Shown here piece by piece: positions 1 through 39,805 of a stretch of DNA of 39,805 bases; position 1 is the first letter of the stretch, and each line of letters starts with the position of its first letter. Position numbers and translations under genes: made by a program. This DNA comes from a virus. Below the pieces are notes generated by a model that searched no databases, was not told where the DNA came from, and saw nothing but the letters and a program-made list of their open reading frames with translations. The stretch spans positions 1-39,805 of IMG/VR virus record IMGVR_UViG_3300009703_000040; one strand, written 5' to 3'.

Positions 1-579
1 ATATCATTTTTTGATTTCAAAGGCCCAGAAGATAGAGATGAATACATTGCAAAACTTTCTAATTGTAGAGTAGGATTTCATGGTGGAACTCGTTGGGCTA
101 TGTCAAGTCAAGATGGATTATGTAAGGGTATTCCATATGTTTATGAAATAGGAAAAGAAACAAATGAATTGTTTGGTGATAAGTTAGAAACTGGATTTAG
201 TAAAATAGATGATGCAGTAAAATTATTTAATCGTATGTTAGATGATAATGATTGGAGAAACCAACAATCACAACTTGCATTAGACCATTGTTCAAATGTT
301 CACAGTTGGACAAATCGTGTTAATCCTTTTAATGATATGATAAGTGATGCAATATCAAAACAAATAAGTGATGTAATAAAATCTGGTGATAAGAAAGATG
401 ATATTATAAAGTTTGTTAAAAGTAAAAAAATGGTAGACACAGAAACTATGTCAAAGTATTTGGGTTGGGGTAAACAGATTGGTTTTCGTAGATATAGAAA
501 CTACCTAAGAACAGTAGACGGAATATATACTACTATGATTAATAAAAAAGAATATTATATTTGGAATGATGAAATATAA
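1..579 (+). CDS. Glycosyltransferase (GT-B type) with C-terminal winged-helix-like domain, 5' partial
   Basis: The frame is open from the first base, so the N-terminus lies outside the window; 192 residues are visible. The first half resembles the C-terminal Rossmann half of a GT-B glycosyltransferase: a segment containing VGFHGGTRWAMSSQDGL followed by KGIPYVYE has the usual nucleotide-sugar-binding layout in which a conserved loop precedes a G-x-P-x-V strand. The last 75 or so residues look like a winged helix: a helix (DIIKFVKSKK), a helix-turn-helix (VDTETMSKYLGWG, then FRRYRNYLR) and a wing ending KEYYIW. A glycosyltransferase carrying a DNA-binding-like domain directly upstream of a DNA cytosine methyltransferase suggests that DNA bases are its acceptor. 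That is inference; an exopolysaccharide or LPS role is the alternative. It overlaps the next gene by 14 bases. Confidence 0.68.
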   Translation: MSFFDFKGPEDRDEYIAKLSNCRVGFHGGTRWAMSSQDGLCKGIPYVYEIGKETNELFGDKLETGFSKIDDAVKLFNRMLDDNDWRNQQSQLALDHCSNVHSWTNRVNPFNDMISDAISKQISDVIKSGDKKDDIIKFVKSKKMVDTETMSKYLGWGKQIGFRRYRNYLRTVDGIYTTMINKKEYYIWNDEI

Positions 580-1705
580 ACCATACACATTACAAGATGT
601 ATATGATGGAGAAGCACAAGAAAAGTTTACAGTAATATCAACTTTTGCAGGTGGTGGTGGTAGTTCTACTGGTTATCGTTTGGCAGGTGGGAAAGTTCTT
701 GCGATTAATGAATTTGTTAAAGAGGCAAGAAATACTTATAGAGATAATTATCCCACAACACCTATTTTAGATGGTGATATCAAAGAACTTACAGGTAAAG
801 ACTTTTTAGAGATAACTAAACTAAAACCTGGTGAACTTGATTTGCTTGATGGAAGTCCACCTTGTTCTGCATTTAGTATGTGTGGTATTTTGGCACAAGC
901 AAACACAACACACAAAACTGGATTTGGAAAAACTAAAAAATATTCAGATGATAAAATAGTTGAGAATATTGAAGATTTGTTTTTTGAGTTTCTAAGAGTT
1001 GCAGAAGAGATTAGACCTAAAACTATCATTGCAGAAAATGTTGCAGGTCTGACAATGGGAGAAGCCAAAGAATATTTTAATAAGATATTAAATACATTTG
1101 AACAAATTGGTTATGATGTATCTGCAAAAGTTGTTGATTGTAGTTTGCATGGTGTTCCACAATCTAGAAAAAGAGTTTTCTTCATGGCTGTCAGAGAAGA
1201 TATTACATCTCAAGTCGGTATGAATTTCATGAACATATCACAACTATTTCCAATAGAGAATAAAGAAAGAATATCTATGGAAGAAGCATTTGAGGGATTA
1301 GAATATGATCAAGAGGAAGTTGATTATCTAACTGAAAAATGGAAGAGAACAGCATATTATAAAAATACTTGTATTCATATGCCATCAAATCCAAAGAAAG
1401 TTTTACAAGGTTCCGATTTTGGAGTGAAAGGCCTTCATTTTAATTTAAAAAAAGCCTCACAATATTTACCCTCACCTACAATAACTGCAATGGGTTCAAC
1501 TGAGGCAACCGCAGGTGTTTGTCATTGGGAAGAGGATAGAAAATTAACTTTAGGTGAATTAAAAAGAGTTACAAGTTTACCTGATGATTTTATATTGACA
1601 GGCAAATGGGCACAGAAATCAGAGAGATGTGGTCGTATGGTGCCATCAATTATGATGAGAGAACTAGCAACATCAATGTATAAAAATGTATTGGAGAAGA
1701 TATAA
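566..1705 (+). CDS. C5-cytosine DNA methyltransferase; candidate carboxymethyltransferase
   Basis: The 379-residue protein has the full C5-MTase motif order: motif I around residues 24-37 (STFAGGGGSSTGYR), motif IV with catalytic Cys100 (GSPPCSAFS), motif VI ENV at 157-159, motif VIII QSRKR at 199-203, a target-recognition region roughly 225-340, and motif X near 353-365. In motif X the usual G-N-x-V reads G356-R357-M-V, so the Asn that lines the AdoMet pocket is replaced by Arg. The enzyme should flip out cytosine and alkylate C5. The neighbouring CmoA homologue and the Arg swap suggest it uses carboxy-SAM and writes 5-carboxymethylcytosine rather than 5-methylcytosine (inference). Translation may start at either ATG of a tandem ATGATG; the ribosome binding site is weak, and coupling to the upstream gene is likely. 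Confidence 0.93.
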   Translation: MMKYKPYTLQDVYDGEAQEKFTVISTFAGGGGSSTGYRLAGGKVLAINEFVKEARNTYRDNYPTTPILDGDIKELTGKDFLEITKLKPGELDLLDGSPPCSAFSMCGILAQANTTHKTGFGKTKKYSDDKIVENIEDLFFEFLRVAEEIRPKTIIAENVAGLTMGEAKEYFNKILNTFEQIGYDVSAKVVDCSLHGVPQSRKRVFFMAVREDITSQVGMNFMNISQLFPIENKERISMEEAFEGLEYDQEEVDYLTEKWKRTAYYKNTCIHMPSNPKKVLQGSDFGVKGLHFNLKKASQYLPSPTITAMGSTEATAGVCHWEEDRKLTLGELKRVTSLPDDFILTGKWAQKSERCGRMVPSIMMRELATSMYKNVLEKI

Positions 1706-2397
1706 TGGTAGATTTTACATTTGCACATAGAGAAGAGGGATTTGACAATCACATAGAAAAATCTATTCGTGGTTATTCTCAATTAATAGAAGATGTTGTG
1801 GCTCTATCTCGTTATTTCATAGAGAGAGGAACAACAGTAGTTGATATTGGTTGTTCTACTGGCAAAATGACTAAGGCGTTAATTGATTATAATCTAGACC
1901 ATTGTGATAAAGGTGTTGAATATATTGGTCTTGAAAATGCAGATGGATTTCAAAATGATTTAACGAAAAGAGGAAAAGAAATTAAAAAATATTACAATAA
2001 TGTTGAGTTCTGTAATGATGATGCTCGATATTATGAGTATGAAAATTGTTCTTTAATTACATCAATATTTACTTTACAATTTATGCCAAAGCGTGATAGA
2101 AAAGAAACACTACAATCTATTTATCAAGGACTCAATGAGGGTGGTGCTTTTATATTTGCAGAGAAAACTATTTGCGAAAATGCTTTAGTTCAAGATATGA
2201 TGACATTTAATTATTACGATTATAAAAGAAAAACATTTACAACAGATGACATTATGGATAAGGAAAGGGAACTTAGGCATATGATGAAACCTAATACTTG
2301 GAATGAAATTCAAGAAATGATAGGTGATGCTGGATTTAAAGTTGTCCAACCCTTTTGGAGAAACCATATGTTTGTGGGAGCGTTAGCAATAAAATGA
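1705..2397 (+). CDS. cmoA: CmoA-like carboxy-SAM synthase
   Basis: This 230-residue class I SAM-fold protein is a clear CmoA relative. It shares the CmoA N-terminal signature (FDNHIEKSIRGYSQLI, 13-28, compared with MIQRSVPGYSNII in E. coli), the SAM loop VDIGCSTGK (46-54), FTLQFMP (122-128), IYQGLNEGGAFIFAEK (139-154), and the C-terminal [20 protein letters not shown] (211-230). E. coli CmoA converts SAM and prephenate into carboxy-SAM, which CmoB uses for wobble cmo5U in tRNA. An Arg (188) lies in the stretch where CmoA has the Arg that contacts the carboxylate, though my by-eye alignment is off by one there. No CmoB is seen in the window. It overlaps the methyltransferase stop codon by one base, so the two are co-translated, which points to supplying carboxy-SAM to that enzyme. 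Confidence 0.88.
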   Translation: MVDFTFAHREEGFDNHIEKSIRGYSQLIEDVVALSRYFIERGTTVVDIGCSTGKMTKALIDYNLDHCDKGVEYIGLENADGFQNDLTKRGKEIKKYYNNVEFCNDDARYYEYENCSLITSIFTLQFMPKRDRKETLQSIYQGLNEGGAFIFAEKTICENALVQDMMTFNYYDYKRKTFTTDDIMDKERELRHMMKPNTWNEIQEMIGDAGFKVVQPFWRNHMFVGALAIK

Positions 2398-2708
2398 ATA
2401 TGAATGAATACGGAAATGAAGTTGAGCAACTAATACTTACTAAGGGTAATGAAAGACTTGTAGAAAATACACTTGGACTTGTCGGTGAGGCTGGAGAAGT
2501 TGCAGAAAAAGTAAAAAAAGTTATAAGAGATAAGGGAAATCTGAATCAAGCAGAACTTGTTAAAGAATTAGGTGATGTATTATTCTATGTGGCCGCACTT
2601 GCAAATCACATTGACTCAGATTTAGAAACTGTTGCAGTTAATAATCTTGCAAAACTGCACGACAGAAAAAAAAGAAATAAACTGCAAGGTTCTGGAGATA
2701 ATAGATGA
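2394..2708 (+). CDS. mazG: MazG-type nucleoside triphosphate pyrophosphohydrolase
   Basis: A 104-residue all-alpha NTP pyrophosphohydrolase of the short phage MazG type. The metal-binding pattern is visible as GEAGEVAEK followed by KELGDVLFY, the E-x-x-E then E-x-x-D arrangement of the family. The ATG at 2394 overlaps the TGA of the CmoA-like gene; reading further upstream needs a TTG inside that gene and was not chosen. The family hydrolyses (d)NTPs to monophosphates; phage copies are thought to adjust nucleotide pools. Sitting directly after DNA-modification genes, it could also remove an unwanted nucleotide, but that is speculation. Confidence 0.85.
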
Positions 2709-3718
2709 ATGATTTTTTGAAAGATATTATTAAAACTACAGGCAATGAATATGCCAATTTAGTGGAAGATGGAGTAGATGCAGGTGATGTAGAAAATTTT
2801 ATTGATACAGGTAGTTATATATTTAATGCGTTAATGTCAGGTTCATTATATGGTGGATTACCATCAAATAAAATTACGGCATTAGCAGGTGAGTCTGCAA
2901 CAGGCAAAACATTTTTTCTAATGGGAATGGTTAAACACTTTCTAGATGCTAACCCAGAGGGAGGTGTTGTTTATTTTGAATCAGAAAGTGCAATTACAAA
3001 ACAAATGATAATTGACAGAGGAATAGACCCACAGAGAATGGTTGTCTTGCCTGTTACAACTGTCCAAGAGTTTAGGACACAAGCATTGAAAGTTTGTGAT
3101 AGATATATGCAACAAGACGTAGATATTCGCAGACCTATGTTTTTGTGTCTTGACTCTCTTGGTATGTTATCAACTACAAAAGAAGTTGAAGATACTGCTG
3201 AAGGTAAAGAAACAAGAGATATGACAAGAGCTCAAATTCTAAAAGCTGCATTTCGTGTCCTAACATTAAAATTAGGAAAAGCAAAGATACCTTTAGTCGT
3301 GACAAATCACACCTATGATTCTATGGGTTCTATGTTTCCAACAAAAGAAATGGGTGGTGGAAGTGGATTAAAATATGCAGCTTCATCTATTGTTTTTCTA
3401 TCAAAGAAAAAAGATAAAGTAGGAACAGAAGTCGTAGGTAATATTATTCATTGTAAAAATTATAAATCAAGACTAACACAAGAGAATAAGATAGTTGATG
3501 TTAGACTTGCATATAAAAAAGGACTAGATAAATATTATGGCTTACTAGACCTTGCAGAAAAATATGAGATATTTAAAAAAGTATCTACACGATACGAATT
3601 ACCAGACGGAACAAAAGTGTTTGGAAAATCTATCAATGATGACCCAGAAAAATATTTCACAGAAGAAGTAATGAATAAGCTTGAGGAATGTGCGAAAAAG
3701 GAGTTTACTTATGGATAA
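2705..3718 (+). CDS. uvsX: UvsX RecA-like recombinase
   Basis: A 337-residue RecA/UvsX-family strand-exchange protein. It shows Walker A GESATGKT at 62-69, a strand ending VVYFESESA that matches the family's catalytic glutamate region, a Walker B-like [11 protein letters not shown], and VVTNHTYDS followed by a glycine-rich [15 protein letters not shown] segment typical of UvsX loop 2. In T4, UvsX pairs homologous DNA for recombination-dependent replication and repair, with gp32 and UvsY. Its ATG overlaps the mazG stop. Length is somewhat short of T4 UvsX but usual for marine T4-like phages. Confidence 0.95.
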
Positions 3719-4253
3719 TTACATACGAGTTTTTGATAACGTAATAGAAGATTCTTTATGTGATGCAATGATAAAAAAGTTTGAAGATGTTCCAATACAA
3801 CATCAAAGAGTATCTAATGGTGGTTCTCAGTTTACTCAATTAGAATTATTTAAATATGATGAGTGGAAAAATGAAGTTAAATACATATCACAAAAATTTA
3901 ATCAAGCCGTAGTGAATTATGCCGAGTCTTGTAATATAAAAAATCAATGGCCCACGAAATATGCTTATGAATCTTTTCGTATGAAAAGATACTTGCCAGA
4001 TGGAATAGATAGATTTGAAGCTCATGTTGATGTTTCAGATATAAACAATTGCAGAAGATTTTTAGTTTTCTTTTTGTATTTAAATGATAATGAAGGTGGA
4101 AGCACAAGTTTTCCACAACTAGATTTAGATACAAAATGTAAAAAGGGGTCAATGTTAATGTTTCCACCACTCTGGCCTTGGTTACATTCTGGTGAAAAAC
4201 CAATAGATAAACCAAAATATATTCTTGGGAGTTATCTACAGTATATTGCATGA
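3711..4253 (+). CDS. 2OG-Fe(II) oxygenase, prolyl-4-hydroxylase-like
   Basis: A 180-residue double-stranded beta-helix dioxygenase. The facial triad is seen as H105-x-D107 (FEAHVDV) and H159 (WPWLHSG), with a basic residue near 169 ([10 protein letters not shown]) placed to bind 2-oxoglutarate. The GGSTSFPQL segment between them is typical of the P4H-like family. I place the start at 3711, which has AAAAAGGAG seven bases upstream; a start 30 bases earlier would lie deeper inside uvsX and lacks this site. The substrate is unknown; phage members are common and mostly uncharacterised. Its place between DNA-modification and radical SAM genes makes base oxidation conceivable, without direct evidence. 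Confidence 0.85.
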
Positions 4254-5107
4254 AACATATACAATACAGAGAATATGTTCATAGTCTTGGAAATAGAGAT
4301 AATCAAAAACTTTTAGGTGTCACAGAAGTAGAAATAAACCCAACAGAATTATGTAACAGAGCTTGTAGTTTTTGTCCTAGATATGACCCAGAGATTTATC
4401 CAAACAGAAACTTAAATATGTCTGTTAAAACTGCTTCTGTATTGTCAGAACAATTATTTAATGCAGGGTATAATGGTATTATTAGTATTTGTGGTTTTGG
4501 AGAACCATTACTTAATCCTAAAATAAAAAAGATTATTAAACAATTTAGTCCTTTTCATACAGAGCTAATAACAAACGGAGATAGAATTTTAAGTGGAAGA
4601 ATATTAATAAAAGATTTAGGTGTAGATTCTATAATGATAGATTGTTATGATGGTGAGGAACAAGTTAAAAAAACAAAAGAAATAGTAAAAGATTGTGGAA
4701 TACCATATAGAATTAGAGATAAGTATGATGATGGAACAGGTGATTATAAAAAATATTTACACAATAATAGAGGTGGGATATTAGGCCAACAAGAGATTGC
4801 ACGACCTTGTTATATTACAACTTATAAAATGGTCGTAGATTGGAACGGAGATATTTTACTTTGTGAAAATGATTGGTCAAGAAAACAAAAGACTTTTGGA
4901 AACATACATCAAAGAGATGTTTCAGATATTTGGAATGACAAAAGTTTTTTAGATGTTAGAAAAAAACTCATAGAGGGTAAAAGACAAGAATTAGAATCTT
5001 GTGCAAATTGTAATGTAAATGGAATTTTGATGGGAGAACAAAGCGTTGATTTATGGAAAGAGAGATTTGGATTGGAGAGTGCCGAGAGAGTCAACAGCGT
5101 CTATTGA
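4250..5107 (+). CDS. Radical SAM/SPASM enzyme
   Basis: A 285-residue radical SAM protein. The 4Fe-4S/SAM motif is C35-x3-C39-x2-C42 (ELCNRACSFCPR), followed by GFGEPLLNP, the equivalent of the GGEP motif. A SPASM-like C-terminal region brings further cysteines (ARPCYITTY, DWNGDILLCENDW, ESCANCN) for auxiliary clusters, plus the typical GNI...DIWN linker. The family modifies peptides, cofactors, sugars or nucleotides by radical chemistry. It overlaps both neighbours: the oxygenase stop upstream, and 62 bases of the aminotransferase downstream, so the trio is probably translated as a unit. The substrate cannot be told from sequence. Confidence 0.9.
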   Translation: MKHIQYREYVHSLGNRDNQKLLGVTEVEINPTELCNRACSFCPRYDPEIYPNRNLNMSVKTASVLSEQLFNAGYNGIISICGFGEPLLNPKIKKIIKQFSPFHTELITNGDRILSGRILIKDLGVDSIMIDCYDGEEQVKKTKEIVKDCGIPYRIRDKYDDGTGDYKKYLHNNRGGILGQQEIARPCYITTYKMVVDWNGDILLCENDWSRKQKTFGNIHQRDVSDIWNDKSFLDVRKKLIEGKRQELESCANCNVNGILMGEQSVDLWKERFGLESAERVNSVY

Positions 5108-5921
5108 TTTATCTCAAAACGTACCTTATCATTATCACCTCATAAAAGATATTCAAGACATATTAGTTAATGCTGATATTCACGATTATGCGAATGACTA
5201 TAAAATTTACGAAGCAGTTTGTTCAGAATACAACTTAGATATTAATCGTGTTTCAGTAGGGATAGGAGCATCAGATTTATTAGATAGACTTGTTAGAATA
5301 TTACCAGTTAAAAAATATTATGTTGTTGAACCATCTTATCGTATGTTTGAAATTTATTGTCAATGGTATGGTAAAGTATATGAATCAATAGAACACATAG
5401 AAAATATATACGATAAAAATGCAGCTATATATATTTCAAATCCTAATGGAAACAATGGTAAAATTTATGACACAAAAAACTTGACAGATAGATTTAAATA
5501 TGTTATACATGATGAAGTATATACAGATTTTTCACCAGAGGTAAGTTTATTACATCAAAATACATCTAATTTAATAAAGGTAAAAAGTTTATCTAAGTCG
5601 TTAAGTGTTGCAGGGTTAAGAGTTGGATTTGCTGTTGCAAATGAAGAGATAACAGAAACATTACAATATTACAGACAACCATATGTCACTTCAAAAGTTT
5701 CTGAACTTGTAATTCCAAAACTTTTACCTAAACAACAATCGTATGTTGATGATTGGCTTGATACAAGACATTACTTAGAGAGTAAATTTGATTGTGTGAA
5801 ATCTCATAGTAATTATGTTTTATTTAAAGAAGAAAATAAATACACAAAAAAATTTGGAGCAAGAGTTGTGAACGGATTACATAGAATGGCTTTATGTGAT
5901 TTGGCAACTTTAATGATATAA
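5046..5921 (+). CDS. PLP-dependent class I/II aminotransferase, HisC-like
   Basis: A 291-residue fold-type I aminotransferase resembling histidinol-phosphate aminotransferase or CobD-like enzymes, though short for the family. Visible elements are SIDLSQN at the N-terminus, the phosphate-binding turn GIGASDLLDRL (72-82), SNPNGNNG (131-138), Asp156 in IHDEVYTDF that would contact the PLP ring nitrogen, and the Schiff-base Lys184 in SLSKSLSVAGLRVGF with Arg192. The start is TTG with GGGAGA about nine bases upstream; no nearby in-frame ATG exists. It lies 62 bases inside the radical SAM gene. The pair may build an amino-bearing small molecule or base adduct; this is inference from context. Confidence 0.85.
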   Translation: MIYGKRDLDWRVPRESTASIDLSQNVPYHYHLIKDIQDILVNADIHDYANDYKIYEAVCSEYNLDINRVSVGIGASDLLDRLVRILPVKKYYVVEPSYRMFEIYCQWYGKVYESIEHIENIYDKNAAIYISNPNGNNGKIYDTKNLTDRFKYVIHDEVYTDFSPEVSLLHQNTSNLIKVKSLSKSLSVAGLRVGFAVANEEITETLQYYRQPYVTSKVSELVIPKLLPKQQSYVDDWLDTRHYLESKFDCVKSHSNYVLFKEENKYTKKFGARVVNGLHRMALCDLATLMI

Positions 5922-6203
5922 ATGACAGTTGAATATACCTTTGTAGAATCACCAAAACACGACCATACTTGCATAGGAATTAAATCAGGTAGATTTGCAG
6001 GTGTTATTTACAAGTATGGAAAAATTATACCAAAAGAAGAAAATGATAAGTTGACATTACAATTTGAATTTGATATAATAGAGAATAACGGAATACCTAG
6101 ACATCAATTTAAAGATGAATTTTTTGATATCATAGGTGATATATTAACAAAACTAATAGATGAGCATGGAACGAACAATACTACAGAACCTCATTTGGAA
6201 TGA
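5922..6203 (+). CDS. Conserved T4-like phage protein of unknown function
   Basis: A 93-residue acidic, soluble protein with no motif I recognise. It abuts the aminotransferase stop directly, and its last 44 bases overlap the helicase gene, so it is translated in the helicase operon. Small proteins at this position, between recombination genes and gp41, are common in marine T4-like phages and may belong to the replication module, but I cannot assign a function. Confidence 0.65.
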   Translation: MTVEYTFVESPKHDHTCIGIKSGRFAGVIYKYGKIIPKEENDKLTLQFEFDIIENNGIPRHQFKDEFFDIIGDILTKLIDEHGTNNTTEPHLE

Positions 6204-7548
6204 GGATTACGCCAGAAGAGTTTTACCTTTTCTAAAAGATTTTTACTTTCAAAATTTACAAGACAAAGTTTTATTTCAAGAGATAGAAAAGTTTATCTCC
6301 AAGTATAATAAAGTGCCGTCTAAAACATCTTTGTCTGTGGAGATAGAAAATAGAAAAGATTTAACAGATGAACAATTTAAATCAATACAAAGTAACATAG
6401 AATCTTTTGAAAAAGAAGAGATTGATGATAATTGGCTTCTTGATACAACAGAAAAGTTTTGTAAAGATAGAGCTATCTATAATGCAATCGTTGATGGTAT
6501 TCAAATCATTGAGGGAAAAGATAAGAAAAGAAACCCAGATGCATTACCATCTCTTTTAACAGAGGCACTTGGTGTGAGTTTTGATAATCGTGTCGGTCAT
6601 GATTATATAGATGATGCGAATGAAAGATTTGACTTTCTTCATAAAGTAGAAAAACGAATACCTTTTGACCTTGAATTTTTTAACAAGATAACAAAAGGTG
6701 GATTACCACAAAAGACTTTAAATATTTGTCTTGCTGGAACTGGTGTTGGTAAATCTTTGTTTATGTGTCATCTGGCTGCAAACTGTTTATCTCAAGGTAA
6801 GAATGTTTTGTATATAACTTTGGAGATGGCAGAAGAAAGGATTGCAGAAAGAATAGATGCAAACCTTATGAATATCTCTATGGAAGATTTGCATAATTTA
6901 CCAAAGAAAATGTATGAAGATAAGATTGCTAAGATTATGAAAAAGACTAATGGCAAACTAATCGTAAAAGAATATCCAACGGCCTCTGCTCATGCAAATC
7001 ATTTTCGTGCATTATTACAAGAATTATCTATAAAAAGAGATTTCAAACCAGATATTATTTTCATAGACTATCTAAATATATGTACGTCTAGTAGATTCAA
7101 AGGTGGGAGTAATATCAATACATATACTATTATAAAATCTATTGCAGAAGAGTTAAGAGGACTTGCAGTAGAATATAAACTACCTATTGTTTCTGCAACA
7201 CAAACTACTAGAAGTGGATTCATATCATCAGATATTGGATTAGAAGATACTTCTGAGAGTTTTGGTTTGCCTGCAACTGCTGACTTTATGTTTGCTTTAA
7301 TATCCACAGAAGAGATGGAAGATTTAAATCAAATACTAGTCAAACAATTAAAGAATAGATATAATGATCCTACAGTTAATAAAAGATTTGTTTTAGGGGT
7401 TGACAGATCAAAAATGAAGTTGTATGATGTAGACCTAAGTGCCCAAGAAGATTTAGTTGATACAGGCCAAGAGGAAGAAGATATACCAACATTTGATAAA
7501 ACAACGATAGGATCAAGATATGAAAAGTTCTCTAATCTCAAAGTTTAA
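6160..7548 (+). CDS. gp41: Replicative DNA helicase gp41 (DnaB family)
   Basis: A 462-residue DnaB/gp41-type hexameric helicase, close to T4 gp41 in length. The N-terminal region is helical; the RecA-like motor carries Walker A AGTGVGKS (192-199), a YITLEMAEERIAERIDANL segment typical of DnaB motif H1a, a Walker B strand IIFIDYLNIC, and SATQTTRSG, the DnaB H3 segment. It unwinds the lagging-strand template and works with primase gp61, whose gene is at 25526. Start codons at 6160 or 6166 are both possible (ATG AGC ATG). Confidence 0.95.
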   Translation: MSMERTILQNLIWNEDYARRVLPFLKDFYFQNLQDKVLFQEIEKFISKYNKVPSKTSLSVEIENRKDLTDEQFKSIQSNIESFEKEEIDDNWLLDTTEKFCKDRAIYNAIVDGIQIIEGKDKKRNPDALPSLLTEALGVSFDNRVGHDYIDDANERFDFLHKVEKRIPFDLEFFNKITKGGLPQKTLNICLAGTGVGKSLFMCHLAANCLSQGKNVLYITLEMAEERIAERIDANLMNISMEDLHNLPKKMYEDKIAKIMKKTNGKLIVKEYPTASAHANHFRALLQELSIKRDFKPDIIFIDYLNICTSSRFKGGSNINTYTIIKSIAEELRGLAVEYKLPIVSATQTTRSGFISSDIGLEDTSESFGLPATADFMFALISTEEMEDLNQILVKQLKNRYNDPTVNKRFVLGVDRSKMKLYDVDLSAQEDLVDTGQEEEDIPTFDKTTIGSRYEKFSNLKV

Positions 7549-7735
7549 ATACTATCTAGACATAGATGAAACGTCTATGGACTGGCCATACATCGCTGTT
7601 GACAATGATATTAATCAGAGGATTCGTGACTTTCGTTCTCAAGAAGAGGCTGAAATTTGGATTAGTTTGCAAAATCAATCGCCAACATTTGGAGAAGATT
7701 GTATTCCCCCATTTTTAAGAATTATGCATGAATAA
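7520..7735 (+). CDS. Small hypothetical protein
   Basis: A 71-residue protein starting inside the last codons of the helicase gene (29-base overlap). It is acidic and aromatic-rich, with a DWPYIAVDNDINQRIRDF segment and a charged helix. I do not recognise it. The overlap with gp41 and the open frame up to a candidate late promoter support it as a real gene rather than chance. Confidence 0.55.
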   Translation: MKSSLISKFKYYLDIDETSMDWPYIAVDNDINQRIRDFRSQEEAEIWISLQNQSPTFGEDCIPPFLRIMHE

Positions 7736-7738
7736 ATA
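7731..7738 (+). promoter_or_regulatory. Possible T4-type late promoter
   Basis: AATAAATA matches the T4 late -10 element TATAAATA at seven of eight positions. It lies 25 bases before the ATG at 7764, at the switch from replication to virion-type genes. A one-base mismatch in AT-rich DNA keeps this uncertain. Confidence 0.35.
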
Positions 7739-7763
7739 CTTATAAAATTAATGGAGTAATTGA

Positions 7764-9167
7764 ATGTCCACATTCATAAGAACTCTTGTAGAACAGACAA
7801 GAGGCACACCGATAAAGTTTACAAATTCTTTTGATAAGGTTCAAAATTTGTATGAAGCAAAATCAATTGCCTCAACTTTATCTGAGCAAGTAGACTTACC
7901 AGATGAAGTTTTAAATGGTTATACTCACGAAATTAATACTAAAAAAAGCACATCTAAAACAGTTGTTATTACAGTAAAATCTAGTGATAGAGATAACGAT
8001 AGAGATGAAATTTTAAGAAAGTTGACTCATGCAGGTGTTCAAGCTTCAATCATCAGTAGTTCTTCTAGTGTTGACCCAATTTCTGGTACACATAATGGAC
8101 AGAAGTTTAGAATAGAAGTTAAACCACTTTCTGGTGGTATGCAAGAAACCACACTAAATTCTAGTATTACAGAATTATTCCCTTGTATTGCATTTGAAAC
8201 AAATTATAATCCAAAGTCTGTACAAGACTTTATGGAATATTTAATGTCAATTGATGTTAATAAAATGAATTGTATACACTCAAAAGATAAAGAATCTGCA
8301 AAAGAAACAATAAATAATGCAGAATCATCTTCAAAGTATGAAGAAAAGATGAGTAATGCGATTGCAATAACCAAGTATCTTTATGACACAAGTAAAAGTA
8401 AACCTATAGAACAAGTTTATTGGGGATATAGACCAAGTTCAAAACCAGCTGGTGTGCCTGGTAATCACCCAGGCGATGTATTTATAAAATTTGGTGGTCG
8501 TTCTAATATGCAGTTTTTAGGTGTCAGTTTAAAAGCTGGTAAAAAAAAATCTAAAGAACCACAACTCAACACATATGTTAGACCAGTTTGGAAGTTCTTT
8601 AATGAAGATAAAGATTTGCAAACATTAAGACAAACTGCATATACACAAGTATATTCAAAAATTGTTGGTATGCCTTCAATTAATAATTTCGATGGTGGTA
8701 AAACTGGTAGACATAAAGATAAATCAATAACCCAAAAACTTTTAGTTGCATATGACAAAACAAATAATCGTGGATATGAAAAAGATTATGATACCATGTT
8801 AGAAATTATGAGAACTGGTATTGTTAATCTTTTTAATAAAGATAGAAATAAAAGTTTACAATATATAAAATCAGCGATACTTAGAGATGCACCAGATGTT
8901 CCTACTATTGTTATAAAAGCAGTTGGTTATGATTATAAAGAGATAACTGATAGAGATGAATTAGGAGTTTTCTTACCACAAGTTCAATTTATAAAAGCAA
9001 CAAAAGGAAAATCAAAACAAGAATGGTTACTAGAATTAAAATCTGTAAATGAAAAAGTTGTAATGTTAATGTCTATTCGTTCAAATAAATCTGGTAATGC
9101 TGGTCAAAAGAAGTTAGGTCAATATCCAACTGGTCTTGCAGTAAAATACAATGGTATAAGTAAATGA
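7764..9167 (+). CDS. Conserved marine-phage protein, unknown function; possible nuclease-like core
   Basis: A 467-residue protein, preceded by GGAG and a candidate late promoter. The N-terminus is polar with Ser/Thr-rich stretches (SIISSSSSVDP). The middle has GDVFIKFGGRSNMQFLGVSLKAGK: an Asp, a spacer of about 15 residues and a strand ending in S-L-K. This loosely resembles a PD-(D/E)xK nuclease core, with Ser in place of the acidic residue, so an inactive or divergent nuclease fold is possible but weakly supported. It overlaps the next gene by four bases and sits at the head of the late block, so a virion or packaging-related role is plausible. Confidence 0.6.
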   Translation: MSTFIRTLVEQTRGTPIKFTNSFDKVQNLYEAKSIASTLSEQVDLPDEVLNGYTHEINTKKSTSKTVVITVKSSDRDNDRDEILRKLTHAGVQASIISSSSSVDPISGTHNGQKFRIEVKPLSGGMQETTLNSSITELFPCIAFETNYNPKSVQDFMEYLMSIDVNKMNCIHSKDKESAKETINNAESSSKYEEKMSNAIAITKYLYDTSKSKPIEQVYWGYRPSSKPAGVPGNHPGDVFIKFGGRSNMQFLGVSLKAGKKKSKEPQLNTYVRPVWKFFNEDKDLQTLRQTAYTQVYSKIVGMPSINNFDGGKTGRHKDKSITQKLLVAYDKTNNRGYEKDYDTMLEIMRTGIVNLFNKDRNKSLQYIKSAILRDAPDVPTIVIKAVGYDYKEITDRDELGVFLPQVQFIKATKGKSKQEWLLELKSVNEKVVMLMSIRSNKSGNAGQKKLGQYPTGLAVKYNGISK

Positions 9168-10396
9168 TTTATTTATACGAAGATAAAGGTGGTAAAAATT
9201 TACACCTAGAACATTTAGAAGATGAAATTCTCAACTATGGAGTTGACGGAGGTAGGGCTGCAATTAATTTCTTACAATCATTAAGAGATATGTTGGCAGG
9301 TAGTTCTAGAAGTTCTGTTAACATGACCGTAAAATGGGATGGGGCTCCAGCAATATTTGCTGGAATAGACCCAGAAGATGGCAAATTTTTTGTTGCAAAA
9401 AAATCTGTCTTTAATGTTAATCCAAAATTATATAAAACAAATAAGGATATTGATAATGACTTATCAGGCGAACTTAATTCAAAATTCAAAATTGCATTAC
9501 AAGAGTTCTCAAAACTGGGCATCAAGGGTGTTATTCAAGGTGACCTCATGTTTACTGATGATACTGAAAGCACTACTATTGACGGGGCTGATTTTATTAC
9601 TTTTCAACCTAACACTATTGTTTACGCTGTACCTGTACGTTCAGATTTTGCTAAATTAATTAAAAGAGCAAACATTGGTGTTGTCTGGCATACAACATAT
9701 ACAGGCAAAACTTTACCTACAATGAAAGCATCTTTTGGAGTTAATGTATCTTCTTTGAAAAAACCATCTACTGTTTGGATGGATGATGCGAGTTATAAAG
9801 ATGTGTCAGGTAGAGCAACCTTTAGTGTGAGAGAAACAGAAAGTATTACAAAAACATTATCAGATACAGGTAGGACATTTCAAACGATTAGTGGTCCTAT
9901 GTTACGACAGTTTTTAAAATTACAAGATAGTATGACAGGTGTTCTTGTAGGTGCAACATTAAAAACATATACAAATAGTAAAGTAAGAATTGGAGCTCCA
10001 ATTAAAAATCCAAAACAACACGCAATGGGTTATGTAGATTGGGTAAAAGAAACAATTCAGAAACAAATTGATAAAGTAAAAACACCTGCAGCCAAAAAGA
10101 AATATGAGAATATACAAAAACAATATGTTATAGAAATGAAAAAACATACAAGAAATCTTGAACAAGTTTTAAGGTTTCAAAATCATGTGATAGATGCGAA
10201 GATGCAAATCGTTAGAAAACTAAATAGTGTTAAACAGTTAACAGATACTTTTATTAAAACTGCTAATGGATTTAAAGTGACTAACCCAGAGGGATATGTT
10301 GCTATTGACAGAGTAGGCGGTAATGCAGTAAAATTAGTAGATAGAATGGAATTTAGTTTTAATAACTTTACAGCTATAAAGGCATGGGATAAATGA
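9164..10396 (+). CDS. Ligase-like nucleotidyltransferase of marine phages
   Basis: A 410-residue protein. VKWDGAPAIF (56-65) looks like motif I (K-x-D-G) of the covalent nucleotidyltransferase superfamily (DNA and RNA ligases, capping enzymes), with Lys57 the expected AMP acceptor. GVIQGDLMF (122-130) resembles the downstream G-E/D-L motif III of that superfamily. I believe related proteins are annotated as a DUF in cyanophages. The C-terminal 150 residues are basic and helical (KKYENIQKQYVIEMKKHTRN), perhaps for nucleic acid binding. Four-base overlaps with both neighbours put it in a late operon with the cytidylyltransferase-like gene, suggesting a nucleic acid end-processing or virion-delivered role. 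Ligase activity is untested. Confidence 0.65.
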   Translation: MIYLYEDKGGKNLHLEHLEDEILNYGVDGGRAAINFLQSLRDMLAGSSRSSVNMTVKWDGAPAIFAGIDPEDGKFFVAKKSVFNVNPKLYKTNKDIDNDLSGELNSKFKIALQEFSKLGIKGVIQGDLMFTDDTESTTIDGADFITFQPNTIVYAVPVRSDFAKLIKRANIGVVWHTTYTGKTLPTMKASFGVNVSSLKKPSTVWMDDASYKDVSGRATFSVRETESITKTLSDTGRTFQTISGPMLRQFLKLQDSMTGVLVGATLKTYTNSKVRIGAPIKNPKQHAMGYVDWVKETIQKQIDKVKTPAAKKKYENIQKQYVIEMKKHTRNLEQVLRFQNHVIDAKMQIVRKLNSVKQLTDTFIKTANGFKVTNPEGYVAIDRVGGNAVKLVDRMEFSFNNFTAIKAWDK

Positions 10397-12240
10397 AAAA
10401 ATTCAAAGAATTAACAGAGGCTAAGAAGTTTGCCTCTTTCACTTTTGGAAGATTCAATCCACCAACAATAGGACACGAAAAATTATTATCAGCACTTGTA
10501 AGAAACTCAAGTGGAACTGATATGTTTATCTATCCATCACATTCACAAAATCCTAAAAAAGACCCACTACCACACTCACTTAAAGTTGCATATATGAGAA
10601 AGATGTTTCCAAGATATGCAAAAAATATCATGGCAAGTAAAGAGAAAACAGTTTTTGAGATTGTAGTAAGTTTATATAACAAAGGATATACTTCAGTAAC
10701 TATGGTTGTTGGTTCAGATAGAGTCAAAGAATTTGATAGTCTAATAAAAAAATACAATAAAGTAAATGGTAGACATGGATATTATGATTTTGATGAGATA
10801 AATGTTGTATCTGCTGGAGAAAGAGACCCAGATGCAGAGGGTGTTAGTGGAATGTCTGCATCAAAGATGAGAGCGGCCGCAAGTGAAAATGATGTCACAA
10901 ATTTTCTCAAAGGATTACCAAAAACATTCAGAGATGGCAGAACATTGTTTCGTGATGTTCGTAGATACATGGGTATCAAAGAAGAAATTGAACCTGATGA
11001 CTATCAAGTAATTAGAGATTTATACGTCACAAACCAGATATGGAATGTTGGAGATTTAGTTGAAGCAAATGATATTATTGGAACAATAGTAAATAAGGGA
11101 ACAAATTATGTTGCATATGCAGATGATGAGGGAAAAGTTCATAAAGCATGGTTGCACGAACTAAGAAAAGTAAAACAAGACAAAGACGTAGAAGATGACC
11201 CAGGCACACAACCAGCAAAATACTATTCTGGTGTCAAGAAAAAAACAAAAGATGCTAGGGCTGCCCATTTTAGAAAAGGTGCAAAAATGGATGATGACAA
11301 TCCAGCTGCATATAAACCAGCACCAGGCGATGCAAAGGGAAAAACAAAACCATCTAAACATACACAGAAGTATAAACAGATGTTTGGAGAAAGAGCAAAA
11401 CAAGCAGTTTCTCAAGGTAAAGTTCAGAAACTTGTAACTGCACATGGTTTAAAATTTAAAGGTAAAGTTCATAAAGAAATAGATATGGAGTTGAAGAAGA
11501 TTAACAACTCTACTGAAATGGTTACATTTAAAATTATCCACCCAAAAGAATTGTTTGGTAACGAAACCAATATATCATTTAAAGCATTAAGACGAGGGCC
11601 TTTTATGGCAACTGATACCTCAAAGATAAATGAGAAACTTGGTAAAGATGCAGACGCTGGTGATTACATAGATGACTTTAGAAAATCAGATGCACCACAG
11701 TTTAAAGGTAAATCAGATAAGAAGATTAGAGATATGGCAATCGCAGCCTATCTAGATACAAAAGACAAAAAAGAAAAAAAAGAAGAAAAGGCATATTTCA
11801 GAAAAGATAAAAAATTCTCAAATCTTAGAGTGCCAGTAAAAAGAAAATCAGGAAAAATAATTTATAGAGACCCGAGTGTGTACAAAGTTAAAGGGAAACG
11901 AACTACTCAAGATATGTTGGCCGCTGATGTAAAAGAAGATTGTTCTTGTTATGATCATGTAATTACAGAGTCAGAATATCAAGGTCGTAAAGTTAAATTA
12001 AATGACCCCTTTAGATTGCCAACAGGTAGCACTAAAAAATTTGGAGTCTATGTAAAGAATGAAAAAGATAATATAGTTAAAGTAACTTTTGGAGACCCTA
12101 ACATGGGTATTAATCGTGATGACCCAGCTGCAAGAAAAAGTTTTCGTGCAAGACACAATTGTGATGACCCAGGTCCTAAAACAAAAGCGAGATATTGGAG
12201 TTGTTTCCAATGGCGTGCTGGTGCAAAAGTAGATAATTAA
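10393..12240 (+). CDS. Cytidylyltransferase/NMNAT-like domain fused to marine-phage structural-type domains
   Basis: A 615-residue multidomain protein. Residues about 12-190 form an HxGH-superfamily nucleotidyltransferase: FGRFNPPTIGHEKLL (18-32) with T-x-G-H in place of H-x-G-H, and GMSASKMRAA (153-162), the equivalent of the ISSTxxR motif. Such domains add a nucleotide to a phosphorylated substrate (NAD or CDP-type chemistry). The middle is lysine-rich and low complexity. The last 100 residues hold RKSFRARHNCDDPGPKTKAR and YWSCFQWRAG, a cysteine/arginine motif I associate with marine-phage portal or prohead fusions. The fusion suggests a protein packaged with or processed in the prohead. 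The exact substrate is unknown. Confidence 0.75.
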   Translation: MKKFKELTEAKKFASFTFGRFNPPTIGHEKLLSALVRNSSGTDMFIYPSHSQNPKKDPLPHSLKVAYMRKMFPRYAKNIMASKEKTVFEIVVSLYNKGYTSVTMVVGSDRVKEFDSLIKKYNKVNGRHGYYDFDEINVVSAGERDPDAEGVSGMSASKMRAAASENDVTNFLKGLPKTFRDGRTLFRDVRRYMGIKEEIEPDDYQVIRDLYVTNQIWNVGDLVEANDIIGTIVNKGTNYVAYADDEGKVHKAWLHELRKVKQDKDVEDDPGTQPAKYYSGVKKKTKDARAAHFRKGAKMDDDNPAAYKPAPGDAKGKTKPSKHTQKYKQMFGERAKQAVSQGKVQKLVTAHGLKFKGKVHKEIDMELKKINNSTEMVTFKIIHPKELFGNETNISFKALRRGPFMATDTSKINEKLGKDADAGDYIDDFRKSDAPQFKGKSDKKIRDMAIAAYLDTKDKKEKKEEKAYFRKDKKFSNLRVPVKRKSGKIIYRDPSVYKVKGKRTTQDMLAADVKEDCSCYDHVITESEYQGRKVKLNDPFRLPTGSTKKFGVYVKNEKDNIVKVTFGDPNMGINRDDPAARKSFRARHNCDDPGPKTKARYWSCFQWRAGAKVDN

Positions 12241-12249
12241 GGAAAGAGT

Positions 12250-13041
12250 ATGTCAAATAGATTATCAAAACTACTTGGTGTTGATGTTAAAAAAGAAAAA
12301 AGTTTACCTAAAACAAAAATGTTTTCTAGAATAGGTTTACCAGAAAAATCTAATCCAAGAATTCCAAGAAAACCAGGTCAACCTGCAGGTTCTAAAAAAC
12401 ACTCAGATTTATATACAGATGAAAATCCAAAGGGAACTATTCATGGATTGGGATTTAAAGATGTTGAAACTGCAAGGGCTAGTATAAGAAAAATAGAAAA
12501 CTCTGGCAAGACTCATGCACATAAAGTTCAAGCTGCAGTTGCAATGGAACAACGAGCTAAGGAGATGGGTAAAACCGCAGAGGCAAAAGTCTATCGTGAT
12601 TACATTGAAAAGATGAAAGAAATCACAAAACAAAAACAGCAAGAAGAGGTTAATAATACATTACAAAAAGCTGGATTAATAGATGCAAATGAATTTTATA
12701 ACATGATAAATGGAATGAGAAGAGAAATAAAATATGTTGAAGAAAGAGTGACAAGAATGATTAAAGAACATTTACCTAAAGAGCAATTTAATGAGCAAGT
12801 TGAAAAAAGTATTGATTTAAGAGCAGAGTTTGATAGATTTAGGACAAATATCTCTCAAAAAATAGCATCAATGGATATGTCTGGCTCTGGTAGTGGTGAA
12901 GTTTTACTTAATAGATTAGATGACGTTGATGATACTGATAAAGCAGATGGAAAGTTATTGAAATTCAATGCGACAACAGGTAAGTTAGAGTACGAAAGTG
13001 ATATAATTTCATCTGGTACAGATTTAGGTGGTCTTACTTAA
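12250..13041 (+). CDS. Virion/prohead-associated protein with marine-phage repeat-type domains
   Basis: A 263-residue protein with a GGAAAG site before the ATG. The basic N-terminus (RIPRKPGQPAGSKKH) is followed by a compact helical domain, GFKDVETARASIRKIE to KVYRDYIEKMKE, seen widely in marine phage proteins. A coiled coil follows (about 150-210). The C-terminal LLNRLDDVDDTDKADGKLLK and FNATTGKLEYE match the short D-x-V-D...DGKLLKF repeat found in tail-fibre and structural proteins. I infer a structural protein; which virion part is not clear. Confidence 0.6.
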   Translation: MSNRLSKLLGVDVKKEKSLPKTKMFSRIGLPEKSNPRIPRKPGQPAGSKKHSDLYTDENPKGTIHGLGFKDVETARASIRKIENSGKTHAHKVQAAVAMEQRAKEMGKTAEAKVYRDYIEKMKEITKQKQQEEVNNTLQKAGLIDANEFYNMINGMRREIKYVEERVTRMIKEHLPKEQFNEQVEKSIDLRAEFDRFRTNISQKIASMDMSGSGSGEVLLNRLDDVDDTDKADGKLLKFNATTGKLEYESDIISSGTDLGGLT

Positions 13042-13051
13042 CGGAGTTTAA

Positions 13052-14176
13052 ATGACTAAATTATGGTGTAAAGTTCCATTCGTGGGTCTTTACGTTTGTC
13101 CTAGTGGAGATGTTGTGTTGTGTTGTATGAGTCAACAACATTCTTTAGGACATATAAATGATATTGATGATTTGGAAAAATTTTATAATTCTAAAGTTTT
13201 GGATTATTATAGAAACTCTTTAAATGATGGTAAAATACTAGATTTATATCCTTGTAAGAAATGTGTTTTACAAGAACAGCTTGGAAATCAAACTTTTAAA
13301 ACAACGATTGAAGAGCATTATAAATTTAAGTATGAATATGAAGATGCAAAAGGAAGAGAGTTTGAATTATCTTCACCTATAAGATATTTAGAATATACTT
13401 TAGGTAATTTATGTAATGCTGATTGTGCAACTTGTAGTAGTTTTTATAGTCACAAGTGGCAAAAATTAGATAAACTTTTTGGAAGAGAAGTTTATCCAAT
13501 GCAAAAGTTAGATGATTCTGCTGTTTCTAAGATTGAAAATGTTTTATATGGATTGGAATATTTGGAAATAAAGGGTGGAGAACCTTTTGCCGATATTAGA
13601 AACATTAGAATACTGAATAAACTACTTGAAGTTAATTCAAAATGTAATGTAAATATAGTATCTAATATGCACACAATAACGCCAGAGGCTATGGGCATAT
13701 TAAAAAGACTTCCAAATCTAAACATTTATGCAAGTGTTGATGGAGTTGGAAAAGTTTATGATTGGATTAGAGGTGGAGTTTTTAACAAAACTATTGAAAC
13801 AATAGAGAGATATCATTATGAAACTGGTAGAAAAGTTCAAATAAGTGTTACAATTAGTTTATATAATTACTTTCACTTAGAACAAATATATGATTATTTT
13901 AAAGACAAAGAATATATTAGTGAAATTGTTTTTCATAATTGGGTTATAGAGCCAAAATATTCTTGTTGTGATTTACTACCTGAAGATATTTTTGACAAAC
14001 GAATGAGTGAATTAGAAAAGTCAGATTTACATTTTAATTCTAAGAAACGTATTACATTAGATGAAAAATATAATAAAGAATTATTCTTTGTAGAGATGGA
14101 AAAAATGAACGAACATAGAGGGTTTGATTTGCGAGATTATGTGCCAGAGTTAAAACAATGGTTTTATAAATACTAA
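13052..14176 (+). CDS. Twitch-type radical SAM protein
   Basis: A 374-residue radical SAM protein with an N-terminal twitch/SPASM-like module (PFVGLYVCPSGDVVLCCM, then LYPCKKCVLQ) placed before the radical SAM barrel. The cluster motif is C121-x3-C125-x2-C128 (GNLCNADCATC), followed by LEIKGGEPFAD, a clear GGEP motif, and VSNMHTIT and YASVDGVG strands of the barrel. It sits between two virion-type genes, unlike the first radical SAM gene at 4250. Members of this group are frequent in marine viruses; the substrate is unknown. It could modify a virion peptide, or belong to the same pathway as the 4250-5921 genes. Confidence 0.88.
   Translation: MTKLWCKVPFVGLYVCPSGDVVLCCMSQQHSLGHINDIDDLEKFYNSKVLDYYRNSLNDGKILDLYPCKKCVLQEQLGNQTFKTTIEEHYKFKYEYEDAKGREFELSSPIRYLEYTLGNLCNADCATCSSFYSHKWQKLDKLFGREVYPMQKLDDSAVSKIENVLYGLEYLEIKGGEPFADIRNIRILNKLLEVNSKCNVNIVSNMHTITPEAMGILKRLPNLNIYASVDGVGKVYDWIRGGVFNKTIETIERYHYETGRKVQISVTISLYNYFHLEQIYDYFKDKEYISEIVFHNWVIEPKYSCCDLLPEDIFDKRMSELEKSDLHFNSKKRITLDEKYNKELFFVEMEKMNEHRGFDLRDYVPELKQWFYKY
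14165..14172 (+). promoter_or_regulatory. Possible T4-type late promoter
   Basis: An exact TATAAATA, overlapping the last codons of the radical SAM gene and 17 bases before the ATG at 14190. The expected start point would fall at about 14178, leaving a very short leader that cuts into the AAAGGAAAA site, so it may not be used for this gene. Confidence 0.4.
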
Positions 14177-14189
14177 AAAGGAAAAAAAT

Positions 14190-17063
14190 ATGCGTAATAG
14201 AACAAACATATATGAGTTAATGGAAAAAGTAAATCAGTATGATGAGGGTAGAAAATCAGCATATGCATCTGGCGAGGATGATGGTGGTGAAAAAAATATC
14301 ATCAATCAGTTAAGAAAAGCAACTAATATGTCTACTTTCAAAGTTACATTTGATGACGGCAAGAAACAATCTGTTCCAATAAATGTTGCACAAGCAGCCC
14401 TAGATAAAGCAATGAGAATGAAACCTTTGGACAGATTGAAGTTTCAGAAAAAAATGCAGAAGTCTTACAAAGATATGTTATCTGTTATGAAAGAACAGTT
14501 CAACCCTGATGAGAATAAGGTAGGGGTTGGACTTGATGAAGATGCTAAAATGGCAAAACAGTCTGATGATAATCTTAAATCTATGATGAAGAAAATGCGA
14601 GATGCAGAAAAGAAAGACCCAAAGATGCCTTCTATTCAACATATGATTAAACGTATTGAAAAAGAAATGAAGAAAAGGGGTTTAAAAGAAGAAGTTGAAC
14701 TTGATGAAACAATCGTAGACTTTGATTATTCAAGAAATCCACAAGGAATATACAATGCATTTTTGCAAATGAGTAGAAGATTAGGATTAACACTTTTCAA
14801 TGCACCAACTGGAATGACAGACCTAAAAGATAAAGGCACAGGTAGAATTGGTGCAACAAAATCTAATATGGTTAAATTTATGAAATACTTAAATAGTAAA
14901 GGTATAGAACCAAATGTAGAAATAGTTAATGAGGCAAAAAGTCAAGGTATGTTTATTGTTTTAGAAAAAGGTTCTAAAAATAAAGTTATAGGTCAGTTTA
15001 GGGATAAGAAAAAAGCCATAGACATGATGAAGAAAAATGCTGGTTCAAAAGTTATCCAAATTGGCAAATTTGCAACTACAGATAATAAACCAGCTGATAT
15101 AAAAGTTGGTGATGAGTTATCATATACTAGAGTAAAACTTGCAACCAAAATAAAAGAAGAAACTGAACTTGATGAGAAGGTTGAGTATGTAGAGTATAAG
15201 TTTAAAAATGAAAGAGATGCAAAAGCTGCTAAGGCATATTTTGATGGTATTCAATTGATGAGTTTTGATGTAAATGATGATAATATTCGTGGTGGTGAGA
15301 TTTCAGTTGATGCTGGTAATAGAGATATGACTAAGTATCACAAAGATGTTATGAAAAAATTTAAACCAAAAGTTATGACACAAGAATCACTTGATGAAAA
15401 GTATGACTTGTATCATAGTACATTTTCTGGTGCAATGCAACACGCATATGATTATGCAAAGAAGAAGTTGGGTGTTACAGTAGACTCAAAAGAGATTGAC
15501 AGTAAAGTAGCAACTGGCCCAAGAAAACCATCTGAAGGTAAAACAAATAAATACAGACTCAAAGGTAGAGGTGGTAACTTACAGATTCAAGTTTACAATA
15601 AAGGTGGTTCAAAACCATTTGAGTTGAATATGTATAAAGAAGAAGTTGAAATGTTTGATGAGGGTAAGAAACTCAAGAGTGGTATGAATGTTGATTTTGA
15701 ATTATATACTTCTATGTCTAAATCTAAAGCTGCAAATATGGCAATGAATAAAGAAATTAGAAGAGCTCAAATGATGAAAGATTATAAAACTGCAAGAGCA
15801 CATATGGATAAAGTTCAAAGTAAATATTCAGAACTTGGTGCTCAAGATAGTGAACCAGATCGCACAATTGATAAAATACTAGGAGTGGTATTTGGTAAAG
15901 TTAATATGGGTGGTGATAAAAAACTTTTTGAATATGTATCTAAAAATGAAGAACTTGACAAGGGAGATGAACCTAAATTAAAAGGTATAATTAAAAAGTT
16001 AAAGAAAGCAAGTGATGCACACGCTGGACAAGCAAAAGATTTAGAGAAAGCAATTACTGAACAACCAGAACATGAAATCACAGTTGGAAATTATACTACT
16101 AAACATTTTCATATGTGTGGGTCTGCTCAAGATGTCATGAAGAAAAATGCAGATGTTGAAGGTGCAGAAGAACTAACAAGATTACAAGACAAGTTTTATG
16201 AGATTGAAATGAAAGCTCATGATGCTGGTGAGGCAACAGATGAACAAAAATCACAGGCAAGAGATTTATATAATCAAATTATGAAAAAAGCAGGGGAGAT
16301 TGGACTTGCAGATGACATTGATGATTATATGTTACAACATATTGACTCAATGGAAAAAGGAGACCCAAAACTAGGTTTTGGAAGAACAGACATAAAAGAA
16401 GAATTTGAACTTAACGAAAAAATTGAAGGACTTGTAAAAAAGGCAGAGAAGTCAGGTATGCCATATGGTATTTTAAAACAAGTATATGATAGAGGAATGG
16501 CTGCGTGGAGAACAGGTCATAGACCAGGCACAACACCTCAACAATGGGCATTTGCTAGAGTTAACTCTTTTGTAACAAAATCAAAAGGAACTTGGGGTGG
16601 TGCAGACAAAGATTTGGCTTCTAAAGTCAGAGGTAAATCTGAAGCATATGAGATAGGAACTCAAAGATACACAGACTACCTAAAACAAATTACACCAGGC
16701 GAACAGAAAGAGGAGAGAAAAGTGAATGTTATTGAAAGAGCTCTTAAAGAGTTAGATAAACTAAACCCAGATGCTGTTAAAAAGAAATTTAAAGACAGAA
16801 AAGACAAAGATATTGACAATGATGGTGATGTAGACTCATCAGATAAATACTTACATAGAAGAAGAAAAGCTATATCTAAAGCAGTAAAAAGTGAGGAAAT
16901 AGAAGTGACACAACAAGAAAAAAATATGTCTATGCGACAAGCTCTAGCAAAAGTTTGGGAAACCAATGAAGGTAAGAATCCTTTCAAAAATAAGAAAGAG
17001 GAGAAAACTGCCACTGGTAAAAAAATGACAAAAGTGGAAGTGCATCCAAAAACAGAGGAATAA
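14190..17063 (+). CDS. Large modular virion/prohead protein with repeated LxE cleavage-like linkers and an EF-hand
   Basis: A 957-residue hydrophilic, lysine- and glutamate-rich protein made of modules separated by similar acidic linkers: LKEEVELDE (165-173), IKEETELDE (321-329), TQESLDEK (397-404), YKEEVEMFDE (482-491), KNEELDKG (585-592) and IKEEFELNE (735-743). Several contain L-x-E, the type of site cut by the T4 prohead protease gp21. Residues 754-813 (SGMPYGILKQVYDRGMAAWR, TGHRPGTTPQQWAFARVNSF) form a compact domain common in marine phages. Residues 874-885 (DIDNDGDVDSSD) are a textbook EF-hand/dockerin calcium loop. I infer an internal head or prohead core polyprotein; it is not one I can name. 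Confidence 0.7.
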   Translation: MRNRTNIYELMEKVNQYDEGRKSAYASGEDDGGEKNIINQLRKATNMSTFKVTFDDGKKQSVPINVAQAALDKAMRMKPLDRLKFQKKMQKSYKDMLSVMKEQFNPDENKVGVGLDEDAKMAKQSDDNLKSMMKKMRDAEKKDPKMPSIQHMIKRIEKEMKKRGLKEEVELDETIVDFDYSRNPQGIYNAFLQMSRRLGLTLFNAPTGMTDLKDKGTGRIGATKSNMVKFMKYLNSKGIEPNVEIVNEAKSQGMFIVLEKGSKNKVIGQFRDKKKAIDMMKKNAGSKVIQIGKFATTDNKPADIKVGDELSYTRVKLATKIKEETELDEKVEYVEYKFKNERDAKAAKAYFDGIQLMSFDVNDDNIRGGEISVDAGNRDMTKYHKDVMKKFKPKVMTQESLDEKYDLYHSTFSGAMQHAYDYAKKKLGVTVDSKEIDSKVATGPRKPSEGKTNKYRLKGRGGNLQIQVYNKGGSKPFELNMYKEEVEMFDEGKKLKSGMNVDFELYTSMSKSKAANMAMNKEIRRAQMMKDYKTARAHMDKVQSKYSELGAQDSEPDRTIDKILGVVFGKVNMGGDKKLFEYVSKNEELDKGDEPKLKGIIKKLKKASDAHAGQAKDLEKAITEQPEHEITVGNYTTKHFHMCGSAQDVMKKNADVEGAEELTRLQDKFYEIEMKAHDAGEATDEQKSQARDLYNQIMKKAGEIGLADDIDDYMLQHIDSMEKGDPKLGFGRTDIKEEFELNEKIEGLVKKAEKSGMPYGILKQVYDRGMAAWRTGHRPGTTPQQWAFARVNSFVTKSKGTWGGADKDLASKVRGKSEAYEIGTQRYTDYLKQITPGEQKEERKVNVIERALKELDKLNPDAVKKKFKDRKDKDIDNDGDVDSSDKYLHRRRKAISKAVKSEEIEVTQQEKNMSMRQALAKVWETNEGKNPFKNKKEEKTATGKKMTKVEVHPKTEE

Positions 17064-17065
17064 AA

Positions 17066-17581
17066 ATGATTTCCCTAGAAGAAACTAGGGTTAAGTCTAC
17101 AGAGGACTTGCCTGAAATATATTGTGATATGGACCAGGTTCTTTGTAATTTTATGAAGGCCGCAGATGCAGCTGTAAACGGAATCTTTGTAACAACGGAC
17201 AGAGTTGCCCGTTGGGAAATGATAAGTCAGACCAAAGGATTTTGGGAAAATTTAGAGTGGATGCCTGGTGCAAGAAAGTTATATCAAAGAATTGCAAAGT
17301 ATGACCCTCATATACTTTCTGCATTTTCTAGAAAAACTAAAAATTCTAAATCAGGTAAAATGAAATGGTTACAAAAGAATACAAATATTAAAAGAGGGAA
17401 GATACATTTGGTTGCTCGTGAGCAAAAACAAGCATATGCTCAAACGAATGGAAAATCAAATGTTTTAATTGATGATTACATCAAAAATATTAGAGAATGG
17501 GAAGCAAAAGGTGGTATTGGAGTTCATCATACAGATGTTAGTAAAACATTAAGTGAACTTTCAAGATTAGGATATAAATAA
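17066..17581 (+). CDS. HAD-superfamily 5'(3')-deoxyribonucleotidase-like phosphatase
   Basis: A 171-residue HAD phosphatase. Motif I is YCDMDQVLCNF with the nucleophile Asp21 and acid/base Asp23; motif II probably lies in HILSAFSR; the basic residue of motif III in KSGKMKWLQKN; motif IV is NVLIDDYIKNI with Asp135/Asp136. The layout and the cap region (GFWENLEWMPGARKLY) fit the 5'-nucleotidase C group that dephosphorylates deoxynucleotides. It follows the large virion protein by two bases. It may tune dNMP pools during replication, though its place in the late block is odd for that role. Confidence 0.8.
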   Translation: MISLEETRVKSTEDLPEIYCDMDQVLCNFMKAADAAVNGIFVTTDRVARWEMISQTKGFWENLEWMPGARKLYQRIAKYDPHILSAFSRKTKNSKSGKMKWLQKNTNIKRGKIHLVAREQKQAYAQTNGKSNVLIDDYIKNIREWEAKGGIGVHHTDVSKTLSELSRLGYK

Positions 17582-17582
17582 T

Positions 17583-17590
17583 TATAAATA
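17583..17590 (+). promoter_or_regulatory. T4-type late promoter
   Basis: An exact TATAAATA in the short gap before the virion gene at 17627, followed by a ribosome binding site AGGAGAAAG. Spacing leaves a leader of about 30 bases. This is the best-placed late promoter in the window. Confidence 0.65.
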
Positions 17591-17626
17591 AAAGAAGAAA
17601 AACTTTTATAATTTAGGAGAAAGAAA

Positions 17627-18511
17627 ATGCCTTTATGGGGAGCAAGTCAAACAGGTTTTATTGTTTTAGAAGATGCTGCTGAATCTTTGAATGATAACTT
17701 TTTGGTTTTCAACGGAACTGATGCTAATGGTGTTAATGATTCGGGCGATAGAGTTCAATTTAGCACAGATGCCAGTGAAGCAAAACCAAAATTTTTGACA
17801 GAGGCTGCAGATGGTTCAGGTGAATACTCAAAAGAAAATACTTACGCAACTAAATCAGGTTGGGTTAGAGCAGCTGGAACTGGTGCAAACGGAAACGATA
17901 ATGCTAGTGCTGACCCAGAGGTTTTAGTTTGTGTTCGTAATTTACAAAAAAGATTAGGTGAACCAACAGCACAACAAATAACAATTGGAAATCTGACAGA
18001 TAAAACAAAATACTATCCAGATGGAGATACCTTTACAGGTGTAGCTTCTTCATCTCTAGGAGATGTTACCGCTTATGTTTATTACAATGAGCCAATTCAA
18101 GTTACAGGTACACCACAATTGCAATTAAAACAAGCTAGTGCATTGGGTTCTACTTTTGGAACAATTATGGACTTTAGAGAAGCATCATCTGATTTAAGAA
18201 GAGGAGTTATCGCATTTGCTTTACCAGCATCTACAGATACAAGAACCTCTAATGTTACAAATAATACTTTAGGTATTAATTCAGATGACGCTATTAGTTT
18301 GAATAGTGGTCTTATCACACAAATGAATGGTGATAGAGTTCTTGAAGAAATTGGTAATGTTTCAGATGGTGGAACATTAGAATCAATAGAAGTTAATTCA
18401 TCTACTTCAGGTGGACAAACTACAACAGGTGGAGACCTATTATTAGAAGATACAACAGCAGTCAGTTTAACAATTGCCGCTTCTGCTGATGCATCTTTTA
18501 CAGTTTCTTAA
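17627..18511 (+). CDS. Virion structural protein
   Basis: A 294-residue protein rich in Gly, Ala, Ser, Thr and Asp, with low lysine compared with its neighbours, which is typical of capsid or tail surface proteins. It begins MPLWGASQTG and carries a central beta-rich stretch (VTAYVYYNEPIQVTGTPQLQ, then LKQASALGSTFGTIMDF) resembling Ig-like or cadherin-like strands. The end is Ser/Thr-rich (NSSTSGGQTTTGGD). It stands alone behind a consensus late promoter with a strong ribosome binding site, as expected for an abundant late protein. I cannot say whether it is a decoration, tail or fibre protein. Confidence 0.6.
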   Translation: MPLWGASQTGFIVLEDAAESLNDNFLVFNGTDANGVNDSGDRVQFSTDASEAKPKFLTEAADGSGEYSKENTYATKSGWVRAAGTGANGNDNASADPEVLVCVRNLQKRLGEPTAQQITIGNLTDKTKYYPDGDTFTGVASSSLGDVTAYVYYNEPIQVTGTPQLQLKQASALGSTFGTIMDFREASSDLRRGVIAFALPASTDTRTSNVTNNTLGINSDDAISLNSGLITQMNGDRVLEEIGNVSDGGTLESIEVNSSTSGGQTTTGGDLLLEDTTAVSLTIAASADASFTVS

Positions 18512-18516
18512 ACTGA

Positions 18517-18524
18517 TATAAATA
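18517..18524 (+). promoter_or_regulatory. T4-type late promoter
   Basis: An exact TATAAATA six bases after the stop of the upstream virion gene and 25 bases before the ATG at 18550, with GAGGATATT as the ribosome binding site. Confidence 0.6.
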
Positions 18525-18549
18525 ATATTATAAATTTTGTGAGGATATT

Positions 18550-18762
18550 ATGAGTGTAAACAAGAATAGACTAGAGCAACAAGTTAAACAACTTGAAAAT
18601 GATGTTGTTACTTTGAAAAATCAAGTAGCAGAATGTGATAAGAAGAAATTAGAACTGATCGCAAATTTAAATGCAACCTTAGGTGCAAAACAACAATGCG
18701 AACTGTTTTTAGAAGAATTAAATAATGTCGGACATGAGGAAAAATCTCAGACCGAAATGTGA
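18550..18762 (+). CDS. Small coiled-coil protein
   Basis: A 70-residue protein that is almost entirely a predicted heptad coiled coil (RLEQQVKQLENDVVTLKNQV), with two Cys residues and an acidic tail. It is transcribed from its own candidate late promoter and followed by two small hairpins. A tail-fibre trimerisation or chaperone-type role is possible; function is unknown. Confidence 0.6.
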   Translation: MSVNKNRLEQQVKQLENDVVTLKNQVAECDKKKLELIANLNATLGAKQQCELFLEELNNVGHEEKSQTEM

Positions 18763-18810
18763 TGTAGGAGTTTGAGTAACTACCTACAGTAAAATTCCTC
18801 AATTAAGAGG
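18763..18810 (+). other. Two small RNA hairpins between late genes
   Basis: TGTAGG-AGTT at 18763-18772 pairs with AACT-a-CCTACA at 18778-18788, a ten-pair stem with one bulge right after the stop codon. CCTC at 18797-18800 pairs with GAGG at 18807-18810. Neither has a strong U-tract, so they may act as weak terminators, processing sites or 3'-end protectors. Confidence 0.4.
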
Positions 18811-18834
18811 TTTAAATTAACTAGGAGAAGCCAA

Positions 18835-19317
18835 ATGGCCGATAAGAAAATTACCGCACTTACAGACCTTTCAACAGGTGTTGCTGGTGCAGACTTACTT
18901 CATGTGATTGATGATCCTACTGGAACACCAATCAATAAAAAAGTTTCAGTTACAAACTTTATCAATAACTTACCTTCATTTATTGGATTTTCAAATTCAG
19001 TAGATGACGTTACAGCTGTTGCTAACTCAGGTGCTATTTCTATTACTACAGCACTAACAAAGTTAGAACTAGAATCAACAAACGGAGCTACAACTCTTGC
19101 TGATGGTACTGTTGTTGGACAAATCAAAATAATCGTTGTTGACACAGACTCAACTGGTGCTTCTGCATTAACACCTGCTGATCCACTAGGTTATGCTGAC
19201 ATCGCTTTTGCTGATGACGGCGATACAGCAACTTTGATTTGGGTAGGTACTGCTTGGGCAGTTCTATCTACACACAAAGCTGCAACTGACTTTGGTTTAG
19301 TTGATATTGCTAACTAA
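18835..19317 (+). CDS. Virion structural protein (MADKKIT family)
   Basis: A 160-residue Ala/Thr/Asp-rich protein beginning [20 protein letters not shown], a start common to marine phage structural proteins in which KKIT...L...DLL.VID..T..NKKV precedes a beta-rich domain. It has a strong ribosome binding site (AGGAGA) and is followed by a GC-rich hairpin terminator, consistent with a highly expressed late gene. A tail-fibre-associated or capsid decoration role is likely; the exact part is unknown. Confidence 0.62.
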
Positions 19318-19335
19318 GTTATATTTGCTACTTTA

Positions 19336-19353
19336 GGGGGGCTTTTGCCCCCC
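19336..19353 (+). terminator. Hairpin terminator
   Basis: GGGGGGC, loop TTTT, GCCCCCC: a perfect seven-pair GC stem, very unusual in this AT-rich DNA, placed 19 bases after the structural gene stop. The trailing sequence ATTTAAG is only weakly U-rich, so termination may be partial. Confidence 0.7.
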
Positions 19354-19371
19354 ATTTAAGAAAGATGTACC

Positions 19372-19791
19372 ATGAGAACATTTAAACAACATATTAAAGA
19401 AAATAAAGTTGGACAATTTTATGAACCTGCTGATGACAATATTAATCCAGCACAATTGTCAGACCCAGAAGTATTAAGAAAAATAAATGCTTTTGTAGGT
19501 TCAGTTGCAAATCAGAGTTATGTTTTACCTGAACAAGCAATTAACATAATAAGACAAAAATTAAATCGTTTAGGAATTGGATTTGGAACAACACCTAAAA
19601 TGGAAGGTGCCTCAGGCACAGTAAGTCTACCGATAACTGTATTCGGTGGAAGATTTGGAAAAGATACAGACACACCACATGATGAGTTTTTGAATGATGA
19701 TGGAACTAAAGTTGAAGGCGGCCTATCTTTAAATATATCTTATGAGATGATAGAAAATAATTCATGTAAGTTAACCGCTCGTATAGAGTAA
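19372..19791 (+). CDS. Conserved marine T4-like phage protein, unknown
   Basis: A 139-residue protein starting MRTFKQHIKENK, the short basic-amphipathic leader seen on several proteins of this region that may be a prohead-targeting tag. The core (LRKINAFVGSVANQSYVLPE to LTARIE) is mixed alpha/beta. It begins a tightly overlapping set of five genes (19372-21644). I recognise no catalytic motif; a head-assembly function is a guess from location. Confidence 0.6.
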   Translation: MRTFKQHIKENKVGQFYEPADDNINPAQLSDPEVLRKINAFVGSVANQSYVLPEQAINIIRQKLNRLGIGFGTTPKMEGASGTVSLPITVFGGRFGKDTDTPHDEFLNDDGTKVEGGLSLNISYEMIENNSCKLTARIE

Positions 19792-20153
19792 TGTTTGAGA
19801 AAATAACTTCTGATAATATTATAATGTTTGCAATGAAACACTATGATAACCCTCAATGTGATGGGGAACATGAATTTCAAGATGATTTAAAAAGATTTAA
19901 ATACATCAAACGATTGTTAAAGAAGTATATTGACACACAGATTTTAAAAGAAAGATTGCTTTTAAATCACTTTTTAGTTATTAAAAATGTTTTTGGTTCT
20001 ACTGCAGCTATAACTTTGCTTTTGCACAAATTAGAACGAATACATTACCCTGCAATGAAATCTTTTCTAATCTATTTAAATATGTTGCATGATTACGAAT
20101 TAAAATTTATAGATGAAGATAAATATGTATTAGAAACATTAAAGGAACTATAA
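19791..20153 (+). CDS. Conserved marine T4-like phage protein, unknown
   Basis: A 120-residue, mostly helical protein. Its ATG shares a base with the upstream stop, and its own stop overlaps the next start. The segments FKYIKRLLKKYIDTQILKER and LLNHFLVIKNVFGSTAAITL suggest a helical bundle with a hydrophobic core rather than a membrane span. Such proteins recur at this place in marine myoviruses; function is not known to me. Confidence 0.62.
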   Translation: MFEKITSDNIIMFAMKHYDNPQCDGEHEFQDDLKRFKYIKRLLKKYIDTQILKERLLLNHFLVIKNVFGSTAAITLLLHKLERIHYPAMKSFLIYLNMLHDYELKFIDEDKYVLETLKEL

Positions 20154-20767
20154 TGGGAAGAGCGATAGATTTATTTGTAACATATAGATTCATAAAATTA
20201 CTTGTAACCCCTTTTGAAAAAACAGATGCTTATAAATTAGGTATCATTGATGAAAAAGGCAATCGTATAAAAAAAGAGGGTTCTACAAAACCTGCCGTGG
20301 AATTATCCACATCACAATTGCAAAACGCATACACAATCCTACACAAATTAGTTTTCAATATCAAAAAGATATTTTCAAAAGTACCTGGTCTTAAAACAAA
20401 GATAGGAACTTATGCAGCTGCACTTTTTTTACTTAAAGATACATTTAGAGAGTCGGTTAATAATCCAGACGTATTTGAAAAAGAGTTTGTTAAATTTTTA
20501 AAAGAAAATAATATAGAGTTTGATAATGAGATAACAGAAGAGGTTATTGGATTTGGAGAGATACTTCCAAAAGGAAATTATGTTCTAATTAACGATATAC
20601 TAAATAAAGAAGAAGAAGAATTATCTGCAAAGAAAGGTGATAAAGTATTCGCAGTTGAAGATGAGGCACCTGTTGACACAGTTTTAGGAGTTGATATTTT
20701 TGCAGTTATTCATGATAGAACAAAAGAAAAAATTTATGTAAGTTTAGAAGATATAGAGGAAGCGTAA
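20153..20767 (+). CDS. Conserved marine T4-like phage protein, unknown
   Basis: A 204-residue protein beginning MGRAIDLFVTYRFIKLLVTP and continuing FEKTDAYKLGIIDEKGNRIKK, a start I associate with a conserved marine myovirus protein of unknown role near prohead genes. A helical middle (KTKIGTYAAALFLLKDTF) is followed by an acidic C-terminal part. It shares one base with each neighbouring gene, so it is translationally coupled. I have no function to offer. Confidence 0.65.
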   Translation: MGRAIDLFVTYRFIKLLVTPFEKTDAYKLGIIDEKGNRIKKEGSTKPAVELSTSQLQNAYTILHKLVFNIKKIFSKVPGLKTKIGTYAAALFLLKDTFRESVNNPDVFEKEFVKFLKENNIEFDNEITEEVIGFGEILPKGNYVLINDILNKEEEELSAKKGDKVFAVEDEAPVDTVLGVDIFAVIHDRTKEKIYVSLEDIEEA

Positions 20768-21465
20768 TGAAAACTTATAAAGAAGTAAATCCGTATAATG
20801 GCGAAGAGGTGATGGTAGAAACTACAGCGACAATTAGTGGATTTAAAAAAAGTTTTATTAGACCTAATAAACCACCGCTTATAGCTAGTTCACTTATGAA
20901 TCGTGCAAAAGGAATGGGTATCAAACAAGTTAATTTTGAAGATGGAACTATTACATTAAAAGGTAGTAAATCTAAAGTGATGGAAATATTAAAGGATGCA
21001 AAAAAAGAAAAACTAAAAACAGATATGACAGAAGATGCACCGACAAATGCAACTGGTGTTAATGTTGCTGGAACAGGTGATGACTCTTCTGTAGTTGTTG
21101 TAAAAAAGAAAAAAAGAAAACAACCTCTTATAGATGCAAGAACTAAATCATATAGACTTCACAGAGAGAAATTAAAAAAAATGAGAGAAAAAAGAAGCAA
21201 GTTTAGAGAAGAAGTTGTAGAGCAAATGTTTCAAGAAACTGCTCTAGATACTTTACAAAAAATTGTCAGAGATAAACAAGCACAAACTATCAGATTTAAA
21301 GATGGTTCTATGAAAGTTGATATGACTACTGCTAACATTGTTTTAAAAGTTATAGACAAAATTAAAAACCCAGACTTAAAAAAGAAAGTTAAGGACAAAC
21401 TAAAGAGTGGTAAGAAAATTGACTTTCAAGGTGTTTTAAATGTTGCAATGAAAGCTTTAAGATGA
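20767..21465 (+). CDS. Basic coiled-coil protein, possible prohead scaffold
   Basis: A 232-residue protein, strongly basic in the middle (VVVKKKKRKQPLIDARTKSY, then RLHREKLKKMREKRSKFREE) with a following helix and a C-terminal domain made of short alpha/beta elements (IRFKDGSMKVDMTTANIVLK). Translationally coupled to both neighbours. The high charge and location fit a scaffold, prohead core or internal head protein, but nothing identifies it. Confidence 0.6.
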   Translation: MKTYKEVNPYNGEEVMVETTATISGFKKSFIRPNKPPLIASSLMNRAKGMGIKQVNFEDGTITLKGSKSKVMEILKDAKKEKLKTDMTEDAPTNATGVNVAGTGDDSSVVVVKKKKRKQPLIDARTKSYRLHREKLKKMREKRSKFREEVVEQMFQETALDTLQKIVRDKQAQTIRFKDGSMKVDMTTANIVLKVIDKIKNPDLKKKVKDKLKSGKKIDFQGVLNVAMKALR

Positions 21466-21644
21466 TTAGATTATCAATTTTAATTTTACCATTATTTCTT
21501 TTAGGCTGCACAATAACAGAACCTTTAAATAATCCAAAACTTTCCTTTGGTAAAAAATGTAATGATGATGTTTGGAGTTATGTTTGGATTTATAATAAAG
21601 ACAAAGAATTACAAGCAAACGAGAAAGATTGTGAAAAACTTTAA
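21462..21644 (+). CDS. Small lipoprotein
   Basis: A 60-residue protein with a type II signal: basic start, hydrophobic LSILILPLFL and lipobox LLGC at residues 13-16. The short mature part is polar with two further cysteines. It overlaps the upstream gene by four bases. It could serve as an outer-membrane lipoprotein of lysis or superinfection exclusion; it lies 230 bases upstream of the spanin pair but is not itself needed as the o-spanin, since a better candidate overlaps the i-spanin. Confidence 0.65.
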   Translation: MIRLSILILPLFLLGCTITEPLNNPKLSFGKKCNDDVWSYVWIYNKDKELQANEKDCEKL

Positions 21645-21870
21645 AGATTATATAAAAGAATACGGGTCATATACAGACGTTACAAATCTTGCACCAAGAA
21701 CAGGTGCATTAGATACTTATAAACCTATTGTTGACTTAAACGCAGAGAAAAAAGGTCTTTGGCACAACATACATATGAAAAGAAAAAGAGGTGAAAAAAT
21801 GAGAAAGAAAGGTGAAAAAGGAGCTCCAACTGCAGCCCAAATGCAAAGAGCTAAAGATGCGAGTAACTAA
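21631..21870 (+). CDS. Small basic marine-phage protein (GLWxNIHxKRKRG motif)
   Basis: A 79-residue protein. I start it at GTG 21631, which has GAGAAAG just upstream and gives VKNFKDYIKEYGSY, the same amphipathic leader type found on nearby head genes. A longer frame exists upstream but would be buried in the lipoprotein gene. The C-terminus, KKGLWHNIHMKRKRGEKMRK followed by KGEKGAPTAAQ, is a motif widespread in marine phage proteins, often at the end of head-associated polypeptides. It may be a prohead core or DNA-contacting internal protein. Confidence 0.6.
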   Translation: MKNFKDYIKEYGSYTDVTNLAPRTGALDTYKPIVDLNAEKKGLWHNIHMKRKRGEKMRKKGEKGAPTAAQMQRAKDASN

Positions 21871-22257
21871 ATGTTGAAAATTTATATTGGGATTATCGTT
21901 ATTGGATTAGTTAGTGGAGTTGTATATGGTGCCTATGCATACTATTCAAGCACACAAGCAAGAATATCACAACTAACACAAAATAATGCAAAACTAGAAA
22001 CAGCTGTTCAATCGAAAAATGTTGCAATCAAAGAATTAAATAATAACATAGAAAAACAAATAGAGTTAAATAGTGAGTTACAAAATTCTTTATCATCTGC
22101 TACTGAAGATAAAGAAGCATTACAAAACAAATTAAGAAAACATGATTTAACTAATTTGTCTAAAAAGAAACCCGATTCAATAGAGAGAATAATCAATGGT
22201 AAAACACAAGAGATATTGGATAAGTTTATGGAGCTTACTACTAATACTAGTAATTAG
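21871..22257 (+). CDS. Candidate i-spanin (Rz-like)
   Basis: A 128-residue type II membrane protein: one N-terminal span (IYIGIIVIGLVSGVVYGAYA) followed by a long heptad coiled coil (about 30-95) and a conserved-looking tail. This is the architecture of inner-membrane spanins, which join an outer-membrane lipoprotein across the periplasm for the last step of lysis. The next gene, a lipoprotein, starts inside its 3' end in another frame, the classic overlapping spanin arrangement. Confidence 0.72.
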   Translation: MLKIYIGIIVIGLVSGVVYGAYAYYSSTQARISQLTQNNAKLETAVQSKNVAIKELNNNIEKQIELNSELQNSLSSATEDKEALQNKLRKHDLTNLSKKKPDSIERIINGKTQEILDKFMELTTNTSN

Positions 22258-22588
22258 TGGTTGTAGTAGACCTGAAAAAGAGATTGTAACTGTTACAGAG
22301 ATTATCAAACCTACGATTGCAATCGCACCCAAACCTAAAGAATTATCACTTCTTCCATTATATTTTTATGTCATAACAGAAGAAAATTATGATGAATTCA
22401 AATTAAAATTCCTTGACAAAGAATCAGATTTAGTATATTATGCATTATCTGTGCCTGATTACGAGAATCTTGCACTAAATATGGAAGAGATAAAACGATA
22501 TTTAGTACAACAAAAAGAAATTATAGTTTATTATGAGAAGGCAGTAACAGAGGAACCAGAGGAAAAAGAGGAGAATACAGATGAGTGA
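22196..22588 (+). CDS. Candidate o-spanin lipoprotein (Rz1-like)
   Basis: A 130-residue lipoprotein with signal SLWSLLLILVISGC, lipobox ISGC with Cys23. The mature part starts with a Pro-rich stretch (IIKPTIAIAPKPKEL) followed by an alpha/beta region and a very acidic tail. It overlaps the i-spanin candidate by 62 bases out of frame. It is longer than lambda Rz1, so the extra C-terminal domain may have another job. Confidence 0.68.
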   Translation: MVKHKRYWISLWSLLLILVISGCSRPEKEIVTVTEIIKPTIAIAPKPKELSLLPLYFYVITEENYDEFKLKFLDKESDLVYYALSVPDYENLALNMEEIKRYLVQQKEIIVYYEKAVTEEPEEKEENTDE

Positions 22589-23363
22589 TAGTTTTAAAGA
22601 GAGAAAAACAAGAGCTGCTTTGATGGCAAAATGTTCACAACTTGCTTATTTAGAACCAGAAGATGCAGAAAATCATTGGAGTAGTTTAGGATATCCACAG
22701 TCTAAGTTTATTTCTCACGAAGGGGCTCAATGTTATATTGTATGGAATAGTGATGAAACAATTATAGTTTTCAGAGGAACAGAACCTACTCAATGGAGTG
22801 ATGTAAAGGCAGATTTAAATGCGATTCAAAAGAAATCAAATACAAAGGGTGATGTTCACGGAGGATTTAAAGGAGAACTTGATAAGATTTGGCAAAATAT
22901 ATTAATGAGTTTTATGAACAGAGGTGAAAATACTGAAGGTGGATTGTCACAAAATCACAAGTTTTTTATTACAGGTCATTCACTAGGAGCGGCCATGGCA
23001 ACAATAGCTGCAAGTAGATTGTACGAAACATTTAATGTTCAATCTTTATATACTTTTGGTTCACCACGAGTTGGTGATAGAAGTTGGGTAAAGAATTTAG
23101 GTGTGACACACTATCGTTTTCAAAATAACAATGATATTGTATGTACAGTTCCATTTTGGTTTATGGGTTATCGCCATCACGGAAAAAATATCTACATTGG
23201 ATATGATGGAAAGATAAACTTATTAAGTCTTTGGGCTAGATTTTTAGATGGACTAAAAGGTCGTTGGAGAGCTTTGAAAAAGAAAGAAGCATTTGATGGA
23301 ATCTATGATCATGATATTGGTCGTTATCATAAACGGATTGAAAAATGTACTTCTGGCTTATAA
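22581..23363 (+). CDS. Class 3 lipase, alpha/beta hydrolase
   Basis: A 260-residue hydrolase with all class 3 lipase hallmarks: IIVFRGTEPTQWSD (61-74) forming the oxyanion-hole strand, DVHGGF (91-96), the nucleophile elbow TGHSLGAA with Ser134, YTFGSPRVGD (157-166), Asp185 in NNNDIV and His199/His200 in YRHHGKN. No signal peptide is visible, so membrane access would need a holin or release at lysis. It overlaps the o-spanin by eight bases, putting it in the lysis cassette, where it could attack phospholipids to weaken membranes. A virion role in entry is the alternative. Confidence 0.88.
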   Translation: MSDSFKERKTRAALMAKCSQLAYLEPEDAENHWSSLGYPQSKFISHEGAQCYIVWNSDETIIVFRGTEPTQWSDVKADLNAIQKKSNTKGDVHGGFKGELDKIWQNILMSFMNRGENTEGGLSQNHKFFITGHSLGAAMATIAASRLYETFNVQSLYTFGSPRVGDRSWVKNLGVTHYRFQNNNDIVCTVPFWFMGYRHHGKNIYIGYDGKINLLSLWARFLDGLKGRWRALKKKEAFDGIYDHDIGRYHKRIEKCTSGL

Positions 23364-23599
23364 GTAGTATTGCAGGGTCAATAATAGGTTCAGCATCTGC
23401 CTCGTGGTTTGAAAAAACTGCAATGGGAAGATGGTTCTTTAAAAAAGTAGAAAATCTTTATACCTGGGCTGCAGATAGATACGGATTTGAAATTTTAAAA
23501 GCAGAGGATAAGTGGAGAAAGAAATATCCTAATATTGCTAAAAAAATTGATGAACAAGAACGAAAATTAAAAAATCTTTTTGAACAATTAGACAAGTAA
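23345..23599 (+). CDS. Small membrane-associated protein
   Basis: An 84-residue protein with one N-terminal hydrophobic, Gly/Ser-rich segment (YFWLISSIAGSIIGSASASW) and a charged, Trp-rich helical C-terminus. It overlaps the lipase by 19 bases. The small-residue membrane helix next to lysis genes suggests a pinholin-like or lipase-partner role; this is inference. Confidence 0.6.
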   Translation: MYFWLISSIAGSIIGSASASWFEKTAMGRWFFKKVENLYTWAADRYGFEILKAEDKWRKKYPNIAKKIDEQERKLKNLFEQLDK

Positions 23600-23601
23600 T
23601 T

Positions 23602-24222
23602 ATGGAATCATATTGTGTGAGTTATCCCACATCACTAGGTGGGGATTTTACTATTTGGTTTATCAACAAACATTTTGGAGTAGAACAAAAAGGATTTGTT
23701 GGTTTTGATGATATGTATGTGTTTAAATCACCACATATTTTTAGAAACTATTTTGAAGATTCTTTTGTTGATGAAAATTTTCCTAAACAATTCCCTAAAA
23801 AATTTGCATACAAAATATCTTTTGGCTATAAAGGATTTGGACACTCTTGTATTTTACCGATAAAACGAGAGAGAAAAGTTGATGATGAAATAAAAAGAGT
23901 AGAGGAAGATTTTCCAAACACTAGATTTATATTTTTAACTTGTTCAGATGTCAATAGCAATTTGGCCAAAATGTATATTCAAAGAAGATTCATGTTAGAT
24001 AAAATAGCAACAGAATCAGAATATAAAACTATGATGGAAATGTATAATGAGAGAGTTAATTATAAAAATGGATTTCCTTTATGTTTAGATAAATTGTTAA
24101 GTAAAGATGAGATGCATTACAATGAACTTTTAGATTTTATTAATGAACAACCCATTGACAATTGGAAAGAAGATATGAATTATTATAATAATGAAATAGT
24201 GAAAAAATATGATTTACTCTAA
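23602..24222 (+). CDS. Hypothetical protein, faintly sulfotransferase-like
   Basis: A 206-residue soluble protein. The start, YCVSYPTSLGGDFTIWFINKH, and a later strand, NTRFIFLTCSDVNSNLAKMY, are placed roughly as the PAPS-binding loop and the R/S phosphate-binding strand of sulfotransferases, but the loop lacks the usual GxT/K pattern. I treat the family as unknown. The next gene starts 14 bases before its stop. Confidence 0.55.
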   Translation: MESYCVSYPTSLGGDFTIWFINKHFGVEQKGFVGFDDMYVFKSPHIFRNYFEDSFVDENFPKQFPKKFAYKISFGYKGFGHSCILPIKRERKVDDEIKRVEEDFPNTRFIFLTCSDVNSNLAKMYIQRRFMLDKIATESEYKTMMEMYNERVNYKNGFPLCLDKLLSKDEMHYNELLDFINEQPIDNWKEDMNYYNNEIVKKYDLL

Positions 24223-24868
24223 TTTTTTATCCACCCCAAAAACAGGCAATCAAAGCACTTGCCCAGAATTTTTTTGGTATATAGAAAATCTTGACAAAGA
24301 TGTAATTTGCAACGTAAATTATGACACAAAATATTATGACATATACTATGAGGCTCATGTAGAATTTTTTGATTCTAAATTAAAAAAACCTAAATTTGTA
24401 GAAAATTTTGTGCCTTCTGAAGATGATGTACAATTACCTGATGATTTAGTTTGGGATTCTGCATGGAAACAAGAATTAAAACCAAGAAAAGAAAAGAAAA
24501 CAGAGAAGGGTTTGGTGACATATTCTTTTATAAAAATACGACCAGACTTATATAAACATGGACCTTTTGGAGATACTAATAATATTTTAGATACAAACTC
24601 AGTTGATGTTCTTATTAAAAATTTAAACGGAATAGAATTAGGAAGAACTAGAGCAATTGAAAGCACAGAAAAATTGTTGACAGATTTGAATAATTTATAT
24701 AGAAGTGAGTTATTTATAGGTTCAAGATGCACTTGGGTTGATTACTCAGACATTGATAGTATGAGTATTCCTTATATAATCACAACACCTTTTGAGGCCG
24801 ACTCAGTAGACGCTAACAGAGAAAGAATAGTGAGAATACGAGATGAATATCGTCAAATGTATAAATAG
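24209..24868 (+). CDS. Hypothetical protein
   Basis: A 219-residue soluble protein rich in Asp, Tyr and Lys with no signal peptide or membrane span and no motif I recognise. It reads as mixed beta-strands early (KYYDIYYEAHVEFF) and helices late. Overlap with the previous gene supports a shared transcript; the last codons contain a late promoter for the next gene. A virion component is possible. Confidence 0.55.
   Translation: MIYSNFLSTPKTGNQSTCPEFFWYIENLDKDVICNVNYDTKYYDIYYEAHVEFFDSKLKKPKFVENFVPSEDDVQLPDDLVWDSAWKQELKPRKEKKTEKGLVTYSFIKIRPDLYKHGPFGDTNNILDTNSVDVLIKNLNGIELGRTRAIESTEKLLTDLNNLYRSELFIGSRCTWVDYSDIDSMSIPYIITTPFEADSVDANRERIVRIRDEYRQMYK
24860..24867 (+). promoter_or_regulatory. T4-type late promoter
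   Basis: An exact TATAAATA formed by the last codons and stop of the upstream gene, 27 bases before the ATG at 24895, with GAGGGGAG as ribosome binding site. It would drive the small membrane protein and the coiled-coil gene that follow. Confidence 0.55.
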
Positions 24869-24894
24869 TAGACAACCAATGAGGGGAGAGAACT

Positions 24895-25059
24895 ATGATT
24901 GATTTTATTTGGGATCGTATTTCGGAAATATCCACATGGTCAGGTATCAGTTTAGTGATACTTGGTGTGCTAATTTTAATAGGTAACTCTTGGGTACCAA
25001 TATTAGCATACATAGCTATCCTTTGGGGTATTTATTCTATGTGGTATCACGAAGCATAG
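24895..25059 (+). CDS. Small two-span membrane protein, holin candidate
   Basis: A 54-residue protein, MIDFIWDRISEISTWSGISL onward, with two hydrophobic segments (about 17-30 and 34-49) joined by a short NSW turn and a short charged tail. It has a strong ribosome binding site and its own late promoter. Size and topology fit a class II-type holin, and the spanins and lipase lie just upstream. No lysozyme is visible in the window, so the assignment is tentative. Confidence 0.6.
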   Translation: MIDFIWDRISEISTWSGISLVILGVLILIGNSWVPILAYIAILWGIYSMWYHEA

Positions 25060-25080
25060 AAACAACTTTAAGGCGGCATC

Positions 25081-25494
25081 TTGGTTTCAGACATTTTCCA
25101 ACAACTAGAAACAGACGTAAAAATCTTGCAAAAAGAAGTGCAAGATATGAAAACTATACACTTACGTTTAGATGCCGCCATAGTAAAGATAAGTGAAGTA
25201 TCTAATTCAATAAATCGTATGTTAGCTGTTCACGAAGAAAAATTATCTCAACAAGAAGAAGCACAAATGAGTATAGGTAGTTTGGTTGAACAAAGACGTA
25301 TAGAATTTAAAAGTGAAATTGTAAATTTACATACAAGAATTTCTGACAATAAACAAGAAGTTATTGATGCAATTAGAAGATTAGAAATTGAAGTCAATGG
25401 CAGAGTTGGTGTATTAGAGAGATGGAGATGGTTAATTATTGGAGGTTCTATAGTTATAGGATTTATTTTACATAAATTTATGATTATTCCTTGA
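25081..25494 (+). CDS. Tail-anchored coiled-coil membrane protein
   Basis: A 137-residue protein starting at TTG 25081 with AAGGCGG about eight bases upstream; the alternative is a later ATG in MKTIHLRL. Most of it is coiled coil (DIFQQLETDVKILQKEVQDM and beyond), and the C-terminus is a membrane anchor (WRWLIIGGSIVIGFILHKFM). Paired with the small membrane protein before it, it may regulate the holin or form part of a lysis or envelope complex. Function unknown. Confidence 0.6.
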   Translation: MVSDIFQQLETDVKILQKEVQDMKTIHLRLDAAIVKISEVSNSINRMLAVHEEKLSQQEEAQMSIGSLVEQRRIEFKSEIVNLHTRISDNKQEVIDAIRRLEIEVNGRVGVLERWRWLIIGGSIVIGFILHKFMIIP

Positions 25495-25519
25495 CAATCA
25501 TAAAAAAATGATATATATT
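25491..25519 (+). promoter_or_regulatory. Sigma70-type early promoter for primase
   Basis: TTGACA at 25491-25496, a 17-base spacer, and TATATT at 25514-25519. The flanking CTTGACAAT is shared with two other promoters in the window. The primase ATG begins seven bases after the -10, where transcription should start. Confidence 0.8.
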
Positions 25520-25525
25520 TATTAG

Positions 25526-26530
25526 ATGTTTCTTGAATCAAAGTATTTATTATTAGTATCATCACAACTATCACAATTCAAAAAGAAAAGTAATAATCTT
25601 TTTAATTTTAGATGCCCTTACTGTGGAGATTCTCAAAAATCAACCACAAAGGCTAGAGGATATGTATTCTCTAAAAAGAATAATTTATTTTTTAAATGTC
25701 ATAATTGTGGTGTAGGGAAAAGTGTGCCTAATCTCATAAAAGATGTAGATGAAAAAATCTACAACGAGTTTATCGTGGAAAAATATAGACCGCATACAAT
25801 TGAAGAAAGATTAAAAATAACTGCAAAGAAAGTTTTGAAATCTTTTAAAAACGCTGGAACAAAAGGCTTGATAAAAGTTTCATCACTATCACATGATCAC
25901 CCAGTAAAAAAGTTCGTGGAGAGTAGACAGATACCATCAAGACAACATTATAAATTATATTATGTTTCTAAATTTTATAAGTGGATAAATACAACATTCG
26001 GAGATAAATTTCCAAGTTTACAAGGAGATCATCCGAGATTGGTTATACCTTTTTTTAACCAAGATAATATTATTATTGCAGTACAAGGAAGAGCTTTTGG
26101 TAATGAAAATCCAAAATATATAACTATTAAAACAAGACAAGATGAATCTAAAATTTTTGGTTTAGATAAAGTGGATTGGAACAAAGTAGTTTATGTTGTA
26201 GAAGGTCCAATAGATAGTTTGTTTTTAGATAACTGCATTGCAACAGCTCAAAGTGATTTAAGAATACCTAAAAAAGAAAAGGTGGTTTTAGTGCCTGATA
26301 ATGAACCACGAAATAAAGAAATATTAGGATTGATAGAAAAATATATCGACCAAGATTATCAAGTCGTAATTTGGCCAGATGATTTAAAAGAAAAAGATAT
26401 TAATGAGATGATACTTTCAGGCAAAACAGAACGTCAGATAAAAGACATGATCGCACAGAATACTTATTCTGGTGTTCATGCAAGATTAAAATTTATTGCT
26501 TGGAAAAGGAGAGAGTTAAATGCCCACTAA
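25526..26530 (+). CDS. gp61: DNA primase gp61
   Basis: A 334-residue T4-type primase. The N-terminal zinc ribbon is FRCPYCGDSQKSTTKARGY with FFKCHNCGVGKS (CPxC...CHxC), which reads the priming site. The TOPRIM-like core has VYVVEGPIDSLFLDN and VVLVPDNEPRNKE with the metal-binding Glu and Asp-x-Glu. It works with the gp41 helicase encoded at 6160. The start is fixed by family length, as there is no other ATG before the zinc ribbon. It lacks a ribosome binding site: the mRNA seems to start at or next to the ATG. Confidence 0.93.
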   Translation: MFLESKYLLLVSSQLSQFKKKSNNLFNFRCPYCGDSQKSTTKARGYVFSKKNNLFFKCHNCGVGKSVPNLIKDVDEKIYNEFIVEKYRPHTIEERLKITAKKVLKSFKNAGTKGLIKVSSLSHDHPVKKFVESRQIPSRQHYKLYYVSKFYKWINTTFGDKFPSLQGDHPRLVIPFFNQDNIIIAVQGRAFGNENPKYITIKTRQDESKIFGLDKVDWNKVVYVVEGPIDSLFLDNCIATAQSDLRIPKKEKVVLVPDNEPRNKEILGLIEKYIDQDYQVVIWPDDLKEKDINEMILSGKTERQIKDMIAQNTYSGVHARLKFIAWKRRELNAH

Positions 26531-28436
26531 TTTATTACCCACACAATATCAAGAATTTATACACCTTTCAAGATACTCTAGATGGTTACCAGATAAGGAC
26601 AGAAGAGAAACTTGGGATGAAACAGTAACAAGATATTTTGATTTTTTCACCACACATTTAAAAGAGATGTGTGAATATGATTTAGATTGGACAACTAGAG
26701 CTGAGTTAGAAAATGCTGTTCTAGAGCAAAGAGTTATGCCTTCAATGAGATGTTTGATGACAGCAGGTGAGGCATTGAAAAGAGAAAATATTGCAGGGTA
26801 TAATTGTTCTTATGTTGCAGTAGATAGAGTGCAGGCATTTGATGAGATTCTTTATGTGTTAATGAATGGAACTGGTGTTGGATTTTCTGTGGAAAGGCAG
26901 TTTGTTGCAAAACTACCTGTGGTTGCAGAAGAATTTTTTATGTCTGATACTGTAATACAAGTTGCAGATAGTAAATTGGGTTGGGCAAAGGCATTTAAAG
27001 AATTAATTGGTATGTTATATATTGGTCAAATTCCAAAATGGGATATGTCAAAAGTAAGACCAGCTGGAGCTCCACTTAAAGTATTTGGAGGTCGTGCATC
27101 TGGCCCAGAACCTTTAAAAAGTCTTTTCCAATTTTCTGTAAATACTTTTAAAAGTTCTGCTGGAAGAAAGTTATCCTCATTAGAATGTCACGATATTGTT
27201 TGTAAAATCGCTGAGGTCGTTGTAGTCGGTGGTGTTCGTAGAAGTGCATTGATATCTTTATCTAATTTATCAGATGATCGTATGCGACACGCTAAGTCTG
27301 GTCAATGGTGGGAACAGAACGGACAACGAGCCCTTGCAAATAACTCTGCTTGTTATACAGAAAAGCCAGACATTGGTATTTTTATGGAAGAATGGAAATC
27401 TCTTTATGATTCAAAATCTGGTGAGAGAGGTATCTTCAATCGTGAGTCTGCAAAAAAACAAGCAGATGCCAATCAAAGAAGAGAGGTAGAACACGATTTC
27501 GGTACAAATCCTTGTTCAGAAATAATATTAAGAGATAGAGAGTTTTGTAACTTATCTGAAGTTGTAATTAGACCTACAGATACAGAGGAAACTTTATTAG
27601 AAAAAGTTAGATTGGCCACAATCATAGGAACTTTTCAATCCACATTAACAAACTTTAAATACGTTTCTGCAATGTGGAAAAGAAATTGTGAAGAAGAAAG
27701 ACTTCTTGGAGTTTCTTTAACAGGTATTATGGACAATAAATTAACGAATGGAAAAACAAAAGGTCTAGAAAATTTACTTGATAAATTAAGAGAACAAGCA
27801 ATTAATACTAATAAACAATGGGCAGAGAATCATTTGAACATCAATCAATCAGTTGCAATTACTTGTGTCAAACCAAGTGGAACTGTATCACAACTTGTAG
27901 ATGCAGCTTCTGGTATTCATGCAAGACATAATCCTTACTATATTAGAACTGTTCGTGGTGATAAGAAAGACCCATTGACAAAAATGATGGGAGATTCTGG
28001 GTTTCTAGTTGAAGATGATGTAATGAATCCGAGTCATACTGCTGTGTTTTCTTTTCCAATGAAAGTTGATAAAAACGCAGTATTTAGAACTGATATGACA
28101 GCAATAGAACAATTAGAACATTGGTTAGTTTATCAAAAACATTGGTGTGAACATAAACCATCTGTCACTATTTCTGTTAAAGAGAACGAGTGGTTAGACG
28201 TAGGTGCGTGGGTATATAAATATTTTAACTACATGAGTGGAGTTTCATTTCTACCATTTAGTGAACATACATATAAACAAGCACCTTATCAAGATTGCAC
28301 AAAAGAGGAATATGAAAATATGCTAAAGATGATGCCAAAAAATATTGACTGGTCTAAACTTTCAGAATATGAAAAATCTGATATGACAATTGCATCACAA
28401 GAATTAGCTTGTGTTGCAGGTAATTGTGAAATCTGA
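26520..28436 (+). CDS. nrdJ: Class II (B12-dependent) ribonucleotide reductase
   Basis: A 638-residue monomeric class II RNR. Visible are the substrate-site Cys96 (YNCSYV), VVVVGGVRRSALISL (233-247), the active-site segment NPCSEIIL (330-337) with the thiyl-radical Cys332, EFCNLSEVV with Cys343, CVKPSGTVSQL, and the C-terminal redox pair Cys631/Cys636 (CVAGNC). It reduces ribonucleotides using adenosylcobalamin, so needs no second subunit and no oxygen. It overlaps primase by 11 bases, in the early DNA-metabolism operon. Reliance on B12 indicates a host that makes or imports cobalamin. Confidence 0.93.
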   Translation: MPTNLLPTQYQEFIHLSRYSRWLPDKDRRETWDETVTRYFDFFTTHLKEMCEYDLDWTTRAELENAVLEQRVMPSMRCLMTAGEALKRENIAGYNCSYVAVDRVQAFDEILYVLMNGTGVGFSVERQFVAKLPVVAEEFFMSDTVIQVADSKLGWAKAFKELIGMLYIGQIPKWDMSKVRPAGAPLKVFGGRASGPEPLKSLFQFSVNTFKSSAGRKLSSLECHDIVCKIAEVVVVGGVRRSALISLSNLSDDRMRHAKSGQWWEQNGQRALANNSACYTEKPDIGIFMEEWKSLYDSKSGERGIFNRESAKKQADANQRREVEHDFGTNPCSEIILRDREFCNLSEVVIRPTDTEETLLEKVRLATIIGTFQSTLTNFKYVSAMWKRNCEEERLLGVSLTGIMDNKLTNGKTKGLENLLDKLREQAINTNKQWAENHLNINQSVAITCVKPSGTVSQLVDAASGIHARHNPYYIRTVRGDKKDPLTKMMGDSGFLVEDDVMNPSHTAVFSFPMKVDKNAVFRTDMTAIEQLEHWLVYQKHWCEHKPSVTISVKENEWLDVGAWVYKYFNYMSGVSFLPFSEHTYKQAPYQDCTKEEYENMLKMMPKNIDWSKLSEYEKSDMTIASQELACVAGNCEI

Positions 28437-28594
28437 TGCAGTTAAAGGTTTGTTTATCGTGTGACGCCGAGTTTAAAATTAAACATAATATGGATGGAAC
28501 ATATTATAGAGTTGAATTCTGTCCTTTTTGTGGCGACAAGGTAGATGAAGAACTAGAAGATGAAATAGAAGATATGGATGAATATGAAGATTAA
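28436..28594 (+). CDS. Small zinc-ribbon protein
   Basis: A 52-residue protein: CLSC (6-9) and CPFC (29-32) form a zinc ribbon, followed by a very acidic tail (VDEELEDEIEDMDEY). Its ATG overlaps the nrdJ stop and its end overlaps the next gene by 17 bases, which supports it as real. Such mini ribbons are common in marine phages and could act as transcription or protein-interaction factors; no specific function can be assigned. Confidence 0.7.
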   Translation: MQLKVCLSCDAEFKIKHNMDGTYYRVEFCPFCGDKVDEELEDEIEDMDEYED

Positions 28595-29945
28595 AAAATT
28601 CAAAGAAACTTTATCAGAAGAGGTTGAGGATAAATATCGTGTCGTTGTTCTTACAGTAGAACACGGCGATAATTCTATTACCTCAAAAAGAATCAAAGAG
28701 GAATCTAAGAATTTAGGATTTCCTTGTTATATCGCAAATTTTAAGGGTGCATATATTGAGGATGGGAAAATCTTTAGAAAAGATGATGAGTCAGGTTTTG
28801 ATATAAATCCAAGTAATACTGTGTTCTTTTTTAGAGGAACACCACCTCAAGATAGTATGTTAGATTTAATATCTGAGATTGAAAGATTAGGATATTGCTG
28901 TGTAAATTCTAGAGAGTCTATTTCAATAGCTGCAGACAAATATAGAAGTTACATTCGTTTAAGAGATAACGGATTACGACAACCCAAAACTGTTTTAGTT
29001 CATAGTGAGGAAACTTTAGAGCAAGCTTTTGAATCCTTAGATTCAAAATTTCCAATCATACTAAAAACTTTGAGAGGCTCTAAAGGTGTTGGAGTTTTGT
29101 TTATTGAATCTGAAAGAGCATTAAAATCTGTTGTACAATTAATTTATAAAATAGATAAAGACTCTGATATTCTAATTCAAGAATATGTCAAAACAGATTT
29201 TGATGTAAGAGTTTTAATTTTAGACAATGAAATAATTGCAACAATGAGAAGAGATGTTGTCGAGGGAGATTTTAGAAGTAATTACTCTCAAGGTGCGAAG
29301 GTTTCAACTTACAAACTATCAGAAATAGAAAAGAAAGATTGTTTAAGAGCTGCAAAAGCAGTTGGTGGATTATATTCAGCAGTTGATTTTATTGCATCAA
29401 AAGATAGGCCTTACATATTAGAAGTAAATTCATCACCAGGTTCTGAGGGTATTGAAGATGCAAATAATAAAAATATTATAAAAGAGGTCTTAGAATATTT
29501 TAAAGATACTAAATTTAGATATACTGTTCCTACTCAATGTGGATATTATGAAGAAATTATTGTAGAACCTTTTGGAAAACTCATAGCAAAGTTTGATACA
29601 GGCAATTCAGTTTTATCTGTTTTACACGCAGAAAATATTGAAATAAGTGGAAACAAAATTAAATTTACCACAATGAATAGACAACATATAACAAAATTAG
29701 TAACATATAAAACTACAAAAACAGGCTCTGGAGAAGAAGAAAGACCTGTTGTGCAATTAGATATGATTTTTTCTAATACAAAATTAACAAATATTATGTT
29801 CGCATTAGATGATAGAAGTGATATGGGTACTGATGTTTTATTAAACAGATATGTCATGAGTCGTTTGAATGTAATGGTAAACCCACAAAGAAAGTTTATG
29901 ATAACCACACCAGATGAAAGTACAATCAGCAAAAGCAAAAGGTAG
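28578..29945 (+). CDS. RimK-like ATP-grasp ligase fused to a RimB-like aspartic protease domain
   Basis: A 455-residue two-domain protein. Residues about 15-310 are ATP-grasp of the RimK type: ILKTLRGSKGVGVLFIES, ILIQEYVKTDFDVRVLI and YILEVNSSPGSEGIE with the Mg-binding Glu/Asn. The last 140 residues carry IAKFDTGNSVLSVL, a D-T-G retropepsin-type site, and DRSDMGTDVLLNRYVM and RLNVMVNP, which match the RimB/ATP-dependent zinc-protease-like family. RimK adds glutamates to ribosomal protein S6 and RimB removes them. The phage joins writer and eraser in one chain. Ribosome, or another carboxylate-bearing target, is possible. Confidence 0.85.
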   Translation: MNMKIKKFKETLSEEVEDKYRVVVLTVEHGDNSITSKRIKEESKNLGFPCYIANFKGAYIEDGKIFRKDDESGFDINPSNTVFFFRGTPPQDSMLDLISEIERLGYCCVNSRESISIAADKYRSYIRLRDNGLRQPKTVLVHSEETLEQAFESLDSKFPIILKTLRGSKGVGVLFIESERALKSVVQLIYKIDKDSDILIQEYVKTDFDVRVLILDNEIIATMRRDVVEGDFRSNYSQGAKVSTYKLSEIEKKDCLRAAKAVGGLYSAVDFIASKDRPYILEVNSSPGSEGIEDANNKNIIKEVLEYFKDTKFRYTVPTQCGYYEEIIVEPFGKLIAKFDTGNSVLSVLHAENIEISGNKIKFTTMNRQHITKLVTYKTTKTGSGEEERPVVQLDMIFSNTKLTNIMFALDDRSDMGTDVLLNRYVMSRLNVMVNPQRKFMITTPDESTISKSKR

Positions 29946-30297
29946 ACGATTCCAGCAATGGGTTCGTAACAAACTTATAGAAATACTTAATATCCACCCA
30001 GAGGATATTGAGAGTCGTTCTATGGGTGCAGGTGGAGAAGATTTAATTATGGCAAGGGCCGCAAGAGAAAAATTTCCATATTCCGTAGAGTGTAAAAATC
30101 AAGAAAAGGTTAACATATGGGAATCTTACAAACAAGCAGTTGAAAACTCAAAAGATTATGAACCTATTCTAATTATAAAAAGAAACAATCATAAACCATT
30201 AGTTTTAATTGATGCAGAACATTTTTTAAAATTACATAATAGAGTCGCAAAGGAGATTGATATAGATGCCCTCATTGAATCAACAGAAGAATATTAA
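29914..30297 (+). CDS. Holliday-junction-resolvase-like PD-(D/E)xK nuclease
   Basis: A 127-residue nuclease resembling archaeal Hjc-type resolvases: KGRRFQQWVRNKL with early basic residues, MGAGGEDLIMA with Asp43, YSVECKNQE with Glu59-x-Lys61, and a following helix WESYKQA. This D...ExK arrangement binds the catalytic metal. It would resolve branched DNA during recombination-dependent replication, alongside UvsX. It overlaps the ATP-grasp gene by 32 bases and the glycosyltransferase by 32. Confidence 0.82.
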   Translation: MKVQSAKAKGRRFQQWVRNKLIEILNIHPEDIESRSMGAGGEDLIMARAAREKFPYSVECKNQEKVNIWESYKQAVENSKDYEPILIIKRNNHKPLVLIDAEHFLKLHNRVAKEIDIDALIESTEEY

Positions 30298-31003
30298 CTT
30301 TTGTTTTGTAAAATATGGAGAGGAAGTTCAAGGCCGACCGATAAATCATTGGATTGAACCTTTATGTGAACCAATAAAAGAATATTGTAATGATGTTAAA
30401 TTTTGGTGTCTTACAGATGATAATCGTGACTTACCTGACTATATCAATACGATACCTTTGACAAATGAAGATATTCATTTACATATTCATTGGAATAAAA
30501 TTAAGTTTTTTGACCCATCTTTTATCAAAGCACAGCCTAATGATGAAACTATAATAGTTGATATTGATATGGAGTGGAATAAAAATCCAGCACCAGTTAT
30601 TGAATATCCAATTAAATCAAAAGAGTTTGTGTCAATGAATAGATGGTGGAGAGATGATGATATGCCAATAAGTGGGAACTTTTACAAATTTAAATCTCAC
30701 GATTTTGATTTTATACAAAATGTTTATATGGAAAGTTTTCAACATTGGCAAGAACATTTTTCTTTTAAATATAATTTACTTCCCAAATTCGGCGAACAAT
30801 ATTTTGTTTATGAGTGTGTGAAAACTTATAATGTTACATTACAACCTGCAGAGTGGTGTATGAAAACAAATCCAACAAATTATCCTTTATATGCTGAAAG
30901 ATTTAAAAAAGAAACAGGCAAAGATTATTATGATTGTTGGGATGAAGCTATTTGGCATTATCGTAATGTGAGAAGAGATGAAGAATATGACAAAAAAACT
31001 TAA
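30266..31003 (+). CDS. GT-A-like glycosyltransferase
   Basis: A 245-residue protein with the outline of a GT-A glycosyltransferase: an N-terminal Rossmann-like strand (NINFCFVKYG), WCLTDDNRDL, and ETIIVDIDMEW with a D-x-D (Asp99/Asp101) that would bind the metal and nucleotide sugar. Later elements (CWDEAIWHYRNVR) end in an acceptor-side His. It overlaps a 2OG oxygenase and precedes a PIG-L deacetylase, so a sugar is probably added and then trimmed or oxidised. The target (host surface polymer, virion protein or DNA) is unknown. Confidence 0.7.
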   Translation: MPSLNQQKNINFCFVKYGEEVQGRPINHWIEPLCEPIKEYCNDVKFWCLTDDNRDLPDYINTIPLTNEDIHLHIHWNKIKFFDPSFIKAQPNDETIIVDIDMEWNKNPAPVIEYPIKSKEFVSMNRWWRDDDMPISGNFYKFKSHDFDFIQNVYMESFQHWQEHFSFKYNLLPKFGEQYFVYECVKTYNVTLQPAEWCMKTNPTNYPLYAERFKKETGKDYYDCWDEAIWHYRNVRRDEEYDKKT

Positions 31004-31715
31004 AGACTTTGAGAATTATAAAAGTAATTGGGAGTGGACAAAAGACCACAGCAAGTATCACTTTAACAATAGTATCATAGATCAAGAGGGTGATTGGTTT
31101 CAAGTATTAGGTCGTTTTGCAAATCCTAGTAGATGGAAAGAGGAACGAGATCGTTTAGTTGAAAATTCTGTTAAAGCTATAAATTGGGAAAATCGTAAAT
31201 TTTATGGTAACAGAGATGATAAATCACCCATGCTTGAACAAGAAGAATTTGATATCACTCAAGGTGGTGGTAATCCTAAAAAACTTATGTTAACAAATAT
31301 GAGTGAACAATTTGAGGACTATCCTATACTAACTGCCATGAAAGATTATTTTGGTCTTAAAGGAAATGATGATGAACTTAAAGTTCGTTCTCATGTACAA
31401 TTGACAGGCCAAATGTTTAATTATCATATTGATAAACTTTGGGATAGAGGAGACCCAGAGGAGGTATGTCGTATTACTATTTTCCTAGATGATTGGACAC
31501 CTGGTCAATTTTACTTATATGGAAATTGTGTATATGATCGTTGGAGTGCTGGTGAGGCTCATATATTTGATTGGCCGAATGTTCCACACGCTACAGCGAA
31601 TGCTAGTAATTATCCTAGGCCTGCAATACAAATAACAGGTTTAAAATCAGACAGAACACGATCTATAATTAATTATGTTCAATTGATGCGACCTCCAACA
31701 TTTGAGGATTGGTAA
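30978..31715 (+). CDS. 2OG-Fe(II) oxygenase
   Basis: A 245-residue dioxygenase: H150-x-D152 (FNYHIDKLW), H204 (VPHATANAS) and Arg214 (RPAIQITG) give the Fe/2OG site, with a cupin-like strand set between (VCRITIFLDDWTPGQFYLYG). It resembles aspartyl-hydroxylase-like or other phage oxygenases rather than TET/JBP as far as I can see. Starts at 30978 or 30987 are both possible. It overlaps the glycosyltransferase by 26 bases and lies four bases from the PIG-L gene. Confidence 0.82.
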   Translation: MKNMTKKLKDFENYKSNWEWTKDHSKYHFNNSIIDQEGDWFQVLGRFANPSRWKEERDRLVENSVKAINWENRKFYGNRDDKSPMLEQEEFDITQGGGNPKKLMLTNMSEQFEDYPILTAMKDYFGLKGNDDELKVRSHVQLTGQMFNYHIDKLWDRGDPEEVCRITIFLDDWTPGQFYLYGNCVYDRWSAGEAHIFDWPNVPHATANASNYPRPAIQITGLKSDRTRSIINYVQLMRPPTFEDW

Positions 31716-31718
31716 AAT

Positions 31719-32321
31719 ATGAATTATAACTTTTATTCAAAAATTTTAATAATATCTGCACACCCTGATGATTTAGAAATTTCTTGTGCTGGAACTGTGA
31801 AAAAGTTTATAAAGGCGGGTACAGTTGTTGATAATTTAATTATGATTCCAAACGTACCACATCTTAAATATCTAGACTCAAGTGCATTTGGATTAGGTTT
31901 TAATTATATTGTATTTGATAACGATATAGATAGACCCAATATTGTGGATAACAAATTAATTCAAGAAGTAGAAGAAAAATATAGTCTATTTGGTTATGAT
32001 TTAATTATATCACATTGGAAAGAAGATTGGCATCAAGACCACAGAATGTGTTATCATTTGACAAATAGTTTAAGAAGAAAACAACCAATAGACGTTTGGT
32101 ATATGGATGCATTTCCTTACAATCAAAAGTATAATCAATTCAGAAACAATGTTTTTGTTGGCATTGATAATGAAATAGAAGATAAAATAAAAGCAGTAAA
32201 AGAATATAAAAATTTGTCTGAAGATACAATTGATTCTATAATTAAATACAATAGATATCGTGGTGATTTTATAAATTGCGATTTTGCAGAAACTTTCATG
32301 GTAGACACTATTGTCATTTAA
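31719..32321 (+). CDS. PIG-L family (LmbE-like) deacetylase
   Basis: A 200-residue zinc-dependent deacetylase. The signature AHPDDLE (14-20) supplies His15 and Asp18 for zinc with Asp17 as base, and DWHQDHRM gives His105 and His108. The family removes acetyl from N-acetylglucosamine conjugates. Following a glycosyltransferase and an oxygenase, it probably deacetylates a transferred amino sugar, exposing a free amine. It ends the early block; the gap after it holds promoter-like sequence. Confidence 0.88.
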   Translation: MNYNFYSKILIISAHPDDLEISCAGTVKKFIKAGTVVDNLIMIPNVPHLKYLDSSAFGLGFNYIVFDNDIDRPNIVDNKLIQEVEEKYSLFGYDLIISHWKEDWHQDHRMCYHLTNSLRRKQPIDVWYMDAFPYNQKYNQFRNNVFVGIDNEIEDKIKAVKEYKNLSEDTIDSIIKYNRYRGDFINCDFAETFMVDTIVI

Positions 32322-32381
32322 TTGACATTTTGACTTGTCAAAAAATATGTAAACAAACCCCCATTTTCACATCTAGATTTT

Positions 32382-32389
32382 TCTAAATA
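32382..32389 (+). promoter_or_regulatory. Possible late promoter
   Basis: TCTAAATA matches TATAAATA at seven of eight positions and lies 28 bases before the ATG at 32418, in a 96-base gap that separates the early block from the secreted-protein cassette. A TTGACA at 32323-32328 in the same gap has no good -10. Confidence 0.42.
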
Positions 32390-32417
32390 ATAATGAACTT
32401 CTATTAAGGAAATCTAA

Positions 32418-32981
32418 ATGAAATACACAATATTTGCTATAATATTTTTTTTAGCAATGACAGCACTTTATGCTTTTGGGGCAGATACTAATACTGTATC
32501 ATCAACAGTTGTTACAAATAATACGCCACCTACAGCCTCTGCACCTTCAGTTGTCATTAATAATAGTGATGTGTGTAAACAAGCAATGTCAGGTGCTGTG
32601 CAAACGTCAGTTTTTGGTGTTGCATCTGGTATAACAGTAACAGATGAGAATTGCGAAAGAATTAAACTTTCACGCTCACTCTATGGAATGGGAATGAAAG
32701 TTGCAGCTGTATCTGCATTATGTCAAGATGTTAGAGTTTTTGATGCAATGTGGATGGCTGGAACACCTTGTCCATATTATGGTGCTATCGGAGATGATGC
32801 AAGAGAATCTTGGAAAGAAAATACTAAAGATATACCTGAAGGTAGTTTAATTTTACCAAAAATATTAAAAGAACAAAGAGAAGAAGAATTATTACAAGAA
32901 GAAATAAACGATTTAGAAAATACAAATAAGACGGACAAAAAGGTCTTTTCCATAGGTAAAGATGGAAAAGTTAGTCAATAG
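32418..32981 (+). CDS. Secreted conserved marine-phage protein, unknown
   Basis: A 187-residue protein with a clear Sec signal peptide (YTIFAIIFFLAMTALYAFGA). The mature core, VFGVASGITVTDENCERIKL to CPYYGAIGDD, has four conserved-looking cysteines, suitable for periplasmic disulfides. A charged helical tail follows. I recognise the core as common in marine T4-like phages, always of unknown function. It heads a group of four exported or membrane proteins, overlapping the next by 20 bases. Confidence 0.7.
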   Translation: MKYTIFAIIFFLAMTALYAFGADTNTVSSTVVTNNTPPTASAPSVVINNSDVCKQAMSGAVQTSVFGVASGITVTDENCERIKLSRSLYGMGMKVAAVSALCQDVRVFDAMWMAGTPCPYYGAIGDDARESWKENTKDIPEGSLILPKILKEQREEELLQEEINDLENTNKTDKKVFSIGKDGKVSQ

Positions 32982-34653
32982 ATGGTTACAGATGTTCTTA
33001 TTATCTATTGTATCGCTCTCATTGTTTTTTTGGTCGTCTACTTCATTTGCAAATGACTCTTGCCCAACATTAACCATAGGATTATGCACACCTGGTGTTA
33101 CCATAGAAACTGTAGAAACAATAGATGAATCTACAGAACTTGGTGGTGATGGTATAACAACTACAATCACAACTACAACAGACATAACGACTACAACAAT
33201 TACAAATGAAGATTCCAATAACATATTAGATGGAAGTCAAGGATATGTTTCATCTAGTAAAGAGGGAGATATGGATTCAGATTGGGGTGGACAAGGTTCT
33301 GCATCAATGCCAAGTGGTGCAACTTGTGGAGATTTAGGAACAGATAGATGTGCAATGATTACTGGTAGTGGGAGTAGCACAAGTGCATATGGTGTTAGTG
33401 GTATGGGAACAACTTTTATTAATACAGTTAACATATCAGATTTACGATCAAGTATGGGAAGAGGCGGTAGAACAACATATAGAATTAGTGTAGATAAACA
33501 AGATTCTCAAGATAGAATTTATTTACATTTGAGAGGTAAAGATGGAAATACAACAGTATTTTCTGGTACTGATATTCTATCTGAAACTGGTGTAAATAGT
33601 CAGTATCAAACTTATGAAGGTGGCTGGGATTTTAGTGGTCAACTTTCAACTGTGATTGTAGAGGTAGGTGGAAGAGATATTAATCTTGCAGTAGGACCAA
33701 TGTTTGATGATGTAGAGATAAATATATTATATAATGTTGTAAATACAATTGTCACACAACAAATCACAACTGTAGAAGAATTTATTGCATTAAATGGATA
33801 TGATACAGAAACAATTGAAATTGTTGAAGATATATTTGAAACTAATGATGTTATCGTAGACGATTTTGGTGACATAGAAATTGTGCCAGATATTGAGATG
33901 GACACAGAAGTTACCTATGAAACTGTTGAATTAGAATTAGAAATAGAAATACCTGACATTGAAATAGAAATGCCAGAAATAGAATTATCATTTGATAATG
34001 CTATGATGGATGATCTACCTGAAGTTAATGTAGAAATAGAGGTAGAGATGGAAATGGAAATTGTGGAGGTTAGTGTTGAGGTAGAAACGGAGAGTGTAAA
34101 TGAAGTCACAACGGAGCCGCAGGGGTCGAGTTCAGAGAATACGGAAGATACGTCAGAAGATGTACAAGAGCCCAGTAGTGATGTGGAAAAGCCAGTGGGA
34201 GGAAATAATGATGACGAATCTGATGAGGGAGAGGGTGAAACAGAAAGTTCTAAAGAAGATACAGTAGAAGAATCTAAATCAGAACCTGAACCAGAGGAAA
34301 AGTCTGAACCAGAACCTAAAACTGAAAAAACGGAACAAAAAGAAACTGAGGAAAAAGAACAGAAACAAGAGCAGAAACAAAAAGCTGCAACTAAAATAGT
34401 TAAGAAGATGGGTGATAAAGGAAGATATGATTCAGAGAATCAAATTAAAACTTTAATTGTTATGCAAGTGTTGGGAAATACAAAAGATTTTTTTGACACT
34501 AAAAAAATAATACCAGATGTTGAGGGATTTTTTACAGATGCAACAATACCTGGTGGAGAATATAAAGAAGATAATTATTTACAATATTTTTTATTCGGTG
34601 GTAGTGATATTAAACATAAAGAACTAATAGAATCGCAATATAGGAGAAACTAA
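32962..34653 (+). CDS. Secreted acidic low-complexity protein
   Basis: A 563-residue exported protein with signal peptide (MFLLSIVSLSLFFWSSTSFA, 11-30). It has a Thr-rich patch (TTTITTTTDITTTTITN, 66-82), a beta-rich domain (about 130-245) reading like a lectin or jellyroll fold, a long Glu/Ile/Val strand-like stretch (330-385), and a Glu/Pro/Lys/Ser linker (390-480) before a compact C-terminal domain. It resembles a surface or periplasmic spacer protein with an adhesive head. Bases about 34100-34200 use GC-richer codons (ACG, CCG, GGG, TCG) than the surroundings. Function unknown. Confidence 0.65.
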   Translation: MEKLVNRWLQMFLLSIVSLSLFFWSSTSFANDSCPTLTIGLCTPGVTIETVETIDESTELGGDGITTTITTTTDITTTTITNEDSNNILDGSQGYVSSSKEGDMDSDWGGQGSASMPSGATCGDLGTDRCAMITGSGSSTSAYGVSGMGTTFINTVNISDLRSSMGRGGRTTYRISVDKQDSQDRIYLHLRGKDGNTTVFSGTDILSETGVNSQYQTYEGGWDFSGQLSTVIVEVGGRDINLAVGPMFDDVEINILYNVVNTIVTQQITTVEEFIALNGYDTETIEIVEDIFETNDVIVDDFGDIEIVPDIEMDTEVTYETVELELEIEIPDIEIEMPEIELSFDNAMMDDLPEVNVEIEVEMEMEIVEVSVEVETESVNEVTTEPQGSSSENTEDTSEDVQEPSSDVEKPVGGNNDDESDEGEGETESSKEDTVEESKSEPEPEEKSEPEPKTEKTEQKETEEKEQKQEQKQKAATKIVKKMGDKGRYDSENQIKTLIVMQVLGNTKDFFDTKKIIPDVEGFFTDATIPGGEYKEDNYLQYFLFGGSDIKHKELIESQYRRN

Positions 34654-35351
34654 TGGCTGAAGTAGAATACGGCGGTATAAAAATTGGTGGAAGTAAATTA
34701 TTGCTCATTCTGCCACTAATAGGAACACTTGGTGGAGGATTATGGGCTGGATTTGAATTTTATAAAGATTACATGGACATGAAAGAGCAAATAGAAGAAT
34801 ACGTTGCACCAGATATGTCTGGGCTAGAAGAAGAGATGGCAGTTTTAAAAGAAACTATAGAAAGTTCAGAAGCACAACTTCAAAGTTTTATAGATATAAT
34901 AGAGGAGAAAACTACCTCTTCAGAAGAAAAAGTTGATTTGTTACAAAATGAATTACAAGCTAGAATAGAAGGTTTTGAAAAAGAGATTGAGATTGTCATA
35001 AAGTTTGAAGAGAACTTGGCAGACCAAGCTGAAGATGCAAGAACTTATACAAAATCTACTGCTCGTGAAATAAAAGATGAAATGCATATTATGGATGTGA
35101 AAATGAATAAAATGGAAAAACTTGCCAGAGAAGCATTTGCAAGTGTCAGATTAAGTATTGAAACTAATGATACAAAAGTACGAGATATGATAACTGTAAA
35201 CTCTGATAGGTTTGATAAACGTAGGGAACAATTAAGAAATGATATGGATTCTTTAGAAGCGAGATTAATGAAGAGTATGGAAACAATACAAAAAGAAATT
35301 GATGATAAAATACAGAAAGCACTAGAAAATCCATTATCGGGCATGAATTAG
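34653..35351 (+). CDS. Membrane-anchored coiled-coil protein
   Basis: A 232-residue protein with an N-terminal membrane span (LLLILPLIGTLGGGLWAGFE) and a continuous coiled coil from about residue 50 to the end. It is coupled to the upstream gene by a shared A of the stop and start. The architecture is that of a bitopic protein reaching across the periplasm; with the secreted proteins upstream it may form an envelope-spanning complex. No family name. Confidence 0.65.
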   Translation: MAEVEYGGIKIGGSKLLLILPLIGTLGGGLWAGFEFYKDYMDMKEQIEEYVAPDMSGLEEEMAVLKETIESSEAQLQSFIDIIEEKTTSSEEKVDLLQNELQARIEGFEKEIEIVIKFEENLADQAEDARTYTKSTAREIKDEMHIMDVKMNKMEKLAREAFASVRLSIETNDTKVRDMITVNSDRFDKRREQLRNDMDSLEARLMKSMETIQKEIDDKIQKALENPLSGMN

Positions 35352-35438
35352 AGAAAAAACGGACCGCTCAGCAGGTCGCTAGGTGGGTGGAAAGAACCTC
35401 TCGTGTATGATTGTACCCCTTAAAAAACGGAGATTTTT
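35352..35438 (+). other. GC-rich intergenic region, possible structured leader RNA
   Basis: This 87-base gap is noticeably richer in G and C than its surroundings. It can fold GACC (35362-35365) with GGTC and AGGT with ACCT, and the decamer AAAAAACGGA occurs at both ends (35354-35363 and 35422-35431), the second forming part of the next gene's ribosome binding site. It resembles a structured 5' leader, but I could not match a known riboswitch. Confidence 0.35.
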
Positions 35439-35915
35439 ATGATAGACCCGATTACGGCGATTGCAACTGCAACAGCTGCTTTTAACGTCATAAAGCAAGG
35501 AATTAGTGCTGGCAAAGACATGGAAGATATGTATGGCACCATGGGTAAATGGATGGGTGCAATATCTGATGTCCGTCAAGCAGATAAGATGGCGAAAAAT
35601 CCACCTGCATTTAAAAAAATATTCTTTGGTTCATCAATTGAAGAGGAGGCAATGGATGCTTTTGCAGCTTCAAAAAAAGCAGAGGCAATGGAAGATGAAT
35701 TAAGAACATTTGTCAACTTAACTTATGGGCCTAATAGCTGGAATGAGATTTTGAAACTACAAGCCAAAATTCGTAAGGATAGACAAGACCAAATTTATGC
35801 TCAACAAGAGCAAATGAATCAAATTTGGAATTGGATAATGATAGCTATTGGTGTCATTGCAGGTATTGGAGTTTTTGCTCTTTTACTTTATGTTGTCGTG
35901 GCTGCATTAAAATAA
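35439..35915 (+). CDS. Conserved marine-phage membrane protein
   Basis: A 158-residue protein beginning MIDPITAIATATAAFNVIKQ, with a Gly/Ala-rich first helix, a soluble helical middle (about 40-125), and a C-terminal membrane span (IMIAIGVIAGIGVFALLLYV). Ribosome binding site is CGGAG. It is the last of four exported or membrane genes. I have seen this type in many marine myoviruses without a function; virion or envelope roles are both possible. Confidence 0.65.
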   Translation: MIDPITAIATATAAFNVIKQGISAGKDMEDMYGTMGKWMGAISDVRQADKMAKNPPAFKKIFFGSSIEEEAMDAFAASKKAEAMEDELRTFVNLTYGPNSWNEILKLQAKIRKDRQDQIYAQQEQMNQIWNWIMIAIGVIAGIGVFALLLYVVVAALK

Positions 35916-35928
35916 ATAAAAGAAACCC

Positions 35929-35957
35929 TTGACAATTGTTTTTAAAAAGTATATATT
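35929..35957 (+). promoter_or_regulatory. Sigma70-type early promoter for bS21 gene
   Basis: TTGACA at 35929-35934, a 17-base spacer, and TATATT at 35952-35957, the same element and spacing as the primase promoter. The ATG at 35964 lies seven bases after the -10. Confidence 0.8.
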
Positions 35958-35963
35958 AATATT

Positions 35964-36203
35964 ATGAGAAAAAATTATGAACAAAAAGAAATCGGTATGA
36001 TGGTTTATGTTAGAAATAATGATGTCAACAAAGCCATGAAACGTCTTAAAAGAAAAATTAAAAATGATGGTTTGATGCAAGAGGTTAAAGAAAGACAACA
36101 TTTTGTTAAAAAATCAGAAAAACAAAGACTCGCAAAAAAAAGAGGCGAGAAAAGATGGCAAAAGAAACGTCTTAAACTTATGGAAGAATATGGTTTTATC
36201 TAA
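35964..36203 (+). CDS. rpsU: Ribosomal protein bS21 homologue
   Basis: A 79-residue, very basic protein with the bS21 pattern: VYVRNNDVNKAMKRLKRKIK at the start of the domain, DGLMQEVKERQHF, and an Arg/Lys helix (SEKQRLAKKRGEKRWQKKRL). bS21 sits near the anti-Shine-Dalgarno end of 16S rRNA and helps initiation. Phage copies are known from marine phages and may replace the host protein to favour phage mRNAs. The domain proper starts at about 35997 (ATGATGGTT); starting at 35964 adds 11 residues but would be leaderless. Either start lacks a clear ribosome binding site. Confidence 0.88.
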   Translation: MRKNYEQKEIGMMVYVRNNDVNKAMKRLKRKIKNDGLMQEVKERQHFVKKSEKQRLAKKRGEKRWQKKRLKLMEEYGFI

Positions 36204-36565
36204 TGTCAGATAATATAATCAAAGGGCCTTGGAAGAATAAAGTTATCAATAATTTTGATGACACAGATCAACTTGGGTTTGATATGGATTTTGCTGATGA
36301 TCTGGCAGAACAATTAATGGTTACATTATTGACAATGTATAAAGATAATGGTTTTGATATACAATCACAATCTTTTAGACAACAAATTCCTTTTTTAAAT
36401 GAGGTCGTTAGAGCAATAGCTTTAAAAGACATGGGATATGCTCATCCTTTACATGATTTCATTGATGAAGTTGTTGTTACTAGTAATATAAAGCATGAAG
36501 AAAAAGATATTTCTTTTAGCACTTTAAGCATAGAAAAATTGGAAAAACTTTTAAAGAAAGATTAA
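36203..36565 (+). CDS. Hypothetical protein
   Basis: A 120-residue acidic protein, mostly helical in its second half (NEVVRAIALKDMGYAHPLHD). It shares a base with the bS21 stop. Proteins of this type precede RNase H in some marine T4-like phages; I do not know its job. Confidence 0.62.
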   Translation: MSDNIIKGPWKNKVINNFDDTDQLGFDMDFADDLAEQLMVTLLTMYKDNGFDIQSQSFRQQIPFLNEVVRAIALKDMGYAHPLHDFIDEVVVTSNIKHEEKDISFSTLSIEKLEKLLKKD

Positions 36566-36566
36566 T

Positions 36567-37403
36567 ATGATTATTATGGATATGAATCAGATTTCACTTG
36601 CGAGTCTGATGATGCATTTGAATATGGAAAAAACTAATATCGTAGATGAGGGAATAGTCCGTCATATGATATTAAACTCTGTGAGAATGTATAGAACAAT
36701 GTTTAATGAAGAGTATGGTGAGATTGTTCTTGCATATGATTCTAAACATTATTGGAGAAGAGAAGTTTTCCCAAACTACAAAGCAAATCGTAGAAAGGGA
36801 AGAGAAAAAGACAACAAAGATTGGGATGCAATTTTTAGTTGTTTAAATAAAATTAAAGCCGAACTCAAAGAAAATTTTCCTTACAAACATTTAGAAATAT
36901 ATGGTGCTGAAGCAGATGACATTATTGCTACTTTAGTTAAAAAATATCCTAATCAAAAAGTAATGATTGTTTCTGGTGACAAAGATTTTATACAATTACA
37001 AAAACATGAAAATGTATCACAGTATAGTCCAATAACAAAAAAATATATAAATGGAGTTGACGCCCATGATTATATAAAGACACATATTTTAAAGGGTGAT
37101 ACAAGTGATGGAGTTCCAAATGTTTTATCTAATGATAATACTTTTGTAGATGGGTTACGACAAAGACCCTTGAGTCAAACTAAGATAAATACTTGGAAAG
37201 AAGGTAACATTAATAATTTTGAAGTTGAAAGAAATTATCAACGAAATAAAAAGCTTATTGATTTAGATGAGATTCCTAATGAACTATCAAAACAAATTAT
37301 AGAAGAATTTGAATCTGCACCTTGTGAAGATAGGAGTAAATTATTAAATTACTTTATACATAATAAACTTAAAGAGTTAACTGATTCAATTGGAGAATTT
37401 TAA
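36567..37403 (+). CDS. rnh: T4-type RNase H (5' nuclease, FEN family)
   Basis: A 278-residue flap-endonuclease-family protein similar to T4 RNase H. Catalytic acid clusters are visible: IIMDMNQ at the N-terminus, YDSKHYWRREVFPNYKANR with the conserved K/R arch, EADDIIA, and SGDKDFIQL. The GDTSDGVPNVL segment is the helix-hairpin-helix-type DNA contact. It removes RNA primers from lagging-strand fragments. One base separates it from the previous gene. Some family members contain LPG..GD; here the motif is GDTSDG. Confidence 0.92.
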   Translation: MIIMDMNQISLASLMMHLNMEKTNIVDEGIVRHMILNSVRMYRTMFNEEYGEIVLAYDSKHYWRREVFPNYKANRRKGREKDNKDWDAIFSCLNKIKAELKENFPYKHLEIYGAEADDIIATLVKKYPNQKVMIVSGDKDFIQLQKHENVSQYSPITKKYINGVDAHDYIKTHILKGDTSDGVPNVLSNDNTFVDGLRQRPLSQTKINTWKEGNINNFEVERNYQRNKKLIDLDEIPNELSKQIIEEFESAPCEDRSKLLNYFIHNKLKELTDSIGEF

Positions 37404-37404
37404 A

Positions 37405-37890
37405 ATGGCAGGAAACACATTATTATTTTCAGAGGTACTTGACAAAGTACACAAAGCAAAAACTAAAGAAAAAAAAGTTGCAATTCTTAAAGAGCATAAT
37501 ACAGCTGCATTAAGAATGATAATTAAAGCATCTTTTGACCCAGAGATAGAATGGGTATTACCAGAGGGTAAAGTTCCTTATACAAGGAATAAAGCACCAG
37601 AGGGAACAGAACATACAGTTCTGGCTGCAGAAGCAAAAAAATTATGGCATTATATTAAAGGTGCAGATAATAAAACACCTCAATGGAAGAAAGAACAAAT
37701 GTTTGTTCAAATGTTAGAGGGTTTACATGAATCTGAAGCAGATATTGTAGTTAATGCAAAAGATAAAAAATTACATCAAGTCTATAAAGGTCTATCACAC
37801 GCCGTTGTGAAAGAAGCTTTTAATTGGGATGATGATTATCAAGCATTTAATCCAATGAAAGAAAGAATGAATTTGGAGCAAGAAACTTGA
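37405..37890 (+). CDS. Conserved T4-like marine phage protein, unknown
   Basis: A 161-residue protein starting MAGNTLLFSEVLDKVHKAKT. I set the start at 37405, one base after the RNase H stop, rather than the longer frame that begins inside that gene. The segment LREHNTAALRMIIKASFDP-like (KEHNTAALRMIIKASFDP) and EIEWVLPEGKVPYT are distinctive and recur next to RNase H in cyanophage-like genomes, where it is listed only as a DUF. It may be a replication or late-transcription accessory factor (T4 has gp33/gp59 nearby), but no similarity to those can be shown. Confidence 0.68.
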   Translation: MAGNTLLFSEVLDKVHKAKTKEKKVAILKEHNTAALRMIIKASFDPEIEWVLPEGKVPYTRNKAPEGTEHTVLAAEAKKLWHYIKGADNKTPQWKKEQMFVQMLEGLHESEADIVVNAKDKKLHQVYKGLSHAVVKEAFNWDDDYQAFNPMKERMNLEQET

Positions 37891-38678
37891 CATTCAATCT
37901 AAAAGATGATGGATTTACAATAGTTGAAAATTTGCTCACAGAGGAACAACTTTCTCAAAGAGAGGCTCTAAATTACAAAGGAGAATTTAGAGAGGACAAA
38001 GCAAAATTTTATGGTATGTCAAAATATTCTGACATTGATTTTCCACTTGAGATTAATAATTTAATTAAAGATAAAGCAAAAGAATTTACTGGTCAGACTT
38101 ATGATATTTTTATGAAAAAAATGTATTATAAAGCTGCATACTTTGGCTCTTGTGAATATTATCATCAAGATTATTTTTACAGACAGAAGTTAGGTGTTTC
38201 AAATTCAAAATACTTACAATGTTTTATTGCTGTTGAAGATTTAGACCATGCTCCTTTAAATGTTTTTGTAGGCTCTCACAAGGGTTCTTTGCATAATCAT
38301 CAAATGGTTTTAGAGAGAGATGGAAATGCAAAATATAGTATTTTAAATATGAAAGATATTTGGTCTGGTGACAACTTCAAATCTTTAAAACTTAAAAAAG
38401 GTGATGCAGTATTTTTTGATTATATGTTAGTACATGGCTCTGGTTCAAATGCAACACCCTTTCCTCAAAGTAGAATTGTTGTTCAATTATGTTCAGAACA
38501 ACTACCAAAAAACAATTCTCAAGGTGGTGATATCTTTAAAGAAAGACGTAAATTTGAACTAATGACACTTACTAATTCATTTGAAAGAAAACTAAGTGAT
38601 TTAGATGTTAACATTGATGAATTTTATTATTGGAAAACTTTTAATAATAATACCAAAAAAAATCAAAAAAGCCCTTGA
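37887..38678 (+). CDS. PhyH-like 2OG-Fe(II) oxygenase
   Basis: A 263-residue phytanoyl-CoA-dioxygenase-like protein. It opens with the family's typical DDGFTIVENLLTEEQL; iron ligands are H93-x-D95 (YYHQDYF) and H183 (LVHGSGSN), with Arg196 (QSRIVVQL) for 2OG. The start is TTG with GGAG about ten bases upstream, overlapping the previous stop; no near ATG exists. Substrates of phage PhyH proteins are unknown: small metabolites, lipids or modified bases. Confidence 0.87.
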   Translation: MTFNLKDDGFTIVENLLTEEQLSQREALNYKGEFREDKAKFYGMSKYSDIDFPLEINNLIKDKAKEFTGQTYDIFMKKMYYKAAYFGSCEYYHQDYFYRQKLGVSNSKYLQCFIAVEDLDHAPLNVFVGSHKGSLHNHQMVLERDGNAKYSILNMKDIWSGDNFKSLKLKKGDAVFFDYMLVHGSGSNATPFPQSRIVVQLCSEQLPKNNSQGGDIFKERRKFELMTLTNSFERKLSDLDVNIDEFYYWKTFNNNTKKNQKSP

Positions 38679-38690
38679 CAATAGGGTTTT
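38668..38690 (+). terminator. Hairpin overlapping the next promoter's -35
   Basis: AAAGCCCT pairs with AGGGTTTT (one G-U pair), loop TGACAAT, overlapping the stop of the oxygenase gene and followed by a U-rich end. The TTGACA -35 element of the next promoter is inside the hairpin, so terminator and promoter share the same bases. Confidence 0.5.
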
Positions 38691-38703
38691 AGTATGTTAA
38701 TGT
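38675..38703 (+). promoter_or_regulatory. Sigma70-type early promoter
   Basis: TTGACA at 38675-38680 within the same CTTGACAAT context as the other two promoters, a 17-base spacer, and a weaker -10 (TAATGT, 38698-38703). Unlike the other two, it leaves a normal leader with GAGG before the ATG at 38732. Confidence 0.6.
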
Positions 38704-38731
38704 AAAAGTATAATTAATGATGAGGTAAAAA

Positions 38732-39070
38732 ATGCAACAATTTAAAAACGCAAAAACTTATGAAGAAGGTATTGAAAATCTTATTGATGCCGCTGTTAAA
38801 GACTTTCAAGGTTGGACATCAAAATTTACGGATCAAAAAACTTTTGAAGAAGTACGAAATAAATATCGTGTTGAAGATAATCGTAAGTACACTAAAATTC
38901 TTTATCAAAATGGTGCTTGGGGATTTGTTCAAAAACAAGATGATAAAAGATTTAAGAAAGGTGACTTACTAAAACCTGCAGGTTATAATGCTCCTGCAAG
39001 AAATTATTCAAGAGGGAATATTTTTACTGGTGGTGTGGTTAATTGGACTGGCCCACTTTATATGAATTAA
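38732..39070 (+). CDS. Hypothetical early protein
   Basis: A 112-residue protein with ribosome binding site GAGG. The N-terminus is helical, and the C-terminal half is Gly/Asn/aromatic-rich (YNAPARNYSRGNIFTGGVVN). It follows a sigma70-type promoter, so it is probably expressed early, as are many small host-takeover proteins. No family recognised. Confidence 0.62.
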   Translation: MQQFKNAKTYEEGIENLIDAAVKDFQGWTSKFTDQKTFEEVRNKYRVEDNRKYTKILYQNGAWGFVQKQDDKRFKKGDLLKPAGYNAPARNYSRGNIFTGGVVNWTGPLYMN

Positions 39071-39087
39071 TTGAAAGAGAGGATAAT

Positions 39088-39294
39088 ATGAGTAAAATAA
39101 AAAATTTTATAATGGAAGTTCAAGAATTTGTATGGGATTTCATAGATGAGGATGGATTCTTATTTGCTGGAACTGATGACGGTTCTGCAACTTGGAAAGT
39201 AACTAAAACTGACATCATCAAAAAAGTTGAAAAAAACTTTGGTTGGGCAGGTGTTGAAATCGCCGTAAAAGAGTTGGAGGGTGTCAATGAATAA
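39088..39294 (+). CDS. Small acidic early protein
   Basis: A 68-residue protein starting at the ATG 39088, preceded by GAGAGGA. It is acidic with Trp and Phe (FVWDFIDEDGFLFAGTDDGS). A longer frame beginning inside the previous gene has no ribosome binding site. Function unknown. Confidence 0.6.
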   Translation: MSKIKNFIMEVQEFVWDFIDEDGFLFAGTDDGSATWKVTKTDIIKKVEKNFGWAGVEIAVKELEGVNE

Positions 39295-39364
39295 GTTTTT
39301 ATTTGTTATGAATGGGGTTTTCATAGCAATAACAGTAGTTAATTTAGTCAAGATTTTTGGCTAA
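39287..39364 (+). CDS. Very small membrane peptide
   Basis: A 25-residue peptide whose ATG overlaps the end of the upstream gene by eight bases, with GGAGGG just before it. The sequence (VFIAITVVNLVKIF) is one hydrophobic helix. The good ribosome binding site and coupling favour translation, but such a short frame could be chance. Confidence 0.45.
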   Translation: MNKFLFVMNGVFIAITVVNLVKIFG

Positions 39365-39369
39365 TGGAA

Positions 39370-39411
39370 ATTTGCCACTACCTCTCAAACCTCATCATCA
39401 AAGTGGCAAAT
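39370..39411 (+). ncRNA. Long-loop hairpin with CCUC motifs, possible small RNA or 3' UTR element
   Basis: ATTTGCCACT pairs with AGTGGCAAAT, a perfect ten-pair stem, around a 22-base loop that is almost free of G and holds ACCTC twice. ACCTC can pair with the core of a Shine-Dalgarno sequence (GAGGT). It lies between the last early gene and a strong terminator at 39460, so it would be the 3' UTR of that transcript or a separate small RNA. Confidence 0.45.
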
Positions 39412-39459
39412 AATGTGAGTGCTATATAATGAGATAATTGAAACTTGCATATAAAAAGG

Positions 39460-39490
39460 AACAGCAGAATTAATTTTCTGCTGTTTTTTT
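39460..39490 (+). terminator. Rho-independent terminator
   Basis: AACAGCAGAA pairs with TTCTGCTGTT, a ten-pair stem with loop TTAATT, followed by a run of seven T. It ends the early block before pstS. Confidence 0.9.
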
Positions 39491-39495
39491 ATTCA

Positions 39496-39513
39496 TGTTA
39501 AACTTTTGTTACA
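39496..39513 (+). promoter_or_regulatory. Candidate Pho box upstream of pstS
   Basis: TGTTAAA, four bases, TGTTACA: two seven-base direct repeats with an 11-base period, the layout of PhoB sites (CTGTCAT-N4-CTGTCAT type). It lies 67 bases before the pstS ATG. TATAAA at 39516-39521 and AATAAATA at 39528-39535 are possible -10 elements. Confidence 0.55.
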
Positions 39514-39580
39514 TTTATAAAATGTTCAATAAATATTTTAAAAGGAACAATTCAGTTTCTTTTTTTTATGGAGAAAAATT

Positions 39581-39805
39581 ATGATTAAATCACTATACAT
39601 ATTTAGTATATTTTTAACTATAGTGGGCAGTATATCTAGTGCTGTCGCAAGAGAACAAATAAGGATTGTCGGTTCAAGCACCGTTTATCCATTTTCAACA
39701 ATCGTTGCAGAGAAATTTGCACAACAAGGAAATCCAGCCCCTATCGTAGAATCAACTGGTTCTGGTGGTGGAATGAAATTATTCTGTGCTGGTATAGGTT
39801 TAGAA
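39581..39805 (+). CDS. pstS: Phosphate-binding protein PstS, 3' partial
   Basis: The first 75 codons of a periplasmic phosphate-binding protein, cut by the window end. A Sec signal peptide (YIFSIFLTIVGSISSAVA) precedes IRIVGSSTVYPFSTIVAEKF and ESTGSGGGMKLF, which carry the PstS phosphate-binding Ser/Thr residues. The ribosome binding site is GGAG. Phage PstS is thought to keep phosphate uptake going in infected, phosphate-starved cells. It has its own regulatory region (Pho box) and is insulated by the terminator upstream. Confidence 0.93.
   Translation, partial: MIKSLYIFSIFLTIVGSISSAVAREQIRIVGSSTVYPFSTIVAEKFAQQGNPAPIVESTGSGGGMKLFCAGIGLE

What the first reader, a model, noticed from the sequence alone, without database searches (positions are those of the whole stretch)
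9164..10396. Ligase-like nucleotidyltransferase of unknown target in the late operon
KWDG (57-60) and a downstream QGDL segment resemble the nucleotidyl-acceptor lysine and a further motif of DNA/RNA ligases and capping enzymes, but the protein sits among virion genes next to an HxGH nucleotidyltransferase. Two nucleotide-adding enzymes in a row in a structural block is unusual and hints at virion-packaged nucleic acid repair or protein nucleotidylation.
Basis: partly seen in the sequence, partly recalled or inferred. Interest (0 to 1): 0.6.

Follow-up and report, generated by a model that had tools for sequence, protein, structure and literature searches.

The report
Virion-tagged ligase-like phage enzyme family
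The gene belongs to DUF6267, a widespread marine-phage family of unknown function; it has the predicted fold and invariant active-site motifs of RNA/DNA ligases, is paired or fused with an NMN-adenylyltransferase-like enzyme, and in many relatives carries the short N-terminal tag that T4-type phages use to pack proteins into the virion, so it is probably a nucleic-acid end-processing enzyme that some phages deliver together with their genome.

Summary
The motifs are real. ORF 9164-10396 (410 aa) is a DUF6267 protein (Pfam PF19782, E 2.7e-106). Across 70 homologues K57, D59, G60, K80, Q125, D127, E376, G377, V379, K390 and R394 are invariant, fitting motifs I, Ia, III, IV and V of the covalent nucleotidyltransferase superfamily. 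An AlphaFold2 model (pLDDT 87) matches RNA ligases best (Naegleria RNA ligase Z 8.5, REL1, Trl1, T4 Rnl2), then DNA ligases. By sequence it is neither Rnl1, Rnl2 nor DNA ligase; it lacks their C-terminal domains and carries a helical insert. Eight Kyanoviridae-type genomes with DUF6267 have no other recognised ligase. The context claim is only partly right: the gene sits in the replication block, but the next gene encodes an NMNAT-like enzyme found in purified virions of two cyanophages; the two genes overlap, or are fused (S-PM2). In the window's clade and in distant marine relatives, DUF6267, the NMNAT-like protein and sometimes the 5' neighbour begin with a T4-type capsid-targeting tag; cyanophage DUF6267 does not, and the window's own copy has a shortened tag. 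Best reading: a divergent nucleic-acid ligase working with its cassette partners, injected at infection onset in some lineages. Activity, substrate and packaging are untested.

The parts
9164..10396 (+). DUF6267 protein, 410 aa: ligase-like nucleotidyltransferase. Motifs: N-terminal HLEHxED 14-20, I KWDG 57-60, Ia K80, III QGD 125-127, IIIa region PN..Y 149-154, HTxY 176-179, IV EGYV 376-379, V KLVDR 390-394.
   Evidence: Pfam E 2.7e-106; invariant columns; AlphaFold2 pLDDT 87 with RNA-ligase matches
9164..9193 (+). N-terminal MIYLYEDKGG: shortened or degenerate form of the clade's capsid-targeting-like tag (relatives: MISFRELTEDKGGK, MKTFSELLTEDKGGK)
9827..10228 (+). All-helical insert (about residues 222-355) between motifs IIIa and IV; shorter in the 300-aa cyanophage members
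   Evidence: DSSP of the model; spacing 217-222 against 140-157 residues
10393..12240 (+). NMNAT/cytidylyltransferase-like protein (GRFNPPTIGH), 615 aa, starting with a T4-type tag MKKFKELTEA; ATGA overlap with the DUF6267 gene
   Evidence: PHROG cytidyltransferase E 6.4e-78; tag; homologues detected in virions
7764..9167 (+). 5' neighbour, phrog_2496, 467 aa; invariant PxD...GxSxK resembling PD-(D/E)xK nucleases; ATGA overlap with the DUF6267 gene
   Evidence: fold search inconclusive

Best explanation
DUF6267 is a divergent branch of the covalent (lysyl-NMP) nucleotidyltransferase superfamily with an RNA-ligase-like catalytic core. K57 would attack a nucleotide cofactor to form a lysyl-NMP; K80, D127, E376 and K390 would bind metal and phosphates; the nucleotide would be passed to a 5'-phosphate end, which is then sealed. 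It works with two co-encoded partners: the NMNAT-like enzyme downstream, sometimes fused to it, and a variable nuclease-like protein upstream. In the window's clade and in many distant marine relatives, T4-type N-terminal tags send the proteins into the prohead, so they enter the cell with the DNA and act at once on nicked or cleaved nucleic acid (for example cleaved tRNA, or nicks in the incoming genome), as an early repair or counter-defence kit. Shown by computation: predicted fold, motifs, operon and fusion, tags. Shown by others: virion presence of the neighbour in two cyanophages. Inferred: catalysis, nucleic-acid substrate, packaging of DUF6267 itself, repair role.
For: Invariant motifs across 70 homologues. 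VIA-align 2: 48 of the 50 rows are RNA or DNA ligases, the best all RNA ligases (Naegleria RNA ligase Z 8.5 over 184 residues at 3.8 A; T4 Rnl2 Z 7.4), DNA ligases at about 5.5-6.3. Eight Kyanoviridae-type genomes have DUF6267 but no Rnl1, Rnl2, ATP DNA ligase, NAD DNA ligase or RtcB by Pfam. The NMNAT-like gene lies downstream in 121 of 128 long-form loci; natural fusions in S-PM2 and in two 936-938 aa ORFs. T4-register tag on 35 of 51 window-clade DUF6267, 0 of 123 from other clades, 5 of 105 control ORFs, p 2.6e-17; in distant marine relatives 18 of 32 DUF6267, 15 of 21 NMNAT-like and 10 of 22 upstream genes against 11 of 160 controls. In T4, tag residues 4 and 7 target and residues 8 and 10 govern processing (PMC9026906). 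Of the S-CREM2 proteins inspected, 5 of 12 virion-listed ones and 6 of 90 others fit a loose tag pattern; the five include the NMNAT-like protein, MKNFSSFLTEAD.
Against: The window's own DUF6267 tag is shortened (MIYLYED) and fails the T4 register. Cyanophage DUF6267 is untagged, and it is absent from the S-CREM2 virion protein list, so packaging is not part of the family's core function. Sequence-profile comparison with T4 Rnl2 is not significant. The second lysine of motif V and the C-terminal domain of known ligases are missing. Foldseek alone found no significant PDB match, and Z near 8 is within the range the tool warns about. No polynucleotide kinase or phosphatase partner is conserved in the cassette.
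Confidence: 0.5

Rival explanations
1. DUF6267 is the missing replicative DNA ligase of these phages: it seals Okazaki-fragment nicks in place of T4 gp30 and is not primarily a virion protein.
For: It lies beside uvsX, gp41 helicase and primase. Eight Kyanoviridae-type genomes have DUF6267 and no recognised DNA ligase. Cyanomyoviruses are reported to lack a gp30 homologue, with an unidentified distant homologue named as one possibility (PMC2984593).
Against: Vibrio phage EniLVp02 and Stenotrophomonas phage DLP_6 carry both a DNA ligase and DUF6267. Structural matches to RNA ligases are better than to DNA ligases. No OB-fold domain follows motif V. Host ligase can substitute (PMC2984593). Capsid tags would be odd on a replication enzyme.
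Confidence: 0.13
2. It is an intracellular RNA ligase that repairs tRNA during infection; the N-terminal tags are a coincidence or a relic.
For: RNA-ligase-like core; untagged in cyanophages and not listed in S-CREM2 virions.
Against: Strong, register-specific enrichment of the tag in the window clade and in distant relatives, and on both neighbours.
Confidence: 0.15
3. It nucleotidylates a protein or a small molecule (AMPylation or capping) instead of joining ends.
For: A ligase fold alone does not set the acceptor; motif V lacks the second lysine and the ligase C-terminal domain is absent.
Against: Best structural matches are ligases and no capping enzyme is among the rows shown; enzymes of this superfamily that modify proteins are not known to me (general knowledge).
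Confidence: 0.1
4. The ligase uses NAD+ and the fused or adjacent NMNAT-like enzyme turns the released NMN back into NAD+.
For: The NMNAT-like domain is its most constant partner and is fused in S-PM2; NCBIfam's nearest models are NMN adenylyltransferases; the invariant N-terminal HLEHxED has no assigned role.
Against: No Ia-type NMN-binding domain was identified; the NMNAT assignment is below curated cut-offs; known RNA ligases of this fold use ATP (general knowledge).
Confidence: 0.07

Closest known systems
DUF6267 (Pfam PF19782; PHROG 455; cyanophage cluster T4-GC 71)
   Same: Full-length match, E 2.7e-106
   Different: Family has no assigned function in Pfam or PHROGs, and no paper in the library names it
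Rnl2-type RNA ligases (T4 Rnl2, Naegleria RNA ligase, REL1, Trl1)
   Same: Predicted catalytic-core fold, motif I lysine, motif III acid, motif IV EGxV, motif V lysine
   Different: KxDG instead of KxHG, D instead of E in motif III, one motif V lysine with R394, long helical insert between IIIa and IV, no C-terminal domain; no significant sequence similarity
ATP-dependent DNA ligases (T4 gp30)
   Same: Fold and KxDG motif
   Different: Weaker structural match; no OB-fold domain; no Pfam match
T4 internal proteins and Alt (capsid-targeting sequence)
   Same: N-terminal MxxF/Yxx[FLIM]xxE tag in the same register in related DUF6267 and NMNAT-like proteins
   Different: Cargo is a ligase-like enzyme; the tag is absent in cyanophage DUF6267 and degenerate in the window's copy

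Membership tests
DUF6267 (PF19782) | Whole-protein score over the curated cut-off | tested here: met
   356.6 bits against 27
Covalent nucleotidyltransferase superfamily | Nucleotidyltransferase-domain fold | tested here: met
   48 of 50 VIA-align 2 rows are RNA or DNA ligases, best Z 8.5, 184 residues, 3.8 A; Foldseek alone not significant
Covalent nucleotidyltransferase superfamily | Motif I lysine and the charged residues of motifs III, IV and V | tested here: met
   Invariant K57, D127, E376, K390 in 70 homologues
Covalent nucleotidyltransferase superfamily | Lysyl-NMP formation | not testable with these tools
   Needs biochemistry
Rnl2-type RNA ligase | PF09414 match, T4_Rnl2_C domain, KxK motif V | tested here: not met
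   No PF09414 hit in DUF6267 genomes except separate genes of EniLVp02; not among the families matched by the 70 members that are listed; V392 in place of the second lysine
Rnl1-type RNA ligase | PF09511 match over cut-off | tested here: not met
   One of 70 members at E 0.039 only; none in eight Kyanoviridae-type genomes
ATP-dependent DNA ligase | PF01068 match and OB-fold domain after motif V | tested here: not met
   No match; the protein ends 16 residues after R394
T4-type capsid-targeted internal protein (window copy) | Aromatic residue 4, hydrophobic residue 7, Glu 9 or 10 | tested here: not met
   Window copy MIYLYEDKGG; a stop codon directly precedes the start in frame
T4-type capsid-targeted internal protein (window clade) | Same tag in close relatives | tested here: met
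   35 of 51 against 5 of 105 controls
T4-type capsid-targeted internal protein | Presence in purified virions, cleaved after the tag | not testable with these tools
   Published lists: neighbour present in S-SM1 and S-CREM2; untagged S-CREM2 DUF6267 not listed
NMN adenylyltransferase (neighbour) | NCBIfam equivalog score over cut-off | tested here: inconclusive
   Nearest models TIGR00482 and TIGR01526, below cut-off
PD-(D/E)xK nuclease (5' neighbour) | Nuclease fold around PxD and SxK | tested here: inconclusive
   Invariant P236, D238, S255, K257; structure rows cover only residues 17-124 and match Pol-beta-type nucleotidyltransferases, Z about 8

The most novel reading that the evidence does not exclude
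A virion-delivered three-protein cassette in which a nuclease-like protein, a new ligase family and an NMN adenylyltransferase act together on host or incoming nucleic acid, with the ligase fuelled by NAD+ and the NMNAT recycling the NMN it releases.
Probability: 0.06. Interest if true: 0.85.

Novelty: new variant of a known kind. Interest (0 to 1): 0.6.

Why it matters
T4-like marine phages are very abundant, and cyanomyoviruses are reported to lack the T4 DNA ligase; whether they hold an unrecognised one was left open (PMC2984593). DUF6267 is the only ligase-superfamily protein found here in eight such genomes by the Pfam families tried, and 466 phage records carry it without an assigned function. 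The tag pattern also predicts which of its relatives travel inside the virion, which mass spectrometry can test directly.

Tried and rejected
Plain sequence searches against the PDB with the protein or the 70-row profile gave nothing relevant. Foldseek on the whole 410-aa model gave no significant PDB match; the VIA-align 2 second look did. hhalign against T4 Rnl2, a four-row Rnl2 alignment and T4 DNA ligase was not significant, though one alignment paired the EGYV motifs. Weak Pfam, NCBIfam and PADLOC matches (SWI2_SNF2, ZorA, HsdR, PDC-S06) are far below cut-off and cover other parts. No capping enzyme appeared in the structural rows shown, which is no proof of absence. Plasmids hold no relative. 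A viral-contig scan with the Vibrio homologue found no relatives. The nuclease reading of the 5' neighbour was not confirmed by structure search. A tree with a quick tag label was made, but the label expression missed real tags, so its counts are not used. A simple gp30 replacement is weakened because two phages have both genes.

Full report
What is there. The ORF at 9164-10396 encodes 410 residues. It is a full-length member of Pfam DUF6267, E 2.7e-106, and of PHROG 455, both without function. The window is a 39,805-base virus record. Relatives occur in 466 phage records, nearly all T4-like cyanophages; the nearest isolate, at 71.6% identity, is Methylophilales phage Melnitz. The gene overlaps both neighbours by four bases (ATGA at 9164-9167 and 10393-10396), so the three genes look translationally coupled.

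Motifs. In an alignment of 70 homologues with identities from 25 to 78%, thirty columns are invariant. They include K57, D59, G60, K80, Q125, D127, H176, Y179, E376, G377, V379, K390 and R394, plus an N-terminal H14, H17, E19, D20. These fit motifs I, Ia, III, IV and V of DNA/RNA ligases and capping enzymes; the assignment of motifs rests on established knowledge of the superfamily and on order and secondary structure, not on a residue-level superposition. A regular expression for the ordered motifs fits 341 of 350 DUF6267 ORFs and 10 of 802 others; four of those ten are DUF6267 copies outside the first set and two are true ligases.

Fold. AlphaFold2 with the 70-row alignment gave pLDDT 87.2 and pTM 0.84. 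VIA-align 2 ranks Naegleria RNA ligase first (Z 8.5, 184 residues, 3.8 A), then REL1 (8.2), Trl1 (8.0) and T4 Rnl2 (7.4), then archaeal RNA ligases and DNA ligases at about 5.5-6.4. The tool warns that Z near 8 can be chance; the strength here is that 48 of 50 rows are ligases. Foldseek alone had no significant PDB hit. The protein differs from known ligases: motif III has D for E, motif V has one lysine and R394, a helical block (about residues 222-355, shorter in the 300-aa cyanophage form) sits between motifs IIIa and IV, and only 16 residues follow R394. Sequence profiles do not place it in the Rnl1, Rnl2 or DNA ligase families.

Context. Upstream lie UvsX and the gp41 helicase; primase and ribonucleotide reductase lie further downstream, as in cyanophages S-RIM44, P-SSM4 and P-HM1. 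This is a replication block and not a late structural operon. The next gene is a cytidylyltransferase/NMNAT-like enzyme; its motif is GRFNPPTIGH, so TxGH. It follows DUF6267 in 121 of 128 long-form loci and 78 of 148 short-form loci with enough sequence. S-PM2 fuses the two in one 591-aa protein, and two 936-938 aa fusions occur on contigs of a Firmicutes bin. The 5' neighbour is variable in sequence, but its aligned group keeps an invariant PxD...GxSxK; a nuclease fold was not confirmed.

Ligase inventory. S-PM2, Melnitz, P-SSM4, HTVC008M, S-RIM44, S-CREM2, P-HM1 and ACG-2014f all have DUF6267 and none of Rnl1, Rnl2, ATP DNA ligase, NAD DNA ligase or RtcB by Pfam, while T4 has Rnl1, Rnl2 and DNA ligase and no DUF6267. 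Vibrio EniLVp02 and Stenotrophomonas DLP_6 have both DUF6267 and a DNA ligase. A review states that cyanomyoviruses lack gp30 homologues and leaves open an unrecognised one (PMC2984593).

Virion link. The neighbour (T4-GC190) was detected in S-SM1 virions (PMC3037559) and S-CREM2 virions (PMC10665884); the S-CREM2 authors caution that copurification is possible. Its N-terminus in S-CREM2 is MKNFSSFLTEAD, close to T4 IPIII MKTYQEFIAEA. In T4, residues 4 and 7 of this tag target and residues 8 and 10 govern processing (PMC9026906). DUF6267 of the window's clade begins with tags such as MKTFSELLTED or MISFRELTED. In the T4 register the tag is on 35 of 51 window-clade proteins, 0 of 123 from other clades, and 5 of 105 control ORFs. 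Distant relatives on marine metagenome-assembled contigs carry clearer tags, for example MHTFKQFLAENKNTHMEHLED; counts are 18 of 32 DUF6267, 15 of 21 NMNAT-like, 10 of 22 upstream genes, 11 of 160 controls. Related sequences are not independent, so the p values overstate certainty. Two facts limit the claim: the window's own tag is shortened to MIYLYED, and the untagged S-CREM2 DUF6267 (gp87) is not in that phage's virion list.

Reading. I conclude that DUF6267 is a divergent ligase-superfamily enzyme with an RNA-ligase-like core that acts with an NMNAT-like partner, and that in the window's clade it probably travels in the virion. Nucleic-acid end repair soon after injection is my preferred role; replicative ligation, intracellular tRNA repair, nucleotidylation of other targets and NAD+-fuelled ligation remain possible. 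No step of catalysis was tested.

Noticed in passing
window 7764-9167 and the same slot in about 250 loci: The gene 5' of DUF6267 is highly variable between phages, yet its aligned group keeps PxD...GxSxK; in several distant phages it also carries a capsid-targeting-like tag. Its N-terminal domain (model residues 17-124) resembles Pol-beta-type nucleotidyltransferases.
   Followed up: partly
window 28578-29945: RimK-like ATP-grasp protein with a second putative zinc-protease-like domain (PF05618) and an N-terminus MNMKIKKFKETLSEE that resembles a tag.
   Followed up: no
window 19372-19791: 139-aa orphan starting MRTFKQHIKENK, in near T4-tag register; candidate packaged protein.
   Followed up: no
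L324 7704-10313 (S-CREM2 Cas9-like virion protein): A Cas9-like protein reported in virions has a tag-like RFASFMAEAAVD about 17 residues in from the start, suggesting a packaged nuclease.
   Followed up: no
L034 907-1590; L346 1239-1823; L347 6206-6781: P-loop kinases with tag-like N-termini near DUF6267: one zeta-toxin/polynucleotide-kinase-like, two adenylate-kinase-like.
   Followed up: partly
L364 and L366: 936-938 aa ORFs on contigs of a Firmicutes bin that hold both DUF6267 and the NMNAT-like domain.
   Followed up: no
L162 8062-9021, L172 8062-9030, L175 8062-9483: ORFs downstream of the cytidyltransferase in the P-SSM4 group fit the loose ligase-motif expression; probably chance, not examined.
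   Followed up: no
window 14190-17063: 957-aa protein with a C-terminal DUF5824 segment that also matches the C-terminal part of PHROG 3041 cytidyltransferases, hinting at domain sharing.
   Followed up: no

Follow-up and report, generated by a model that had tools for sequence, protein, structure and literature searches.

Introduction

Two-component spanins of the Rz/Rz1 type pair an inner-membrane protein, built of an N-terminal helix and a periplasmic coiled coil, with an exported lipobox-bearing partner encoded by an overlapping gene. Superinfection-exclusion proteins such as Imm and Sp of phage T4 and Llp of phage T5 are likewise phage products of the infected-cell envelope. Most consist of one small protein, exclusion factors are often encoded by a lone early gene, and we know of no superinfection-exclusion protein with a design of anchor, tether and swappable head. 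Carbohydrate-binding modules (CBM16, CBM4, CBM61) and the C-terminal domains of tailspikes share a fold that recurs below, there as part of an enzyme or a virion fibre. A curli (type VIII secretion) module of exported phage genes is reported to be common to unrelated pelagiphages (PMC9599517).

Here we analyze three genes, g1, g2 and g3, in a 39,805-nt stretch of viral DNA (IMG/VR record IMGVR_UViG_3300009703_000040; hereafter the window). Known from sequence only, the trio resembles the Rz/Rz1 pair in its helix-plus-coiled-coil membrane protein, exported partner and overlapping genes, but differs from it in having three genes, no lipobox partner, a predicted jelly-roll head, an acidic tether and a C-terminal Asn-Pro-Leu (NPL) motif. 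No description of it was found in the literature searched, mostly abstracts and passages.

Results

Three overlapping genes form a conserved unit

A sequence-only reading of the window had proposed a single operon of four genes, and the ORF list contains all four, on the plus strand: g1 (32,418–32,981), g2 (32,962–34,653), g3 (34,653–35,351) and g4 (35,439–35,915). The first three are tightly packed, with overlaps of 20 nt (g1/g2) and 1 nt (g2/g3), and follow a 96-nt intergenic leader (32,322–32,417, plus strand) that contains a putative promoter, a CTAAATA box starting 35 nt upstream of the g1 start codon. An 87-nt gap separates g3 from g4; within it we found no Rfam match, and its predicted folding was no better than that of shuffled sequences (z 0.47). 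The 158-residue g4 product has, as had been read from its translation, a hydrophobic C-terminal membrane helix of the tail-anchored kind, but no match to g1–g3 was found at 22 of 23 g4 loci, the sole exception being the window's twin contig. The four-gene unit was accordingly dropped: operon and cassette stand for g1–g3, and g4 is a neighbor outside them.

Co-conservation across marine phages was, in contrast, strong for the trio. Among loci recruited with g1, g3 lay downstream in all 56 with more than 2.5 kb of downstream sequence, and g1 preceded g3 at every one of the 34 g3-recruited loci whose upstream flank exceeded 2.5 kb (37 of 39 at a looser cut of more than 2 kb); these counts omit loci with too little flank, and the two sets share some contigs (for example, L024/L120, L025/L122 and L071/L144). 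The same layout was present in all 11 named phages carrying g1. Gene order was also compared at 15 loci on bacterial genome contigs, largely metagenome-assembled: a g3 profile match was obtained in 7 of the 11 with room for the gene, and the other four each contained g1, a middle ORF and an ORF combining a transmembrane helix with the NPL motif. That combination is itself rare: seven phage genomes, 711 ORFs in total, yielded six instances, every one inside a cassette, and none came from the cassette-less phage HTVC027P or from 1803 random windows. Clustering of g1, g2 and g3 is thus far beyond chance, and the three are one conserved unit.

The unit occurs on unrelated phage genomes and is missing from HTVC027P, which belongs to the same group as the cassette-bearing HTVC023P. 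In HTVC202P and Baldr the gene that follows it immediately, in the same orientation, encodes the large terminase. With at least 598 relatives of g1 among viral contigs, and with the trio itself present in 11 named phages whose genome types clearly differ, the cassette is a frequent, unexplained component of the genomes of marine phages.

The flanking genes encode exported and membrane-anchored proteins

Export signals, membrane helices and lipoboxes were called with our own hydropathy rules rather than SignalP or TMHMM. By these rules the 187-residue g1 product begins with a hydrophobic, export-type region, as do 120 of 121 g1 proteins. The protein had been called secreted and cysteine-rich; the first term fits, and "four conserved cysteines" describes it better than the second because only four (C53, C79, C102 and C118) occur among its 165 mature residues. 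This pattern is lacking in 8 of 129 g1 proteins, some of them truncated at a contig end. The core is predicted to be helical and the tail is hydrophilic in the window version, and 47 of 121 relatives carry a hydrophobic C-terminal segment. The protein matches phrog_20531, a family of unknown function, with an E-value of 3.2e-11; fold comparison returned weak helical matches only (best Z 3.1 over 43 residues), and a sequence search of solved structures gave no match for g1 or g2. Divergent g1 proteins display an N-terminal sequence of the NTSGSNT type.

That sequence, together with the CsgG/CsgF clusters reported in pelagiphages (PMC9599517, PMC7029224), raises the idea that g1–g3 are part of a curli-like secretion system of phages, one by which infected cells become coated or clumped. 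The curli link went unsupported where searched, in few records and proteins: CsgF was found in none of six cassette records, CsgG was not found in the window and none of three divergent g1 proteins scanned matched curlin, which leaves this explanation very improbable.

The 232-residue g3 product had been read as a bitopic coiled coil, and its translation bears this out, with one N-terminal membrane helix (residues 16–34; 34,698–34,754, plus strand) followed by a long coiled coil, probably periplasmic in an N-in/C-out orientation. The helix was detected in 139 of 140 distinct g3 proteins, and its N-terminal side is the more positively charged in 124 of 140. Near the C-terminus is the NPL motif (residues 226–228; 35,328–35,336, plus strand), present as NP[LM] in 138 of 140.

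The middle protein carries a variable head on a conserved foot

Earlier described as a long acidic spacer protein with an adhesive-looking domain, the 563-residue g2 product conforms to that description and contains a further part that had not been set apart, a conserved helical foot (residues 471–563; 34,372–34,650, plus strand) with a Q-[YW] motif at its end. The tether (residues 278–470; 33,793–34,371, plus strand) comprises 193 residues, of which 38% are Asp or Glu (pI 4.1, charge about −64); it has low confidence in the structural model and is probably disordered. The head (residues 83–262; 33,208–33,747, plus strand) is predicted to adopt a jelly-roll fold. Its best structural match was VIA (Z 13.5, RMSD 2.8 Å, 157 residues aligned), and it also matched a domain of the phage tailspike K2-2 TSP (Z 12.8), CBM16 (Z 12.6) and CBM61 (Z 11.1), with sequence identity of about 7–15% in the listed matches; unlike those domains, it is attached to neither an enzyme nor a virion fibre. 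Jelly-roll folds are common, so the predicted fold does not by itself prove that the head binds sugar. Pfam returned no match to the window g2 at E-values up to 0.1 and none that passed a cut-off when ten other middle proteins were searched.

When middle proteins from different phages were compared (115, or 108 after removal of identical ones), 33 pairs had feet at least 60% identical and heads less than 30% identical, and no pair showed the reverse. Loci L139 and L153, for example, are 89% identical in g1, 85% in the foot and 89% in g3, but 29% in the head. By sequence comparison, then, the head differs among phages while g1, the foot and g3 stay highly similar; in some pairs the low head identity could reflect fast divergence rather than replacement. 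The architecture has exceptions: in CRP-207, CRP-810 and ct7L0027 the middle protein is short and lacks the acidic tether, that of CRP-810 also having no clear export signal, and two loci (L096 and L097) carry g1 and g3 without a middle ORF of 200 residues.

The g2 of MedDCM is annotated as "Putative carbohydrate binding domain containing protein". Of 390 genes in the hypervariable islands of such phages, 14 are reported to bear that product name, the commonest among named genes there and a tie to g2 by name alone, and genes so named were interpreted as receptor-binding (PMC3909814). Following that annotation class, and given the tailspike domain among the close matches to the head, g2 could be a host-recognition protein of the virion. 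A hydrophobic, export-type N-terminal region was nevertheless found in 107 of the 108 distinct middle proteins, where a virion receptor-binding protein would be expected to have none, and g2 is in fixed linkage with the membrane protein g3. Tailed phages assemble in the cytoplasm. A search of the literature library for a virion proteome of any cassette phage found none. We consider a virion role quite improbable.

Linkage and spanin searches give little support to a role in lysis

The main rival explanation is that the trio is a lysis accessory that works like a spanin but is built differently: once the endolysin has done its work, the coiled coil at the inner membrane and the tether across the periplasm would assist in breaking open the outer membrane. 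The g3 topology, an N-terminal membrane helix with a probably periplasmic coiled coil, is that of an i-spanin, and g3 matches a PHROG spanin weakly (E 0.012). Gene orders looked persuasive: the cassette adjoins an M15 peptidase gene in HTVC023P, is near an amidase gene in HTVC033P and adjoins o-spanin and lysozyme genes in another record (G031). No lipobox was matched in the annotated genes of HTVC202P, HTVC033P, HTVC023P, HTVC115P and MedDCM (the first 50 kb in three of these), and recognisable spanins were reported missing from 13% of surveyed phages (PMC6139136).

Placement tests did not uphold the linkage. Across five lysis-gene families, the nearest lysis gene was no closer than under random placement (Fisher p 0.27 for 40 records and p 0.39 for 24 groups, records without any match being left out), nor was it for lysozyme alone (25 records, p 0.19). 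The release role named among the possibilities in the sequence-only reading is therefore not supported by linkage. Moreover, of 49 records 11, among them the window, also carry a canonical o-spanin, which rules out spanin replacement as a general statement; since those members keep the o-spanin, the trio cannot simply stand in for it there. The scan that found the window's true o-spanin detected no sense-strand lipobox at g1–g3, and HTVC027P, which has no cassette, shows no o-spanin candidate either. An o-spanin search of 12 phage records other than the window found none. The i-spanin family phrog_739 was set aside as a marker because it gave one weak match in the same 12 records, yet matches in 9 of 14 control genomes. 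Head swapping would also be unexpected of a lysis part. On balance, we regard a lysis accessory as a serious but unlikely explanation.

Discussion

Export signals, membrane topology and co-conservation make it well supported that g1–g3 are an envelope-associated multi-protein unit. The earlier suggestion of an envelope-spanning structure thus survives for the trio, with g4 outside it, and very probably the three proteins form an exported assembly anchored in the inner membrane. In the anatomy that we propose, g1, g2 and g3 would assemble into a single complex within the infected-cell envelope. The N-terminal helix of g3 would sit in the inner membrane with its coiled coil reaching out into the periplasm, and g1 would be a small, four-cysteine helical periplasmic protein, anchored in the membrane in some relatives by its C-terminal hydrophobic segment. 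The g2 foot may dock on g1 and g3, so that the acidic, disordered tether would span the periplasm and hold the jelly-roll head at its far end.

That the base is conserved while the head, of carbohydrate-binding type, is swappable suggests a target for the head, in the host envelope, that varies between strains. Occupied during infection, such a target might be denied to competing phages, by receptor occlusion or superinfection exclusion. This tether, which would hinder competitors from an inner-membrane anchor, is the reading that we favor, though only tentatively. Head swapping fits host-surface alteration or superinfection exclusion, but several observations count against the exclusion reading: an exclusion factor is often a lone early gene, the cassette adjoins the large terminase gene in both HTVC202P and Baldr, and the middle proteins of CRP-207, CRP-810 and ct7L0027 are short and tether-less. 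Furthermore, because we found neither an outer-membrane anchor nor an export route to the cell surface for g1–g3, a periplasmic head may never meet a surface glycan.

The same anchor, tether and head could instead reinforce the envelope, tying the inner membrane to the wall or outer membrane and keeping the infected cell intact until release. The target would then be peptidoglycan or lipid A, which is conserved, so this explanation fails to account for head replacement, and we think it improbable.

Returning to the tether that occupies a variable target, a broader version is conceivable, though doubtful: many phages of SAR11 and its relatives may deploy an undescribed inner-membrane "fishing line", with a conserved base (g1, the NPL end of g3 and the g2 foot), a long acidic line, and an interchangeable glycan-binding head that unrelated phages trade as they would a receptor-binding domain, the whole controlling who else infects or binds the cell. 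A membrane helix with a C-terminal NPL motif beside a four-cysteine protein is an easy signature for genes currently annotated as hypothetical, lysozyme, OmpA or TonB. If the proposal is true, the trio would amount to a portable envelope module with an exchangeable head, through which competition between abundant ocean phages that share a cell, whether within it or at its surface, could be put to a concrete test.

Co-conservation of the first three genes

The four open reading frames (ORFs) reported by the sequence-only reading, g1 (32418-32981), g2 (32962-34653), g3 (34653-35351) and g4 (35439-35915), all on the plus strand, are present at those coordinates; g2 shares 20 nt with the end of g1 and 1 nt with the start of g3, a 96-nt leader lies ahead of g1, and neither an RNA family nor a fold of unusual stability was detected in the 87-nt gap between g3 and g4. 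At least 598 relatives of g1 were confirmed among viral contigs, and 80 of these were fetched for locus analysis and scanned with profiles for g1, g2 and g3. Where more than 2.5 kb of downstream sequence was available, g3 lay downstream of g1 in 56/56 loci. The reverse search with g3, which returned 80 loci (79 new), placed g1 upstream in 34/34 loci with more than 2.5 kb of upstream sequence and in 37/39 with more than 2 kb. In loci whose upstream sequence exceeded 3 kb but which escaped the g2 profile, g1 and g3 still flanked an ORF whose N-terminus is of export type, in most cases with a long acidic stretch. An ORF with the g3 signature, an N-terminal membrane helix (called by our hydropathy rules) plus a C-terminal NPL (TM+NPL), followed g1 in all four genome contigs that had room for g3 without matching its profile, and in all 11 named phage records bearing g1 (HTVC115P, HTVC023P, Mosig, CRP-207, ctXG6705, MedDCM-S28-C10, CRP-810, HTVC033P, HTVC202P, Baldr and ct7L0027). 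The proposed four-gene cassette thus stands for g1-g3 (hereafter the trio) but not for g4, relatives of which occurred without g1-g3 in 22/23 viral loci. Ten of the 13 phage records bearing g4 are Roseobacter phages; in one Roseobacter phage, CRP-603, the g4 relative adjoins the small terminase gene.

The virus record is 39.8 kb long and includes translations that we take to resemble recombinase, helicase, primase and ribonucleotide reductase; Pelagibacter phage Mosig has a similar primase-reductase neighbourhood. A PIG-L type de-N-acetylase-like protein (31719-32321; PF02585, E 1.6e-9) adjoins the leader upstream. Shortly upstream of the putative primase, 25081-25494 encodes a coiled-coil protein (DUF7201) with a membrane helix at its C-terminus, and Mosig has a protein of similar look between g3 and primase.

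Features of the three proteins

The g1 protein is hydrophobic at its N-terminus and contains four cysteines, all invariant in alignments of 18 and 47 sequences. It was assigned to phrog_20531, a PHROG family of unknown function, and its predicted helical core gave no convincing structural match (best Z 3.1). In CRP-810, g1 is annotated as 'OmpA family protein', without a Pfam match. The divergent g1 proteins of three loci (L004, L090, L091) carry an additional N-terminal stretch resembling NTSGSNT-x-I-x-GGY; two of them were scanned and lacked a Pfam curlin match, and a curli-like role for the trio is very improbable.

A Pfam search with window g2 gave no match. Its predicted model comprises, in order, a confident beta domain (head), approximately 200 low-confidence residues (tether) and helices (foot). 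The head is modeled as a jelly roll, matching sugar-binding Fbs proteins (Z 13.5), the phage K2-2 tailspike (12.8) and CBM16 (12.6); D/E residues make up 38% of the cysteine-free tether, and the foot is weakly basic. Among 108 distinct middle proteins, those in the g2 position at all loci, 107 have a hydrophobic N-terminus, 99 an acidic 40-residue stretch and 102 a C-terminal Q/N-[YW]. The middle proteins of CRP-207, CRP-810 and ct7L0027 deviate in being short and without the acidic tether. That of ctXG6705 is annotated 'transport protein tonB', and some (L139:3023-4987, L123, L125, L134, L153) have a tandem cysteine repeat, approximately C-x-x-x-PLYDPxCxGYxxAY, at the head-tether junction.

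The g3 protein has a single membrane helix, at the N-terminus, and among relatives the median length beyond this helix is 146 residues; in the most divergent alignment, the only invariant positions were one glycine and the C-terminal NPL. NP[LM] occurred within the final 11 residues of 138/140 distinct g3 proteins, the exceptions (L017, L084) being seemingly truncated near locus ends. Among 1383 called ORFs, 64 carried the motif, comprising 60 g3, two divergent g3 and two others. Across both strands of seven phage genomes, six of 711 ORFs were TM+NPL proteins, one for each of six cassettes, and the cassette-free HTVC027P gave none; random windows outside cassettes gave 0/1803. Two genes named 'lysozyme' in Roseobacter phages CRP-207 (L006:3292-3873) and CRP-810 (L089:8204-8626) encode g3 proteins with the NPL end, and the g3 of ctXG6705 is an ORF without annotation (L007:9224-9631).

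Divergence of the head

Among the 108 middle proteins, 33 pairs combined foot identity of at least 60% with head identity below 30%, and no pair showed the reverse. Loci L139 and L153 share 89% identity in g1, 85% in the foot and 89% in g3, with 29% in the head; for L134 and L139 the values are 79, 78, 92 and 29%. On these identities, the base of the trio is conserved and the head is either exchanged or much faster to diverge. In a published survey of under-recruiting 'metaviromic islands', the top named gene (14/390) is 'putative carbohydrate binding domain containing protein', interpreted there as host recognition (PMC3909814). The MedDCM g2 bears the identical product name and may be among those 14. 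That the trio supplies a virion protein is quite improbable.

Relation to lysis genes

A role for the trio as a lysis accessory would fit gene orders in some lineages, where a Phage_lysozyme protein and a PHROG holin lie a few genes downstream, and HTVC023P, where an M15 peptidase directly follows g3. However, across the 40 records in which lysozyme, holin, o-spanin, M15 or amidase was matched, proximity was not above chance (within 3 kb in 19/40, Fisher p 0.27; p 0.39 when each of 24 groups contributed a single value). We regard this role as rather unlikely, but as the main rival of our leading reading. The window has an overlapping Rz/Rz1-type spanin pair (21871-22588; phrog_739, E 1.4e-12; phrog_812, E 8e-16). 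The lipobox scan found no match in annotated genes of five further cassette genomes (HTVC202P, HTVC033P, HTVC023P, HTVC115P and MedDCM; first 50 kb for three) or, likewise, of cassette-less HTVC027P. Because the window has its own pair, phrog_812 is matched in 11/49 cassette records (the window among them) and HTVC027P also lacks a lipobox match, we conclude that the trio is not simply another form of spanin. A second short lipoprotein-like ORF with a clear lipobox (21462-21644) lies immediately upstream of the pair, and a class 3 lipase gene (22581-23363; Lipase_3, E 1.4e-21) follows it.

The genomic slot and possible function

HTVC027P is classed in the HTVC023P group in a published account (PMC12753301). 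Where HTVC023P has the cassette, HTVC027P encodes, between PurM and M15 peptidase, two other proteins (L212:8980-9833): one of TM+coil type and an exported one with cysteines. The latter is present in 11 records, namely HTVC027P itself, nine Skadi phages and one more, none of them a g1 record; together this suggests that the slot is one for exported envelope proteins in general. The Skadi copies are named 'micro-tubular organizer'. Reinforcement of the envelope by the trio is improbable. The trio is a genuine unit of three genes: it is portable, its envelope topology is clear, and its head, of sugar-binding type, is swappable. Our leading, tentative reading is that this unit may hinder competing phages at the envelope.
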